From Lachnospiraceae bacterium (GTDB lineage Bacteria; Bacillota; Clostridia; Lachnospirales; Lachnospiraceae): 59,147 nt of DNA. Below are positions 1 through 59,147 of this stretch, in pieces. The notes under the pieces were generated by a model, which was not told the origin of the DNA, made no database searches, and worked only from the letters and a program-made list of their open reading frames with translations. Positions within the stretch are counted from its first letter, which is position 1. Each line of letters starts with the position of its first letter. Where the stretch lies: contig JAGATV010000023.1 in NCBI GenBank assembly GCA_017621075.1, forward strand, positions 1-59,147, given 5' to 3'. A program made the position numbers and the translations under genes.

Positions 1-1992
1 AAGCTGCGGACAGAGATAGCTCACATCCCCGTGATTGTTCTTGCCCTGGATATACTTGGGAATAAAATCCATGGGGCCGGGACGATACAGGGAAATCCCC
101 GCGATGATGTCCTCTAAATTCTGGGGGCGCAGTTCCTTCATGAAGCTTTTCATACCCCCGCTTTCCAGCTGGAAGATGCCGTCAGTCCTGCCGGTGCCGA
201 TGGAAGCTAACACTTTGGGGTCATTGTAGTCGATCTGATCCACATCGATATGTTCGCCCGTGGTCTGCTCCACAAATTTCACGGCATCATGGATCACCGT
301 CAGGGTGCGCAGTCCCAGGAAATCCATTTTCAAAAGTCCCAGTTCCTCCAGTGTGGTCATGGTAAACTGTGTGGTAATGGAGCCGTCGGAACCCCTGGAC
401 AGAGGCACGAACTCATCCGCTGACTTCTGACAGATCACCACCCCGGCCGCATGCATGGAGGTATGTCTGGGCAGACCCTCCAGCCGCTTGCACATATCAA
501 TGAGATAGGTGACCTTCTCATCCTCTTTATAGAGCTTCCTTAACTCCGGATTCATTTCCAGGGCCCGCTCCAAGGTGATATTCAATTCATTGGGCACCAT
601 CTTGGCAATGGAGTCCACAAAAGCATAGGGCAGATCCATCACGCGGCCCACATCCCGGATGACACCCTTGGCCGCCAGCGTGCCGAAGGTAACGATCTGT
701 ACTACCTTGTCGGCACCGTATTTACGGCCCACATAATCAATAACCTCCTGCCTGCGCTCAAAGCAGAAGTCAATATCGATATCGGGCATGGACACACGCT
801 CCGGATTTAAGAAGCGCTCAAACAGCAGGCTGTACCTGATGGGATCGATATTGGTGATCTTCAGACAGTAGGAGACGATGCTTCCCGCCGCAGAGCCACG
901 TCCGGGGCCCACGGGGATGCCGTTATTTTTGGCATAATTGATAAAATCCCACACGATCAGGAAATAGTCCACATAGCCCATCTTCCGGATGACACCCAGC
1001 TCATAGTCCAGACGCTGTCTCAGGGTCTGTCCGGTCTCCCCGGCAGGCTGGTTTTCATCCCCGTACCGCTCTGCCAGTCCTTCATCACAGAGCTTATTTA
1101 AATAGGTCCAGGAGTCATACCCCTCCGGCACCTCATATTTGGGCAGCTTGGTGACGCCGAATTCAATCTCCACATTACAGCGGTCGGCGATGCGCTGGGT
1201 GTTCTCCACAGCCTCCCAGGCATAAGGGAACAGCCCCTTCATCTCCTCCTCGCTCTTTACATAGTACTGACCGCCCTCATAGCGCATACGGTCTGTATCA
1301 GACAGCTTTTTGCCCGTCTGGAGGCACAGCAGGATATCGTGGGAATCCGCATCCTCCGCATAAGTGTAGTGTACGTCGTTGGTGGCTACAAGCGGGATGT
1401 CCAGCTCCTTGCTCATCTTCATCAGTTCCATGTTCACCAGGCGCTGCTCCGGGATGCCGTGGTCCTGCAATTCCAAAAAATAATTGCCCTTGCCAAAGCA
1501 GGTTTCATACTTCCGGGCAGCTTTTCTGGCCTCGTCCGGAAGACCCTTTACGATGTACCTTTGAACCTCACCTGCCAGGCAGGCGGAAAGGGCGATGATG
1601 CCCTCGTGGAACTGGTTTAAGACCTCCATATCCACACGGGGTTTATAATAATATCCCTCCGTAAAGCCACGGCTTACGATCTTCATCAGATTGGCGTAGC
1701 CCGTATTGTTCTCAGCTAACAGCACCAGGTGATAATACCTGTCCTCACCTCCGGTCAGCTCCTTGTCAAAACGGGAGTTTGGCGCCACATAGACCTCACA
1801 GCCCAGGATGGGTTTGATGCCCGCTTCCCTGGCCGCCTTGTAGAAGTCGATGACACCGTACATGACACCGTGGTCCGTAATGGCAGCACTGTCCATGCCC
1901 AGCTCCTTCACACGGGACACATATTCTTTTATTTTGTTGGAACCGTCCAGAAGAGAATATTCCGTGTGGACATGAAGATGTGCAAATGCCAT
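1..1992 (-). CDS. dnaE: DNA polymerase III alpha subunit, 3' end outside window
   Basis: Replicative DNA polymerase catalytic subunit. The 664 visible codons begin MAFAHLHVHTEYSLLDG, the N-terminal PHP domain with its HxH metal motif, followed by AAITDHG and the polymerase palm with GPGRGSAAGS and PDIDIDF, whose aspartates bind catalytic metals. The frame is still open at base 1, so the C-terminal half (tau-binding and OB regions) is not visible. The ATG at 1992 is preceded by AAGGAG at a suitable distance. It diverges from the lipase-like gene at 2093. The order of domains marks the DnaE rather than the PolC type. This is a housekeeping gene that borders the surface-glycan region. Confidence 0.96.
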   Translation of the reverse strand, partial: MAFAHLHVHTEYSLLDGSNKIKEYVSRVKELGMDSAAITDHGVMYGVIDFYKAAREAGIKPILGCEVYVAPNSRFDKELTGGEDRYYHLVLLAENNTGYANLMKIVSRGFTEGYYYKPRVDMEVLNQFHEGIIALSACLAGEVQRYIVKGLPDEARKAARKYETCFGKGNYFLELQDHGIPEQRLVNMELMKMSKELDIPLVATNDVHYTYAEDADSHDILLCLQTGKKLSDTDRMRYEGGQYYVKSEEEMKGLFPYAWEAVENTQRIADRCNVEIEFGVTKLPKYEVPEGYDSWTYLNKLCDEGLAERYGDENQPAGETGQTLRQRLDYELGVIRKMGYVDYFLIVWDFINYAKNNGIPVGPGRGSAAGSIVSYCLKITNIDPIRYSLLFERFLNPERVSMPDIDIDFCFERRQEVIDYVGRKYGADKVVQIVTFGTLAAKGVIRDVGRVMDLPYAFVDSIAKMVPNELNITLERALEMNPELRKLYKEDEKVTYLIDMCKRLEGLPRHTSMHAAGVVICQKSADEFVPLSRGSDGSITTQFTMTTLEELGLLKMDFLGLRTLTVIHDAVKFVEQTTGEHIDVDQIDYNDPKVLASIGTGRTDGIFQLESGGMKSFMKELRPQNLEDIIAGISLYRPGPMDFIPKYIQGKNNHGDVSYLCPQL

Positions 1993-2027
1993 TTTGTTTC
2001 TCCTTATCTGTCTGAAATCATAAGTTT

Positions 2028-2036
2028 ATCATACCA
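2028..2036 (-). promoter_or_regulatory. Extended -10 promoter for dnaE
   Basis: On the minus strand TGG followed by TATGAT forms an extended -10 element about 36 bases before the dnaE start. No good -35 is visible. The site lies back to back with the plus-strand -10 at 2055-2060, so the two promoters share a short intergenic region. Confidence 0.5.
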
Positions 2037-2051
2037 CAAATAGCAGTTAGG

Positions 2052-2060
2052 TGTTATAAT
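2052..2060 (+). promoter_or_regulatory. Extended -10 promoter for the lipase-like gene
   Basis: TGT followed by a perfect TATAAT at 2055-2060, about 32 bases before the ATG at 2093. The -35 region is weak, as is common with extended -10 promoters. Confidence 0.55.
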
Positions 2061-2092
2061 AAAAATACTTTTATGGAAAGGATCTGTTACAA

Positions 2093-3481
2093 ATGATACT
2101 TTGGCGCCGCCTCCGAAATACCGCTTCCCTGCTGCTTATGATGAACCTTCCCATCCTTTACCGCCTGATGACCCTGCTGCTCACGGCTGACGGGAACATT
2201 TCCCTGTCCCTTCCCGCTCATTCCCTCCTGGCATTCTCGTCAGTGCTCATCACCGTTTTTTATCTTTTCACGGAAGTGATGCCCAGCCACGAAAAAGGGC
2301 TTCCCTTCCGACTCCAGCTCTTGTCAGGAGGCTATGAGCTGATCCTTTCCTCCATCTACGCCCTGATCCTGCAGATTGCCGGCTATCTTGTATGGTTTTC
2401 CCTAAATAAGCCTTTGGACCTGACCGACCGTTCTTTGCTGTACCGGCTGATCTTCCATATGGCCATTGCCTGGTTCTTCCTGCTGATCCACTACTTAAAC
2501 GGCTTCTGGCGCACCTGCTTTACCTCCTCCCAGTTAGGAGTGGGGCTCCGCCTTCTGATGTTCTTTTTCTGGTGGATCTTCCCGGTGAATCTCATCCTGT
2601 TCTTCCGCTGGTGCAGCGTGGTGCGCAGGGAATTATACTTTGAACGGAACCAGTACCTGTTAGACACCGCCCGGGTGGAAAACGCCGTCTGCAAGACCCG
2701 CTATCCCGTGGTGATGGTGCACGGCATCTTTTTCAGAGACTGGCAGTTTTTAAATTATTGGGGCCGTATTCCCCGCACTTTAAAGAAAAATGGCGCCCAT
2801 ATCTACTATGGGGGCCAACAATCCTCACGTTCTGTGGCAGACAGCGCTGCCGAGCTCAAATCTGAGATCCTCCGCATCCTGCAGGAGACCGGGGCGCCCA
2901 AGGTCAATATCATCGCCCACTCCAAGGGCGGTCTGGATTCCAGATACGCCATCAGCAGACTGGGCATGGCAGACTATGTAGCTTCCCTGACCACCATAAA
3001 CACCCCACACAGAGGCTGTCTGTTCGTAGACCATGTCTTAAAAGCCTTCCCCGTCTGGATGGTCCGCTTCGTTGCCGGGCGCTACAATGCCATCTTCAGA
3101 AAGCTTGGGGATGACGCACCTGATTTTCTGGCAGGTGTACAGGATCTTACTGCGTCCGCCTGTGCCCGTTTCAACGAAACCGTACCGGACAGCCCCAAGG
3201 TATATTATCAAAGCTCCATGTCTAAGATGCGCTCTGTGAGAAGCGCCGGTTTTCCTTTAAATCTGGGCTACCTGCTAAACAAAAAATATGAGGGTGCCAA
3301 TGACGGTCTTGTCAGCACCGCCTCCGCCAAGTGGGGGCATTTTCTGGGACTGCTCACAGCAGGCAAAAAAGGCATCTCCCACGGCGATATGATCGATCTA
3401 AGCCACAAGAACATCAAAGGCTTTGACGTGGCTGAATTTTATGTGCAGATCCTCATCGGCCTGAAAGAAAAAGGCTTCTGA
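2093..3481 (+). CDS. Membrane-anchored alpha/beta hydrolase, lipase-like
   Basis: A 462-residue protein. The first ~190 residues form about five hydrophobic helices; the rest is an alpha/beta hydrolase resembling triacylglycerol lipases. Visible motifs are PVVMVHGIFF (oxyanion loop) and the nucleophile elbow AHSKGG with Ser277, a variant of GxSxG with Ala in first place, then TINTPHRG and SHGDMID, which holds a possible catalytic His. The hydrolase domain may act on membrane or cell-envelope lipids or esters; the substrate is not evident. It converges with the membrane protein ending at 3493 with only ~11 bases between them, and no terminator hairpin is visible there. AAGGA lies before the ATG. 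Confidence 0.8.
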   Translation: MILWRRLRNTASLLLMMNLPILYRLMTLLLTADGNISLSLPAHSLLAFSSVLITVFYLFTEVMPSHEKGLPFRLQLLSGGYELILSSIYALILQIAGYLVWFSLNKPLDLTDRSLLYRLIFHMAIAWFFLLIHYLNGFWRTCFTSSQLGVGLRLLMFFFWWIFPVNLILFFRWCSVVRRELYFERNQYLLDTARVENAVCKTRYPVVMVHGIFFRDWQFLNYWGRIPRTLKKNGAHIYYGGQQSSRSVADSAAELKSEILRILQETGAPKVNIIAHSKGGLDSRYAISRLGMADYVASLTTINTPHRGCLFVDHVLKAFPVWMVRFVAGRYNAIFRKLGDDAPDFLAGVQDLTASACARFNETVPDSPKVYYQSSMSKMRSVRSAGFPLNLGYLLNKKYEGANDGLVSTASAKWGHFLGLLTAGKKGISHGDMIDLSHKNIKGFDVAEFYVQILIGLKEKGF

Positions 3482-3492
3482 AGCTCTCTGAC

Positions 3493-5070
3493 CTAATATC
3501 TCTGATAAACCGCCATATCCTTGTCCCTGGCGATCTCGGCATATCCCGCTTCCCTGCACATCGCGTCGATTTCCCCGCCTGCAGGGAGGGCGATATAGCG
3601 GCTCTTTAAGCTGTCAAAGTGTTCCAGTACATAATCTCTCATACAACAGCTGATCCCCATGCCTTCTGGCAGGGCATACAGAAGCTGCCACCTGGTATTG
3701 ACAAGACCCTCCGGGGTCTCATCATTGAACACCCAGATCACCACATTGTCAAAATTGGGAACGGCCGTTTCCGTCAGGGTGATCCCTTCTTCAAACGCCT
3801 CTTCCCACTGTGCGAGCCGGCTTTCCTCCGCCTCTGTGACAAAGGGCACCTGATAGTCATAAGGGTCTGCTGCCTGATAGGTGTAAAGATAGGCAAAGAC
3901 CGCCCCCAGAAGCACCGCTTTTTTGTAGAATCCGGTCTTCATCAGGCTCACCACAAAGATGCCCACCGCTATAAAAGTCAGAAGGTGTTTGCTGCCCTCG
4001 GTGAGCTTGTACATAAGGAGCAGTGCAAACAGCATCCCCACAAAACAAAATGCAAGGTGCGCTTCTATCACCAGATACTTTTCTCTCTTTCCTTTTTTAC
4101 AGCTTACAAAATCCGCAACCGTCTGCCACAGGAGTACTCCCATCATCACCAGATAGCCTCCAAAGAAAGCACCGGAAGCCAGACCTGTGCGAAAGCCCTG
4201 TATGGTTGCCGCCAAAAAGCCCTTGCCCATCCAATACAACGTGGAAAAGAAGTTTTTCACGCCTCCCACAAATCCCTGTTCAAAGAAGGCCGTGATCCAG
4301 TCTGTAAAGAATAAAGGTGCAAAATATTCCGCCCCAAAGTAATGCTTGATCAGGGCATAGCAGACCAAAACGGCTCCCACCACCAGGGTGGAACCCACGA
4401 TGCCCTGCCATTTATTCCTCCGGATCCAGAACCAGACGGGAAGCAACAAAAACAGCAGCATATAAGGGCGCATCAGAGTCAAAAGCCCTGCGATCACGAA
4501 CATCCAGACCAACCCCACTGCGCTCTCCTTTTCCTGATAACGCACCGCAATCCCATAAAATACGATCAACATGGCAAAGCAGATCACTTCCGGCATGCCG
4601 GAAAGCATATAACGGACGAACAGCGTGTACAGGCAAAACAGCAGGGTCAATATGCCGATCTGCTTCCAGGTGGGACGCACCAGCCACACAAACAGAAACA
4701 TTGCTACCGTCATAAGAACGATATTGCAGACAATGGGGGATAACAGATTCCACCCGAACAAAAGCCCCCACAGGATCCATGGGAACACAAGTACCGGACT
4801 CCATGCCGCAAAAGACAGTTTCAGGGCATGGCTCTCGTTAAAACCGTAATACCCCTGGGGGTAGCCAAACTTCACAATACCCTCCACCTGCTTGAAATAG
4901 AACAGCTCATCATTCCATTCAGAAGCCGGAAGATATACCTCTCCGATGCTCCTTCCCTGCACAGCGCAGGATATGAGGCAGCACAAAAAGGGCAGGAGCG
5001 CCATCAGGGACGCCTTGCCCAAAAGCTGCAATCTGTTTTCCTGTTTCCACCATGCCACAAATCTGTTCAT
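3493..5070 (-). CDS. Polytopic membrane protein, probable GT-C-type glycosyltransferase
   Basis: A 525-residue protein with about ten hydrophobic helices and a C-terminal extracytoplasmic or soluble segment of ~120 residues. The N-terminal loop after the first helix contains acidic residues (LPASEWNDELFYFKQVEG), the pattern of GT-C enzymes that use lipid-phosphate sugars. It is the last gene of the minus-strand operon, directly after the GtrB-like transferase at 5092, the classic partnership of an undecaprenyl-phosphate sugar synthase with its membrane glycosyltransferase. GGAGAGG precedes the ATG. The family is not recognised precisely; glycosyltransfer is inferred from topology and neighbour. 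Confidence 0.65.
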   Translation of the reverse strand: MNRFVAWWKQENRLQLLGKASLMALLPFLCCLISCAVQGRSIGEVYLPASEWNDELFYFKQVEGIVKFGYPQGYYGFNESHALKLSFAAWSPVLVFPWILWGLLFGWNLLSPIVCNIVLMTVAMFLFVWLVRPTWKQIGILTLLFCLYTLFVRYMLSGMPEVICFAMLIVFYGIAVRYQEKESAVGLVWMFVIAGLLTLMRPYMLLFLLLPVWFWIRRNKWQGIVGSTLVVGAVLVCYALIKHYFGAEYFAPLFFTDWITAFFEQGFVGGVKNFFSTLYWMGKGFLAATIQGFRTGLASGAFFGGYLVMMGVLLWQTVADFVSCKKGKREKYLVIEAHLAFCFVGMLFALLLMYKLTEGSKHLLTFIAVGIFVVSLMKTGFYKKAVLLGAVFAYLYTYQAADPYDYQVPFVTEAEESRLAQWEEAFEEGITLTETAVPNFDNVVIWVFNDETPEGLVNTRWQLLYALPEGMGISCCMRDYVLEHFDSLKSRYIALPAGGEIDAMCREAGYAEIARDKDMAVYQRY

Positions 5071-5091
5071 CCGTCTGAAACCTCTCCGCTC

Positions 5092-6024
5092 TTACTCTTC
5101 AATATTGATACGCTCCCGGATCACATACTGGGGCGAATTGTTCATGCTGATATAAATACGTCCGATGTACTCTCCGATCAGACCCAGCATCAGCATGATC
5201 ATACCGCCGAAAAATACGATGGCGGACATGGTGGAGCTGAAGCCCAAGGGCACAGCGGGGTTCACCAGCTTTTTCACGATCGTGTAGATCCCGTACAGGA
5301 ATCCCACAACAGCAGCCAGCGCTCCTATGACGGTGGCGATCCTTAAGGGTTTGATGGAAAATGCCGTAAACCCGTTGAACCACAATCCCAAAAGCTTTTT
5401 CAGCGTGTAGCCGGAGGTCCCCTCCTCTCTCTCCCTGTGGTTTACCACCACATTGGTGATGTTCTTGGTGGTGCGCAGCACCAGCCCGATCACATAAGGG
5501 TAGGAATTCTCATAGCGGATCATGTCATCCACCACAAATCTCTGCACCGCAAAATAGCTGGAAATATACAGTTCCGCAGGCTTATCCAGCATCACTCTGG
5601 TCATAAGCTCATTGACCTTGCTTCCCAGATTGCGGAATGCCGAGTGCTGCTTGTGCTCATATCTTGCATAGACGGCATCATAGCCCTCCTCCAGCTTTTC
5701 AAGCAGCTTATCCACCTCATCTGCGGGGGTCTGCCCGTCATCATCCAGACATACCACATAATCTCCCTCAGACTGGCGAAGTCCTGCCATCAGTGCCGCA
5801 TGCTGCCCGAAATTCCGGGCGAAACTCAACCCCTTGATGTTGCTCCTGTCCTGACACAGTCTGCGGATGGTGCCCAGGGTATTATCCGGCGAGCAGTCGT
5901 TCACCAGAACGATCTCATATTCATACTGTGACAGCTCCTTCATCTTGCTGTCGATCTCTGCCACCACATGGGGGAGGGTATGCTCCGAACGGTAACAGGG
6001 AATCACAAAACTCACTTTTTTCAT
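5092..6024 (-). CDS. GtrB/DPM1-like family 2 glycosyltransferase
   Basis: Predicted to transfer a sugar from a nucleotide donor to undecaprenyl phosphate on the cytoplasmic face. The 310 residues show the GT2 start VSFVIPCYRSE, VNDCSPDNT for nucleotide binding and CLDDDGQTP with the DxD metal motif at residues 94-96, then two C-terminal membrane helices (about 230-255 and 265-290) and a short basic/polar tail. This is the GtrB, CsbB and YkcC architecture at the usual length. It lies 21 bases upstream of the GT-C-like gene that would use its product. The sugar is not predictable. Confidence 0.88.
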   Translation of the reverse strand: MKKVSFVIPCYRSEHTLPHVVAEIDSKMKELSQYEYEIVLVNDCSPDNTLGTIRRLCQDRSNIKGLSFARNFGQHAALMAGLRQSEGDYVVCLDDDGQTPADEVDKLLEKLEEGYDAVYARYEHKQHSAFRNLGSKVNELMTRVMLDKPAELYISSYFAVQRFVVDDMIRYENSYPYVIGLVLRTTKNITNVVVNHREREEGTSGYTLKKLLGLWFNGFTAFSIKPLRIATVIGALAAVVGFLYGIYTIVKKLVNPAVPLGFSSTMSAIVFFGGMIMLMLGLIGEYIGRIYISMNNSPQYVIRERINIEE

Positions 6025-6053
6025 GGTGTGTCCTTTTCTTTCTTAACTCTGTC

Positions 6054-6590
6054 TCACAGCGACGGATTGACTGCCGCCATCCATACCACATCGCGGTACG
6101 CTTCCCCGATGCGGACATCTTCTTTTAAATAGCCTTCTCTTTGAAAACCGGCCTTCTCATAACTGCGGATGGCCTGTTCATTCCCGGCCAGCGCCCGCAG
6201 ATAAATGCGGTGCAGCTTCTCTGTTTCAAAACAGTAGCGCAGCATGAGCTTTGCCGCTGCCGTGCCGACTCCCCGGCCCCTGGCAGAAGCCTCGCCGATA
6301 AAGATGCCATACTCCGCTTTGTTGTGGTGTCTGTCGATGTCCCGGATATACACGCTTCCCAGAGGCATGTCCGTGTCCAGGTCGCAGATCACCATCTGCA
6401 CTACCTGACCGGTCTCCACCTTGGTCCGTATCCAGTTCTCATGGCTTTCTTTTGTAAAAAGTTCCTGGTAGATGAAGTTCTTCCTCACCGCATCGCTGTT
6501 TCGCCACTTTACGATATTGTCCGTGTCATCATAAGTCATCAGCCGCAGATAGATGCCGGCCTGTTCATCTTTGTCGATCAATTCACTCAC
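6054..6590 (-). CDS. GNAT N-acetyltransferase, RimJ/RimL type
   Basis: A 178-residue acetyl-CoA dependent acetyltransferase. The acetyl-CoA loop appears as ARGRGVGTAAAKLM and the late core as NEQAIRSYEKAGFQREG, typical of the RimJ/RimL and PseH-like branch. In an operon with a PLP sugar aminotransferase (7865) it could N-acetylate a nucleotide-linked amino sugar; that substrate is inferred, and protein acetylation cannot be excluded. The start is GTG at 6590, nine bases after the stop of the preceding gene, with a GGATGACGAG stretch as a weak ribosome binding site. Confidence 0.82.
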   Translation of the reverse strand: MSELIDKDEQAGIYLRLMTYDDTDNIVKWRNSDAVRKNFIYQELFTKESHENWIRTKVETGQVVQMVICDLDTDMPLGSVYIRDIDRHHNKAEYGIFIGEASARGRGVGTAAAKLMLRYCFETEKLHRIYLRALAGNEQAIRSYEKAGFQREGYLKEDVRIGEAYRDVVWMAAVNPSL

Positions 6591-6599
6591 CTCGTCATC

Positions 6600-7865
6600 C
6601 TAAAATCCGGCCAGTTCCTTTCCCTGCAGGGCATACAAAAGAAAATTGATGCCGCATGCCAGGTGATACAGAAAGACTGCCCACTCAGCCAATACAAATA
6701 CTACTTTCCAGGATCTTCTCCACCGGACCGTATTCTTGATCATCAAGAGCAGTGTCATCAAAAATACCACGAACATGCCGTGCATATAACCCCAGGAAAA
6801 ATTGGCATGGAGCATCCTAAAACCCTTTTCATACAGACATAAGAACATGACCGTAGCCACCAGATAGTTGAACCAGGCAAAACGGTAATATCCGTTGGAC
6901 TTCAACTCTTTTATGTTTAACACCAGGACCCCGATGGGAAGTGCCATTCCCATGACGATGCTTAAGGGGATATTGCTGGAATAATTGGACCACACCCTGG
7001 CAAAAGCAAAGCCGATGCCCGTTTCCTCCCCCATCACATTGGTGCCGCTAAACACGCCGCCAAACTGATACAGAAGTACCAGGACCGTGGGGAGCATGGC
7101 CACGCACAGGTAAAACAAGTCAAAGAAGTCCCTGCCCCTGCTGCGGATCAGCTGTATCAGCATGATCACAGCCATGGCAGGCATGACCACCATGGTGTAG
7201 CTGGGCTTGGTCAGCGTGGTGAGAAAAAGGCTCACCGCAAAAGGCAGGCTTTCCTTCCAGGGAAAAGCTTTTGCCTCAGAGATCTTTGCAACCGGATTGC
7301 CCTGTTGATAACGCGCTCCCAGAAGAGCCAAAATACGACAGGCCTCAAAAAAGCAGATCACCGCAAAGGGCCTGGTCGCCAGATACGTTGCGTTCCAGAT
7401 CGGATTGGGGGTATAGATACCCATACAGCGATAGGCATAGTCAAATCCAAAGAACGCCGTATTCTTGGGAGAATACAGGTTGCCCAGAAGGAACAGGGCA
7501 AAGGTAAAAAATGTCACGGTCAGATCTGCCCACTTCATGCCCGCACACTCCGGCCAGTCTCTCAGCCTGCAGCCCATATAATGCTTTGTCACGATCACTG
7601 CCACTCCATTGAGCAGTGCCGTCACCACCGCCACTGCCGCAGGTGCTCCCAAAAAGACCGCAAGCACCCTTGACAGCACAAACATCAGGGGATAGGGGAA
7701 CTCATAATTTCCCTTGATTCCCGCCACATGGTTTACATAATCCGGCATATCCGATACAAAATCCGGCACCTGGTAGCACTGCATCAAAAACAGATACAGC
7801 ATGATGCCCGTGTAGATCACAAGCAGCACCGGAAATAAGATTTTGTCTAACTTCTTACTCTTCAT
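6600..7865 (-). CDS. Polytopic membrane protein, paralogue of the gene at 17837
   Basis: A 421-residue protein with about ten membrane helices and no recognised family. It shares a pattern of motifs with the protein at 17837-19138: FPYP near residue 58, an ATYxATRPFA block, an LTKPSYT block with following LIRSRG, and EKGFR followed by NFSWGYMHG near the C terminus. An acidic loop follows helix 1 (SDMPDYVNH), as in GT-C glycosyltransferases, so lipid-sugar dependent glycosyltransfer is possible. Its ATG overlaps the TGA of the aminotransferase gene in the form TGATG at 7863-7867, which points to translational coupling. Confidence 0.6.
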   Translation of the reverse strand: MKSKKLDKILFPVLLVIYTGIMLYLFLMQCYQVPDFVSDMPDYVNHVAGIKGNYEFPYPLMFVLSRVLAVFLGAPAAVAVVTALLNGVAVIVTKHYMGCRLRDWPECAGMKWADLTVTFFTFALFLLGNLYSPKNTAFFGFDYAYRCMGIYTPNPIWNATYLATRPFAVICFFEACRILALLGARYQQGNPVAKISEAKAFPWKESLPFAVSLFLTTLTKPSYTMVVMPAMAVIMLIQLIRSRGRDFFDLFYLCVAMLPTVLVLLYQFGGVFSGTNVMGEETGIGFAFARVWSNYSSNIPLSIVMGMALPIGVLVLNIKELKSNGYYRFAWFNYLVATVMFLCLYEKGFRMLHANFSWGYMHGMFVVFLMTLLLMIKNTVRWRRSWKVVFVLAEWAVFLYHLACGINFLLYALQGKELAGF

Positions 7866-8974
7866 CAGGCTCCCTTATACGCATTGCACAATGCGATCAC
7901 TCTCTCGATCTCCTCTTCCGTCATCTCGGGGAACAGGGGCAGGGTCACGCAATGTGACGCCAGATATTCTGCATTGGGACAGTCGCCCTCTTTGTAACCC
8001 AGATCTGCGTATGCCTTCTGCAGATGGCAGGGCACGGGGTAGTGCATATTGCACTCCACATCGGCATCCGCCATATATTTTACAAAATCCTCATGATCCG
8101 GCACCGTGATGACGAACAGGTGATATACCGGGGTAGTATTCTCCGGATGCCGCTGCATGGTGATCAAGGGATTTTTGATCTCCCGTAAATACCTTTCACC
8201 AATCTCCTGCCTGCGTGCGGTCCACCCGGGCAGATATTTCAGGCTCACGGAAAGCACTGCCCCCTGGATTCCCTCCAGACGGTAATTATAACCGATCTCA
8301 TCATGGTAATATCTCACGTCGCAGCCCTGATTCTTTAAGCGGGTGATATGTTTGTAATATGCCTCCTTATCACAGGTGACGCTTCCGCCCTCGCCGAAAG
8401 CATACAGGTTCTTGCCGGGATAGAAGCTGAAACATGCAAGTTCTCCCAGCGTGCCCACATTCCTGCCCTCAAACTTTGCGCCATGTGCCTGGGCGCAATC
8501 TTCCACCACGAAAAGGTTATGTCTGTCGGCGATCTCCTTGACTGCCCCGAAATCAAAGGGCTGTCCGTAAAGATGCACGCCAATGATGCCCTTGGTCCTG
8601 TCCGTGATCTTCTTCTCCACAGAAGCAGGGTCCAGTTCCCAGGTATCCGCAGTGCAGTCAGCAAAAACGGGAGTCGCCCCGGTATAGCTGACGCCCCAGG
8701 CGGTAGCGATATAAGTATTGGCAGGAACGATGACCTCGTCACCGGGCCCTACCCCCAGTGCCAGCATGGCACAATGAAGTGCAGAGGTGCCGTTGTTGAC
8801 ACCGCAGGCATACTTGCTTCCCACATATGCAGCAAACTCCCTGTCAAAAGCATCCGCATATTTTCCGCCGGAGAAAGCCGTCTGCGTGCAAACCTTTGCA
8901 ATGGCCTCCTGGTACTCTGCTTTGTGGGCTTCATAATCACGGGTTAAATCAATTCTCTTAATATGACCTGACAT
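7865..8974 (-). CDS. DegT/DnrJ/EryC1 PLP-dependent sugar aminotransferase
   Basis: Predicted to transaminate a nucleotide-linked keto-sugar. With the ATG at 8974 (AAGGAG seven bases before; the ATG at 8980 sits too close to it) the protein has 369 residues. It shows NNGTSALHCAML for PLP phosphate binding, VVEDCAQAHGA with the PLP-ring Asp, and SFYPGKNLYAFGEGG carrying the Schiff-base lysine (K188). The form is close to FdtB/WecE/WlbC enzymes. It is followed in the operon by the membrane protein at 6600 and the GNAT enzyme at 6054; aminotransferase plus acetyltransferase would give an N-acetylated amino sugar. Nothing here makes its keto substrate, so that may come from elsewhere. Confidence 0.9.
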   Translation of the reverse strand: MSGHIKRIDLTRDYEAHKAEYQEAIAKVCTQTAFSGGKYADAFDREFAAYVGSKYACGVNNGTSALHCAMLALGVGPGDEVIVPANTYIATAWGVSYTGATPVFADCTADTWELDPASVEKKITDRTKGIIGVHLYGQPFDFGAVKEIADRHNLFVVEDCAQAHGAKFEGRNVGTLGELACFSFYPGKNLYAFGEGGSVTCDKEAYYKHITRLKNQGCDVRYYHDEIGYNYRLEGIQGAVLSVSLKYLPGWTARRQEIGERYLREIKNPLITMQRHPENTTPVYHLFVITVPDHEDFVKYMADADVECNMHYPVPCHLQKAYADLGYKEGDCPNAEYLASHCVTLPLFPEMTEEEIERVIALCNAYKGA

Positions 8975-8996
8975 CTCCATTCTCCTTCTTTCCCAT

Positions 8997-9722
8997 TCAG
9001 ATATTCTTCTTGATGTAAAATTCTTTGTAAAGTCTGGCGATCTGCACCAGATAATTGCATATCGTCTTGAATACCTTTACGGTAGTATTATAATCCTCCT
9101 GCCATTCCACGGGATAATCCAGCACCCGCACGCCGCGCTTTTCCGCACGGAGCAGAAACTCGATCATATAGAACCAGCCGTTGTCATCACTGCAGCCTTC
9201 TATCAGGGAAAGTGCCTGTTCTCTGCGCACGAAAGTAAATCCGCATATTGCATCGGTGGATTTCATGCCCAGGAAGAGCTTCAAAAGGATTAGTAAGCCT
9301 TGGGAAGTGATCTTGCGATACCACTTACGCCCCCTGGTATCCGACTGCTTTGCGAAACGGCTTCCATTGATGTACTCCACCTCTTTCTGCGTCTCAAACA
9401 GATGGATGGCTTCCCCCAGGTGCTTGATATTGGTGGAGAGATCGATATCCATATAACCTACCACATCACCATGGCTTAACTCCACGCCACGCCGGAAGGC
9501 TGCGCCCACACCCCGGATATTGATGCGCTCATACTGTACCTTTTCGTATTTCTTGCAGAGAGAAGCGGCGATCTGTGGGGTCTCGTCCTCAGAACCGTTA
9601 TCCACGATGATGATCTCGTAGTCCTCAAAAGCAATCTTCTGAAGATACTCCACCGTCCGGGTGATACCGCTCTCAAGCCGCAGTCTTTCATTTAATACCG
9701 GAAAAATAATCGTAAACATCAT
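8997..9722 (-). CDS. Family 2 glycosyltransferase, soluble, DPM1-like
   Basis: A 241-residue GT2 enzyme: FTIIFPVLNE, IIVDNGSEDETP, a ring of small residues RGVGAAFRRG, and YMDIDLSTN with the DxD at residues 92-94. It lacks the C-terminal membrane helices seen in the other GT2 proteins of the operon, ending in a basic KEFYIKKNI tail. It could make a lipid-phosphate sugar (dolichyl-phosphate mannose synthase type) or transfer directly. Its ATG overlaps the TGA of the upstream GT2 gene (ATGA at 9719-9722), so the pair is probably translated together. Confidence 0.85.
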   Translation of the reverse strand: MMFTIIFPVLNERLRLESGITRTVEYLQKIAFEDYEIIIVDNGSEDETPQIAASLCKKYEKVQYERINIRGVGAAFRRGVELSHGDVVGYMDIDLSTNIKHLGEAIHLFETQKEVEYINGSRFAKQSDTRGRKWYRKITSQGLLILLKLFLGMKSTDAICGFTFVRREQALSLIEGCSDDNGWFYMIEFLLRAEKRGVRVLDYPVEWQEDYNTTVKVFKTICNYLVQIARLYKEFYIKKNI

Positions 9723-10666
9723 TTTGTCAGTTTTTCCACTCCTTCTACTACATAGCGTTGACGCTTAAAGCTCATATTCAGGATGACAGACAGATACTTG
9801 AAGATCAGTGTCAGCATCACGGACAGCATGAAGAATCCGAAGGACATCAGTGCCATGATGGACAGCCAGCCTTCCACCGGACGCACTTCACTGAAAATGG
9901 AATATATGATATATCCGCCCATGACCACCAGTGCTCCAAGCAGCACAAAACTCACCAGCATGGAAAATTTCTCCAGCACATCCGTAAAGATGATGATCGT
10001 GTCAAAAGCCAGCGTGCTTCTGTTACCCCTCTCCTCCTTATTCAGTCCCTTGCGGGCTGTGGCCTTGTTGTCATACACAATGGTATCAGACTTTAATCCA
10101 CAGTTCATGTACATGGCTTTCCGATAGGGGATATAGACATTCATCTGGTTGACCCGGTTGATGGCCCTGCGGGAAATCACACGGAATCTCTCCTGTCTTA
10201 ACTTGCAGGCATAACGGTTTCCCCAGTTGTAAATGAAATAGAACAACTTGGAGGAAAGAGACACCCCATGCTCCGGTGCGGCCGCCACCACATCATAGCC
10301 CTCCAGGGATCTGCGGTATACCTGCATGATCAGCTCCGGGTCAAAGTCCAACTGACATTTGTCAAATTCAAAGAGGAAATCTCCCACAGCCATATCTCTT
10401 CCTGCGTTCATGGCCGTCTCCACACCCTGATAATAACTTAAGTGGATCATGCTGACCACTAACGGTTCCTCCAGTTCCTCCAAAAAATCGTGGATCTGTT
10501 CCAGGGTATCATCCACACATGCGTCATTGACACACACAACCTCAAATTTTTCAAAATGATCCTGCATCACAGTGCAGATGCCTTTTAAGAAATCCTTGAC
10601 GCTGCTGCCCTCATTGTGCAGGTAAACCACACAGGATACAAAATTTTTTTCTTTGCTCAGTGCCAT
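9719..10666 (-). CDS. Membrane-bound GT2-like protein with altered DxD motif
   Basis: A 315-residue GT2-fold protein with two C-terminal helices (about 240-262 and 275-297), the GtrB layout. It keeps VVCVNDACVDDT, but where relatives have DxD it shows FEFDKCQLDFDPE, so residues 102-104 read D-K-C. Catalysis might be supported by the following Asp residues, or the protein may be a non-catalytic partner. It overlaps the soluble GT2 gene by 4 bases. The GAGGAG ahead of the ATG is unusually close (few bases), so the start is less certain than elsewhere. Confidence 0.75.
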   Translation of the reverse strand: MALSKEKNFVSCVVYLHNEGSSVKDFLKGICTVMQDHFEKFEVVCVNDACVDDTLEQIHDFLEELEEPLVVSMIHLSYYQGVETAMNAGRDMAVGDFLFEFDKCQLDFDPELIMQVYRRSLEGYDVVAAAPEHGVSLSSKLFYFIYNWGNRYACKLRQERFRVISRRAINRVNQMNVYIPYRKAMYMNCGLKSDTIVYDNKATARKGLNKEERGNRSTLAFDTIIIFTDVLEKFSMLVSFVLLGALVVMGGYIIYSIFSEVRPVEGWLSIMALMSFGFFMLSVMLTLIFKYLSVILNMSFKRQRYVVEGVEKLTK

Positions 10667-10713
10667 ACTCCTCTATCCATGCCTTTCTATGGTTTTCTCC
10701 ATTCAAAATCCGA

Positions 10714-11841
10714 TCAATCCAAAAATTCGTCCAGATCATATACCGTGTTGATCTTGCCCGACAAGACGCTGATAAAAGTGGGCGAGGTTGAGAGCGCCTT
10801 GATCACAGTGGGTCTGGAATCATCAATCTCCGAAGCTTTTAAAATGGGCTTCATGGAGAACAGGGATTTCTCATATGTGAATTCGTATTCGTCCTTTACA
10901 TACTTCCTTGCCAGGGTGGACATATACTCCCAGGCGCTCTTTGGCTTCTTCTCACAGAAATCACAGTTGCCCAGCCAGCCGTCATGACAGATTCCCGATT
11001 CACAACAGGCAAACGTCGGCGTCCTGTCATAACTGGTCTTATGGGGAGTGAAGGTCACGGAAGTCAGGGAATGATACCCTGTCTTGCCAAAGGGCATGAT
11101 GGAGAAAAAGGGACCGTCCATCACCGTAAGGCCGATATCCTTTAATTTCTCATTCACATGACACAGGATGATCTCACAGAGCTCGTATTTCAACCCAAAA
11201 TCCTCTGTGGGAACCCCTTCTACTTTGCTGAGGACCTGGTTTACGGAAGCATAGGTGGCATTCAGCACAAAAGGCGCCCGAAACCGTTCTTCCCTGCCTT
11301 CATGCAGCGCCGTGATCTCATATACATCGCTCTGCTTCTCGATCCGGGTGATCTTGCGTTCATACAGAATGTTCACACCGCTGTACCGGGCCAGCTCCTC
11401 CACCAGATAATCCCGCAGGATATGGGCATCATAGGTATACTCTTTGGTCAGGAAAGCACCGTCGCAGATACCCTCTTTAAAATATTGGGCCACAGGCAGC
11501 TCCATGCAGGGAATCCCCGCATCCTTACAGAATTTCTTAAATTCCCTGGCGTCCGTCCACGAAAAATGGGTGGAAGTGGCATACACCTGTTGAAATTCGG
11601 AATGAATGCAGAAATCATAATCTTCCACAAAACGTTTGAAATAGCCGGCTGATTTCATGGCCGTTGCCAGGGAACGGGGATAATGGTATCCCATGTGGAC
11701 CCTGGCCTGATTGATATAGGTAGCCCTGGTAAAAGGCGCCGCCTCGATCTCCAGCACCGTGACCTGCTGCCCTTTCCTGGCACAGTACAGCGCAGAATAA
11801 AGTCCGTAAAGGCCTGCGCCTATAATCAGTTTATCTATCAT
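10714..11841 (-). CDS. FAD-dependent oxidoreductase, DAO type
   Basis: A 375-residue flavoprotein with an N-terminal Rossmann motif IIGAGLYGLYSALYC and the acidic residue at the end of strand 2 (VTVLE, residue 31). RVHMGYHYPRS follows, a feature of the D-amino-acid-oxidase-like/FAD_oxidored branch. A C-terminal block SALSTSPTFISVLSGKIN would close the FAD site. Its place among glycosyltransferases suggests oxidation of a sugar, polyol or amino group in the glycan pathway, but the substrate is unknown. There is a 47-base gap to the next gene and 9 bases to the preceding one. Confidence 0.8.
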   Translation of the reverse strand: MIDKLIIGAGLYGLYSALYCARKGQQVTVLEIEAAPFTRATYINQARVHMGYHYPRSLATAMKSAGYFKRFVEDYDFCIHSEFQQVYATSTHFSWTDAREFKKFCKDAGIPCMELPVAQYFKEGICDGAFLTKEYTYDAHILRDYLVEELARYSGVNILYERKITRIEKQSDVYEITALHEGREERFRAPFVLNATYASVNQVLSKVEGVPTEDFGLKYELCEIILCHVNEKLKDIGLTVMDGPFFSIMPFGKTGYHSLTSVTFTPHKTSYDRTPTFACCESGICHDGWLGNCDFCEKKPKSAWEYMSTLARKYVKDEYEFTYEKSLFSMKPILKASEIDDSRPTVIKALSTSPTFISVLSGKINTVYDLDEFLD

Positions 11842-11850
11842 AATCTGCTT

Positions 11851-13569
11851 TTATCCTTTCACAGAATCTTTCTCATCACACTCTTTTTGAACCAAACCGC
11901 TCTGTCCCGGACTCAGTAACACCGCAAAAGGAAGAACGATCATTAACGGGTAAAGATATCGCAGCTGCACCGTGGGACCCAAAAACAGGGTAATGTAATA
12001 TCCCAGTACCGGGGACAGGGGCAACAGCATCCGGTATCTTTTCTGCAGGATCAGGATGCATGCCAGCAGAAGATACAGCCACAGGTAGCTGCCCGGCACA
12101 AACATATATTTCAGCACGGGGATGTCCAGATAAGCATTCCGGTCCGCCCAGTCCTCCAGTTTTTCATGGAGCAGCTCCCACTTGGAATCCTTATAGATGC
12201 CTCTGGGATTCAATTCTGCATCCACCCAGCGGGTCTGCACATAGCCCAGGCCCTTGTCCACTCCGTTTTCATTGATAACTGCATGGGTAGTGTCCCCCGG
12301 GAAAAGATAGCCTGCATTCACCGCCAGCACCGCATTAATATAATCACCGGGATACTCTGCCAGCAGATTCAGATAAGTGGTCACGAATTCTTCCGTGCGG
12401 TATCTGGGTACATAGGTGTTGGTATGCCGTTTGACCGGATCGGAAATATCCGGACGGTATTCCCGGTAGCTTTCATCCAGCAGGAAATCATTGATCAGGG
12501 CCTTGTCCTGCTCCTCCATGGTAGCATCATCCTCAGGGAGGACTCCGATCCCGCCGTGATACAGCATACAGCGCGCCATCTGCTGGATAGGCATACTCAG
12601 CATCTCTCTCCTGTCACCCTGCTCTGCGTTCGTCACCCTGAACAATGCTGTCAGCAGAAGGTTGCCTGCCAGAAACGCAACCATGGCATTGAGGAACATT
12701 CTGCCCCAAAGCCGCCTGCACTGTTTTCCCTTCCAAAGGGCCAGAAACAAAAAGAATAACAGTACCATCATAGCATACTTTCCGTTGTTCCGAAAGAGGA
12801 TCATCCCCAGGGTGCCGATAAAGAAGCTGATATCCAAACCGGTGATCTTCCGGGGATTTCCGCCTTCCCGCAGTATTCCATAAAACGAAAGCACCTGCAA
12901 CAGGAAAAAAGCGCTGAATACGGTATCTTTGATAACACTGATGCTCATATACCAGTGAAAGGGAAACAGCATGGCATAAAGCAGAAGCAGCACCCGGAAC
13001 ACCCTTCTGACCCGGAATCTGTTAAGCAGGGAAATTCCATAAGCCAGGGCCCCTGCCAGAAAGAGCATCTGCAATGCCGCATACAGAGCAATTCCCGTAT
13101 TCACATCCCCAAAAAGCCGTTCCCCTGCTTCCATGGCCCCTGCCACCAGCAAAGTATGGGCTATGGGGTGATGGTCATTATACGCTCCGTCTACAATCTG
13201 GCCCGTCTGTACATTGGTATCGTAAGCACAGATTGCAGGATAATATGCCAGATAACAGGGAACCCAGCAAAGTACGATCAGCGCCAGGGCGATCCAAAAG
13301 ACCCTTCCCTGCCCTAAAAATACCTGCCCGCACTCCTGCTTCCTCTCCCTGGCAGACAGCCGACAGCTCACAAAACACAGAATACACCCAAGCAGTATCC
13401 CTGCCACCAGGCTCACTGCCAGCAATTCCAACAGATAACTGCCGTTCCAGACGATATTTCCGCAGGCAGCCAGATCAGCCTCAGCCTTACAGAACAAAAC
13501 GAACAGAAAGCCCAAAAGACTATAAAGGGGATATCCCTTTTTTGCGCAAAGCAATCCCTCTCTGTTCAT
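11851..13569 (-). CDS. Large polytopic membrane protein, DUF6020-like
   Basis: A 572-residue protein with about twelve membrane helices. CYLAYYPAICAYDTNVQTGQ and the following DHHPIAHTLL, then SISVIKDTVFSAFF, resemble a family of large uncharacterised Firmicutes membrane proteins (I recall it as DUF6020, from memory). The acidic extracytoplasmic loop after a helix suits a GT-C-type glycosyltransferase. The ATG overlaps the TGA of the GT2 gene upstream (ATGA, 13566-13569), pairing it with that lipid-phosphate-sugar synthase. The function as the transferase partner is an inference. Confidence 0.65.
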   Translation of the reverse strand: MNREGLLCAKKGYPLYSLLGFLFVLFCKAEADLAACGNIVWNGSYLLELLAVSLVAGILLGCILCFVSCRLSARERKQECGQVFLGQGRVFWIALALIVLCWVPCYLAYYPAICAYDTNVQTGQIVDGAYNDHHPIAHTLLVAGAMEAGERLFGDVNTGIALYAALQMLFLAGALAYGISLLNRFRVRRVFRVLLLLYAMLFPFHWYMSISVIKDTVFSAFFLLQVLSFYGILREGGNPRKITGLDISFFIGTLGMILFRNNGKYAMMVLLFFLFLALWKGKQCRRLWGRMFLNAMVAFLAGNLLLTALFRVTNAEQGDRREMLSMPIQQMARCMLYHGGIGVLPEDDATMEEQDKALINDFLLDESYREYRPDISDPVKRHTNTYVPRYRTEEFVTTYLNLLAEYPGDYINAVLAVNAGYLFPGDTTHAVINENGVDKGLGYVQTRWVDAELNPRGIYKDSKWELLHEKLEDWADRNAYLDIPVLKYMFVPGSYLWLYLLLACILILQKRYRMLLPLSPVLGYYITLFLGPTVQLRYLYPLMIVLPFAVLLSPGQSGLVQKECDEKDSVKG

Positions 13570-14501
13570 CTCTTCTCCTTATGTTCCCCGTATACCCGGT
13601 TCAGGCGGTACTCGAAATCCCGCTTGTCCTTGGCTGCCATGACCTCCAGGATCATTCCCGCAAAGAAGGACTGTATCCCCGCCAGCACCATGAAACCACA
13701 TACGATCAGTGTGGGAAATCTGGGCACCAGTCCGGTCTTTAAGTAAACATCCACGATGGGGATCATGAACACTGCTGCAACCAGCACCAAAAGTACGCAC
13801 AATGCCCCGAAGAAACGCAGAGGCTTGTAATTTTTGTAGAGCTGCAGCATCTTGCGGATCACGCGCATACCGTCGCTGTAGGTATTCAGCTTGGATACGC
13901 TTCCCTCCGGGCGGTCGCGGTATTCCACCACCACATTTTCCACCTGCATATTGTAGTTCACAGCATGAATGGTCATCTCTGTCTCAATTTCAAAGCCCTT
14001 TGAAAAAACAGGGAAGGTCTTTACAAACTCATAGCTGAAAGCCCGGTAGCCGGTCATGATATCCTTGATATCGGACCGAAACAGACTGTTGATGCCAAAG
14101 CGCATGAGGCTGTTGCCAAAATTGTGAAAAGGACGCTTATTCTCTGTAAAATAGGTAGAGGAAAGCCTGTCCCCCACTACCATGTCGGCGTTGTGGCCAA
14201 GCACCTTATCCACCATCTCCCTGGCACAATCCAGGGGGTAAGTGTCATCACCGTCGATCATCAGGTAGCATTCCGCATCGATCTCACGGAACATCCTGCG
14301 GATGACATTTCCTTTGCCCTGCTTATATTCCCTGCGGATGACAGCACCTGCTGCCCGGGCAAGCTTCGCCGTGTCATCGGTGGAGTTGTTGTCATACACA
14401 TAGACTACCGCCTCCGGCAGTGCTTCCTTCACATCACTTACCACCTTGGCAATCGTCTGCGCTTCGTTATAACAGGGGATCAGTACTGCTATCTTGTCCA
14501 T
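13566..14501 (-). CDS. Membrane-bound DPM1-like family 2 glycosyltransferase, first gene of the operon
   Basis: GT2 enzyme predicted to load a sugar on a polyprenyl phosphate. It shows IAVLIPCYNEAQ, VYDNNSTDD, QGKGNVIRRM and MIDGDDTYP with DxD at 83-85, then two C-terminal helices. The frame is open back to 14588, but ATG 14501 is preferred. It has GGAG eight bases before it, the protein then begins at the conserved MDKIAVLIPCYNE, and the promoter -10 at 14563 would put the RNA start inside the longer version. Length is 311 residues. Confidence 0.88.
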   Translation of the reverse strand: MDKIAVLIPCYNEAQTIAKVVSDVKEALPEAVVYVYDNNSTDDTAKLARAAGAVIRREYKQGKGNVIRRMFREIDAECYLMIDGDDTYPLDCAREMVDKVLGHNADMVVGDRLSSTYFTENKRPFHNFGNSLMRFGINSLFRSDIKDIMTGYRAFSYEFVKTFPVFSKGFEIETEMTIHAVNYNMQVENVVVEYRDRPEGSVSKLNTYSDGMRVIRKMLQLYKNYKPLRFFGALCVLLVLVAAVFMIPIVDVYLKTGLVPRFPTLIVCGFMVLAGIQSFFAGMILEVMAAKDKRDFEYRLNRVYGEHKEKR

Positions 14502-14562
14502 CTTGTCCACTCCGTGAAAATCCTTTCTCCGTTTAACAGCCATATTTCTGTTTATTATTTCT

Positions 14563-14571
14563 ATTTTAACA
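14563..14571 (-). promoter_or_regulatory. Extended -10 promoter of the ten-gene glycan operon
   Basis: On the minus strand TGT followed by TAAAAT (14563-14568) gives an extended -10 about 62 bases before ATG 14501. No convincing -35. It faces away from the plus-strand promoter at 14613. Confidence 0.5.
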
Positions 14572-14612
14572 CGATTGCTCTTTATCATCTACTATTTTTA
14601 TCAGAGAAATTG

Positions 14613-14621
14613 TGATATACT
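14613..14621 (+). promoter_or_regulatory. Extended -10 promoter of the SGNH membrane protein gene
   Basis: TGA followed by TATACT at 14616-14621. RNA would start near 14628, just before AGGGAGG at about 14631-14637 and the ATG at 14648. This rules out the in-frame GTG at 14612 as a start. Confidence 0.5.
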
Positions 14622-14647
14622 ATAAAAAAATAGGGAGGCTCTCCTTT

Positions 14648-17600
14648 ATGAGACTATTTTTTTCAAAATTATATACATTATTCCATTATGTTATCCGGGG
14701 TCTTTCCCTGATCTTCACCGGGCTTCTCCTGCTTGGCGGTCTCCTGTGCACCTGTTACTGTGTGGACATGACTTCCCAGAAGGTGCTGACCCGATGGGAC
14801 AATCCCCTGATGAGTTTTCTGGGGATCGGGCTCTTCTTCCTTCTGTTTACACTATTGCAGCGCTTCGTGTGCCAAAACCCCGGCAGGAGACTTCCCATCC
14901 TTTTGGCGGGTGTGATGATCTGGTGTGCCTTTTGGGGCCTTTTGCTGATCCTGTTTAGCAAGACCGTTCCGGCAGCAGACGCCTGGTCTGTCTACTCTAT
15001 TGCAGAAGCTCTTGCCAGAGGTGACACCTCCGTGATCCATCCCACAGACTCCTATCTGTCCTATTATCCCCAGCAGGTGGGGCTGACAGCATTTTTTGAG
15101 CTTCTGATCCGGATATGGTATCTGTTTCCGGTGGATCTGCAGGCCTATCATTTCATCAAATGTGTCTATGTGGTATTGGCTTTAGTCATTATCCTGTTTC
15201 AGTACCGCACGGTGCGCCTCCTTTGGAAACAGCCGGAAGTACACTGTGCCTATCTGCTCCTGATGGGCTGCAATCTGCCCTTTATCATGTACACGTCCTT
15301 TGTCTATGGGGAAATTCCGTCCTTTGCGGCGCTGAGTACGGGAATCTACTATCTGATGAAATTTTTAAGATCCCCGTCCCCTGCTTTGGGCGGGCATCCC
15401 TCAAGGAGCAGTCTGGGATCCGGCGCACTGAGCCTGGTTTTGTTTTCTCTGTCCGTATCCCTCCGGAAAAATTCCCTGATCGTCATAATTGCCGTGGTAC
15501 TGGTGGCAGTGTTCCAGTGGATGAAGGAAAGGAAATCCTTATTTCTCCTGTATGCCCTGTTATGCGCACTTCTGAGTGCCCTGATCCTGCCTGTCACCCA
15601 GAGTTTTTATGAGCATCGCGCCCACAACACGTTAAGTTCCGGTGTAACTGCCATGTCCTATTTTGCCATGGGCATGCAGGAAGCCTCCAGAGGCCCCGGC
15701 TGGTACAACGGCTTCAACTTCGATACCTACCAGGCATCCGGCATGGATACGGAAACCGCCAATGCCATCAGCCGGGAAGCCATTTCCCAACGCCTGGAGT
15801 ATTTTGCAAGCCATCCCGACTACGCTTTTGATTTTTATCTGCACAAATACCTGACCCAGTGGATGGATGGCACTTACGCCTCCAGACAGGCCACCCTCGC
15901 CACCTTCGGCGGCAGACGGGAGGTATTTGACAGTCTGTATACCGGAACACTGGGCAGCTGGTATATTGAATACGGCAATCTTTATCAGAATATGCTCTAT
16001 CTGGGCGCCTTTCTGTTCTGCCTTTTACACGGCTTTCTGTACCGGAAACGGCAGGATGACTCCCCGGAGGGACTTCCCCTGTATCTGGGGCTCATCGCCG
16101 TGTTCGGCGGTTTCCTGTTCCATATCATGTGGGAGGCCAATTCCCGCTATATCTTTTTGTACAGCCTCTTACTGCTTCCCTATGCCGCATGGGGGCTGGG
16201 ACGGCTTCCCGATCTGATGCGCAGGCCAGGATCCGGGGCGGCCCACCGCCCTCCCAAAAGCCCTCTGCGTCTCCTGCTTAGGGCCCTTTCCCTTGCAGTG
16301 GCCTGCCTCTGCCTGATCCTCATCTTTGGCTATCTTCGGACTGCCCATTACCATTCCGATCAGTCCAGAGAGGAGGATATCCTGGCTTTGCAATCCCAGG
16401 ATTACAATGGACTGCTTTTGTCCATGTATGCCCCCGAACGCTTTGATCCTAAGGATTTTGCATACTTCCGGGGCATCCCCACCCTGAGAGCAGAACACCG
16501 TTTTGAAACCTTGACCGATATGGGAGACTATCTGCGGACAGCCTTGGACAGCGGTCAGGAGATTACAAGTGTCTACCTGGGACTGGATCCCACCATCATC
16601 GGGGAGCAGTACGGCTTCCATGCCTCCCTCTATCATCGGGAATATAAAAAACAGCTTCTTGACCTGATCAGTGCCAATCCCCAGATCAGCTTTGAGATCC
16701 TGCTTCCTTACTACTCTCTGGACTATTGGCAGGGTCTTTCCGGGGACAGACAGGAGGCTTACCTGACCTGCTATCAAAATTTTGTGAATATCTTTGCCGG
16801 GCAGCCCAATCTGACCATCTATTTCTTAGGTTATGAAGAGTGGCTCATTGCCAATCCCGGCAATTATGATGCCTACAACTCCTGCAATCCTTCCGTGACC
16901 TCCAATCTGCTGGCACTGACCTTCAAGGATACTTATTATGAACTGACTCCCGCCAACATGGAGGAGCGCCTGACTGCACTGAAATCCCTGATTGCAGGCG
17001 ATTCTTCCGATTCCGCCGACCTTTCTGCCCCTCCGGCTCTCTATGATTTTTCGGAATATGAATTTGTCTTTTTCGGGGACAGCGTCATCGGCAACTTTAC
17101 GGACAGTCTCTCAGTTCCCGGTGTGGTAGAAGGCTGCGGCAATGCCCGCACTTACAACCTGGCACAGGGTGGAACCAGTGCTGCCATGGCAGAGGACCCC
17201 TCTTCCCAGAGCCTGAACACCATCGTGGATGCCTTTCTTCAAAAAGACCCCTCCGCCCTGGACCCGGACAGCCAGCCCTTCCTGGGGCTTACGGAATATG
17301 CGGCCGACCATGACTCTGACAGCAGGACCCGACTGTGCTTTGTGATCAATTACGGTCTCAATGACTATTTCCTGGGCTATCCTGTCACTTCAAAAGACCC
17401 TCAGGATGTTTACACCTACAAGGGCAGCATCTTCACTGCCGTAAACAAGTTAAAAACCGCTTACCCGGACAGCACCATCCTTTTGTTGTCCCCCAATTTC
17501 TGCAGCTACCATGGAAACGGCACAACGCCCCAAAGCGACCGGGGCGGAATCCTCACCGATTATGTCACTGCCGTGGAGGAACTTTCGGAAGAGCTTCAGA

Positions 17601-17749
17601 CAGGCTATGTGGACAGCTACCACGACTTGGGCATCCATGCAGGAAACTATGCCGCCTATCTCTCAGACGGCTGCCATCCCAATGAGTTGGGCAGATTCCG
17701 GATGGGACAGTTGATCCTGAAAACCTTTGACGATCTGATCGCAGAGTAA
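14648..17749 (+). CDS. Giant membrane protein with C-terminal SGNH hydrolase domain
   Basis: A 1033-residue protein. Residues ~1-570 hold about a dozen helices with a GT-C-like first loop (VPAADAWSVYSIAEALARG). Residues ~600-780 form a soluble linker domain. Residues ~805-1033 form an SGNH esterase/acyltransferase-like domain with FFGDSVIGNF (Ser812), NLAQGGTS, INYGLNDYF (Asn905) and SDGCHPNE (Asp1007, His1010), so all four blocks are present. It may glycosylate and de-esterify or acylate the same surface polymer. The start ATG 14648 has AGGGAGG in front. It is monocistronic, divergent from the GT operon, and ends at the bidirectional terminator at 17770. The fusion is unusual. Confidence 0.75.
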   Translation: MRLFFSKLYTLFHYVIRGLSLIFTGLLLLGGLLCTCYCVDMTSQKVLTRWDNPLMSFLGIGLFFLLFTLLQRFVCQNPGRRLPILLAGVMIWCAFWGLLLILFSKTVPAADAWSVYSIAEALARGDTSVIHPTDSYLSYYPQQVGLTAFFELLIRIWYLFPVDLQAYHFIKCVYVVLALVIILFQYRTVRLLWKQPEVHCAYLLLMGCNLPFIMYTSFVYGEIPSFAALSTGIYYLMKFLRSPSPALGGHPSRSSLGSGALSLVLFSLSVSLRKNSLIVIIAVVLVAVFQWMKERKSLFLLYALLCALLSALILPVTQSFYEHRAHNTLSSGVTAMSYFAMGMQEASRGPGWYNGFNFDTYQASGMDTETANAISREAISQRLEYFASHPDYAFDFYLHKYLTQWMDGTYASRQATLATFGGRREVFDSLYTGTLGSWYIEYGNLYQNMLYLGAFLFCLLHGFLYRKRQDDSPEGLPLYLGLIAVFGGFLFHIMWEANSRYIFLYSLLLLPYAAWGLGRLPDLMRRPGSGAAHRPPKSPLRLLLRALSLAVACLCLILIFGYLRTAHYHSDQSREEDILALQSQDYNGLLLSMYAPERFDPKDFAYFRGIPTLRAEHRFETLTDMGDYLRTALDSGQEITSVYLGLDPTIIGEQYGFHASLYHREYKKQLLDLISANPQISFEILLPYYSLDYWQGLSGDRQEAYLTCYQNFVNIFAGQPNLTIYFLGYEEWLIANPGNYDAYNSCNPSVTSNLLALTFKDTYYELTPANMEERLTALKSLIAGDSSDSADLSAPPALYDFSEYEFVFFGDSVIGNFTDSLSVPGVVEGCGNARTYNLAQGGTSAAMAEDPSSQSLNTIVDAFLQKDPSALDPDSQPFLGLTEYAADHDSDSRTRLCFVINYGLNDYFLGYPVTSKDPQDVYTYKGSIFTAVNKLKTAYPDSTILLLSPNFCSYHGNGTTPQSDRGGILTDYVTAVEELSEELQTGYVDSYHDLGIHAGNYAAYLSDGCHPNELGRFRMGQLILKTFDDLIAE

Positions 17750-17769
17750 AACCACCATTACACCACCAA

Positions 17770-17821
17770 AAAAGATGTCTATTCCGGCAGGGCACAACTC
17801 CCGCAGGACCAGACATCTTTT
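17770..17821. terminator. Bidirectional terminator between convergent genes
   Basis: Stem AAAAGATGTCT (17770-17780) pairs with AGACATCTTTT (17811-17821) around a 30-base loop that itself contains a GGCAGGG/CCCGC pairing. A-run on the left and T-run on the right suit termination in both directions, serving the genes ending at 17749 (+) and 17837 (-). Confidence 0.75.
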
Positions 17822-17836
17822 CTATACACATTTCCT

Positions 17837-19138
17837 TTAATAATACATATTTCCCCTAAAGATCCCCCAGAAGTAGTACAGGCCGCAGCCTAAGTGACAC
17901 AGATACGCCGCCCATTGGAGCGCCAGAAGCAGCCCCGCCTTTTGGGATTTCTTCCGAGACTCTTTCCAGTCCTTACGCTCCCCCTGCACCTTCAGGTAAA
18001 CGGCAGTATCCCGGAGCAGCAGGATCACGGCTCCCACAAAGCTAAAGAAGATACCGTACATATATCCCCAGGAAAAGTTGAAGTCCGGCGCTCTGAATCC
18101 TTTTTCGTACAGGAAAAAGGCCATGGCAAAGCTCATGGCATACACCTGCCAGGAAAAGCGGTACAGCGTATCGGTCTTCATTTCTTTCAGATGTAACACC
18201 AGCACCAAAAGCGGAAATCCCACAGCCAAACATACCGCTAGGGGAAGATTGTCACAATACAGCCCCCATATCCTGCCAAAACAGAAGCCGATGCCGCCTT
18301 CTGCGCCCTCCTTAGGGACGAATACTCCCTGATACTGGTAAAGCAGATCTGCAAAGGTGGGAAGAAAGCACAGGCCCAGCTTGAGAGTGGGCAGGAAATT
18401 GCGGAACCCGGACCGGAGCAGCCGATACAGCATGATCAGTCCCGCCGTTCCCACCAGCACGATGGTAAAGCTGGGTTTGGTCATGGTAGCAAGCAGCAAA
18501 AACAGGGCAAACAGCACATAATCCTTTAAGGCAACGCCCCCGGCAGCGCTTTCCTTGCCCACATAACCCTGCTCATAGCATGGAAGCAGCTTCACATACT
18601 GGAAGAAGGCCATGATCGCAAAGGGTCGGGCCGCCATATAAGTAGCATTGTGAAAAGGATTGCTGGTAAAAACGCCCAGATAGTTATACTTGATGCCCGG
18701 CAGATAGATCCCCTTTGGCGGAAACAGCATGGAAATAAAAAACAAGGATACACTAACCAGACTGACAAGGACCCCGGCCAGCCACTTTCTCCCCGGCAGA
18801 GCATCCCTAAGATCGCCCAGTACATAGTGATCCAGACAGAGCTTCATGCATACCATGCCCAGACTGTTAAGCAGCATGGTGGCAAGGGCTACGGAGAATT
18901 CCGGCCCTGCAAAGAGATGGATCATGGCACTGAACTTAAAGAAGACAGGGTAAGGAAAGCTGTAACCGCTGTCCAGCCCCTGCATTTCCAGAATATATGC
19001 CTTCATGTCAGAATGGTAATGCTCTGTGCTTCCTATCGTCTGCCAGTGGAATAAGAGCAGGGTGAGAACAGATACCGTCAACAGAAGCACCACAAAAAAT
19101 CCCTGGTCTATCCACTTTTCTTTCCGACTCTGCCCCAT
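17837..19138 (-). CDS. Polytopic membrane protein, paralogue of the gene at 6600
   Basis: About 433 residues and ten helices. Shared with the 6600-7865 protein in the same order: SDMKAYI acidic loop after helix 1, FPYP, LLNSLGM, ATYMAARPFAIMAFF, MTKPSFT, and EKGFR with NFSWGYMYG. The conserved loop residues suggest an enzyme, perhaps a GT-C glycosyltransferase, but no family is recognised. AGGAGG at 19150-19155 serves either ATG 19138 (11 bases) or GTG 19144 (5 bases); the GTG at 19162 overlaps the site and is rejected. It has its own promoter and lies apart from the GT operon. Confidence 0.6.
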   Translation of the reverse strand: MGQSRKEKWIDQGFFVVLLLTVSVLTLLLFHWQTIGSTEHYHSDMKAYILEMQGLDSGYSFPYPVFFKFSAMIHLFAGPEFSVALATMLLNSLGMVCMKLCLDHYVLGDLRDALPGRKWLAGVLVSLVSVSLFFISMLFPPKGIYLPGIKYNYLGVFTSNPFHNATYMAARPFAIMAFFQYVKLLPCYEQGYVGKESAAGGVALKDYVLFALFLLLATMTKPSFTIVLVGTAGLIMLYRLLRSGFRNFLPTLKLGLCFLPTFADLLYQYQGVFVPKEGAEGGIGFCFGRIWGLYCDNLPLAVCLAVGFPLLVLVLHLKEMKTDTLYRFSWQVYAMSFAMAFFLYEKGFRAPDFNFSWGYMYGIFFSFVGAVILLLRDTAVYLKVQGERKDWKESRKKSQKAGLLLALQWAAYLCHLGCGLYYFWGIFRGNMYY

Positions 19139-19207
19139 AACCACATTGCCCTCCTGTATCACCAGGGCCGGGATGTCCGACCTTGATTCTTTCTTTCATA
19201 CATTAGT

Positions 19208-19236
19208 AGTTTACCAAAGGTCGCCATTCCTTGCAA
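19208..19236 (-). promoter_or_regulatory. Promoter of the membrane protein gene at 17837
   Basis: On the minus strand TTGCAA (19231-19236), 17 bases, then TAAACT (19208-19213) preceded by TGG, so both a -35 and an extended -10 are present. RNA would start near 19201, about 60 bases before the gene. Confidence 0.65.
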
Positions 19237-19243
19237 TGTGCAT

Positions 19244-20176
19244 TTAAGATTCTTTTTTGATTAGTTTGAACACGGCAGTGTCCGCATAAGCCAGAGGATC
19301 ATTGTGGGCAAAGAATACAATGCCGGAAATAGGAGCCGTGATGGTCTCTATCTCTTCCCCTTCGTAAGGGTCCGTGACCACTGCCATGACCTGGCCCTTT
19401 TCCACTTCATCTCCCACTTTCACGCAGCTTTCAAAGATGCCGGCACTCCTGGTGCGCACCGCTGTCATGTCCCGGTCCTCCACCACCATGGAAATATAAC
19501 CGTCATGCCCCTGATATTCCACGATATCCTGCTTTGCCAGGAAATTCAGGATACAGCGGACTGCCATTCTTGCGCTTTCCTTATCCACCTCTGTGGTAGA
19601 AGTGGTATAGATGCTGAAGGCGTGCGTTTCCCAGATCTGCCAGTTATAATTCAGGGTAGTGGTATCATAAGGTCTGGTATTCCTGAGTACTACATAAGGC
19701 ATGCCAAACTGTTTTGCCAGCTCTACATCCTCAAATCCCGTCTTCATCATCCTGATGTGGGGTGTAAACTTGCCCGGCATATAAAAGGACGCAAACTGCA
19801 TGCCGAATCTGTAATCCTTGATGACTTCAAAGACTCCTGCGGCGATCCGCTGGGTCGTCTCCCCCAGACGATAGCCCGGAAACATCCTGTTGATATCCGT
19901 ATTGTCCGTAGACCAGAACCGTTTCTTGATATTCATGGAATAGGGATTGATAGAGGGGATCACCAGGATCTTATGACCCTTTTTTATCTTCCCTTCCTCT
20001 TCCATCTTTTTCAGTCTTTTGATCAGTTGGGAACAGGTATAAAGCTGCTGGATCTCATTTCCTCTGATGCTGCCAACGATACAGACTGATTTTTTGCCTT
20101 TTCCGAATTCATAGCCCGTTACCCGGAAATGATCCCGGTACAGGGAGTTGATCTGATAGATAATCTTTTTCTTCAT
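19244..20176 (-). CDS. Aspartoacylase/AstE-family protein lacking the zinc site
   Basis: A 310-residue member of the succinylglutamate desuccinylase/aspartoacylase fold and a paralogue of the next gene upstream. The fold signature TDINRMFPG is kept, but the zinc-binding GxHGxE reads GSIRGNE (His to Arg38, Glu41 kept). The second zinc His of the DIH motif is Ala129, and the catalytic Glu region reads SIYTTST, with Tyr190 in the Glu position by alignment to the neighbour. It is therefore predicted to be catalytically inactive, perhaps a partner subunit or binding protein. The C-terminal beta domain (GIVFFAHNDP) is intact. It is the last gene of the ATP-grasp operon, 24 bases after its active paralogue. 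Confidence 0.8.
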   Translation of the reverse strand: MKKKIIYQINSLYRDHFRVTGYEFGKGKKSVCIVGSIRGNEIQQLYTCSQLIKRLKKMEEEGKIKKGHKILVIPSINPYSMNIKKRFWSTDNTDINRMFPGYRLGETTQRIAAGVFEVIKDYRFGMQFASFYMPGKFTPHIRMMKTGFEDVELAKQFGMPYVVLRNTRPYDTTTLNYNWQIWETHAFSIYTTSTTEVDKESARMAVRCILNFLAKQDIVEYQGHDGYISMVVEDRDMTAVRTRSAGIFESCVKVGDEVEKGQVMAVVTDPYEGEEIETITAPISGIVFFAHNDPLAYADTAVFKLIKKES

Positions 20177-20200
20177 GGTCCACAGAACCTTTCTATTCCG

Positions 20201-21169
20201 TTATACTTCCGTAACATCTCTTGCCTGCATGGCTTCCCTGCGCAGAAGCCTTCCGATCAGGGAGCCTTCATCCACAATGGGATATTCCCGGATGGTAAAG
20301 AGGATGCCGTCCACCGGAGACAACACCTCATCCAGCACCCTGCCCCGCAAAGGATCGATAATGTGCCCGATCAGGTCCCCCTTCTTCAACATCTCCCAGT
20401 GCTTTACGTCCGGAACGAATACCCCTGAAGTGCTTGCATTGAGATAGCTCACATCATCAGGGTCCTCAGAGACAATAGGCACTCTGGGGGTAATGGTCTC
20501 TCCCTGCCAGATACCCAGCTTTGCCATCATACAAAATATGCCGTCCACCAGTTGGCTGCAATAGCTCTTGGTAATGCGCATACCCACACCCATCTCCACC
20601 ACCAGCGTCGGCACATTCTTTGTATTCAGACTGTGGGCGAAGGTGGATTCCAGCACTGTGCTGGCCCCATGTACCCACACAAAATCCACATTGGCTTCCA
20701 TGGCCAGGGGCACCAGCCTTTCCTTGTGCAGTTCATTGATGCGGATCTGGGGGATCTCTGTCAGATAGATATTGCTGGCATGGATATCAATACACAGATC
20801 CGAGCCCTGCACATCCTTTACGATCCGGGCCGCCAGATATTCCGTCATATCCCCCTCACTGTTTCCGGGGAAGAGCCGGTTCATATCCAGGTCAAAACCC
20901 GGTATGCCTCTAGTGATGGAATCTATTCCCAGTGGATTCATGGCAGGATAAATATCCACGATACCCGTAAGCTTGTCCTTCTGTTCTGCAATACGTCTGC
21001 TCAGTTCAAAGCATACATACTGTCCCTCCAGTTCGTCCCCGTGGATCCCGGTAACGATACTGATACGCTTTTTCTTTCCCTCCGTCTTTTTGTCCGGCAT
21101 GATACGGTGCTTTTTGATCTCCAACACCTCATCCACCGGCAGTGCTACGGATGCTATTGCCTTTATCAT
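20201..21169 (-). CDS. Succinylglutamate desuccinylase/aspartoacylase family zinc hydrolase
   Basis: A 322-residue metallo-deacylase. Zinc ligands appear in GIHGDE (His43, Glu46) and CIDIHAS (His130), the substrate-binding LDMNRLFPG holds Asn97-Arg98, and the general base lies in VVEMGVG (Glu192). A C-terminal beta domain follows (LSPVDGILFTIRE). It should hydrolyse an amide bond to a small acidic or related amino acid. In this operon it may trim or deacylate the product of the ATP-grasp ligase; that is inference. ATG 21169 has GGAGG nine bases before; the GTG at 21187 overlaps this site. Confidence 0.86.
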   Translation of the reverse strand: MIKAIASVALPVDEVLEIKKHRIMPDKKTEGKKKRISIVTGIHGDELEGQYVCFELSRRIAEQKDKLTGIVDIYPAMNPLGIDSITRGIPGFDLDMNRLFPGNSEGDMTEYLAARIVKDVQGSDLCIDIHASNIYLTEIPQIRINELHKERLVPLAMEANVDFVWVHGASTVLESTFAHSLNTKNVPTLVVEMGVGMRITKSYCSQLVDGIFCMMAKLGIWQGETITPRVPIVSEDPDDVSYLNASTSGVFVPDVKHWEMLKKGDLIGHIIDPLRGRVLDEVLSPVDGILFTIREYPIVDEGSLIGRLLRREAMQARDVTEV

Positions 21170-21199
21170 GATTGTATGCCTCCACACGATATGTCTCTC

Positions 21200-22033
21200 T
21201 TACACAGGCGTGACGATGACGTTCACGGTCTGCCTTTGGCTTCCCCCGCCGCAGATGACGCCACGGTTGATCATACAGTCTGCCGCATGCCTGCCCACCC
21301 CCAACTTGATATGGGCATCTGTCACCAGCATGTCATTGGTCGGGTCCAGTGCATACCATCTCCCCTGACAAAGCACCTCCACCCAGGCATGGCTGTAACC
21401 TTCTCCCACCAGCATTCCTGCCACATATCTTGCCGGGATGCCCGCCATATGGCACAATGCGATCAGGATATGGGCATAGTCTTGACAGACACCCTTTCCA
21501 AGCTGCCATGCTTCCTCAGCCGTGGTAGTCACATCCGTCACATCCTTCCCATAAGAAAAGTCTCTGTACAGACGGTGCATCAGTTCCACGCTTTTCTCAT
21601 AGTCAGACATCTCTTCCGAAAGCCTCAGCGACGCAAAATAGGCTTTCAGTCCTTCCCCCGGCAGATTCAGCCCATAAGGGTGCCTGTACACCGGCAGGAT
21701 GCCTTCTCTGTCCATTGTTTCGGAATCTGCCGATCCCACCGTCACCAGTCCCGTAGCCCGGAACAAAAAACGGTCATGGACGCTTGACACCTTTCCGTAG
21801 ACGAACCGGTTTCCAAAGGAATCCGTCCCTTTGCATGGCCCGTCTGCCTCTTCCACAGGGAAAATTTCTTCTGTCATGGTATGTTCTCCCCGGCAGGACC
21901 GGATCACGATCTGCGCTTTCTCCATACACTGCCTTGCCGTGTGTGGTGGAATACATTTGATGGTATAATGGCATTCCTCCACCGGTTCTGTATAAGCTAT
22001 CTCCATGGAATAATCAAATCGCAGCCTTCTCAC
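21200..22033 (-). CDS. Transglutaminase-like cysteine protease/peptide enzyme
   Basis: A 277-residue protein with an N-terminal beta region typical of bacterial transglutaminase-like proteins (RFDYSMEIAYTEPV) and a papain-like transglutaminase core. The catalytic Cys183 is in GKGVCQDYAH, His215 in YSHAWVEV and Asp230 in ALDPTND, so the triad is complete. This family regularly accompanies alpha-E and circularly permuted ATP-grasp genes, as here, and is thought to act as a peptidase or amide-bond enzyme on the ligase product or its target protein. It lies 20 bases after the alpha-E gene. Substrate unknown. Confidence 0.88.
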   Translation of the reverse strand: MRRLRFDYSMEIAYTEPVEECHYTIKCIPPHTARQCMEKAQIVIRSCRGEHTMTEEIFPVEEADGPCKGTDSFGNRFVYGKVSSVHDRFLFRATGLVTVGSADSETMDREGILPVYRHPYGLNLPGEGLKAYFASLRLSEEMSDYEKSVELMHRLYRDFSYGKDVTDVTTTAEEAWQLGKGVCQDYAHILIALCHMAGIPARYVAGMLVGEGYSHAWVEVLCQGRWYALDPTNDMLVTDAHIKLGVGRHAADCMINRGVICGGGSQRQTVNVIVTPV

Positions 22034-22053
22034 TTTACACCCAAGCTCCTTTA

Positions 22054-22716
22054 TTACAAGATGGATTCTATTTCACTCACAATCTTATAATAATTGATTC
22101 CCGGCTCATCCACAAGCTGTTGCAGTACATTTACTTTTTCTTTCCGATACTCCATGCCGCTGCGCTCAATGCGGGGGATCAGACGGTGGATCTCTCTGGC
22201 CAGTTCCTTCCTCTCAATACCCAGTCTTGCATACAGATCGATACGCTCGATCCTTTTACCGGTCTTGATGATGTTCCGGACCTGTTCGGAATCGATACTG
22301 TCATCCACGATCCCCCAAAAGGCCAGTATATTGTCCATGACATGCTGCATCTCGATCAAGGGAGCTTTGCTGATACCCGCCTTATTCATTTCATAAATGG
22401 CCAGCTGGATATAGGACAGGGATTCGGAGCCGATCTCCTCCCTGAGTACAATGGCATTGTCATAAGCCCGGTTCAGGTTGCTCACAATAGAGTCCGGGTT
22501 GTTTTCATCAAAGGGATACTTCCTTTGGAAATCTTCCTTGGATTCATAGATATCGGGGATGTCTATCATCCGGCAGAACTCTAGGTAGCTGTCCGTGATC
22601 TCGTCTATCATGGTGTCAAAACTGTTGGAATACAGGCTCAGGGTGGTATATACCCGCTCAGAGTACCGGCCCAGCCATAATAATCTGTTTGTCTGTTCTA
22701 CTGAGATAATACCCAT
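22054..22716 (-). CDS. Alpha-E domain protein (DUF403 type)
   Basis: A 220-residue, almost wholly alpha-helical protein beginning ISVEQTNRLLWLGRYSERV, the conserved start of alpha-E proteins. In other genomes it is fused or adjacent to the circularly permuted ATP-grasp ligase and taken to be its partner. The family is often ~300 residues; this one is short, so part of a helical repeat may be missing. Its ATG lies 19 bases inside the 3' end of the ATP-grasp gene, with GGGAGGAGG upstream, so the two are translationally linked. Confidence 0.85.
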   Translation of the reverse strand: MGIISVEQTNRLLWLGRYSERVYTTLSLYSNSFDTMIDEITDSYLEFCRMIDIPDIYESKEDFQRKYPFDENNPDSIVSNLNRAYDNAIVLREEIGSESLSYIQLAIYEMNKAGISKAPLIEMQHVMDNILAFWGIVDDSIDSEQVRNIIKTGKRIERIDLYARLGIERKELAREIHRLIPRIERSGMEYRKEKVNVLQQLVDEPGINYYKIVSEIESIL

Positions 22717-24016
22717 GTGTCTTTAAAGCCTCCTCCCTGGGATGAGTTTACGATAAAGGAATCCGGATTCCTGGAAAATCTGGTCAGTCCGCTCTTCCAC
22801 ACAAGCGGTTCCTCTGCCATGAGCACAAAAGCCCGCAGATCCGCTTTTCTGGGAACCATTTCGCTTCCCTCTAAAATGTCGATATCCAAAAATCAATGAC
22901 CTCCTGGGCGATGAACCTTCTGGGCTCCCGCTTCAGAAGTGCGATAAAGTTTTCCTTCTGTTCTTTGGTCATGCTGCTTCCGAACACCACGCCGTAGCCG
23001 CCTGCCTCTGCCACATCCTTCAGCACCAGCGTATCAAAATGCTCCAGCACATACCGCATATCCTCCTCATAGAACGGAAGGTATGTAGGCGCATTCTGCA
23101 GGATCGGCTCCTCGCCAAGATAATACCGGATCATCTTGGGGACAAAATAATAGATGCCCTTGTCATCCGCGATACCGTTGCCGGGTGCGTTCAGAAGCGC
23201 CACGTTGCCCTTTCGGTACACATCATAAATATGGGGGATGCCGATGACGGATTCCGGATTAAAATTCATGGGGTCCAGATATTCGTCGGAAATCCTGCGG
23301 TACACAGCCCCGACCCTCTCCAGCCTGCCGTCGTAAGTCACATAGTACAGCTTATCATCCTTCACCACCAGCTCCGAACCGTTTACCAGGTGGGCACCTG
23401 TCTGCTCTGCCAGATAGGAATGTTCAAAATAAGCCGCATTGTATCTGCCCGGTGTGAGGATGACCGTATGTCCTCCCACATTCACATGATTCATGGCACG
23501 GCGCAGCAATTTTGCATAATTGCGGTTGTCCTCCAGCTTGATATTCCGAAAAGTAAGGGGGCTGCTCCTGCGGCAGAGTTCCCTTGCGATCATGGGATAG
23601 GAAGCTCCCGACGGCACCCTGAGATTGTCCTCCAGCACATACCAGCTTTTGTCCTTGCTCTGTACCAGATCAATACCGGAAATATGGGAATAGATATCCT
23701 TTGGGGGTGTCACTCTCTCGCACTCTGCCAGATAGCCGCTGGAGGCAAAAATAAAATCCTCCGGCACCACACCGTCCTTCACGATCTTCTTGTCACTGTA
23801 GATATCCTTCAAAAACAGATTGAGCGCCACGACCCTCTGCTTCAATCCCCGTTCCAGATAATCAAATTCCTGTTTTTCTATTACCCTGGGAATGGCATCA
23901 AAGGGAAAAAGCTGCTCCTTGAACGTATTGTTCTTGTAGATACCGAATTTTACCCCATAGCGGGCAAGAAGCTCATTTACGGTATCTGTGTGCTCCAGCA
24001 GATCCAAATCATACAT
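22698..24016 (-). CDS. Circularly permuted ATP-grasp ligase, frameshifted near its C terminus
   Basis: Predicted ATP-dependent peptide ligase (circularly permuted ATP-grasp type 2). The first frame, 24016 down to 22871, gives 381 residues with FIFASSGYLAECERV, YVLEDNLRVPSGASYP and LLNAPGNGIADDKGIY, ending FIAQEVIDFWISTF. The true family C terminus, DIDILEGSEMVPRKADLRAF and on to WVLSQ, lies in the next frame down to 22698. One added base in the A5 run at 22888-22892 (T5 on the coding strand) restores a 439-residue protein. So this is a one-base deletion, or a sequence error. ATG 24016 follows AGGAGG. The N terminus looks shorter than in many relatives. Confidence 0.85.
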
Positions 24017-24043
24017 AATGTCATTCCTCCTTTTCCGGATTGC

Positions 24044-24076
24044 AAAAAGGGCGTTCTACTCTCGTAGAACGCCCTT
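24044..24076 (-). terminator. Strong hairpin terminator, possible attenuator
   Basis: Perfect stem GGGCGTTCTAC (24049-24059) with GTAGAACGCCC (24064-24074), four-base loop, extended by two A-T pairs, and five T on the minus strand (24044-24048). It ends the gmd operon, but it also lies between the promoter at 24110-24138 and the ATP-grasp gene, so it could act as an attenuator for that operon. Confidence 0.85.
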
Positions 24077-24100
24077 GTACTAATCCATTTTTTCTTTTGA

Positions 24101-24138
24101 TTGTATACAATAATACAACTTTCCTCTTTGATTGTCAA
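24101..24138 (-). promoter_or_regulatory. Near-consensus promoter with overlapping inverted repeat
   Basis: On the minus strand TTGACA (24133-24138), 17 bases, then TATTAT (24110-24115). An inverted repeat TTGTAT/ATACAA (24101-24106 and 24113-24118) overlaps the -10 and the RNA start, the position of a repressor operator. RNA would start near 24103 and meet the hairpin at 24076-24044 before the ATP-grasp gene. This is the strongest promoter I see in the window. Confidence 0.7.
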
Positions 24139-24168
24139 TCACCGAACCAAATTATTATTCTGCCTTCG

Positions 24169-25227
24169 TCATACTTCCTGAAGTGCTCTCCTGGCTGCCG
24201 CTTCCCGTCTGGCCAGTTCCCTGTCATGCTCTGCCATGATCCTCACTAACTGCGCATATCCGGTCTTCTGAGGGTTCCATCCCAGAACCGTCTTGGCTTT
24301 GGTGGGGTCACCCAGCAGATTATCCACATCCGTGGGGCGCAGCCATGCGGCATTAACACAGACAAGCAGCTTTCCGGTGGCTTTGTCATAGCCCTTTTCC
24401 TCCGCACCGGTTCCTTCCCATCTGATCCCGATACCGTTAGCGGCAAAGGCCCTCTCCGTAAAATCCCTTACCGTGTGCTGCTCTCCGGTGGCAATGACAA
24501 AATCCTCCGGCGTATCATGCTGCAGCATCAGCCACATGCATTCCACATAATCCCGTGCATAGCCCCAGTCCCGCAATGAATCCAGATTGCCCAGCTCCAG
24601 ATGATCCTGGAGTCCTTCTGCGATGCGGCCTGCCGCCAGTGTGATCTTTCTGGTGACGAAATTTTCTCCCCGGCGCTCGGACTCATGGTTGAACAGAATG
24701 CCATTGACTGCAAACATTCCGTACGCTTCCCTGTATTCCTTCACGATCCAGAAGCCGTACTGCTTTGCCACCGCATAAGGGCTATAAGGATGGAACGGTG
24801 TGGTCTCCTTCTGAGGGATTTCCTCCACCTTACCGTACAATTCAGAAGTGGAAGCCTGATAGATCCTGGTCTTCTCCTTCAGCCCCAGGATACGCACCGC
24901 TTCCAACACCCGAAGCACCCCCAAAGCATCCACATCCCCGGAATACTCCGGCACATCAAAAGAGACCTGTACATGGGACTGGGCCGCCAGATTGTAGATC
25001 TCATCCGGCTGCACCTTTCCGATAATATTCATCAAAGACGAAGAATCCGTCAGATCCCCGTCATGTAAAGTGATGGCGTTCTTTGCGATCAGATGATCGA
25101 TCCGTGCCGTATTGGAAATGGAGGCACGCCTGGTAATGCCGTGTACCTCATATCCCTTCTCCAGCAAAAGTTCTGCCAGATAAGAACCATCCTGTCCTGT
25201 AATTCCGGTAATCAATGCCTTTTTCAT
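24169..25227 (-). CDS. gmd: GDP-mannose 4,6-dehydratase
   Basis: Converts GDP-D-mannose to GDP-4-keto-6-deoxy-D-mannose. The 352 residues have the Rossmann start [19 protein letters not shown], then [29 protein letters not shown] with the Tyr-x3-Lys pair, and [17 protein letters not shown], all hallmarks of Gmd. It is the last gene of an operon with an aminotransferase, manC and manA. No GDP-fucose synthase or GDP-rhamnose reductase follows, so the keto-sugar is probably aminated by the 27621 enzyme. The C terminus is slightly extended and rich in Ala and Arg. The hairpin at 24044 ends the operon. Confidence 0.95.
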
Positions 25228-25273
25228 AGATTTATTCTTCCTTTCCCGCTCTTATCTCACCTTCTGCTGTTCT

Positions 25274-26323
25274 TCAACAGCTCACCTTCAAAAGCTGGGC
25301 CCGGCCCGTCAGCGCAAGGGGCACCGAATCTGCCGGAATAAAGATACAGTCCCCTTTTCCAAAACAGATATCCGCAGCCTCTTCTCCCGGCTCTTTGCTT
25401 CCGTCTTTGTCCGTTTCCTGCAGTCTTCCGCTGCCCTCCAAGCACAAAAGTACCTGAAAAGAATTGCTGCCCGTCTGAAAGGGCACCTTACTATGATTCC
25501 CCACAGACTTTGTATTCATCAATAATCTTTCCACCTGGAAATACCTGCATCTGCACAGAAGCTCCATGGCACAGCCCGGCTGATACCGCAACACTCTCAT
25601 GGGCTGTCTTGGCTCCGCACTTCCTTTGAGGTTCACTACCTCCAAAGCTTTCTCCACATGAAGTTTTCTGGGATTACCGTTCTTGTCCACACGATCGTAG
25701 TCATACATCCTGTAAGTCAGATTGGAATTTTCCTGTATTTCCGCCACCAGCACACCGGCACCGATGGCATGGACTGTTCCCGCTTCAATATAGAATACAT
25801 CATCCTTACAGACCCTGACCTTCTGCAGATATTTTTCCACCGTACCGCTTTCCAGGCTTTCCCGCAAGGTTTCCTTCGTCATATCATGCCGGAAGCCATA
25901 AACCAGACCGGCATCCGGTGCGGCATCCAGCACATACCACATTTCCGTTTTGCCCAGGGCACCGTTTTCCCGCTCCCTTGCATACTTGTCATCCGGGTGC
26001 ACCTGCACCGACAGATCCTTGCCCGCATCAATGAGCTTGATCAGAATGGGCAGTTCTCCCTTGATCCCGGGATGAGTCCCCAACACTTCCGGATGCTCCT
26101 TTACAACCTCCGACAACGTCCTTCCCCGGAACTCTCCGTCTGCTATGATGCTGGGTCCTTCCGGGTGGGTGGAACACTCCCAGGTCTCCGCCAAAGGCTC
26201 CATGGGAAGTTTCTTCCCAAACTCCTCTTTCAGGCGGTTCCCGCCCCACAGATAATCCTTGCCGGCGGGCCTAAGCAAAAACGGTTTAGTCCTCCAACCG
26301 GAATTTCTGTTTGTCATGCACAC
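25274..26323 (-). CDS. manA: Mannose-6-phosphate isomerase, class I
   Basis: Interconverts fructose-6-phosphate and mannose-6-phosphate. The zinc site residues are visible in LSVQVHPDD, KTEMWYVL and IEAGTVHAIG. The 349-residue length is typical of short bacterial class I enzymes. The start is GTG 26323 (AAGGAG six bases before) or ATG 26317; either way it overlaps the 3' end of manC by about 35 bases, so translation is probably coupled. Together with manC and gmd it supplies GDP-mannose derivatives for the polysaccharide. Confidence 0.92.
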   Translation of the reverse strand: MCMTNRNSGWRTKPFLLRPAGKDYLWGGNRLKEEFGKKLPMEPLAETWECSTHPEGPSIIADGEFRGRTLSEVVKEHPEVLGTHPGIKGELPILIKLIDAGKDLSVQVHPDDKYARERENGALGKTEMWYVLDAAPDAGLVYGFRHDMTKETLRESLESGTVEKYLQKVRVCKDDVFYIEAGTVHAIGAGVLVAEIQENSNLTYRMYDYDRVDKNGNPRKLHVEKALEVVNLKGSAEPRQPMRVLRYQPGCAMELLCRCRYFQVERLLMNTKSVGNHSKVPFQTGSNSFQVLLCLEGSGRLQETDKDGSKEPGEEAADICFGKGDCIFIPADSVPLALTGRAQLLKVSC

Positions 26324-27602
26324 TGATCTCCTTACCCAACTGCACCTCCATTACCTTAAGCTCTGTGTCTGCGATAATGGTGTGCTTACAGCCTGCCTGC
26401 ATGGTGATCACATCCCCGGCTTTCACCGGCTGCTCCATACCGTCCACAATGGTGCGTCCCTGGCCGGAAATGATCGTCCAGACCTCGTCCCGCCTTGCAT
26501 GGCTGTGATAATTCATGCTGTGTCCCGGATGGAGCGTCACCTTGATGGTCATGCTCTCATCCTCGATATCCAGTACCCGGAAGCTTCCCCAGGATTTATC
26601 CGCAAACATCACCTGGCCTTCCAGCTTGTCCACAAAGGGCTTGATATAGCTGGACTGCTCCTTGTCAGACACCAGGATGCCCTCCGCGCTTGCAGACACC
26701 ACTATGTCTTTTAAGCCCATGCAGAGCACCGGCACATCCAGTTCATTGATGACATTCACATTTTTACAGGTGTCATTCAGGGTGACATCACCCACACAGG
26801 CATCTTCCATAGCCTCCGCCAAAGTGTTCCAGGTGCCGATATCCTTCCATTCTCCCCCAAAACGCAGGACCTTGATATCGGTTTCCTTCTCCACCACCGC
26901 ATAGTCAAAGCTGATCTTCGTCAGGGTATCATATTTGGCATACAAATCGTCATAGTCGGTAAAATCAATGAGCTCATGAGCCTTTTCCAACACATATTTT
27001 AGCTGATAGGCAAAGACACCGCCGTTCCACAAAGCCCCCTGACGGATATAAGCTTTCGCAGTCTCCACATCCGGCTTTTCCTTAAAGGTGCGCACCGGGC
27101 TGACCGCATCCTTCGTCTCGGGAATGATGTAGCCATACTTTTCACTGGGATAAGTGGGCTCGATACCCATAAGCGCCAGCCTGGCCTCCCCTGCTGCCGC
27201 CAGCTTTCCCAACTTCTCCACCGTCTCAAAGTATTCCTGTTCCACATAAGGGTCCACCGGACAAACTACCACCGGCTCCTCCGCAGGCACACCGCACACA
27301 TCATGAAGATATGCCGTGGCCAGTGCAATGGCCGGAAAAGTATCCCTTCTACAGGGCTCCACACAGATCCCCACATCTTCGCCCAACTGATTGTGCAGGG
27401 AGGATACCTGGGACTTGGAGGTGGCGATGGTCACCGCTGCTTGTGCATCCACTGACCGGATCTGACGGTAAACCCTCTGCACCATGGATTCGTATTCGCC
27501 GTCTTCTTTTTTGAATATTTTGATGAACTGTTTGGAACGGATGTCATTGGAAAGAGGCCAGAGCCTCTTTCCGCTTCCACCCGATAAAAGAATGATATTC
27601 AT
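26286..27602 (-). CDS. manC: Mannose-1-phosphate guanylyltransferase / type II mannose-6-phosphate isomerase
   Basis: Makes GDP-mannose. The N-terminal nucleotidyltransferase domain starts NIILLSGGSGKRLWPLSND and includes FKEKPDVETA and LWNGGVFAY; the C-terminal cupin shows GHSMNYHSHARRDEVW and the closing QAGCKHTI. The 438 residues fit the bifunctional ManC/AlgA class. The separate manA downstream makes the isomerase step redundant. It lies 18 bases after the aminotransferase gene; its own ribosome binding site is weak (CGGAA). Confidence 0.93.
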   Translation of the reverse strand: MNIILLSGGSGKRLWPLSNDIRSKQFIKIFKKEDGEYESMVQRVYRQIRSVDAQAAVTIATSKSQVSSLHNQLGEDVGICVEPCRRDTFPAIALATAYLHDVCGVPAEEPVVVCPVDPYVEQEYFETVEKLGKLAAAGEARLALMGIEPTYPSEKYGYIIPETKDAVSPVRTFKEKPDVETAKAYIRQGALWNGGVFAYQLKYVLEKAHELIDFTDYDDLYAKYDTLTKISFDYAVVEKETDIKVLRFGGEWKDIGTWNTLAEAMEDACVGDVTLNDTCKNVNVINELDVPVLCMGLKDIVVSASAEGILVSDKEQSSYIKPFVDKLEGQVMFADKSWGSFRVLDIEDESMTIKVTLHPGHSMNYHSHARRDEVWTIISGQGRTIVDGMEQPVKAGDVITMQAGCKHTIIADTELKVMEVQLGKEISVHDKQKFRLED

Positions 27603-27620
27603 AACAATTTCCGATATCCT

Positions 27621-28817
27621 TTACGATTTTCGATAATAATCCACAATCTTCTTCACCGCATGGATCACATCCTCTGCTTCCGCATCTGTCAGGGAATAGT
27701 ACAGCGGAATGCTCATCACTTCATCGTAGTACTTCTCCGCATTGGGACAGATTCCCTTCTGATATCCCAGCTTCTCATAATAAGAATGATAATATACCGG
27801 CATATAATGAACCTGAGGACAGGTATTCTCCGCATACAATGCATCAAAGAACTGCCGTCTGTCACAGGTTAAGAGTTCCAAATTCAGCCGCAAGATATAC
27901 AGATGTCTGGTGGTGTCGGATTCCGGTATTTCCTTTTGTACTATGATCTCCGGCATATCGGCAAACGCCTCGTCATACTTCTTTACCAGCTCTTTTCTGC
28001 GGGCAGAAAACTTGGGCAGCTTATTTAGCTGGCTGAGCAGAAGCGCCGCCTGAAAATCTGTCATACGATAATTGTATCCCAGCTCCACCTGCTCATTGTA
28101 CCACTTGGCATCGGTGGGATGCACCATCTCCTCCGGATTGCGGGTGATGCCGTGGGTACGCAGGCGCATGAGCCTGTGGTAAAGCCCTTCATCGTTGGTG
28201 GTGATGGCTCCGCCTTCCCTACCGGTAACCGTCTTTACCGGATGAAAACTGAAGCAGGTCATGTCCGCAATGCTTCCCACAGGCTTTCCCTTATACTTGG
28301 TTCCGATGGCATGAGCCGCATCTTCTATCAGCATCAGACCATGTTCCTTACAGATTGCTTCCAATGCATCATGGTCCACCGACTGACCGGTAAAATCCAC
28401 TGCAACGATCCCCTTGGTCCTGGGTGTGATCAGTTTCCTGACAGAGGCAGGATCAATGTTATAGGTCTCCGGATCAATATCGGCAAACACCGGTTTTGCT
28501 CCACAATAGAGCACACAGTTGGAGGATGCCGCAAAGGTAATAGAACTGACAATGACCTCGTCGCCCTCTGTAAACCCGGCTGCCATGGCTGCAAGGTGTA
28601 ATGCGGCCGTGCCATTAGACACCACTACAGCATACCTGGCACCTGTGACCTCGCAGAGTTTCTTCTCCAGCGCCGTCACTTTGGGGCCACAGGTAATGAG
28701 ATCGCTGGTCAGAGTCTCCACCACTGCATTCACATCATCCTGATCTATAAATTGTCTTCCGTAAAAGATCTGTTTTTCCCGAACCGGTTTACCACCGAAG
28801 ATTGCTAACTGCTCCAT
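27621..28817 (-). CDS. DegT family nucleotide-sugar 4-aminotransferase, PseC-like
   Basis: A 398-residue PLP enzyme: SNGTAALHLAAMAAG, LIEDAAHAIGTKY with the PLP Asp, and FSFHPVKTVTGREGG with the Schiff-base lysine K195. Features such as GIVAVDFTGQ and LRTHGITRN resemble PseC (UDP-4-keto-6-deoxy-AltNAc aminotransferase) more than GDP-perosamine synthase. However, the operon partners are ManC, ManA and Gmd, which make GDP-4-keto-6-deoxymannose, so a GDP-4-amino-4,6-dideoxymannose product is the simplest reading. AAGGAGG lies eight bases before the ATG. It is the first gene of the operon, behind the promoter at 28849. Confidence 0.88.
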   Translation of the reverse strand: MEQLAIFGGKPVREKQIFYGRQFIDQDDVNAVVETLTSDLITCGPKVTALEKKLCEVTGARYAVVVSNGTAALHLAAMAAGFTEGDEVIVSSITFAASSNCVLYCGAKPVFADIDPETYNIDPASVRKLITPRTKGIVAVDFTGQSVDHDALEAICKEHGLMLIEDAAHAIGTKYKGKPVGSIADMTCFSFHPVKTVTGREGGAITTNDEGLYHRLMRLRTHGITRNPEEMVHPTDAKWYNEQVELGYNYRMTDFQAALLLSQLNKLPKFSARRKELVKKYDEAFADMPEIIVQKEIPESDTTRHLYILRLNLELLTCDRRQFFDALYAENTCPQVHYMPVYYHSYYEKLGYQKGICPNAEKYYDEVMSIPLYYSLTDAEAEDVIHAVKKIVDYYRKS

Positions 28818-28848
28818 TTGGCTTCCTCCTTGAGAACATGCTAGATAG

Positions 28849-28854
28849 ATTATA
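28849..28854 (-). promoter_or_regulatory. -10 element of the GDP-sugar operon
   Basis: Perfect TATAAT on the minus strand 32 bases before the ATG at 28817, leaving a leader of about 25 bases. The -35 region is poor (TTCTCT at 17 bases). It lies within the 92-base gap after the HEPN gene. Confidence 0.55.
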
Positions 28855-28909
28855 GCACGGTTGGGGAAAAAAGAGAAGATGCTCTTTTTCTGTCTCTATT
28901 CCATTCTGC

Positions 28910-30289
28910 TCAGATACTATCCCCGGCTCCTTCTATTTCCTCTGACATTTCCAGGACCTCGTCTGTCACTTCATCCCTGGATATATTTTCTGCTTCGTAA
29001 TTCTGTTTTTCAAAATCCTTTGTATGTTTCTTTCTAAAATCCCGATATTCCTTACTCTTTCTGTATTGAAGAAACAGCGGCCAGGTTTCTATATCTAATG
29101 CCCTTATTTCATTGTTCAGATAAATCTCCAATAATTCATTGACCGCAGAATGCTCGTTCAAAAGGCAGGCCTTTGCCACTTTAAACTTTCCTTCCATAAC
29201 GCTTACATCATGCTGACTAATTTGCTCTTTTATTGTCTCCAGTCCATCTGCATTCTTTATGGATATCCAATAGTTTACCTGCCAGATCTCCTTGTCGGCA
29301 GTGGGAATATCATCTGATTTTTCAGCCAACAAATTCTTATAAACAAATTTGCTGATCTCCCACTCCCGATCAACCATGTGTTGGAAAGCACTTTCCTGCA
29401 AAACATTATAAATCTCCAAATTATCAGAACTGATCCTGGACATATTGAGAATAGTTCCGTAAATCATAATGTATACCAGATCAAAGGCTTTGATCAAATA
29501 CGCCTTGTCAACAGTAAGTACATCTCCCACCTTTAGATTTTCACGCTTTTTCTTATCTACGTTGTTGATATATATGGTATTTACAATCCCATTATTGTGT
29601 ACAATGATATTTCTTCGATAATATATTTCTTTAAAGTCCTCAAAAATCTCCCGGAGATTTTTGAAATCTACCTTATGCTTATCTGACAGGATCTTATACC
29701 AGTCAGAAACAGGTCTCCTCATGATTTCATCTATTTCCCTGACAAGCAAAATTTCTTTTACTGCCTCAATTTTGGAATCCATCTCCAAAATTTCGGTATA
29801 TGATAAAGTTTTGTCTTTCAGATACGCATTCGGATACGATGTAATCACATACTCAAAAACGCCCATAATAAGTTCTTCATATTTAATCAACAGCATCATC
29901 AATGTACTTTGATTCAAAATCTCTTCCCGCACACTTAGCTTCTGATACTCCTTGGCCGCCTTTGTCGGATTCATTTCCCATTTGTTGGTTTTAAAGAATT
30001 CCTCGTTCAACTTATAAGATGCCGAAAACGTTTTTTCGCTCTCACCGATTTCAATATCGGACACCAGCCTCCGAGCCACTTCCTTCACTTTCTCACCGTT
30101 TTCACCTTCCAACAATTCTTCATGATGTGAAGCCATCGCAAACAGATAGCGTTCAACTACCATTCCCGGAACATACTTCTTAATTTCCTTTTCTACACTC
30201 TTTGTAATCTTATCAACCTGGGATAAGTAGTAATCCTTTAACGATTCTATGTTTATTGTTGCGTTTTGTAATAATGATAGTAAATTCAT
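28910..30289 (-). CDS. HEPN-domain protein, predicted RNase effector of a defence cassette
   Basis: A 459-residue, mainly helical protein of no recognised family. A segment reads EIYYRRNIIVHNNGIVN, which contains R-N-I-I-V-H (Arg226, Asn227, His231), the exact R-[N/H/D]-x3-H motif of catalytic HEPN ribonucleases, inside a helix-rich region with a following YLIKAFDLVYIMIY helix. The C terminus is highly acidic. It lies 79 bases downstream of the OLD-like ATPase gene in the same direction, so the pair forms a likely sensor-effector unit. Start ATG 30289 is preferred (AGAGG upstream) over GTG 30328. Base composition is more AT-rich than in the sugar genes around it. Confidence 0.7.
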   Translation of the reverse strand: MNLLSLLQNATINIESLKDYYLSQVDKITKSVEKEIKKYVPGMVVERYLFAMASHHEELLEGENGEKVKEVARRLVSDIEIGESEKTFSASYKLNEEFFKTNKWEMNPTKAAKEYQKLSVREEILNQSTLMMLLIKYEELIMGVFEYVITSYPNAYLKDKTLSYTEILEMDSKIEAVKEILLVREIDEIMRRPVSDWYKILSDKHKVDFKNLREIFEDFKEIYYRRNIIVHNNGIVNTIYINNVDKKKRENLKVGDVLTVDKAYLIKAFDLVYIMIYGTILNMSRISSDNLEIYNVLQESAFQHMVDREWEISKFVYKNLLAEKSDDIPTADKEIWQVNYWISIKNADGLETIKEQISQHDVSVMEGKFKVAKACLLNEHSAVNELLEIYLNNEIRALDIETWPLFLQYRKSKEYRDFRKKHTKDFEKQNYEAENISRDEVTDEVLEMSEEIEGAGDSI

Positions 30290-30368
30290 AACATTCCCGC
30301 CTCTATTCTCTATTGTGTGCAAAGACACTACCTTTACCTTTCCAAATCAACCGTTCCTTTTCCCCAAA

Positions 30369-31940
30369 CTAATTCACGATCAAATCCTCCAACACCTCTG
30401 CAATCTGCTTCTCAATCAAATCAAACATTTCTGCCTTTTTAGCACTGACACACCGGATAATGTCATTTTGTATTACCTCCTCCTTCTGTGATGTTTTTCC
30501 CGACAGATATCTGAATTCTTTATGTTTTTCTTCCAACAGAGCACCATTCAGAAAGTTTTCCACTTCTCCTTCTTCCATCCTCCATAATTTTGCAATATCA
30601 TTTATTGCATAATCCTTTCCAACTGTGACAATAAATCTTTCCGGCCACGCCTCGCCTGGAAGATAACATATCCTCTTACCAATCCACCGCTCATAGTCAG
30701 GTCCCACCCTTCCTTCAAGATGATTTTTTACCTGCTTTTTGGCAATCGCATCATTCACTTGTTTATCCCCATCCAAAAAAGCCATACAATTATGTCTACC
30801 CTCACGGTAACAGGCACTTAACTGTCTGAGTACAGCCTGATCCGATCCAATGGGAATGATATTTACTCTTTCCCTCATCTGTTGGGACAAGGTTCCCAAA
30901 ACCACAGCTTTCCCCACCTCATCTTCTGTAAAGATAATCAGCTCTTTCTCTTTGCCGCCGGATAATTTTCCAAGCGCATAAGCCGAAGAAATTCCCTTGC
31001 TGATCTCAGTTTTCTGTTGATCGGATTCCACATAATATCTTGCTTCTGGAGGAAGCGAATCCAATATAGCCGCCGAATGCGTCGAACAGATCACCTGACA
31101 ATGCAATTCAAGACATATTTTTTTCAATTCTTCAACAAGGCGACGCTGCGCTTCTTCATGCAGTCCCAGCTCTATCTCATCAATTACAAGAAGGGTGTTC
31201 TTGCCTGCCGAAAACAATTCAATAAGCAATGTAAAAATAGCATTTTCACCGGCCCCCATGTTAAATCCCGAATAGTGTGCACTATTTCTATCTACCACAA
31301 AAAGTCTTCTTCTATCAACCGTTCTTAAGTCCAACGACTCATACTTGCGATTCAAGACACGGCTGGCAATTTCCAATATCTTCTGTTGGGTCTGTTCGTC
31401 TAACTTTACAGATTCAAATTTTCCGGAATAGGTTCTCTCCGTCTTTCGCTCTCCCGGCGGTACTATTCTTTGAATTCCGGAAAAGATTACATTTCTATTT
31501 GCTCTCTTTTGATACTTATTCCACTTCCCACCTTGCTTTTTATAACGTCGCTGCTGCCCGATTCCGTCAAATTCCTGCCCTTTACTTCCCCTCCAGTGAT
31601 TCACACTTTTATACCAGATTTCCACTCCTTCAATTTTATTTTCATCCGACGTCTGAATAAAGAAATCACTAAAGGTATAGTAAGTCTTATTTCGATCATA
31701 CGGGAGATATCCGCTTTCAGAATTATGGTAGGCACAACAAGCCATTGCCAGCAATGTTGATTTACCGGAACCATTTTTGCCTGCAATAGCCGAAATAGGA
31801 TAACTCATTTCCATGTAACAGCGTTTTAATCCCCGCATCATCCCCTTACTCAACTGCATACTAACCAGACTTTTGGCAGCAATATCTTTCGTAAACCACT
31901 TAAAATTGTCCTTGTCCAACTGTGAGTAACTATATCCCAT
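30369..31940 (-). CDS. OLD-like ABC ATPase with C-terminal TOPRIM-like domain
   Basis: A 523-residue protein. Walker A AIAGKNGSGKST (residues 54-61), Walker B LLVIDEIELGL (Asp254-Glu255), NMGAGENAIF in place of the ABC signature and an H-loop ICSTHSAAIL (His288) mark an AAA15/AAA21-type ATPase. The rest resembles an OLD-family TOPRIM domain: IIFTEDEVGK (Glu339/Glu341) and MAFLDGDKQ (Asp390, Asp392). Such fusions act in phage defence (OLD, GajA). The partner is the HEPN gene downstream rather than a helicase, so it is not Gabija. AGGAGG precedes the ATG; a hairpin lies just upstream. AT-rich. Confidence 0.85.
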   Translation of the reverse strand: MGYSYSQLDKDNFKWFTKDIAAKSLVSMQLSKGMMRGLKRCYMEMSYPISAIAGKNGSGKSTLLAMACCAYHNSESGYLPYDRNKTYYTFSDFFIQTSDENKIEGVEIWYKSVNHWRGSKGQEFDGIGQQRRYKKQGGKWNKYQKRANRNVIFSGIQRIVPPGERKTERTYSGKFESVKLDEQTQQKILEIASRVLNRKYESLDLRTVDRRRLFVVDRNSAHYSGFNMGAGENAIFTLLIELFSAGKNTLLVIDEIELGLHEEAQRRLVEELKKICLELHCQVICSTHSAAILDSLPPEARYYVESDQQKTEISKGISSAYALGKLSGGKEKELIIFTEDEVGKAVVLGTLSQQMRERVNIIPIGSDQAVLRQLSACYREGRHNCMAFLDGDKQVNDAIAKKQVKNHLEGRVGPDYERWIGKRICYLPGEAWPERFIVTVGKDYAINDIAKLWRMEEGEVENFLNGALLEEKHKEFRYLSGKTSQKEEVIQNDIIRCVSAKKAEMFDLIEKQIAEVLEDLIVN

Positions 31941-31971
31941 TTCTTTTCCTCCTATTGTCTATTTCACACGC

Positions 31972-32008
31972 AAAAACACCACTGAAGGCCATAGACTTCC
32001 AGTGGTGT
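31972..32008 (-). terminator. Hairpin terminator before the ATPase gene
   Basis: ACACCACTG (31976-31984) pairs with CAGTGGTGT (32000-32008), with further partial pairing inside, followed on the minus strand by five T. It ends the capE-to-ligase operon, but also sits between the promoter at 32076-32104 and the defence ATPase gene, so regulated read-through is possible. Confidence 0.75.
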
Positions 32009-32075
32009 CACCATATTTCAATATATATCTTCCGACCCTTCCACACACTGACTGTCCCCAATAGTTTCTAGTCAA

Positions 32076-32104
32076 AGTGTAGCATATCTTGTCGAAAAAC
32101 ACAA
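32076..32104 (-). promoter_or_regulatory. Candidate promoter of the ATPase-HEPN cassette
   Basis: On the minus strand TTGTGT (32099-32104), 17 bases, TACACT (32076-32081) with TGC before it, so an extended -10. RNA would start near 32069 and run through the hairpin at 32008-31976 before reaching the ATG at 31940. Confidence 0.5.
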
Positions 32105-32138
32105 CCATTCTTATCTATGGCGGCTGAAGCAGACAGTG

Positions 32139-33821
32139 TTACTTTATCGTCTTAACTAAGGGTACTTTTTCTTCTTCCCTCATGGCTTGTCCCCAGGCCA
32201 GGAACAGCATGGTAATGCTTAAACTTCCCACGCCCCAGGCACATTCAAAGAGACCGAATAACGCAGGCACCAGGATATATAACAGCGCCGCCATATCCGC
32301 AACAGAAGCATTTTTACGTCCCCGCTTCCAGCAGACGGCACCGCTCCATATCACCATGATCCCGAAAAGCGCCATGACCGGAATGCCAAAATCTGTACCA
32401 TACTGCAGATAAATATTATGTGCGTGGCCGATCCAGTACTCAGGGAATAGCTGGAATCCCTGTTCTTCATAAGGATGCCCCCGCCAGTTCAGATGTGTGA
32501 TATAGTATTGATAGATGGTTTTGCGAATCATCAGGGAATCATTTCTATAGATATCCTCATCCAATACGGCTGCTTTGATCCTTGGGTCGTCCGGATCGAT
32601 TGTAACTTCTGCATAAGGAATTTTTACAGCCTCCTGCCCGACTTCTTCCACAGTCTGTACTATTGCTTCCTCAACTTCTTCTGCCGCCTGTACATACCTG
32701 ATTTCCGTTCCGATTCCTGCATATTGCATCATATTGTCAATGCTTTCCACGATCCGGCCCAGTGCTCCTTCCAGCAGTTCATCCAGATCTACATACTTTT
32801 CCGAATCCCAGGCATCCCAGGAATGCACCTTCTCATCAGCCCACTCTCCCCAGAACCAAACCGGATGATGAAATACCGGCGGGAGATATCTGGCAGTCCC
32901 AAAGCAGATTGGAAACATAAGCAAAGCACACAACACCAAGAGCAGACCGTTCCTCACAAGCTGCTTTTTTTGTCTCACCACATTCAAAGATCCCAAAAAT
33001 ACCAAGCCCATGACAAAAGCTGTGATCCAGGCAATTCTCCCAATCGTCATAAAAAGAAAAGCCAATACAGCTCCAGCCAACAACCAGTACAGGATGCGCA
33101 TCCATTTAGCCACATTCTGCTTTGTAACATACAAAATCTTGGAAAATACTGCCGCCAGCACTCCCAGATAATAAAGAGCGTTAAGATTAGAATTATTGTG
33201 TATCCCGATATATCTTATAACATCATAAGGCCGAAATACGAAGCAGTATGCTTGAAACAGGATAAAACTCAAGATGATCCCGTTTTGGCATCCTTGCAGC
33301 AGGTCTTCCTGTTCTTCTTTGGAAAATCCCGTCAGATAAAGGCAGCCAAACATGACGGCATAACAGAAAGGCCAGAGATAATCACTTCTGGACACTGTCA
33401 TAAGAATCATCATGACAGCCCATATCACCAAAAGTTTCCTGTTTAGGCATGGATACTGCTTTTCTAACATGACATGTATGACCGTGTGGATGATAATGTA
33501 GCCCCACAACATCACATTCACCAGGATAACAATCCATTCGTTCAGAAAAGGGCGATTTCCCATTCCCCAGACAAATCCGGCAATGCAGCCGACCAGTCCC
33601 AGTATTGTCCAGACAAGGTACGGAAGCTTTCGCTTGCCGAACTCCTCCCACTTATAATGGGAAAAAATCATAACGGCCACAACAATGCCTGTTGCCGCCT
33701 TGAAACTTTCAATGATCCCATCCAGGCCGGAACCGGTCTTCGTTCGCTGGTCGATAATGCAAAAAAACAGAAAACATAAGGAGTACAATATTCTCTTTCT
33801 GCTCTTTATTTTTAACTGCAT
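32139..33821 (-). CDS. O-antigen ligase/polymerase-like membrane protein
   Basis: A 560-residue protein with about twelve helices and a long loop of ~130 residues (about 330-460) before the last helices. The ligase family signature appears as HAHNIYLQYGTDFGIP near the C terminus. It could join or polymerise lipid-linked glycan repeats on the outer face of the membrane. The locus has a separate Wzy-like polymerase at 47405, so this one may be the ligase or serve another polymer. ATG 33821 has GGAG six bases before; the earlier ATG 33848 has no ribosome binding site. It is the last gene of the capE operon. Confidence 0.78.
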   Translation of the reverse strand: MQLKIKSRKRILYSLCFLFFCIIDQRTKTGSGLDGIIESFKAATGIVVAVMIFSHYKWEEFGKRKLPYLVWTILGLVGCIAGFVWGMGNRPFLNEWIVILVNVMLWGYIIIHTVIHVMLEKQYPCLNRKLLVIWAVMMILMTVSRSDYLWPFCYAVMFGCLYLTGFSKEEQEDLLQGCQNGIILSFILFQAYCFVFRPYDVIRYIGIHNNSNLNALYYLGVLAAVFSKILYVTKQNVAKWMRILYWLLAGAVLAFLFMTIGRIAWITAFVMGLVFLGSLNVVRQKKQLVRNGLLLVLCALLMFPICFGTARYLPPVFHHPVWFWGEWADEKVHSWDAWDSEKYVDLDELLEGALGRIVESIDNMMQYAGIGTEIRYVQAAEEVEEAIVQTVEEVGQEAVKIPYAEVTIDPDDPRIKAAVLDEDIYRNDSLMIRKTIYQYYITHLNWRGHPYEEQGFQLFPEYWIGHAHNIYLQYGTDFGIPVMALFGIMVIWSGAVCWKRGRKNASVADMAALLYILVPALFGLFECAWGVGSLSITMLFLAWGQAMREEEKVPLVKTIK

Positions 33822-33854
33822 ATAGCTCTCCGCCTTAATCTGTATCATACATTG

Positions 33855-35330
33855 CTATTCTACTATGATTCCGCCAAGCACCTTGATATTCTGTCTCTGC
33901 AACAGCTCCGCTTCCCTGCTGATTTCCTCATAGAAAGTAGATTTTGCCTTTTCTACCAGAATCGCACCTTCTGCCGCCTCCAGATCATCCATGGTCTCCG
34001 CATTATAAAGCACATTATTTAATATCTTGACGGTAATTCCTTCCGGCTTCAGAAGCTCCTGTATCTGCTCACAAACGAAAAGTGCCTGTTGGGTCAGATC
34101 ACAGCCAATACAACAGACTGTGTGCACTCCGTTTTTGCGGCTGATCATCTTCAGATCCACAGCCGCCAGATCAATAGCCTCCTGCGTGGAAAACATCCTT
34201 CTCTTTCCGTTTCGCAACTTTAAGATCCAACGGTCTATAAATTGAAATACTTTCTTACGTCCGCTGTCTGCAGGAATCTTCCCCAGCTCAGGTATGCCAA
34301 ACAAGAGTTTCAGATCATCGGTATACCGAACCTTATTATTAAATAAATACATCAGGAAAATGATCAGCGCATACAAAAATACTGCCAAAGCTGCTCCCAC
34401 AACTACAGACTTGGTACTGATGGCGGGCACGGCATTACTCCCTGCCACCGTATTCTCTGCTTCCTCTTCCTGTTTTCCGCCGGACTGAGCCCCCGCTGTA
34501 TTCTTATCCCCATTTTCCTGGGCTTTTCCACCATTAACCATGCTATTGTAATATTGCTCTTCATCATCCGTAAAATTCACTTTTGCGTTGGCAATGGTAC
34601 TTTCCAGAGAAAGCAGATCGCTCACAGTACTTCTCTGTCTGTCAAGCACATAAGAATCCGCTATCCTGGAAAAAGACTGACTTACCAGGATAATTTCATG
34701 CTCTCCCAGGGTTTCCTGCAGTTCTTCCTGTCTGCTTGCAACATATTCTACAATACTCTGGGCTATAGCCTTGCACTCTTTCTCATCACTATGCATCACA
34801 TACAAGCGCACAGTATCCTGCCCCATCTCAGAACCATAAGAGGTCCTTTCTAATGACACCAATTCGCTCAGAGCCACCGAAGAAATATTACCCAATTGCT
34901 CCGAAACCCAGTTTCTCATACCGCCACTGACGATATCGTCCTCATATACCTTCTCAATGTTGTAGGTTCTTTCCAAATCATCCGATTTGATCAAAAAAGT
35001 CAATTCTGACCTGGGTGCATCGCCGGCATCCATCTGCATCAGGACAGACTCCTCCATATATGCACTCTTCTCCCGATAAATCTGCTCATATGCTACAACC
35101 ATATTGATATTTGCTATTTGTGTCTCTTTGAGTTTCTCTTCTTCCTGTTTCAGGACCTCCTCTGCCGCATTTTCAGCAGCTTCCTTTTGGGTCTGGAGGC
35201 TCCTGTAGGATCTGGCATAGCTGACGCCTCCCATGAAAATACTGCCAATCAGCATTACAGCCACAGCCACCCGCCAGTGTATGAGCATCTCTATCAGCAA
35301 ATCGGTCAGTCCAATTTTTCTTTCTGCCAT
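33855..35330 (-). CDS. Wzz-like chain-length protein fused to a degenerate BY-kinase domain
   Basis: A 491-residue protein: helix 1 (about 19-39), a coiled-coil-rich outer region, helix 2 (SVVVGAALAVFLYALIIFLM), then a cytoplasmic domain of ~155 residues. That domain ends VEKAKSTFYEEISREAELL then VLGGIIVE, like the C terminus of CapB/CpsD tyrosine kinases, but the P-loop position reads CCIGCDLTQQAL with no GK[S/T], and no Walker A' DxD is seen. It should set glycan chain length; the kinase part is predicted inactive. ATG 35330 (GGAGG eight bases before) overlaps the stop of capG as TAATG. Confidence 0.82.
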   Translation of the reverse strand: MAERKIGLTDLLIEMLIHWRVAVAVMLIGSIFMGGVSYARSYRSLQTQKEAAENAAEEVLKQEEEKLKETQIANINMVVAYEQIYREKSAYMEESVLMQMDAGDAPRSELTFLIKSDDLERTYNIEKVYEDDIVSGGMRNWVSEQLGNISSVALSELVSLERTSYGSEMGQDTVRLYVMHSDEKECKAIAQSIVEYVASRQEELQETLGEHEIILVSQSFSRIADSYVLDRQRSTVSDLLSLESTIANAKVNFTDDEEQYYNSMVNGGKAQENGDKNTAGAQSGGKQEEEAENTVAGSNAVPAISTKSVVVGAALAVFLYALIIFLMYLFNNKVRYTDDLKLLFGIPELGKIPADSGRKKVFQFIDRWILKLRNGKRRMFSTQEAIDLAAVDLKMISRKNGVHTVCCIGCDLTQQALFVCEQIQELLKPEGITVKILNNVLYNAETMDDLEAAEGAILVEKAKSTFYEEISREAELLQRQNIKVLGGIIVE

Positions 35331-36472
35331 TAAAATTTCCTCCATACCATCTTGTTTACAATACCTGTATAGCTCTGGATGATCTTTACTACCTTGGTGC
35401 TGACATTCTCATCCACATAATTGGGTACATCTACGCCCAAATCACCTTCTGCATTCATCCTGACTGCCATGTCCACCGCCTGCAATACCTGCTCCGTAGT
35501 GATGCTGCCCAGAATAAAATTGCCCTTGTCAATGGCTTCCGGCCTCTCTGTGGAGGTACGGATGCATACTGCGGGGAACGGATGACCCTTTGTGTTGAAA
35601 TAAGAAGCCTCCTCCGGCAGAGTACCGCTGTCCGACACTACGCAGAATGCATTCATCTGTAAATGGTTGTAGTCCGAAAAGCCAAAAGGCTGCAGACTCC
35701 TTACCAAAGGATGAAACTTGAAATTTCTCTGCTCGATAAATTTTTTGCTTCTGGGATGAGTGCTGTAGATAATGGGCAGCTGATAGTTTTCCGCCATACT
35801 GTTCACAGCTTCCATCAGGGCAAAGAAATTCTTCTCCTGATCGATATTTTCTTCCCTGTGGGCAGACAGAAGGATATACTTTCCCTTTTCCAGTCCCAGC
35901 GTCTCCAAAACCCTGCTTGCTTCAATCTTCTCCATATTGGCAGACAATACCTCTGCCATGGGGGAACCGGTCACATAAGTCCTCTCCTTAGCTGTCCCCT
36001 CTGCATTCAGGTATCTTCTGGCATGCTCACTGTAGCACAGGTTCACGTCCGCAATATGATCTACGATGCGGCGGTTGGTCTCCTCCGGAAGATTCTCATC
36101 AAAGCAGCGGTTGCCGGCCTCCATGTGGAAAATCGGTATCTTCAACCTCTTGGCAGAAATTGCTGCCAGTGCGGAATTGGTATCTCCCAGCACCAGAAAA
36201 GCATCGGGCCTGACTTCTGTCATCAGTTTATAACTCTTGGCAATGATATTACCGATGGTCTCTCCCAGATCGCCGCCTACTGCATCCAGATAATAATCCG
36301 GCTGCCTTAAACCCAGATCCTCAAAAAAGATCTGGTTCAAAGTATAGTCATAATTCTGTCCGGTATGTACCAGTACCTGATCAAAATACTTGTCACACTT
36401 CTTAATGACTTCCGACAATCTGATGATCTCCGGTCTGGTGCCGATCACAGTCATCAACTTTAATCTGCTCAT
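35330..36472 (-). CDS. capG: UDP-N-acetyl sugar 2-epimerase, CapG/WbpI-like
   Basis: Non-hydrolysing 2-epimerase; the last step from UDP-2-acetamido-2,6-dideoxy-L-talose to UDP-L-FucNAc. The 380 residues show MTVIGTRPEIIRL, VHTGQNYDYTLN, MEAGNRCFDENLPEETNRR (the CapG form, rather than the EAGLRT of WecB) and SAHREENID. It follows capF and capE in the pathway order. ATG 36472 with GAGG eight bases before is preferred to the ATG at 36499. The stop overlaps the next gene's start. Confidence 0.92.
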   Translation of the reverse strand: MSRLKLMTVIGTRPEIIRLSEVIKKCDKYFDQVLVHTGQNYDYTLNQIFFEDLGLRQPDYYLDAVGGDLGETIGNIIAKSYKLMTEVRPDAFLVLGDTNSALAAISAKRLKIPIFHMEAGNRCFDENLPEETNRRIVDHIADVNLCYSEHARRYLNAEGTAKERTYVTGSPMAEVLSANMEKIEASRVLETLGLEKGKYILLSAHREENIDQEKNFFALMEAVNSMAENYQLPIIYSTHPRSKKFIEQRNFKFHPLVRSLQPFGFSDYNHLQMNAFCVVSDSGTLPEEASYFNTKGHPFPAVCIRTSTERPEAIDKGNFILGSITTEQVLQAVDMAVRMNAEGDLGVDVPNYVDENVSTKVVKIIQSYTGIVNKMVWRKF

Positions 36473-36505
36473 TGCATTTACCTCTGCCTTCCTCTGCATT
36501 TATTG

Positions 36506-37624
36506 TCACTCAACTTCTTCATAAATGGTGTCCGGTCTGCCCGGATTGAAGCATTCATTGCACCACATCAAAGTTACCAGGTCTGTATCTCCCTCATTGA
36601 TGATAGTATGTGTGTATCCTGTGGGAATATCCACGACCTCCAGCTTGTCCCCGCTGACATGATATTCTACGATCTCATCAGAACCGTGCTTTCTGAAACG
36701 GATCAGTCCCTTGCCGCTGACTACCACAAACTTCTCATTCTTGGTATGATGCCAATGGTTGCCCTTGGTAATTCCCGGCTTGGAAATATTGATGGAAACC
36801 TGTCCTCTGTCAACACTTTTCAGAATTTCCGTAAAGCTGCCTCTCTCATCCTCGTGCATGATCAGAGGATAGGAAAACTGATCTTTGGGCAAATAGCTCA
36901 AATAAGTGCTGTACAGTTTCTTTTCAATGCTGTTCTCCGTCATGTCGGGAATCATCAGATTCTTTCTGCTCTCTTTGAAACTGTATAAAAGATTTACGAT
37001 CTCACCCAAAGTAATCTCATGCTCCGTCGGAACATAGCAATAGCCATCCGCATTGATATGAGGATGGCGGTCCAATGCCTGAAGCAGTTCCTCCACAACA
37101 TCATCAATATATACCAGATGCATCACCGTACTCCTGTCGTTGACCTGAATAGGCAGATCATGGGCTATATTATAACAGAAGGTAGCCACAGCGCTATTGT
37201 AATTGGGTCTGCACCACTTTCCAAACACATTGGGAAAGCGGTAGATATAGACGGGGGCCCCCGTCTCCTGTCCGTAAGAAAACATCATATCTTCCCCGGC
37301 CTTCTTGCTCTTTCCATAAGGATTTTCAAGAGCCGCCTGAATGGAGGAGGAATTCATAATGGGACAGGTATTGCCATGCTTTTTCAAAGTCTCCACCAGG
37401 GTAGTTGCAAACCCAAAGTTTCCCTCCATGAACTCTTCTACATGTTCCGGGCGGTTCACACCTGCCAGATTATATACAAAATCACACTCCCGGCAATACT
37501 CCTCCAACTTTTCCATGGGAGTATCCACCTCAAAGGGAAGTACTTCCACCCCTTCCCTTCTGTTCAATTCTGTTATCAGATTCTTACCAATAAAGCCACC
37601 GGCTCCCGTTACCAGAACTTTCAT
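36506..37624 (-). CDS. capF: Bifunctional reductase/epimerase with cupin domain, CapF
   Basis: Second enzyme of UDP-L-FucNAc synthesis. The N-terminal SDR domain shows VLVTGAGGFIGKNL and NLAGVNRPE, and the C-terminal cupin shows HEDERGSFTEILKS and GNHWHHTKNEKF with the metal-binding histidines. CapF epimerises at C3 via the cupin and reduces C4 with NADPH. The 372 residues match the family. ATG 37624 overlaps the TAA of capE as TAATG; GGGAG precedes it inside capE. Confidence 0.93.
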   Translation of the reverse strand: MKVLVTGAGGFIGKNLITELNRREGVEVLPFEVDTPMEKLEEYCRECDFVYNLAGVNRPEHVEEFMEGNFGFATTLVETLKKHGNTCPIMNSSSIQAALENPYGKSKKAGEDMMFSYGQETGAPVYIYRFPNVFGKWCRPNYNSAVATFCYNIAHDLPIQVNDRSTVMHLVYIDDVVEELLQALDRHPHINADGYCYVPTEHEITLGEIVNLLYSFKESRKNLMIPDMTENSIEKKLYSTYLSYLPKDQFSYPLIMHEDERGSFTEILKSVDRGQVSINISKPGITKGNHWHHTKNEKFVVVSGKGLIRFRKHGSDEIVEYHVSGDKLEVVDIPTGYTHTIINEGDTDLVTLMWCNECFNPGRPDTIYEEVE

Positions 37625-38664
37625 TATCTTTTCTCCCACTTAGCGATTTCATCTCTGATATAGGACAGAGTCAGCAGTTTCTCCTTCACCTGCTCCACGC
37701 TCATAAGCTCTGTATTATTGGAGTTGAATTCGGACAGCTTCGCCCTTTCCAGATTACCGTCTGTAAAATACTTATCATAATTCAGGCTGCGCTTGTCCGC
37801 AGGCACACGATAAAAATTACCCATATCGATGGCATGGGCACATTCCTCGTTGGTCAGCAATGTCTCATACATCTTCTCACCGTGGCGGATGCCGATGACC
37901 TTGATCTCATTATCCGCATGGAATAATTCCTTTACTGCCTGGGCCAGTACACCAATGGTGCAGGCCGGTGCCTTCTGTACCATGATATCTCCGCTCTCTG
38001 CGTTTTGGAAGGCATATACTACCAGCTCTACCGCTTCCTCCAGGCTCATGACAAATCTGGTCATGGAAGGCTCTGTTACAGTCAAGGGTTTGCCTTCTTT
38101 GATCTGGCTGATGAACAGCGGGATAACAGAACCTCTGGAGCAGAGCACATTCCCGTACCTGGTACAGCAGATACTGGTCTCCTCCGGAGAAATCGTGCGA
38201 GCCTTTGCCACGATGACCTTCTCCATCATTGCCTTGGAGGTGCCCATGGCGTTTACGGGATATGCCGCTTTGTCGGTGGACAGGCAGATCACCTTCCTGA
38301 CGCCTGCATCAATGGCAGCCTGCAACACATTCTCAGTGCCCAGCACATTGGTCTTTACCGCCTCAATGGGGAAAAATTCACAGGAAGGGACCTGCTTTAA
38401 GGCTGCTGCGTGGAAAATGAAATCCACACCGTGCATAGCCTTTGCGATACTCTGGGGATCACGCACATCGCCGATGTAAAATTTCAGTTTGTTGCTGTAC
38501 TCAGGATATTCACGCTGATAAAAATGGCGCATATCATCCTGCTTCAGCTCATCACGTGAGAAGATACGGATCTCTCCGATGTCGGTTGCTAAAAATCTGT
38601 TGAGTACTGCATTGCCGAAGGAACCGGTGCCTCCGGTGATAAGTAATGTTTTCCCAGTGAACAT
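37624..38664 (-). CDS. capE: UDP-GlcNAc 4,6-dehydratase/5-epimerase, CapE
   Basis: First enzyme of UDP-L-FucNAc synthesis: UDP-GlcNAc to UDP-2-acetamido-2,6-dideoxy-beta-L-arabino-4-hexulose. The 346 residues show LLITGGTGSFGNAVL, FSRDELKQDDM, LSTDKAAYPVNAMGTSK and IRHGEKMYETL, the CapE/PseB/WbjB pattern with Met instead of Tyr at the Y-x3-K site (MGTSK). AGAGG lies before the ATG. First gene of a five-gene operon behind the promoter at 38738. Confidence 0.93.
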   Translation of the reverse strand: MFTGKTLLITGGTGSFGNAVLNRFLATDIGEIRIFSRDELKQDDMRHFYQREYPEYSNKLKFYIGDVRDPQSIAKAMHGVDFIFHAAALKQVPSCEFFPIEAVKTNVLGTENVLQAAIDAGVRKVICLSTDKAAYPVNAMGTSKAMMEKVIVAKARTISPEETSICCTRYGNVLCSRGSVIPLFISQIKEGKPLTVTEPSMTRFVMSLEEAVELVVYAFQNAESGDIMVQKAPACTIGVLAQAVKELFHADNEIKVIGIRHGEKMYETLLTNEECAHAIDMGNFYRVPADKRSLNYDKYFTDGNLERAKLSEFNSNNTELMSVEQVKEKLLTLSYIRDEIAKWEKR

Positions 38665-38737
38665 AATTTACCTCTTTCTATTATTTGGCATTCTTTCCGA
38701 TCATTTTCTTTTATGTTGCCCAATTATTCACTAAATA

Positions 38738-38766
38738 AGCATACCGCAAACCGTATTGTTTTTCAA
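38738..38766 (-). promoter_or_regulatory. Promoter of the capE operon
   Basis: On the minus strand TTGAAA (38761-38766), 17 bases, TATGCT (38738-38743), about 74 bases before capE. The surrounding 138-base gap after the SGNH gene shows no terminator hairpin. Confidence 0.6.
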
Positions 38767-38802
38767 GAGCGATTCTTTCCCTTGCCCAAAGCCACCGCAC
38801 AT

Positions 38803-39931
38803 TTATTCAAACGTCTCACAAGTTTTGATAAAGAACCAATAGACATCTGCGATCTGCCAATAACCACTCTCATCAGGATGTACATTCCCGTTAGCGGATA
38901 TCCTGTCAACTGTCATTTCATTCCTCGCATTCACCGTTTCAGTCTCTATCCCCATATTGTGTTTTGTATCAAGATTTGTGTTGATAGGTATCAGATAAAT
39001 TCCCGCTTCTTCCTGTTGCCCGAATTCTTTTATCAGAGCGCTGCACCATAAGAAGTATTTCCTTCTGTATTGCCATAGATTATGAGCTGTGCCATACGCT
39101 TTTCCAAATGCGTTCTGATCATCTCCGGGCGGTATGGTGACTGCTATACCTATCTTTATGGAAGGATCAAACTCGTGGATGCTATCTGTCATTTCTGTCA
39201 GCCAGCCCAACATCTCTTCTATCTTTTTATCTTTAAGTTCCTCTTCCGAAACATCGAACAGATCATTGATTCCCAGATTGATGAATACATAATCAACACT
39301 CTCATATCCCTGCTCATCCATATAAAAGCGAAAATCAAAATGATTGCTCTCGGTATTCCAAAACAAATTTATCTCGTTATCCCGCTCTGATCCTTTGCCG
39401 TAATCCTCAAGCTTCCAACCGCTGATTCCTTCGTGATAAATTCCTTTACTTCCCTTGGTTCCCAACAAAGAGATATCCATTACATCTCCTTCAAAATTTT
39501 GAACCAGTTTTTCCATACACATTCCATTGGCAGTTGTGCTGTCACCAATGACAAGGACACTCCTTGTTTCATCTCTTCCTGCCTCTCTGTCGGCCACCAT
39601 CAAAAATGAAGTCGCACTAGCCTTTTCCACTCCATCCCGGTATGCTTTTATGGTGATCTCATATATTCCATGTTCCGGCGGAACGATTCTCAAACGATCC
39701 TCTAATTGTTCCCCCACATAACTGGTAACAGCAAAATCATAATCCCGGACATCATCATTGAGGATATTTTGAAAATAGATATTATATTCCTCACCTACCA
39801 TTCCATACAGTTTGGATGGCAAGCTAAGCTCCACTTTTTCTTCACGGAAGAAAAAAGTCAGAAAAAGCAATACCCCCCCCGAATATTACAGACAATATTG
39901 CAAGAACGCAGCTTTTGTATGTATTTTTCAC
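38803..39931 (-). CDS. Membrane-anchored SGNH hydrolase, out of frame at a G8 tract
   Basis: SGNH esterase/acyltransferase-like protein, predicted to add or remove ester groups on the polysaccharide outside the cell. The body shows VLVIGDSTTANG (nucleophile Ser), FINLGINDLFD and GNVHPDESGYW (Asp-x-x-His form). A GTG at 39931 with AAGGAG eight bases before begins MKNTYKSCVLAILSVIFG, a signal-anchor helix that then meets eight G. With eight G the frame hits TGA after about a dozen codons; with seven it joins the esterase frame and gives 375 residues. Here the gene reads as off, unless translation starts at TTG 39870. It lies among methyltransferases, another glycan-decoration step. Confidence 0.8.
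39873..39880 (-). repeat. Poly-G tract (8 G), candidate phase-variation switch
   Basis: Eight consecutive C on the plus strand, so eight G on the coding strand, at codons 18-20 of the SGNH gene. Removing one G joins signal anchor and enzyme in one frame. Confidence 0.75.
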
Positions 39932-39971
39932 CCTTTTGTCTCCTTCCGTTTAGTCCCTGAATATGGTACCC

Positions 39972-40676
39972 TTACTGTTTGTCTATTAACATCCAACAGG
40001 CACCGCAGGGTGTGAGCTTCGTCAACACTTTTTTTCTGCACAGCCATATATACTTGTCCGTCTCGATATTACAATACTCCTTAATATTCAGTCCCATTCC
40101 TTCCAGTTTCTTATGTAGGCTTGCGGAAGAATACTGGTACACCGTATCAAAATGTATGATTCTAAAAAACAACTGCATCAAGGGGTAAACCAGCCTTTCA
40201 ACCCATTCAAACCAAGGTGCGACTGTAGATTCCACGATCATTAACTGCCCACCCTGCTTTAAGACGCGCATACATTCATTTATCCCTTGCGCCACATTGC
40301 CTTCCGTCTTTTTAAAAGACTTTCCAGCGAGATGATGTATTACTGTCTGGACGATCACAGCGTCAAAGGTATTATCCTCAAATTGCTCCAGCTTCAACAT
40401 GTTTCCTTCACAGAACTTGACATTTTTATATTTTGCGTATCTTTTGACCGCCTTTCTACTGACTGACAGATCAGCACATATCAATTCTCCCAGATTTGCA
40501 AAATCATAATTTATGACTCCGCCGTTTCCGATATCAAGGACTTTGCTGCCGCCCTTCAGTTTGCTCAACCCATCATTTAACAGCTTGCCCGCATTTTTAT
40601 AAAACTGTGGCTGAATAGCCACGATTTCATCTGCATAATCATCCACAAAGCTTTCAAAGTAATTTTCTGTATTCAT
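39972..40676 (-). CDS. SAM-dependent methyltransferase
   Basis: A 234-residue class I methyltransferase with motif I VLDIGNGGVINYDF (the usual GxGxG partly altered: G-N-G-G), acidic end of strand 2 ICADLS, and VIVQTVIHHL at motif IV, then VLKQGGQLMIVES. It resembles the Methyltransf_11/ubiE branch. It could methylate a sugar or a lipid-linked glycan. ATG 40676 overlaps the TGA of the preceding methyltransferase gene (ATGA), so the two are co-translated. The C terminus has two Cys (GACWMLID). Confidence 0.8.
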   Translation of the reverse strand: MNTENYFESFVDDYADEIVAIQPQFYKNAGKLLNDGLSKLKGGSKVLDIGNGGVINYDFANLGELICADLSVSRKAVKRYAKYKNVKFCEGNMLKLEQFEDNTFDAVIVQTVIHHLAGKSFKKTEGNVAQGINECMRVLKQGGQLMIVESTVAPWFEWVERLVYPLMQLFFRIIHFDTVYQYSSASLHKKLEGMGLNIKEYCNIETDKYIWLCRKKVLTKLTPCGACWMLIDKQ

Positions 40677-41422
40677 TTTATCTCTCCCCGCACTATACAA
40701 ATCAAGCTTACACCCCACGGAAACGCTTTATTCTTTAGGATTCTCTTCTTTTCTGACGAAAATATTCTATATAACAGATCATTAAACCAATTGTCTTGAA
40801 AGCCAACTTCAATTTTACTGGCACTGTTGTCTAATCCCAAAATATTTTCCACTTTTCTGATCAGCCAGACTGCGGGAAACGACCAAAAATTATAATAACT
40901 GCAATATTCCACAGTAAATCCGCTTTCTTCCAGCTTGGCCATTAGTTCCTTTTTGGTATATCTTCTTTTGTGCATGCAATTTTTATCATGAGCAGACCAC
41001 AGACTCATCAGGGCAGGAACCGTTACGATGCATATCCCGCCTTTCTTTAAACTGCAACAGACGTTTTTCATGGCCTTTACATCATCATCAATATGTTCAA
41101 AAACATCCAATGCTACTCCAAAATCATATTTCTCACTGCAAAAGAAATCTTGCAAATCAGCCTGTGCCAGATTTGCCTGGGGAAATTCCAACTTGCAATA
41201 ATCCAACGCTTCCATAGAATAATCGATTCCCTGCACACTGCCATAAGCAGATAGTTTACGCAGCATCAATCCACAGCCACATCCAAAATCAATGATTCTA
41301 TTTGTGCTACTCTTCTTAAGCCCATACTTCTCCAGTACACTGATCACGATTTCATATTTGGCCTTAAAGTACCAATGATAAGACTCTTTATGATACATTG
41401 AATCATACATTTCTTTTTCCAT
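40673..41422 (-). CDS. SAM-dependent methyltransferase
   Basis: A 249-residue class I methyltransferase: motif I IIDFGCGCGLMLRKL, GIDYSMEALDYCK, YDFGVALDVFEHIDDD (motif IV/post I) and LKKGGICIVTVPA. The DVFEHI pattern is common in methyltransferases of surface-polysaccharide clusters. It ends at the overlapping start of a second methyltransferase. The acceptor is not predictable; chain-end methylation is one possibility. Confidence 0.85.
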   Translation of the reverse strand: MEKEMYDSMYHKESYHWYFKAKYEIVISVLEKYGLKKSSTNRIIDFGCGCGLMLRKLSAYGSVQGIDYSMEALDYCKLEFPQANLAQADLQDFFCSEKYDFGVALDVFEHIDDDVKAMKNVCCSLKKGGICIVTVPALMSLWSAHDKNCMHKRRYTKKELMAKLEESGFTVEYCSYYNFWSFPAVWLIRKVENILGLDNSASKIEVGFQDNWFNDLLYRIFSSEKKRILKNKAFPWGVSLICIVRGEIK

Positions 41423-41450
41423 TGTTGTATTTCCCTTCTATCTCCGGCTT

Positions 41451-43229
41451 CTATTTTCTTTCATATACGATAATCCGAAAGTCCGGTATGTTTTCCTCCG
41501 TATCAGCCCGGAAATAGTTTTTATTGACAAAATCATTGAAGTGATACCCTTCTTTTTCAATGCTCAGCATTTCATCCCGACCCGTGTCAATATATATTAT
41601 CTTGTCAGGAATCTTCTCCACGATCTCAAAATATTCCACCATCATCGCATCATCATTAAATCCATAAGAATAGAGCGTGATATCCCATGTCGACGGGGCG
41701 CAGAAACTGGCATCCGTCATCAGGTAAGCCATCGGAACAACTTCCATAAACAGAACCGATTCCTCTTGTTTCACATTCTCCTTTATGTAACGCTCTAATG
41801 CAACCAGAGACTGTCCTCTTTGCTCTGTTGTATAGGTTCCTTTATAAACACCCTCCGAAATTCTATACTTCATATTGTGGAAATCGTTTTCATCTGTTTC
41901 TCTGTAGAAAAATTGAAAATTAAAGAGAATACCCACTATCACGCACAAACACGCCATTCCTACAGTGAAACAGGCACTAAAATCAAATGCCTTGGCGACG
42001 CTATACTTGCGCTTTAGGTCTTTTGTGATCTCTGCACAGTATGGTATAGCAAATAACCCCATTGGAAATATGACATAAAACCTATTTGAAATACCGCCAT
42101 ATACCGTAAGGGCCATTACCACTAATGTCACGATTTCCGGTATCGCCACCATATCAAAAGCCCTGTTCAGGGCTTTGCTGTCTCTGCAGGAAAACCGACA
42201 TAGTAGAACGCCTACCAGCAATACCACGGTACTGTTGGTAATCATCCACAATCCCCGCATATTCCAGATTGTATATACAAGACCGCTGAGCATGCCAATG
42301 ACCGTGCCTGCTTTTACCAGATCTGATATACAGACGCTTCCCCTATGGATTTTTAACAATCTCAAAAAGCCGTCGAAAACCGCAGCGGCAATGATACCTG
42401 CTAAATAAAAACCTATAGCATACCTTCCCCATCCCACAATGGTATCCATGATCAGGCTCATGGGAGCACTGCCCAATGCAAAATAGGGATTATCAAAAAG
42501 CATGACCTCCAAGCTATGTATCAATCCGCCTATCGAACCTGCTTTCGCTATCAAATAACAGCTAAGGATGGCAGCCGTGATCAGACCGCCCGACACATAC
42601 CTGATGATATCCCGCTTCCAGCTTTTGGGCAGATAGCATCTGATAAGAACCAGAAAAACGATACAGTTCACAGCCTGGGCCGGACTACAGAATGTAACCA
42701 ATGCCATGAGGATGCCGCACACGCAGGCGATATTGCTTCCTTGGCCCCCATCATACTGACCGGCCCGGTAAATCAGCAGTATACTTGTGATCAAAAGGAA
42801 GGAAATCGGAATGCTGGTATAAGAAAATGCAGGGATAAAGCTATAAAAGAACAGAAGCAACGGCACTGTGCTTAAGACCGTTAAAAGCATCTCTCCCTTC
42901 TTTCCCAAAAGATAACTGATCCAGACACATATCCCTAATCTATAGATCCAAAAAGCTATCCGCATATATAGAAAGACACCTTCCATATTCGGCACAAACC
43001 ATTGATATAGCTTTACGAGAGGAGCATACAGCAAAGTCGCCCCGGGCGCCTGGGTCCAATTATCCACGAAAGGAGTCGCTCCCTGGTTTACCAACATTGC
43101 TTCCGCCGTATAAAATGCCTCATCTGAAATTTCCGTTCCCAGAAAAATCCGTACAAAGGAAAAGATAACCGCTGCAAAGACAAGTAAAAAAGTAATTATC
43201 ACGGCAGGTAAATATTTAGGTTGCTTCAT
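41451..43229 (-). CDS. Polytopic membrane protein, probable GT-C glycosyltransferase
   Basis: A 592-residue protein with about twelve helices in the first ~455 residues and a C-terminal soluble region of ~140 residues. After helix 1 an acidic loop ISDEAFYTAEAMLVNQG and FVDNWTQAPGATLLYAPL match the first-loop pattern of PMT/ArnT-like GT-C enzymes. It would use a lipid-phosphate sugar to decorate the glycan outside the membrane. It lies between Ugd (touching, with no gap to it) and the methyltransferases. Confidence 0.68.
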   Translation of the reverse strand: MKQPKYLPAVIITFLLVFAAVIFSFVRIFLGTEISDEAFYTAEAMLVNQGATPFVDNWTQAPGATLLYAPLVKLYQWFVPNMEGVFLYMRIAFWIYRLGICVWISYLLGKKGEMLLTVLSTVPLLLFFYSFIPAFSYTSIPISFLLITSILLIYRAGQYDGGQGSNIACVCGILMALVTFCSPAQAVNCIVFLVLIRCYLPKSWKRDIIRYVSGGLITAAILSCYLIAKAGSIGGLIHSLEVMLFDNPYFALGSAPMSLIMDTIVGWGRYAIGFYLAGIIAAAVFDGFLRLLKIHRGSVCISDLVKAGTVIGMLSGLVYTIWNMRGLWMITNSTVVLLVGVLLCRFSCRDSKALNRAFDMVAIPEIVTLVVMALTVYGGISNRFYVIFPMGLFAIPYCAEITKDLKRKYSVAKAFDFSACFTVGMACLCVIVGILFNFQFFYRETDENDFHNMKYRISEGVYKGTYTTEQRGQSLVALERYIKENVKQEESVLFMEVVPMAYLMTDASFCAPSTWDITLYSYGFNDDAMMVEYFEIVEKIPDKIIYIDTGRDEMLSIEKEGYHFNDFVNKNYFRADTEENIPDFRIIVYERK

Positions 43230-44450
43230 TTAGCTATCCTTTCCGTATATGTCCCTGGTGTATACCTTATCCTTCACTTTCTCCAATTTATCATCCATCC
43301 TGTTGGCAATAATGACATCGGCGGCTGCCACAAATTCCTCAAAATCATGCACCACCTGTACTCCGCTGAAGACATCTTCCTTCAATGTAGGCTCATAAAT
43401 TATGACTTCCACACCCTGATTCTGAATATTGCGCATAACTCCCTGAATGGAGGATGCTCTGAAATTATCGGAATTTGCTTTCATGGTAAGCCGGTATATA
43501 CCGATCACCACATCCTGTTTTTGAGGGAAGCCCGCTTTTTTCAAGACCCGGTCTGCGATAAATGCTTTCCTGGTCTGATTGGAATTTACTACTGCCTTAA
43601 TGACATCGTTGGGCACATCCTGAAAATTCGCCAGCAACTGTTTGGTGTCCTTGGGCAGACAATATCCGCCGTATCCGAAAGAAGGATTGTTATAATAATT
43701 GCCGATCCTGGGATCAAGGCTCATTCCTTCTATGATCTGTCTTGCATTCAGTCCCTTTGTCTCCGCATAGGTATCCAGCTCGTTGAAAAAGGACACTCTC
43801 ATTGCCAGATAAGTATTGGCAAAAAGCTTGATCGCCTCTGCCTCTGTCAGGTCCGTAAACAGGATGGGCATATCCTTCCTGATAGCCCCCTGTGCCAGGA
43901 GTCCCGCAAATGTTTTTGCCTTTTGTGCCAGAGCCTCGTCCTCCTGGGGAAAACCAACCACGATCCTGCTGGGATACAGATTATCATACAGCGCTTTTCC
44001 TTCCCGCAGGAACTCAGGTGAGAAGATCAGATTTTTGCACTGATACTTTTCACGCATCAGCTTTGTAAAGCCCACAGGAATGGTTGACTTGATCACGATG
44101 ATCGCCCGGTCATTTACTTCCATGACTTTTTTGATCACCTGCTTTACAGAGGATGTATCAAAATAATTTGTCTTCTCGTCATAATTGGTAGGCGTGGAAA
44201 CAATGACAAAATCAGCTTCCCTGTATGCAGCTTCACCATCCAGGGTAGCTGTCAGATTCAGGTCCTTCTCTTTCAGATATTCCTGGATTTCCTTATCTTC
44301 TATAGGAGACTGCTTCCTGTTGATCATATCAACCTTTTCGGGCATGATGTCTACCGCATACACTTTATTATGCTGTGCCAGCAGGATGGCATTGGACAAT
44401 CCCACATATCCTGTTCCTGCAATGGCAATGGTATATTGCTGCTTTTCCAT
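43230..44450 (-). CDS. ugd: UDP-glucose 6-dehydrogenase
   Basis: Oxidises UDP-glucose to UDP-glucuronate with NAD. The 406 residues show [54 protein letters not shown] and the catalytic Cys264 in [14 protein letters not shown], closely following the E. coli Ugd pattern. The neighbours downstream in the pathway (45602, 44501, 46197) look like Wlb/Wbp enzymes that use UDP-GlcNAcA, so a UDP-GlcNAc dehydrogenase role is possible but the motifs favour UDP-glucose. ATG 44450 follows GGAGG; the TTG at 44468 overlaps it. Confidence 0.9.
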
Positions 44451-44500
44451 ATTCTCTGTTTCCTCCAACTCTTTCCGTATTGTCGTTCTGATAACAGCCC

Positions 44501-45577
44501 CTATTCAAACATGCCTTTCATGTCCACGCTGGCAAAATCTGACAAAGGAAGTTTTACCGGTACCCCTTCCTTCTGGCTCTTATAGATTGCCAGTACCATC
44601 TCCAGGGCATTCCTTCCCGCTTTGGCATCAATATAAGGTGCTCTGTCATTCTGGATGGCATCTATCACATCTGCATACAGGCTGGTATGTCCGTTGCCGT
44701 ACACATTGGAGGTAGCTTCCTTCAAGCCTTCCTTGCCCGCATCGCCCGCATCCTCATCGGCAAATTTCCACACATCGATATTGTTGGTGGATGTTCCGCC
44801 AAGCTTTACGGTCCCCTTCTCTCCAAACAGGTACAGGGTCTCCTCCAGGTTTTCAGGATATACATTCGTGGTGCCTTCTATGGTGGCAACCGTTCCGTTT
44901 TTAAAGCGGACCACCGCTACTCCTATGTCCTCCGCCTCCAGATAGTCATGGAAACGCTGTCTCGTCTGTCCGTATACCTCTTCCACTTCGTCTCCCATCA
45001 GCCATCTGATCAGATCTATTCCGTGAATGCACTGATTCATCAAAGCTCCGCCGTCAGAAGCCCAAAGACCTCTCCAGGGTGCCTGGTCATAATAGCCTTT
45101 ATTCCGGTTCCAACGAACATGGATGCTGCCGTGGGACATCCTTCCAAAACGTCCTGCATCAATAGCCTGTTTCACTTCCTGAACAGCAATATTAAATCGA
45201 TTCTGGTGGCATGCAGATACCTTTACATGCTTTTCCTCTGCAAGCTTTACGATGGCATCCGCATCCTCCATGCTCATGGCAATGGGTTTCTCTATGATAC
45301 AGTTGACACCTTTTTCAATACAATAGAGTGCAATCTGGGCATGCACGCCGCTCTCTGTAGCGATGGCCACCAGTTCCGGCTCACATTCCTCCACCATCTG
45401 TTTATAATCTGTATAACGGCGGATACTTTCCTCTTTCTCCAGACCATGCTTTGCCAGCAGTTGTTCCATCTTTTCAGGAACAATATCACACACTGCCGTC
45501 AGCTCCAAGCCGTTATTTACAACTGCCTTGATGTGATTTGTTGCGATCCTTCCGCAACCGATTAATGCATATCTCAT
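44501..45577 (-). CDS. Gfo/Idh/MocA family oxidoreductase, WlbA/WbpB-like
   Basis: NAD-dependent sugar oxidoreductase of 358 residues: Rossmann [27 protein letters not shown], the EKP motif [10 protein letters not shown] (Lys97) and [17 protein letters not shown]. With the acetyltransferase (45602) and aminotransferase (46197) next to it, it probably makes the 3-keto intermediate of a 2,3-diamino sugar such as UDP-GlcNAc3NAcA. A UDP-GlcNAc 6-dehydrogenase that would supply the substrate is not obvious in the window. Confidence 0.85.
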
Positions 45578-45601
45578 TTCCCATCCTCCATTCAGTGGCT
45601 T

Positions 45602-46162
45602 CTATTTCATTTCTATCTGTTCCGCAGGGTAACTCTCCCGGCATACGGCGCAGACATATTGATCCTGCTGCCTTGTCAGCTTTTCCCCGCATTTGCATAC
45701 ATATCCGGCAATTCTTGCAGGATTGCCCATTACAAGAGCGTGTGGAGGCACATCCTTGGTAATCACGGCCCCCGCACCGATAAGTGCATACTCTCCGATC
45801 GTATGACCGCAGACGATCGTAGCATTGGCACCGATGCTTGCCCCTTTCTTTACTATGGTAGGGCGGAATTCACTTTTTCTTTCAATAAAACTTCTGGGAT
45901 TGATCACATTGGTAAATACCACATTGGGGCCTACAAAAACGTCCTCCTCCAGCTCCACACCGCTGTATAAGGATACGTTGTTCTTGACTTTGACACCGTT
46001 GCCGATTTTCACTCCTTTTTCAACGAACACATAAGCGCCGATATTACAGTGTTCACCGATCTGTGCCCCTTCCATGATACAGCAAAACTGCCAGATACGG
46101 CTTCCTGCTCCGATGCGGGCATCCTTGTGTACATATGCACTTTCGTGAAGAAAATAATCCAT
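45602..46162 (-). CDS. Left-handed beta-helix N-acetyltransferase, WlbB/WbpD-like
   Basis: A 186-residue hexapeptide-repeat acetyltransferase: repeats such as [36 protein letters not shown] and [12 protein letters not shown], with [15 protein letters not shown] holding the loop typical of WlbB. It is predicted to N-acetylate the 3-amino group of a UDP-sugar made by 44501 and 46197. The C terminus carries CKCGEKL and CAVC, a small zinc-ribbon-like tail. ATG 46162 is preferred, using GGAGG at 11 bases; ATG 46180 has no visible site. Confidence 0.88.
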
Positions 46163-46196
46163 GCTGTCCCATCCCTCCATGTTATATTCTAAAAAC

Positions 46197-47384
46197 TTAC
46201 TTCCCGGAAAACTGATTGACAGCCCGGATCACGGAAGTGATTTCTTCCTCGGTCAGCTCCGGGAACATCGGGATCGCAGCAGAGTGCTCCGCCACATATT
46301 CCGCATGGGGCAGGTCCCCCTTTTTATAACCCAGCTCTTCAAATACACGCTGTAAGTGAAGAGGGATCGGGAAATAGACTCCCGTAGCGATTCCGCATTC
46401 CTCCATATAATTCCGAAAACGATCTCTTTCCTCTAAAGTCACCACATACACATAAAAAATATGTTCTGCTCCCTCAGCCACCTTCGGATGCTTCACGCAG
46501 GGATTGGTGATCTCTGTACGGTATCTGTCGGCAATCTTTCTTCTCTTTTCGTTCCAGCCGTCCAGACACGGTAATTTTGCTCTCAGGATGGCAGCCTGCA
46601 ATTCGTCAAGACGGGAATTGTAGCCAACCACATAATTAAAATATTTAGGCTGATTGTTGCCAAAGTCTTCTGCCTCCCGGCTGTCATCCGGATGCAGTGC
46701 ATTGTAGGTATACAACCCGTCCAGACCGCTTCCGTGCACTCTGTAAGCCCTGCACTTCTTCGCCAGATCTTCACTGTCCGTCAGGATAATACCTCCATCT
46801 CCTGCCGCTCCCAGATTCTTGGTGGGGAAAAAGGAAACACACGCAATGTCCCCCCAGGAGCCGGCTTTCTTCCCCCGGTATACGGAGCCTGCCGCCTGGG
46901 CCACATCCTCGACCACAAATAGGCCATGCTTCCTGGCAATTTCACAGATCTTTACCATATCCGCACATTGACCGTATAACTGAACGGGAATAACCGCCTT
47001 GGTGCGATCCGTGATCTTAGCTTCGATTGCATCCGCATCAATGACATAGGTATCGTCCGTACAATCTACAAAAACAGGCTTCGCCCCCACATTTGCAATG
47101 GCCTCTGCAGTGGCATAGAAAGTAAGCGCACAGGTAATGACCTCATCCCCGGGTCCTATTCCCAGAGCACGCAGTGCGATCACCAGGGCATCCGTACCGT
47201 TTCCTACCCCCACAGCATGCTTGACGCCTATATATTGCGCAAACTCTTTTTCAAATTCCTTAACATTTTGTCCGCTGATATAATTGCCCGATTCCAAAAC
47301 CTCCAGGACTGCCTTGTTGATTTCATCCTTCCGGCTCTCATACTGCCTGGATACATTCATCAATGGTATCTTTCTTCCTTCCAT
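46197..47384 (-). CDS. DegT family aminotransferase, WlbC/WbpE-like
   Basis: A 395-residue PLP aminotransferase: [24 protein letters not shown] and [16 protein letters not shown] with K189. It has the insert [14 protein letters not shown]. It most likely aminates the 3-keto sugar from the Gfo/Idh enzyme, before acetylation by 45602. It is one of three DegT enzymes in the window and the closest to WbpE and FdtB types. AAGGAGAG lies before the ATG. Confidence 0.9.
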
Positions 47385-47404
47385 GCTTCTCTCTCCTTAT
47401 CTTT

Positions 47405-48724
47405 TTAACTTAATATGGCATCCGGATGATTTCCCTTCTGGTATAACTCCGAATTAAGCAACAGCATCATCAGTATCATCACCACCCAGCCCCCTGTCAG
47501 CAGGGTAGTCTGCAATGCGTTGTCGTTCAAGGTGATGCAGATATAACTGAACATTGCTATCTTATATGCAATGGGGATGCGCGTACTCACCCGGTCTGTA
47601 ACGCAGATCAGCACTCCTACCAACACACCGCACAAAACCATTCCGAACTCTCCCATCTGGGCATAAGCATCTCCGATCAGTCCCGTATTGCTGTTGGAGA
47701 TCAGACGGCCGCCGGAGGAAAAATCGGAAATAACGTAGCCGATGGCCTTATCAAAAGGATATTCCAGTGAAAACAGCTTGCCGATAATTCCCTCAGAAAA
47801 AAGCAGCTTATCACGTTCCCTGAAAAAATCAAAATATTGAAACTTGATCTTGGCCGGTTCCACGAACATTCTCATGACGCCCTGCCATGCGATCACCCAG
47901 AATACTTTCAGCCGTGCGCCGATCCCATATAAGAACGTAACCGCCGCCAGCGCACCAAAAGAAAGACTATACATGATTCTGGTCTTTTTAAACCATTTAG
48001 AAAGCCCGTATAATGCTACAAACAGCACTATGGAAAGCAAAAATGCTTTGTGACCGAACGTAAAATAAAAGACCGCCTGAATCACTACGCATGCCGCACA
48101 TCTTAAGTACTTTTTGTACATCAGGAAGTAGGCCATAAAAAACGGAGTCAGCGCCTTGGCACTCCATTGCAAAAGATACTCTTCCAGGATATTTAACCCT
48201 GTGCCCTCTTCCCTGATCTCATATGCATCGGTAAAGGACAGGGCTCTTAAGTCGATCCCGCCGCCTTTGAAGCACAGCCAGAGTGCTGCGACAACATAGC
48301 CCACAAAGATCACCTGCAAAATCACAGCAGCCGTATTCCGGTTAATCTTCTCCTCAAAAACCCAGCCTCTCCCGGGTCTGTTCGCCAGCAAAAAAATGAT
48401 CAACACCATACAAAAGGTGCAGAGCGCATACCAATGGCTTTTATTGTTGGTCCAATAAAAGATCATATAGGGCACCACGCTGGTAATGGTAAAAAACTGG
48501 CAGATCAGCGCAGATAACTTATTATCGTCTTCCGGAATCACCAGAACGATCACAGCGCAGTACAAATAGGACAGAATACAGGCGTTCCAGTTTGGCGTGT
48601 AATAAAACTGCAGATTGTCCCATGTAACGACAATACAATAAATATATGCCAGCTCCATCAATATTTTAAAGGCAAAGACTCCCAATAAATTGCCTAACTT
48701 GCTTTTTATCTTGCTAATTTCCAT
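47405..48724 (-). CDS. Wzy-like polysaccharide polymerase
   Basis: A 439-residue membrane protein with about eleven helices and a larger outer loop (about 290-335) before SNSNTGLIGDAYAQMGEFG, a pattern common in O-antigen polymerases. It should polymerise lipid-linked repeat units exported by the Wzx at 50602. Sequence identity in this family is always low, so the call rests on topology and place. ATG 48724 has AAGGA seven bases before; GTG 48730 overlaps this site. Confidence 0.75.
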   Translation of the reverse strand: MEISKIKSKLGNLLGVFAFKILMELAYIYCIVVTWDNLQFYYTPNWNACILSYLYCAVIVLVIPEDDNKLSALICQFFTITSVVPYMIFYWTNNKSHWYALCTFCMVLIIFLLANRPGRGWVFEEKINRNTAAVILQVIFVGYVVAALWLCFKGGGIDLRALSFTDAYEIREEGTGLNILEEYLLQWSAKALTPFFMAYFLMYKKYLRCAACVVIQAVFYFTFGHKAFLLSIVLFVALYGLSKWFKKTRIMYSLSFGALAAVTFLYGIGARLKVFWVIAWQGVMRMFVEPAKIKFQYFDFFRERDKLLFSEGIIGKLFSLEYPFDKAIGYVISDFSSGGRLISNSNTGLIGDAYAQMGEFGMVLCGVLVGVLICVTDRVSTRIPIAYKIAMFSYICITLNDNALQTTLLTGGWVVMILMMLLLNSELYQKGNHPDAILS

Positions 48725-48757
48725 AGGCACATCCTTATTTTTTTGTTTTATGTCCTA

Positions 48758-49900
48758 CTAGCCTTCCAGTCTGGCCGCCAAAGCACTATAATCCAAAACC
48801 TCTCTTGCCAGTTTAAAGGATGCCCGGCTCATCCGTTCGATCATGGTGGGGTCTGCTAACAGTTCATTGACTGCCTCATAAATATCATCGGCATTTTTCA
48901 CCCACATTACATTGTCCCTGCACAATTTCAGATGGCTCTTGTGAGGATAGATCATAACAGGCACTCCGCAGCAAACCGCATTCTGCATGGTTGCGGACTG
49001 ACCGCCGGGCTGCACATAGACATCACAGGCATACAGATAATGTCTCAAATCATCGGCATTCAGCCAGCCCAGCCATTTTACCTTGGGGTTGTCATTGATG
49101 TAATCCCACAACTGCTGATTCTCAGGCGGAATGCTTCCGGCGATCAACAGAACCACATTCTCTGACTGCACCCGGTTCAGGCCTTCGATCAGAACATCCG
49201 TCTCCTTGCGCTTGTCCAATTTTCCGGAATGCATTAGCACAAGTGTCGATTCGTCAATGCCAAGCTGTTTGCGGATATCAGCCCGCCACTTCTTTTTCTC
49301 TTGTTCCTCTACGATCTCTCCGCCCAAAGGATAATATTCCGTAATCTCTTCGGGAACCTTATACTCCTGCATGATAAAATCTTTTACTTCCTCCGTAATA
49401 TACAGTACTTTGTCCATATACGGGAGGCACTTCCGAATGATATGTCTATAGAGGCCCTCATGCAGCAGTACTTTGGATATCACATTTTGTGCACAGGTAT
49501 GATAATCTTCATGACTGTCCACATATAATTTCACATCAGGATGGTTTTTCACATATTTCACCACAGTAAATAATTCCCACGCTGCCATTCCATGGAACAA
49601 AATGACGTCTGGTGCGAACTCACAGATCAATTCATATACCCCTTTATAGGAACGGAATTTACGCATAACGGCCGCCGGAAGGAATTTCCTGTAAGGCACC
49701 CTGATGATCTTTATCCCGTCCTCCGTCTGATATGTTGACGGTTGCAGATATTTAAAGTGTCCACCATCATCAAAGGTTTCCGTGGAGGCAATGATCTCCA
49801 CTTCATTGCCGTGTACAAAGTTGAAGTGCGGCAATAAATTTTCCTGATAACTGTAACCGTCGATGTAAAAGCAAGATAAACAACAGTGCAAAATCTTCAT
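48758..49900 (-). CDS. GT4 family glycosyltransferase
   Basis: A 380-residue GT-B enzyme. C-terminal domain: LVLMHSGKLDKRKETDVLIEG (phosphate/nucleotide region), KWLGWLNADDLRHYLYACDVYVQPGG, and the donor site with AVCCGVPVMIY. The N-terminal domain includes FHGMAAWELFTVVKY and DSHEDYHTCAQN. It adds one sugar of the repeat unit in the cytoplasm. The donor is unknown. Confidence 0.88.
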   Translation of the reverse strand: MKILHCCLSCFYIDGYSYQENLLPHFNFVHGNEVEIIASTETFDDGGHFKYLQPSTYQTEDGIKIIRVPYRKFLPAAVMRKFRSYKGVYELICEFAPDVILFHGMAAWELFTVVKYVKNHPDVKLYVDSHEDYHTCAQNVISKVLLHEGLYRHIIRKCLPYMDKVLYITEEVKDFIMQEYKVPEEITEYYPLGGEIVEEQEKKKWRADIRKQLGIDESTLVLMHSGKLDKRKETDVLIEGLNRVQSENVVLLIAGSIPPENQQLWDYINDNPKVKWLGWLNADDLRHYLYACDVYVQPGGQSATMQNAVCCGVPVMIYPHKSHLKLCRDNVMWVKNADDIYEAVNELLADPTMIERMSRASFKLAREVLDYSALAARLEG

Positions 49901-49965
49901 ATTTCTCTCTTATGTGACTATGATCACATTGCCCTTTCTATAAAATCCTGATCTTTTCACAGCAT

Positions 49966-50592
49966 TCACTGTTCCTGATATTCCTGCATTGCTTTTTCCA
50001 GGAAAGCTTCCACATCATTAAACAGCGGACCGTATTGAAACAGTTTCTCGTCCTCCCAATCCCACCATTTCAGTTTCTGCAGCTTCAAAATCTGATCTTC
50101 CTCAAACCGCATACGGATGATTTTGGCCGGAACTCCGGCCACAATGGCATAGTCGGGAACATCCTTGGTCACCACGCTGCCCATACCGATGACAGCGCCA
50201 TCTCCAATCTTCACGCCGGACTTAATAAAAACGCCCTCCCCGATCCAGACGTCATTGCCTATGACAATCTCCTGTGTTATTTCGTAGGGATGCTTGGCAT
50301 ATTTCATTTTAATGCTGTCTTTTCTCTCCAAAAAAGCAGGGGAGGTAGAAACCCACTCCATAGGGTGGCTGGGCAATCCGATGGATACCCGGTTGGCTAT
50401 GGAGCAAAAAGCACCGATCTTGCAGCTGAGGATCGTGCAGTCATATCCGCAAAAAGAGTGCCTTCCCATATGCACCCCCACAATACTGCTTCCCGCCTCT
50501 ATCTTGGAGGTTTTGTCTATATGGCTGTCGGCCACGGCTCTGCCCCGTACTTTCTTTAACAATTTGTTCCAGTAATATTGCAGTGATTGCAT
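49966..50592 (-). CDS. Hexapeptide-repeat O-acetyltransferase
   Basis: A 208-residue left-handed beta-helix acyltransferase (CatB/maltose acetyltransferase-like): GRHSFCGYDCTILSCKIG, CSIANRVSIGLPSHPMEW with the catalytic His, then IVIGNDVWIGEGVFIKSG, IGDGAVIGMGSVVTKDVP and VAGVPAKIIRMRF. Predicted to acetylate a sugar of the repeat unit. It lies 9 bases after the Wzx gene. Confidence 0.88.
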   Translation of the reverse strand: MQSLQYYWNKLLKKVRGRAVADSHIDKTSKIEAGSSIVGVHMGRHSFCGYDCTILSCKIGAFCSIANRVSIGLPSHPMEWVSTSPAFLERKDSIKMKYAKHPYEITQEIVIGNDVWIGEGVFIKSGVKIGDGAVIGMGSVVTKDVPDYAIVAGVPAKIIRMRFEEDQILKLQKLKWWDWEDEKLFQYGPLFNDVEAFLEKAMQEYQEQ

Positions 50593-50601
50593 TTTTGCTG
50601 T

Positions 50602-51831
50602 TTACTCCTTTTTTTCTCTCACAAGGATACTGAAATGACCGATTATCATCAGCAATAACATCCTGATCAGATTTACCAGCAAGGTTGCTGCGCAAAATCC
50701 CATCAATCCGGCATCCTTCATGAAAAAATACCCCAGTCCGATATATGCAGCCGCATAAACAGTCTGTATGAATACCTGCCAGAAAATATTGGCAAATTTT
50801 AAGACCGAAGGTGCTAATATATTTGCCAGCACGCCAATCAGAGATGCCACATTTGCTATCACGATATATTGCCTGGTACTGTCCACTACAGTAGGATACA
50901 AAAGTCCCGTTGCCCACGGCGCCAACAGTATGGCAACGGCACCGGCCATTCCGCCTCCCACCAGGATGATCCCATTGATCGTCCAATATTTTTTCAAAGT
51001 CATGCGGAAGGAGTCCTGCGCATAATAGCTGAGAAGCACCCCTGCAACAGGCGTCACCACCAAACCAATGCTTTTCCCTACAAAGGAGCTTACCGTATAT
51101 ACGGTGACCTGATCTCCGCCCATGACCGGATACAGGAAAATACGATCCAGATAGATCACCACATTGGCGATGAGATTTGTAACGATCAACACCAGATATG
51201 CTTTCAACGTTTTGGAAAACAGCGGCGTGATCCTGTACTTCTCCCGATAGAGCGCAGTGGACTTCAAAAGATACACGATCCCAAAAATCTGCCCCAAAAG
51301 AAATGCAGCCGGCCAATACTTTGTAAAACGTGTCAAAACCAACCCTGCCACATATCCCACACTGACAAATATGTTATAAATCAGATTTGCTTTATAGTCA
51401 ATCACAATACGGTATGACACCACCCAATAATTCTGGATGATTCCAAGAACCACATACCCCAATAAGAGTATCAGGGAAATACCACCTATCTCCGTCCCTG
51501 TAATACAGCCAAAAATGATAGTGCTGATAACCGTAAACACCACTAACAGAATATTGTAATCGCCCTCTAAATTCTGTTCATTATATGAAGTTTTCTGGAT
51601 CAAACGTACATTATTCAATCCGCCTCCGAAGGAGACCAAAAAAATATTGGCGATGCCCATGATCGTCAAAAGCTGACCATATACCTCCGCAGAAAAACCA
51701 GCCGCAAGATAGGGGTATACCACCAACTGCAAAACAATGGTAGCGATTGCCGTGGCAAGAATATTGTACCCAAAATCCCCTACCATCTTTTTATTTTTAT
51801 GAAATCGCTCTTTTAACACACCGATATCCAT
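50602..51831 (-). CDS. wzx: Wzx-type polysaccharide flippase
   Basis: A 409-residue MATE/MOP-like exporter with about twelve helices, beginning VGDFGYNILATAIATIVLQ and including FGGGLNNVRL and YPYLAAGFSAEVYGQLL. It should flip the lipid-linked repeat unit across the membrane. It is the only flippase seen in the cluster and is paired with the Wzy-like gene at 47405. It lies 17 bases after the HisF-like gene. Confidence 0.85.
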   Translation of the reverse strand: MDIGVLKERFHKNKKMVGDFGYNILATAIATIVLQLVVYPYLAAGFSAEVYGQLLTIMGIANIFLVSFGGGLNNVRLIQKTSYNEQNLEGDYNILLVVFTVISTIIFGCITGTEIGGISLILLLGYVVLGIIQNYWVVSYRIVIDYKANLIYNIFVSVGYVAGLVLTRFTKYWPAAFLLGQIFGIVYLLKSTALYREKYRITPLFSKTLKAYLVLIVTNLIANVVIYLDRIFLYPVMGGDQVTVYTVSSFVGKSIGLVVTPVAGVLLSYYAQDSFRMTLKKYWTINGIILVGGGMAGAVAILLAPWATGLLYPTVVDSTRQYIVIANVASLIGVLANILAPSVLKFANIFWQVFIQTVYAAAYIGLGYFFMKDAGLMGFCAATLLVNLIRMLLLMIIGHFSILVREKKE

Positions 51832-51848
51832 GTATCTTTTCCTTATAT

Positions 51849-52619
51849 CTACTCGGAATAAATTCCTGCCGCAGTAAGTTCTTCCTCACTGGGCGCTGTG
51901 ATCAACACGGCTTTTAATCTGCCATAATATACAAACATACTTCCGCCGGCTGCGGCATGGGCATTTCCCTCACGCAATACTGCTTTCAGGTCTTGAATCC
52001 CTCCTGCTCCACCGATCGCAGTGACAGGAATCTTTACAGCATCCACAACACTTCTTACAAGCTTGATATCATAGCCTTGCATCATTCCATCCCTATCTAC
52101 GGAATTGATGATTATTTCACCTGCTCCAAGCCGCTCTGCGTCTTGCGCCAATTCTACAGGAGTTTTATCAACGATGTCATTTCCGTCTGATATAACACAT
52201 TTATATTGCCCATTAACCAATTTTGCGTCGATGGATGCGACAACACTCTGACTGCCAAATGCTTCTGCCGCTGTCGTGATCAATTTCGGATGTCTGACAA
52301 GCTCTGAATTGATTACAACCTTTTCATATCCTATTGCAAGCAACTCATGTACTTGCTCAAGGGTGGTTATTCCACCGCCACAGCTAAGGGGCATGAAAGC
52401 CTCACTGGCAATATCTTTCAACAGATCAAAGTCCGGCTCCCGTCCATTCCTCGTTGCTCCTATATCTAAAACAGAAAGTTCATCTATCCCTTTTCTGTTA
52501 AATATCTTGACAGCATTCACGGGGTCCCCAAGATATGTTCTGTCTTTAAAATTTATTGTTTTAATCAAATCCCTGTCATCGTAAAGAAGCACCGGTATGA
52601 TTCTTGGTCTTGTAAACAC
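51849..52619 (-). CDS. HisF paralogue of an acetamidino-sugar pathway (WbuZ type)
   Basis: A 256-residue TIM barrel like the HisF cyclase: GDPVNAVKIF, LSVLDIGAT, SCGGGITTLEQV, SIDAKLVNGQ and NSVDRDGMMQGYD. In the position of the first catalytic Asp of HisF (IxCLD) it has IPVLLYDD, so Leu12 replaces Asp11. That is consistent with a barrel that only channels ammonia rather than one making imidazole glycerol phosphate. No other histidine genes are present, and it sits with HisH- and WbuX-like genes. The GTG start has AAGGAG nine bases before, inside the end of hisH. AT-rich. Confidence 0.85.
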   Translation of the reverse strand: MFTRPRIIPVLLYDDRDLIKTINFKDRTYLGDPVNAVKIFNRKGIDELSVLDIGATRNGREPDFDLLKDIASEAFMPLSCGGGITTLEQVHELLAIGYEKVVINSELVRHPKLITTAAEAFGSQSVVASIDAKLVNGQYKCVISDGNDIVDKTPVELAQDAERLGAGEIIINSVDRDGMMQGYDIKLVRSVVDAVKIPVTAIGGAGGIQDLKAVLREGNAHAAAGGSMFVYYGRLKAVLITAPSEEELTAAGIYSE

Positions 52620-52622
52620 TCT

Positions 52623-53234
52623 TTAACACTCCTTTACAAAATTCCTTAATAAAGCCATCCCAAAATCATGGCTTTTTTCAGGGTGGAACTGAACACCCAT
52701 GATATTGTCCTTAACAACAGCTGCAGCAAATTCATATCCGTAATCACAAGTCATAAGAACATTTCCCTCATTATCGCACTTTGCATGATAGGAATGTACA
52801 AAGTAATATCTCTGCGTTCCTTCAAGATTCCCGATCAACGGATTTTCCTTTTTAAAATCCACAATATCCCATCCCATGTGAGGAACCTTAAGATCGGTAT
52901 CGGCCAGCCTGAATCTGATATTGTCAAAAGGGATCAGCCCCAGTCCGGGAAGTGTTCCCTCCTCACTTTTTCTTCCAAGAAGCTGCATTCCCAAACAAAT
53001 ACCAAGCAGGGGCTTTTTCTTATCATTCACTTCCGACTTAATAAAATCAACCAGTCCGCTCTCGGTCAATTTGGACATTCCCGCATCAAAAGCTCCTACC
53101 CCGGGAAGAATGTATCTGTCGCACTTCTGTAATTGAGTTGCATCGGACGAAATAATCGACTTTTCGTCTATCACTTTTAGCATATTTTGTATTGACCCCA
53201 GGTTTCCCAGGCCATAGTTTATGATTCCTACCAT
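52623..53234 (-). CDS. HisH-like glutamine amidotransferase subunit (acetamidino-sugar pathway)
   Basis: A 203-residue class I glutaminase: IINYGLGNLGSIQNML, the nucleophile in LLGICLGMQLLG (Cys80) and GVQFHPEKS (His184, Glu186), so the triad is complete. It should release ammonia from glutamine and pass it via the HisF-like barrel to the amidotransferase. It lies between the 53249 gene and HisF, with 3 bases to the latter. Assignment to sugar amidination rather than histidine synthesis is by context and by the altered HisF. Confidence 0.88.
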   Translation of the reverse strand: MVGIINYGLGNLGSIQNMLKVIDEKSIISSDATQLQKCDRYILPGVGAFDAGMSKLTESGLVDFIKSEVNDKKKPLLGICLGMQLLGRKSEEGTLPGLGLIPFDNIRFRLADTDLKVPHMGWDIVDFKKENPLIGNLEGTQRYYFVHSYHAKCDNEGNVLMTCDYGYEFAAAVVKDNIMGVQFHPEKSHDFGMALLRNFVKEC

Positions 53235-53248
53235 ATAACACCATTCTC

Positions 53249-54385
53249 CTAAATTCTGATATTGCGATTTTCAATTCCAAGCATCTTACAGATAGCAACT
53301 CCTAACTTAATGATCCACATCTGATTTTTGTAATCTGCAGGTGTTTTATTGGGTAGTGCAATGATCTCATCAAATTCTCTGGCGGTAATGCCCATCTTTT
53401 TTGCCACATATTCTTTGTCTTGTTCCATCTGTTCCGGATCATAAGGGGGCTTCTCCAAAATCTTTAATGCTTCCTCCCTGGTCATGGTGCCCGCTAATAT
53501 CTGATTGGACAGAACATTTTTTCTTGTATCAAATCCAAATTTATGGGGCAGATAATAACCTTCAAAGAAACGTGTGAAAACATTTTCATAATGCTTATTT
53601 TCATACTTGGTCCAGCCATATTCTTTATGGAGGAATTCCTGCGCTTCTTCCTTATCATATACGACATAATCAAGAGGATATATTCGCGTCATGCCATAAA
53701 AGTACTGATACAGTATTTTATATTTCAGCATCCCGCAAAGCGGGAAATCCTTTAATGGTCTTGTGCCAAATTTCTTATTGATATCTTTCAGCAAAACAAT
53801 ATCATTCATATAAATCCATTCTACCGGAGGTCTGATAAACTCAGTAGAATTATTTGATCCTGTGAGAATATACTTAATATGGTGTTTCACTGCATAATTG
53901 TACATGGCCGCAAAGATAGAATGATCCTGCGGATTGTCGCAAGAAGAGATAGACGCCTTAAAAAAAGATAATTGCAAGTCGCTCATCTCTTTCCAATTCA
54001 CTACATGCGTATACATGTCGAGATCTAATCCCTTAACGATCTTCTCAATATTCTCTACCGCAACATTCAGATTCCAACCGGTATCAACCACAAAGATCAA
54101 TGGCCTTAAGTGCATTACCTCTTTCGCAATATATGCCAAATAGGAGCTGTCCGCTCCGCCGCTCAAGCCAAGAATGCAATCATAATCTTTCCCTTTGCCT
54201 TCTTTTCTTATTTTCTTTGCGATTTTTTCAAGCTCATCATATCGGTTTTCCTGCGGTTTCCAATACGGTTTGATTTTTTTGTCAAAATTTCTGCAATGAT
54301 CACACACACCATTCTCATCAAAAGTAATTTTTGAATCGGTTGTGTCCATCACGCATCTCGTGCATCGTTGATATTCTCTCATCAT
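53249..54385 (-). CDS. N-acetyl sugar amidotransferase, copy 1 (WbpG/WbuX/LfnA type)
   Basis: Converts an N-acetyl group of a nucleotide sugar to an acetamidino group, using ATP and ammonia. The 378 residues have an N-terminal zinc-finger-like pair CTRCVMDTTD and NGVCDHCRNF, the PP-loop ILGLSGGADSSYLAY and a conserved YILTGSNNSTEF. The C terminus holds YYLPHKFGFDTRK and GTMTREEALKILEKPP. It is a paralogue of the 54417 protein. It precedes hisH by 14 bases. A plausible substrate is UDP-L-FucNAc from capEFG. Confidence 0.9.
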   Translation of the reverse strand: MMREYQRCTRCVMDTTDSKITFDENGVCDHCRNFDKKIKPYWKPQENRYDELEKIAKKIRKEGKGKDYDCILGLSGGADSSYLAYIAKEVMHLRPLIFVVDTGWNLNVAVENIEKIVKGLDLDMYTHVVNWKEMSDLQLSFFKASISSCDNPQDHSIFAAMYNYAVKHHIKYILTGSNNSTEFIRPPVEWIYMNDIVLLKDINKKFGTRPLKDFPLCGMLKYKILYQYFYGMTRIYPLDYVVYDKEEAQEFLHKEYGWTKYENKHYENVFTRFFEGYYLPHKFGFDTRKNVLSNQILAGTMTREEALKILEKPPYDPEQMEQDKEYVAKKMGITAREFDEIIALPNKTPADYKNQMWIIKLGVAICKMLGIENRNIRI

Positions 54386-54416
54386 TAACTTCCATCACCT
54401 AAAAATCTTTTCATAT

Positions 54417-55568
54417 CTACCGTCGTATTCTTTTTTCAATGCCAAGTGCTTCATATAATCGAATTCCTAAGTTGTATATTTTTTCTTGGCTCTTAAAATG
54501 TTCTGTGCATTCCGGCAGTTCAAACAACCTCCATAATTCTTCTTCGGTTATTTCCAGTCGTTCTGCCACTTCCTTAAACATTTCTTTTCCTTCTTCTTCA
54601 GATACCGGCGGCTCCTCTAATATCTTAAGTGCCTCATTGCGTGTCATCTGTCCTGTTATAACAAGACTTGACAACTGTGCACGGCGAATATCATGTCCAA
54701 AACGCTTCGGCACCCACCAGCCTTCTAAAAATTTGGTAATTAAATCTTCAAAATGTTTCTGGCTATACGGCTCATATCCATACTCTTTAGAGAGTGTTTC
54801 TATCATTTCCGCCTTGGTGAAAGGAACAAGATTTAAGGGCTTCAATGTTTTTACACCTTTTATATATGGAATCCAGAATTTGTGTTTAAATCCGTTTGTA
54901 AAAGTGTAGTGTTTTATGGGGATCCTGCAATACTTTTTGATAACATCTTTCAAAAAAGTACCATCACCTGTGGGACCGCCGCCCTTTGCCCATGAACTGG
55001 GGTCTGCAACGATTTCAGTCGAAATATTGTAACCATTTAAAATATACTTGACTCCCAATTCTTGTGAATACTTATCAATTACCGCTATAAACGCATGATC
55101 TTGCGGAACATCCAGACTTTCTAACCCGGTACGGAACCAGGCTAACTGCATTTCCCGCATCTCATCCCAGTCCATTTTTTCAATATGCAGTTCCACACCA
55201 AGTTTTTCTGTAAGTTTCCTGATATTATTCTCAGCTACAGGCAGATTCCAACCGGCATCTATATGGAATACAAATGGTCTGAGCCCCCACTCCTTCACTG
55301 CGAGATGAAGCATATAGGAACTGTCAAGACCGCCGCTCAACCCCAAAATGCAATCATATTCCTTGCCTTCCCCTTTCCTTTTTATCTCAGATATCAGTGC
55401 ACTTAACTCAGCTTCGTGCCCTTTGCCATAGTTCCATTTTGGAAGGATTCTCTGCTTATACTCATTGCAACGACTGCAGACTCCATTTTCATCAAATACG
55501 ATATATTCATCAGAAGTATCCATTACACAGCATGTACATATCTGATAGTTCCGCTTCTCCATCTTCAT
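54417..55568 (-). CDS. N-acetyl sugar amidotransferase, copy 2 (WbpG/WbuX/LfnA type)
   Basis: A second amidotransferase, 383 residues: CTCCVMDTSDEY and NGVCSRCNEY for zinc, PP-loop ILGLSGGLDSSYMLH, YILNGYNISTEIV, WWVPKRFGHDIRR and GQMTRNEALKILEEPP. All motifs of the 53249 copy are intact here too, yet the middle parts differ, so the two probably act on different sugars or on different positions. Only one HisH/HisF pair is present to feed both. The AAAGGAC before the ATG is a fair ribosome binding site. Confidence 0.9.
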   Translation of the reverse strand: MKMEKRNYQICTCCVMDTSDEYIVFDENGVCSRCNEYKQRILPKWNYGKGHEAELSALISEIKRKGEGKEYDCILGLSGGLDSSYMLHLAVKEWGLRPFVFHIDAGWNLPVAENNIRKLTEKLGVELHIEKMDWDEMREMQLAWFRTGLESLDVPQDHAFIAVIDKYSQELGVKYILNGYNISTEIVADPSSWAKGGGPTGDGTFLKDVIKKYCRIPIKHYTFTNGFKHKFWIPYIKGVKTLKPLNLVPFTKAEMIETLSKEYGYEPYSQKHFEDLITKFLEGWWVPKRFGHDIRRAQLSSLVITGQMTRNEALKILEEPPVSEEEGKEMFKEVAERLEITEEELWRLFELPECTEHFKSQEKIYNLGIRLYEALGIEKRIRR

Positions 55569-55608
55569 AATTGTCCTTTCTGCTTTAGCGACGCCATGAC
55601 ATCGTTAT

Positions 55609-56808
55609 TCATCCCAAAGATAATTCTGCTTCCAGTTTATCAAAAAACAATTTTTCCTGGAAATTTTTCTCGTAGAACAATCTTGCAGCATTGCCCATTG
55701 CTGCTCTGTCAGTATTGTTTCCAATAAACTTCCTGATATTTTCTGCCAATTCTTCTGCGTTATCCGCTCTACCGCAAAATCCACACTCGGCCGCTTCTAT
55801 GACGATTTTCGTCTCACCGTCAATTGCACCGATAATAGGTTTCCCCACAGCCATATATGATTGCACTTTACCGGGAAGCGTAAGGCTCAACACCGGATCC
55901 GATTTCAATGTTACAAGCATGGCATCTGCCTTAGCATAAAATTCCGGCATCTCTTCCAGAGGTCTCCTGCCATAAAATGTTACATTGTTTAAATTTTCCC
56001 CCAATTTCCGGAGTCTTTCTAAATCTGTTCCACCGCCTACAATATGAAATTTTACAGGCTCATCTTGTAACAGCTCTGCTGCTTTTAATATTGTTTCCAC
56101 AGACTGTAGCTCGCCAATATTACCCGCAAACATGAACTCAAAGATTTCACCTTCTTCCTTCGGAGGTGTCTTGTCAAAAATCCCTTCTGCATATTGTGGC
56201 AGATATTTAATCTTTTCCTTTTTTATTTTAAATTCCCCTTGCAAATAGTCAGAGAACATACGGCTTGTGATCAGTATTTTGTCCATCTGTCTATATATTC
56301 TCTTACTTACATGATGAAAATATCTATATATATATGATTTTCTGCTTATCCCTCCGGCAACAAGCGATTCCGGCCATAAGTCTAAGCAATACATCACAAT
56401 AGGCACTTTGTATTTCCTTTTATAGGCAATGGCAGCGTCTGCCATCATTACCGGTGACAACTGATTACAATACACAATATCAAAAGATTTTCCATCAGAA
56501 GCAACACATTTATTGGAAAGTACATACATCGTAGAGGCAATCGCATAACTATAATAATTCATGATTCTTTTTACAGTTCCCGTCTCACGAGGCACGGTAT
56601 AACACCGATGTACTTTTACGCCATTTATAACCTCATCAATGTGCTTGCCCGTCCCATATCCTTCATAAAGTTTTCCCTCCGGATAATTAGGGTATCCTGT
56701 TACTACATGGACTTCATGTCCCCGTCTGACCATTTCTTCACATATATCAGAGATTCTGAATGGTTCCGGCTTATAGTACTGACAAATCACCAAAATTCTC
56801 TTCTTCAT
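55609..56808 (-). CDS. GT4 glycosyltransferase, WbuB-like
   Basis: A 399-residue GT-B enzyme: ILVICQYYKPEPFRISDIC, VTGYPNYPEGKLYEGYG, MYCLDLWPESLVAGG, EFMFAGNIGELQSVETIL and SLTLPGKVQSYMAVGKPII. This pattern belongs to WbuB-type transferases, known for L-FucNAc transfer in E. coli O26; with capEFG in the locus, an L-FucNAc or amidinated FucNAc donor is reasonable. It overlaps the aldo/keto reductase gene by 4 bases (ATGA). Confidence 0.88.
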   Translation of the reverse strand: MKKRILVICQYYKPEPFRISDICEEMVRRGHEVHVVTGYPNYPEGKLYEGYGTGKHIDEVINGVKVHRCYTVPRETGTVKRIMNYYSYAIASTMYVLSNKCVASDGKSFDIVYCNQLSPVMMADAAIAYKRKYKVPIVMYCLDLWPESLVAGGISRKSYIYRYFHHVSKRIYRQMDKILITSRMFSDYLQGEFKIKKEKIKYLPQYAEGIFDKTPPKEEGEIFEFMFAGNIGELQSVETILKAAELLQDEPVKFHIVGGGTDLERLRKLGENLNNVTFYGRRPLEEMPEFYAKADAMLVTLKSDPVLSLTLPGKVQSYMAVGKPIIGAIDGETKIVIEAAECGFCGRADNAEELAENIRKFIGNNTDRAAMGNAARLFYEKNFQEKLFFDKLEAELSLG

Positions 56809-57755
56809 CTTGATTTTTTCTGCCTTTTTATTTTTTCCTTAATCTCATCCGGTATAGTTACATTAACTGCATCAACATTTTCAACCAAATGTGACATCGT
56901 TGTTGTGCCAAAAACTGCCGTTGATACCCCCTTGTTATCAAGCACATACTTCAGAGCCAGCTGCGTACTTGTTGCTCCCTGCACCTGATTCAGGAACTTA
57001 AAATTATTCTTCTGTGCAAGTTTATCTCTATGATTTACCAACGCTCTTGCAAGATACCAGATATCCTTTAGTTTCCTTATCTTAAAAACCCTATTCGAAT
57101 ATAACGATTCTGCAAGGGGTGCTCCTGCAATCACTCCAATTCCGGCCTCATTCAATTCCTCTATGAGCTGCTCTCTGTCCTGACGCATGATATTATAATC
57201 AAGCATTACAAAATCAAAGCATTTCGTATCTCTCACATATTCAATTACATCTGTATCAAATGTATTGATTCCTATTGCCTTTGCCAGCCCATCTTCCTTC
57301 AGTTTTCGCATGGCAGACAAAAACTCTTCTGTCATATCTGCTACTTGTGGGCCATGGCACATGAGAAGATCCAAATATGCAATACCCATTCTATTTAAGC
57401 TTGTTTCTACACTTTGACGCATCCACTCCGGAGACCAATCATGTATATACTTTCCATCTACTAACTTGGTTCCAAATTTTGAAGAAATAACGATTTCGTT
57501 TCTGTCAACTATTTGGGACTCGCGGAGAATTTTTCCAATACGCTCCTCTGCTATGCCATAGCTATATCCGGTGTCAAAATATCTAATTCCAAGCTCATAA
57601 GCTTTTTCAAACAGACCAATTGCTTCTTCATCCGTAATAAACTTTTTCCCCCAGACACTGGCACAGCCAAATCCAAGTTCTGTTATTTCTATTCCCGAAT
57701 TGCCAAGGGGTCTTTTCTGTATTCCCCCCACACCAGTCTTTTGGCTACACATCAT
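56805..57755 (-). CDS. Aldo/keto reductase
   Basis: A 316-residue NADPH-dependent (beta/alpha)8 reductase: YFDTGYSYGIAEERIG (Asp61, Tyr66), VISSKFGTK (Lys93) and LLMCHGPQ (His134) give a full tetrad, and STAVFGTTTMSHL binds the cofactor. Inside a glycan operon it could reduce a keto-sugar intermediate, though no precedent fixes the step. The frame is open back to 57926, but ATG 57755 (or 57752) directly follows GGGAGG, so the shorter start is used. The 118 bases to the priming transferase gene hold nothing obvious. Confidence 0.86.
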   Translation of the reverse strand: MMCSQKTGVGGIQKRPLGNSGIEITELGFGCASVWGKKFITDEEAIGLFEKAYELGIRYFDTGYSYGIAEERIGKILRESQIVDRNEIVISSKFGTKLVDGKYIHDWSPEWMRQSVETSLNRMGIAYLDLLMCHGPQVADMTEEFLSAMRKLKEDGLAKAIGINTFDTDVIEYVRDTKCFDFVMLDYNIMRQDREQLIEELNEAGIGVIAGAPLAESLYSNRVFKIRKLKDIWYLARALVNHRDKLAQKNNFKFLNQVQGATSTQLALKYVLDNKGVSTAVFGTTTMSHLVENVDAVNVTIPDEIKEKIKRQKKSR

Positions 57756-57873
57756 TTCATCCTCCCTTTTGTTAATTGTTGCTGTCCAATGTAGCACTAT
57801 ATTCATCTTTATGCTGGAAAAATTTACCGCAAATCCTACCCCGGATAGCGATTCACACCTACAATCGCATTTA

Positions 57874-58485
57874 TCACTTTTGCTGCTCTTTTTCCAAGGT
57901 TCCGGTGCCGCCTTCCACCACACCATCCTGCTTCACGACGGATATGACTGTGCCCAAAATGCATCTCACATCCATCAGGAATCCTCTTTTCTTTACATAA
58001 TCACCATCCAGTTTTGCTTTGACATCAATGGGCAGTTCATCCCGTCCGTTGATCTGCGCCCAGCCGGTCAACCCCGGCAGGATATCATTGGCACCATACT
58101 TGTCCCGCTCTGCAATCAGGTCATACTGATTCCACAAGGCAGGTCTGGGACCTACGATTGCCATATCCCCCTTTAAAATATTGATGATCTGAGGGAGTTC
58201 ATCCAAACTGGTCTTTCTTAGGAATCTGCCCACTTTGGTAATATACTGTTCCGGATTTTTCAACAGATGAGTGGGAGTATCCTTGGGAGTATCGATACTC
58301 ATGGTCCGGAATTTCAAAATATTGAAATGGGTCTTGTGAATACCCACACGTTTTTGTTTAAAAAGAATAGGTCCTCTGGAATCCAGTTTGATAGCAACAA
58401 TCAATATCAGGAATACCGGTGACAGGATGATCAGCCCTATAAATGCCAGGAATCTATCTATAATGTTCTTTACAATCGTATACAT
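57874..58485 (-). CDS. Priming phosphoglycosyltransferase, PglC/WcaJ C-domain type
   Basis: Transfers a sugar-phosphate from a UDP-sugar to undecaprenyl phosphate to start each repeat unit. The 203 residues have one N-terminal re-entrant helix (about 10-31), PILFKQKRVGIHKTHFNILK, KTSLDELPQIINILKGDM with the Asp-Glu dyad, VGPRPAL and PGLTGWAQING. This is the short monotopic form, like PglC, without the extra helices of WcaJ. First gene of the polysaccharide operon; the product would be passed to the GT4 enzymes. Confidence 0.93.
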   Translation of the reverse strand: MYTIVKNIIDRFLAFIGLIILSPVFLILIVAIKLDSRGPILFKQKRVGIHKTHFNILKFRTMSIDTPKDTPTHLLKNPEQYITKVGRFLRKTSLDELPQIINILKGDMAIVGPRPALWNQYDLIAERDKYGANDILPGLTGWAQINGRDELPIDVKAKLDGDYVKKRGFLMDVRCILGTVISVVKQDGVVEGGTGTLEKEQQK

Positions 58486-58535
58486 GGTCTGTACCTCTTG
58501 ACATTTTTCCGCAATACACTCATTTTAACTATATA

Positions 58536-58564
58536 ATTTTACCACTTCTTCCCCTGTTATGCAA
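58536..58564 (-). promoter_or_regulatory. Promoter of the polysaccharide operon
   Basis: On the minus strand TTGCAT (58559-58564), 17 bases, TAAAAT (58536-58541) with TGG before it (extended -10). It lies about 50 bases before the priming transferase and after the terminator of the coiled-coil gene. Confidence 0.65.
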
Positions 58565-58638
58565 CGCAAAAACTTCTTAAATGTTACACTTAAATGTTAT
58601 ATGAACGACAAAAGCTCTACAAGTTTGATCCGTTATAC

Positions 58639-58681
58639 AAAATCATTCCCGGAGGAAACCATCTCCTCCGGGAATGATTTT
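58639..58681. terminator. Terminator after the coiled-coil gene
   Basis: Perfect 18-base stem: 58639-58656 (AAAATCATTCCCGGAGGA) with 58664-58681, seven-base loop, A-run and T-run on both sides. It lies five bases after the coding frame at 58686 and ends that minus-strand transcript; it could act in either direction. Confidence 0.9.
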
Positions 58682-58685
58682 GGGA

Positions 58686-59147
58686 TCACGCTGTGATCGA
58701 TTCCTCAATTTTTATTTTGCGTACTTCACTATCCAGGTAATTAACCCTAAGTGCCAGCATTTCTCTTTCCTGATCCGACTCTAACGCATCGCATAACTTT
58801 CTGTTCAGATCCAAATGTCCCTCCGCCACACGCATGATATTGGGACTAATGTCATTTTCAATGCTTATCTTTACAAGTGTCAGATCTGTCTTTACCCGAC
58901 CAAGATCCTCCTTCACTGTGACGAGTTCTGTCTTTACCTCACCAAGGTCCTCCTTCACCGTGACGAGTTCTGTCTTTACCTCACCAAGGTCCTCCTTCAC
59001 TGTGACGAGCTCCGTCTTCACCTCACCAAGATCCTCCTTCACCGTGACGAGTTCTGTCTTTACCTCACCAAGGTCCTCCTTCACCGTGACGAGTTCTGTC
59101 TTTACCCCGCCAAGGTCCTTCTTCACTGTGACGAGTTCTGTCTTTAC
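58686..59147 (-). CDS. Coiled-coil repeat protein, 5' end outside window
   Basis: The visible 153 codons encode tandem 14-residue units VKTELVTVKEDLGE, followed by a helical tail (IMRVAEGHLDLNRKL, ALRVNYLDSEVRK) ending IEESITA. The unit is two heptads with Val/Leu at a and d positions and charged residues elsewhere, so a long parallel coiled coil is expected. The frame is open to the window edge and repeats continue to it, so the true start is beyond 59147. No family function is recognised; rod-like cytoplasmic or surface spacer proteins look like this. Confidence 0.8.
   Translation of the reverse strand, partial: VKTELVTVKKDLGGVKTELVTVKEDLGEVKTELVTVKEDLGEVKTELVTVKEDLGEVKTELVTVKEDLGEVKTELVTVKEDLGRVKTDLTLVKISIENDISPNIMRVAEGHLDLNRKLCDALESDQEREMLALRVNYLDSEVRKIKIEESITA
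58896..59147 (-). repeat. 42-bp in-frame tandem repeats
   Basis: Six near-identical 42-base units at the DNA level, differing by few bases (for example ctcaccaagg versus ctcaccaaga starts), each encoding 14 residues. DNA-level likeness implies recent expansion or homogenisation, so copy number may vary between strains. The array runs to the window edge. Confidence 0.9.

Follow-up and report, generated by a model that had tools for sequence, protein, structure and literature searches.

Two intact genes, both of them real open reading frames, lie one after the other on the minus strand at positions 28910-31940 of the stretch analyzed here (the window, 59,147 nt of DNA from a Lachnospiraceae bacterium). 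The upstream gene encodes an ABC ATPase fused to a TOPRIM domain, and the downstream gene, on the same strand after an intergenic gap of 79 nt, encodes a HEPN-like protein with a TPR-like C-terminal part (Table 1). A pattern scan listed no terminator-like site in this gap, and the two genes are probably transcribed together. Their G + C contents are 0.369 (HEPN gene) and 0.412 (ATPase gene) versus 0.45-0.53 in five neighboring genes, in agreement with the AT-rich cassette noted in a preliminary description of this DNA. One flank of the pair carries a DegT aminotransferase gene, and the other carries genes for a Wzy-like membrane protein, a Wzz-like protein, and a UDP-GlcNAc 2-epimerase; the epimerase and DegT were identified by Pfam, and Wzy and Wzz by reading, without a Pfam match at E 1e-8. 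Because sugar-related genes stand on both flanks, the cassette looks to be located within a single polysaccharide gene cluster. Upstream of the ATPase gene, some 35 nt from its start, sits a terminator-like hairpin, which probably ends the transcript of the upstream polysaccharide genes. We also considered this hairpin as a regulatory leader of the ATPase gene and dropped that reading because a solo ATPase relative shows no such hairpin by eye.

Table 1. Features of the two-gene locus and its upstream border
Feature	Positions	Strand	Support
HEC-04-like ABC ATPase fused to TOPRIM, 523 aa	30369..31940	-	PADLOC HEC-04, PHROG 3940, Pfam AAA_21
Walker A G54-x-N-G-x-G-K60-x-T62, residues 54-62 (GKNGSGKST)	31755..31781	-	G54, N56, G57, G59, K60, T62 invariant in 5/5
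Walker B LLVIDE255, residues 250-255	31176..31193	-	L250, E255 invariant in 5/5
H-loop T287-H288	31077..31082	-	invariant in 5/5
TOPRIM glutamate E339	30924..30926	-	invariant in 5/5
TOPRIM D390-G-D392	30765..30773	-	invariant in 5/5
HEPN-TPR protein gene, 459 aa from ATG 30289	28910..30289	-	27-member alignment
HEPN domain, residues 108-292	29414..29968	-	
Predicted RNase motif R225-R226-N227-x3-H231, with E221 four residues ahead of R225	29597..29617	-	27/27; 5/5 relatives found without the motif
TPR-like helical repeat, residues 289-435	28985..29425	-	
Terminator-like hairpin with five U	31975..32009	-	fold, z -2.73 for the whole 138-nt stretch; absent from the pattern-scan list

The Wzy-like gene had matches in 26 of 61 genomes, the source genome among them. 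The ATPase and HEPN genes were both absent near it in seven of the 25 other genomes, whose stretches were read. An exact empty site was sought in these seven stretches via the Wzy-like gene and no clean one was found, because the gene order beyond Wzy differs. A search for repeats of at least 14 nt detected none paired around the cassette. Elsewhere in the window, a 1045-aa protein is encoded at 14612-17749 on the plus strand, opposite to its large neighbors; at E 1e-8, Pfam recognized nothing in it except a GDSL lipase domain near its C-terminus.

The best PADLOC profile for the ATPase was HEC-04, which covered residues 24-440 of the 523 with 173.6 bits and E 1.5e-51 (PADLOC shows no curated cut-off), and the second was the retron type I-B ATPase-TOPRIM (E 1.8e-28). 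The protein also matched the PADLOC AriA profile (E 2.7e-18), PHROG 3940 (E 1e-60), and Pfam AAA_21 (E 1.8e-17). When it was aligned with four relatives that are 23-61% identical to it, the catalytic residues of the Walker A and B motifs, the H-loop, and the TOPRIM E...DxD (E339, D390, and D392) were invariant in all five sequences. The preliminary description had thus read these motifs and the ATPase/TOPRIM assignment correctly, but it missed the closest named family. In the published account, HEC-04 joins an ABC ATPase to a TOPRIM domain and acts against T4 and T5 and not against T7 or lambda; the name HEC refers to a setting between HmaA and HmaB, and IbfA is given as a homologue (PMC12111858). 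The window protein shares the domain order and catalytic residues of its aligned HEC-04-like relatives, although it is a divergent member, scoring 173.6 bits versus 671.7 for a Gordonia plasmid member, to which it is 28% identical (23% to a Klebsiella plasmid relative). It also differs in being followed by a HEPN gene. As judged from its sequence, the ATPase would be a member of a known, named type of solo defense family, with HEC-04 the closest.

Six relatives of the ATPase were collected, three from genomes (G033, G514, and G715) and one each from plasmids of Gordonia, Rhodococcus, and Klebsiella, and HEC-04 was the best PADLOC profile for all six. The nearest, 61% identical and the one relative found in the same HEC-04 subclade as the window protein, comes from a genome of the same genus (G033), where the gene is solo between an AraC-like regulator and tsf (gene names by reading) and is followed by a terminator-like hairpin seen by eye; this genome had no HEPN match. 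The relative in G715 is flanked by HmaA and HmaB. In G514, the HEC-04-like gene (L088:7232-8878) lies in a stretch of sugar genes, with an acetyltransferase-like gene just before it and a DegT-like gene further up (all by reading), and a HEC-01A/HEC-01B pair follows 1.6 kb downstream. Polysaccharide loci may therefore be a recurrent site for defense genes. Viral contigs scanned with the ATPase sequence yielded no relatives, and phage records yielded one weak match.

We compared the locus with other systems built on such ATPases. Unlike in retrons of type I-B, no reverse transcriptase stands beside the ATPase here, where the adjoining genes are Wzy-like, HEPN, and DegT, and Rfam gave no match in the window. 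AriA of PARIS likewise joins an ABC ATPase to a TOPRIM domain, but the HEC-04 profile fits far better, AriAB was not among the best 25 profiles of the window ATPase, and the partner here is HEPN-like. The domain of AriB is DUF4435, for which no match was listed for either window protein at an E limit of 10. The partner also lacks a match to a helicase, whereas the GajB partner of Gabija is expected to be a UvrD-like helicase, and to an HNH domain, which is expected in PtuB of Septu; the earlier rejection of Gabija, Septu, and PARIS is thus upheld.

The listed open reading frame of the downstream gene begins at GTG 30328 (472 aa), a longer alternative. The best reading of its start is the ATG given in Table 1, which is preceded by a ribosome-binding-site-like GAGGCGGG ending six bases ahead and gives the numbering R226-N227-x3-H231 that was used previously. 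This motif was present in the window protein and in all five relatives found without using it, and E221-x3-R225 was present in six of six sequences of the alignment that predated the motif-seeded search. Both elements were invariant in a larger alignment of 27 members, in which the relatives had been seeded on EI..RRN, so that E221 and R225 are part of the seed; for this reason, H231 and the other unseeded invariant residues are the sole independent evidence in that alignment. It omits six of the 32 genome-contig loci, whose frames are split, cut, or partial (L025, L030, L043, L046, L048, and L054), as well as the plasmid and viral relatives and genome G777. Counted by locus, the motif occurs in 38 of 40 relatives' loci; at the other two (L048 and L054) the reading frame is incomplete. 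Its presence is therefore no accident. The two elements correspond to the HEPN superfamily patterns Rx4-6H with a polar residue after the R (R226-N227-x3-H231) and an upstream Ex3[KR] (E221-x3-R225). The HEPN assignment and the conservation of R226 and H231 proposed at the outset are consistent with these counts.

Comparisons beyond the motif gave fainter signals. VIA-align placed a HEPN toxin first for the model of the HEPN protein, with a modest structural match. Foldseek with the full-length model returned no PDB match at E 0.001, and a Foldseek list from which HEPN folds are missing does not disprove the fold. One uncharacterized phage protein in a viral structure library matched the HEPN domain (E 2.6e-5). 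The PADLOC profile RTasHEPN, a DRT-associated HEPN, weakly matched 12 of the 27 members (best E 3.8e-4), and two of seven members rescanned singly (E 0.006-0.009, both over the motif), but it did not match the window protein itself, and no reverse transcriptase gene adjoins the latter. None of the Pfam HEPN families matched any of the 27 members. In hhalign comparisons, a protein of the Pfam HEPN_RiboL-PSP family aligned with the motifs in register (E 0.0085, with a probability of only 4.7%), and a RiboL-PSP match below Pfam's cut-off gave E 0.12; two neighboring proteins gave E 0.48 and 0.18, and the ATPase alignment E 0.63. LA2681-type proteins, which combine HEPN with TPR according to one survey (PMC3710099), resemble our protein in this architecture, but their Pfam family (PF18733) was not listed for any of the 27 members at E 0.1, and hhalign of the HEPN family to an LA2681 HEPN member gave E 0.12.

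These results bear on the view that the HEPN-like protein is an RNA-binding or adaptor protein and not an RNase, with the ATPase-TOPRIM as the sole defense effector. The modest structural match and the want of a Pfam HEPN family among the 27 members would fit it, and the same survey mentions that some HEPN domains are non-catalytic. However, it also states that the domains thought to be inactive have lost conserved motif residues (PMC3710099); our family, in contrast, retains the motif at nearly all loci, even though the aligned proteins are just 17-24% identical to the window protein. We regard the non-RNase view as quite improbable; the downstream protein is probably, by its conserved residues, a HEPN ribonuclease of an uncatalogued family.

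Loci of this HEPN-TPR family were found in Clostridia, Treponema, Bacteroidota, Proteobacteria, cyanobacteria, and viral contigs. The viral contigs yielded four relatives when scanned with the HEPN alignment and none with the single sequence, and phage records yielded none. Gene neighbors were read by eye. Several relatives lie near type I restriction-modification genes with HsdR (L004, L029, and L052, with Abi_2 also at L029), a GmrSD-type gene (L059), or integrases (L051 and L058), and in G777 the gene stands beside terminase-like and portal-like phage genes by reading, as prophage cargo (L090:5749-7143). A cyanobacterial array (L005:1760-10193) comprises an Eco57I-type methylase, a 183-aa protein, the HEPN-TPR protein, and a PLD/SNF2 helicase (Pfam); L006 has a similar layout by eye, and parts of the array recur in L030 and L048. 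This array may form a system resembling restriction, with a HEPN RNase embedded in it. No defense neighbors were evident by eye at several other HEPN loci, and we saw no recurring single partner beyond the similar cyanobacterial loci. Overall, family and context support the defense role that had been proposed for both genes.

We then asked whether the two genes travel together. The ATPase profile was run on 1355 ORFs from 41 HEPN-locus records, which represent 39 distinct loci; measurement of their flanks showed 1.5 kb or more of upstream sequence at 32 of the 39. Matches occurred at only two of the 39 loci. At one (L039:3474-8059, from Algibacter), an ATPase matching the mad3 profile, an ATPase-TOPRIM, and the HEPN-TPR gene follow in a row; the ATPase-TOPRIM, directly upstream of the HEPN gene, has AriAB as its best PADLOC profile. 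At the other (L046), the ATPase lies about 4 kb from the HEPN gene and is best matched by mad3, with HEC-04 not among the best 25 of its 26 profiles. A fortieth locus (L090) had no HEC-04-type ATPase either, so that none was found at the 40 other HEPN loci; conversely, the surroundings of the six ATPase relatives yielded no HEPN protein of this family. Of 398 genomes drawn as one sample, two contained the HEPN family (E 1e-10) and at least ten contained the ATPase (E 1e-20), and among the matches listed only the source genome had both. Since the two genes travel apart in the relatives examined, they look like neighbors and not like one machine.

These data do not support the central proposal of the preliminary description, a single system of two genes with the HEPN RNase licensed by the ATPase, and rare co-occurrence had been set beforehand as its refutation test. 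We spell out this rival as an abortive-infection system whose ATPase would recognize phage by way of DNA ends or a phage protein and would license the RNase or hold and then release it. The shared strand and the 79-nt gap free of terminator-like sites speak for it, as does the L039 locus, where an ATPase-TOPRIM of another type is directly upstream of the HEPN gene. ABC ATPase domains are also reported to control a fused HEPN domain in PrrC and RloC (PMC3710099). Against it stand the 40 HEPN loci without a HEC-04-type ATPase, the solo state of the relative that is 61% identical, and the unequal G + C contents of the two genes. We consider a true two-gene system rather unlikely. A more specific version, to which we give slightly less credence, is a new two-component system in which the ATPase-TOPRIM would attack nucleic acid and also switch on the HEPN-TPR RNase. 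It would be a split-gene counterpart of PrrC/RloC, in that both join an ABC ATPase to a HEPN RNase, although here the two are encoded apart and a TOPRIM domain is part of the ATPase; L039, with its different ATPase-TOPRIM, would then be a second, independently assembled case of a HEPN effector attached to such a sensor. A search of open-license PMC papers found no title on this ATPase/HEPN pair. A HEPN gene beside an OLD-family ATPase is noted within Pgl operons (PMC3710099). That both genes act in making a polysaccharide or in regulating its synthesis is very improbable: they lie inside the cluster on the same strand, and the HEC-04-like gene of G514 also stands beside sugar genes by reading, but both genes are missing from seven relatives' stretches around the Wzy-like gene, and their relatives occur on plasmids and among defense and phage genes.

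On balance, we favor the explanation that two separate abortive-infection genes have been gathered side by side in a variable polysaccharide cluster, each acting alone. The ABC ATPase of the HEC-04-like protein would sense infection, and its fused TOPRIM nuclease would cut nucleic acid and stop phage growth on its own, like its solo relatives. The HEPN-TPR protein would be a stand-alone HEPN ribonuclease, in which the TPR-like superhelix at the C-terminus, perhaps together with the variable helices at the N-terminus, may restrain the RNase or sense a phage product; on infection, a HEPN dimer might cleave host or phage RNA. Most likely, then, the ATPase-TOPRIM acts in the manner of its solo relatives, and the RNase is restrained by its own TPR-like part.

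The locus adds a widely scattered HEPN-TPR family, an effector that present defense finders may miss because no model in the family libraries used was significant for the window HEPN protein. If the ATPase does control the HEPN protein, the locus would show a defense sensor recruiting a second, separate effector.
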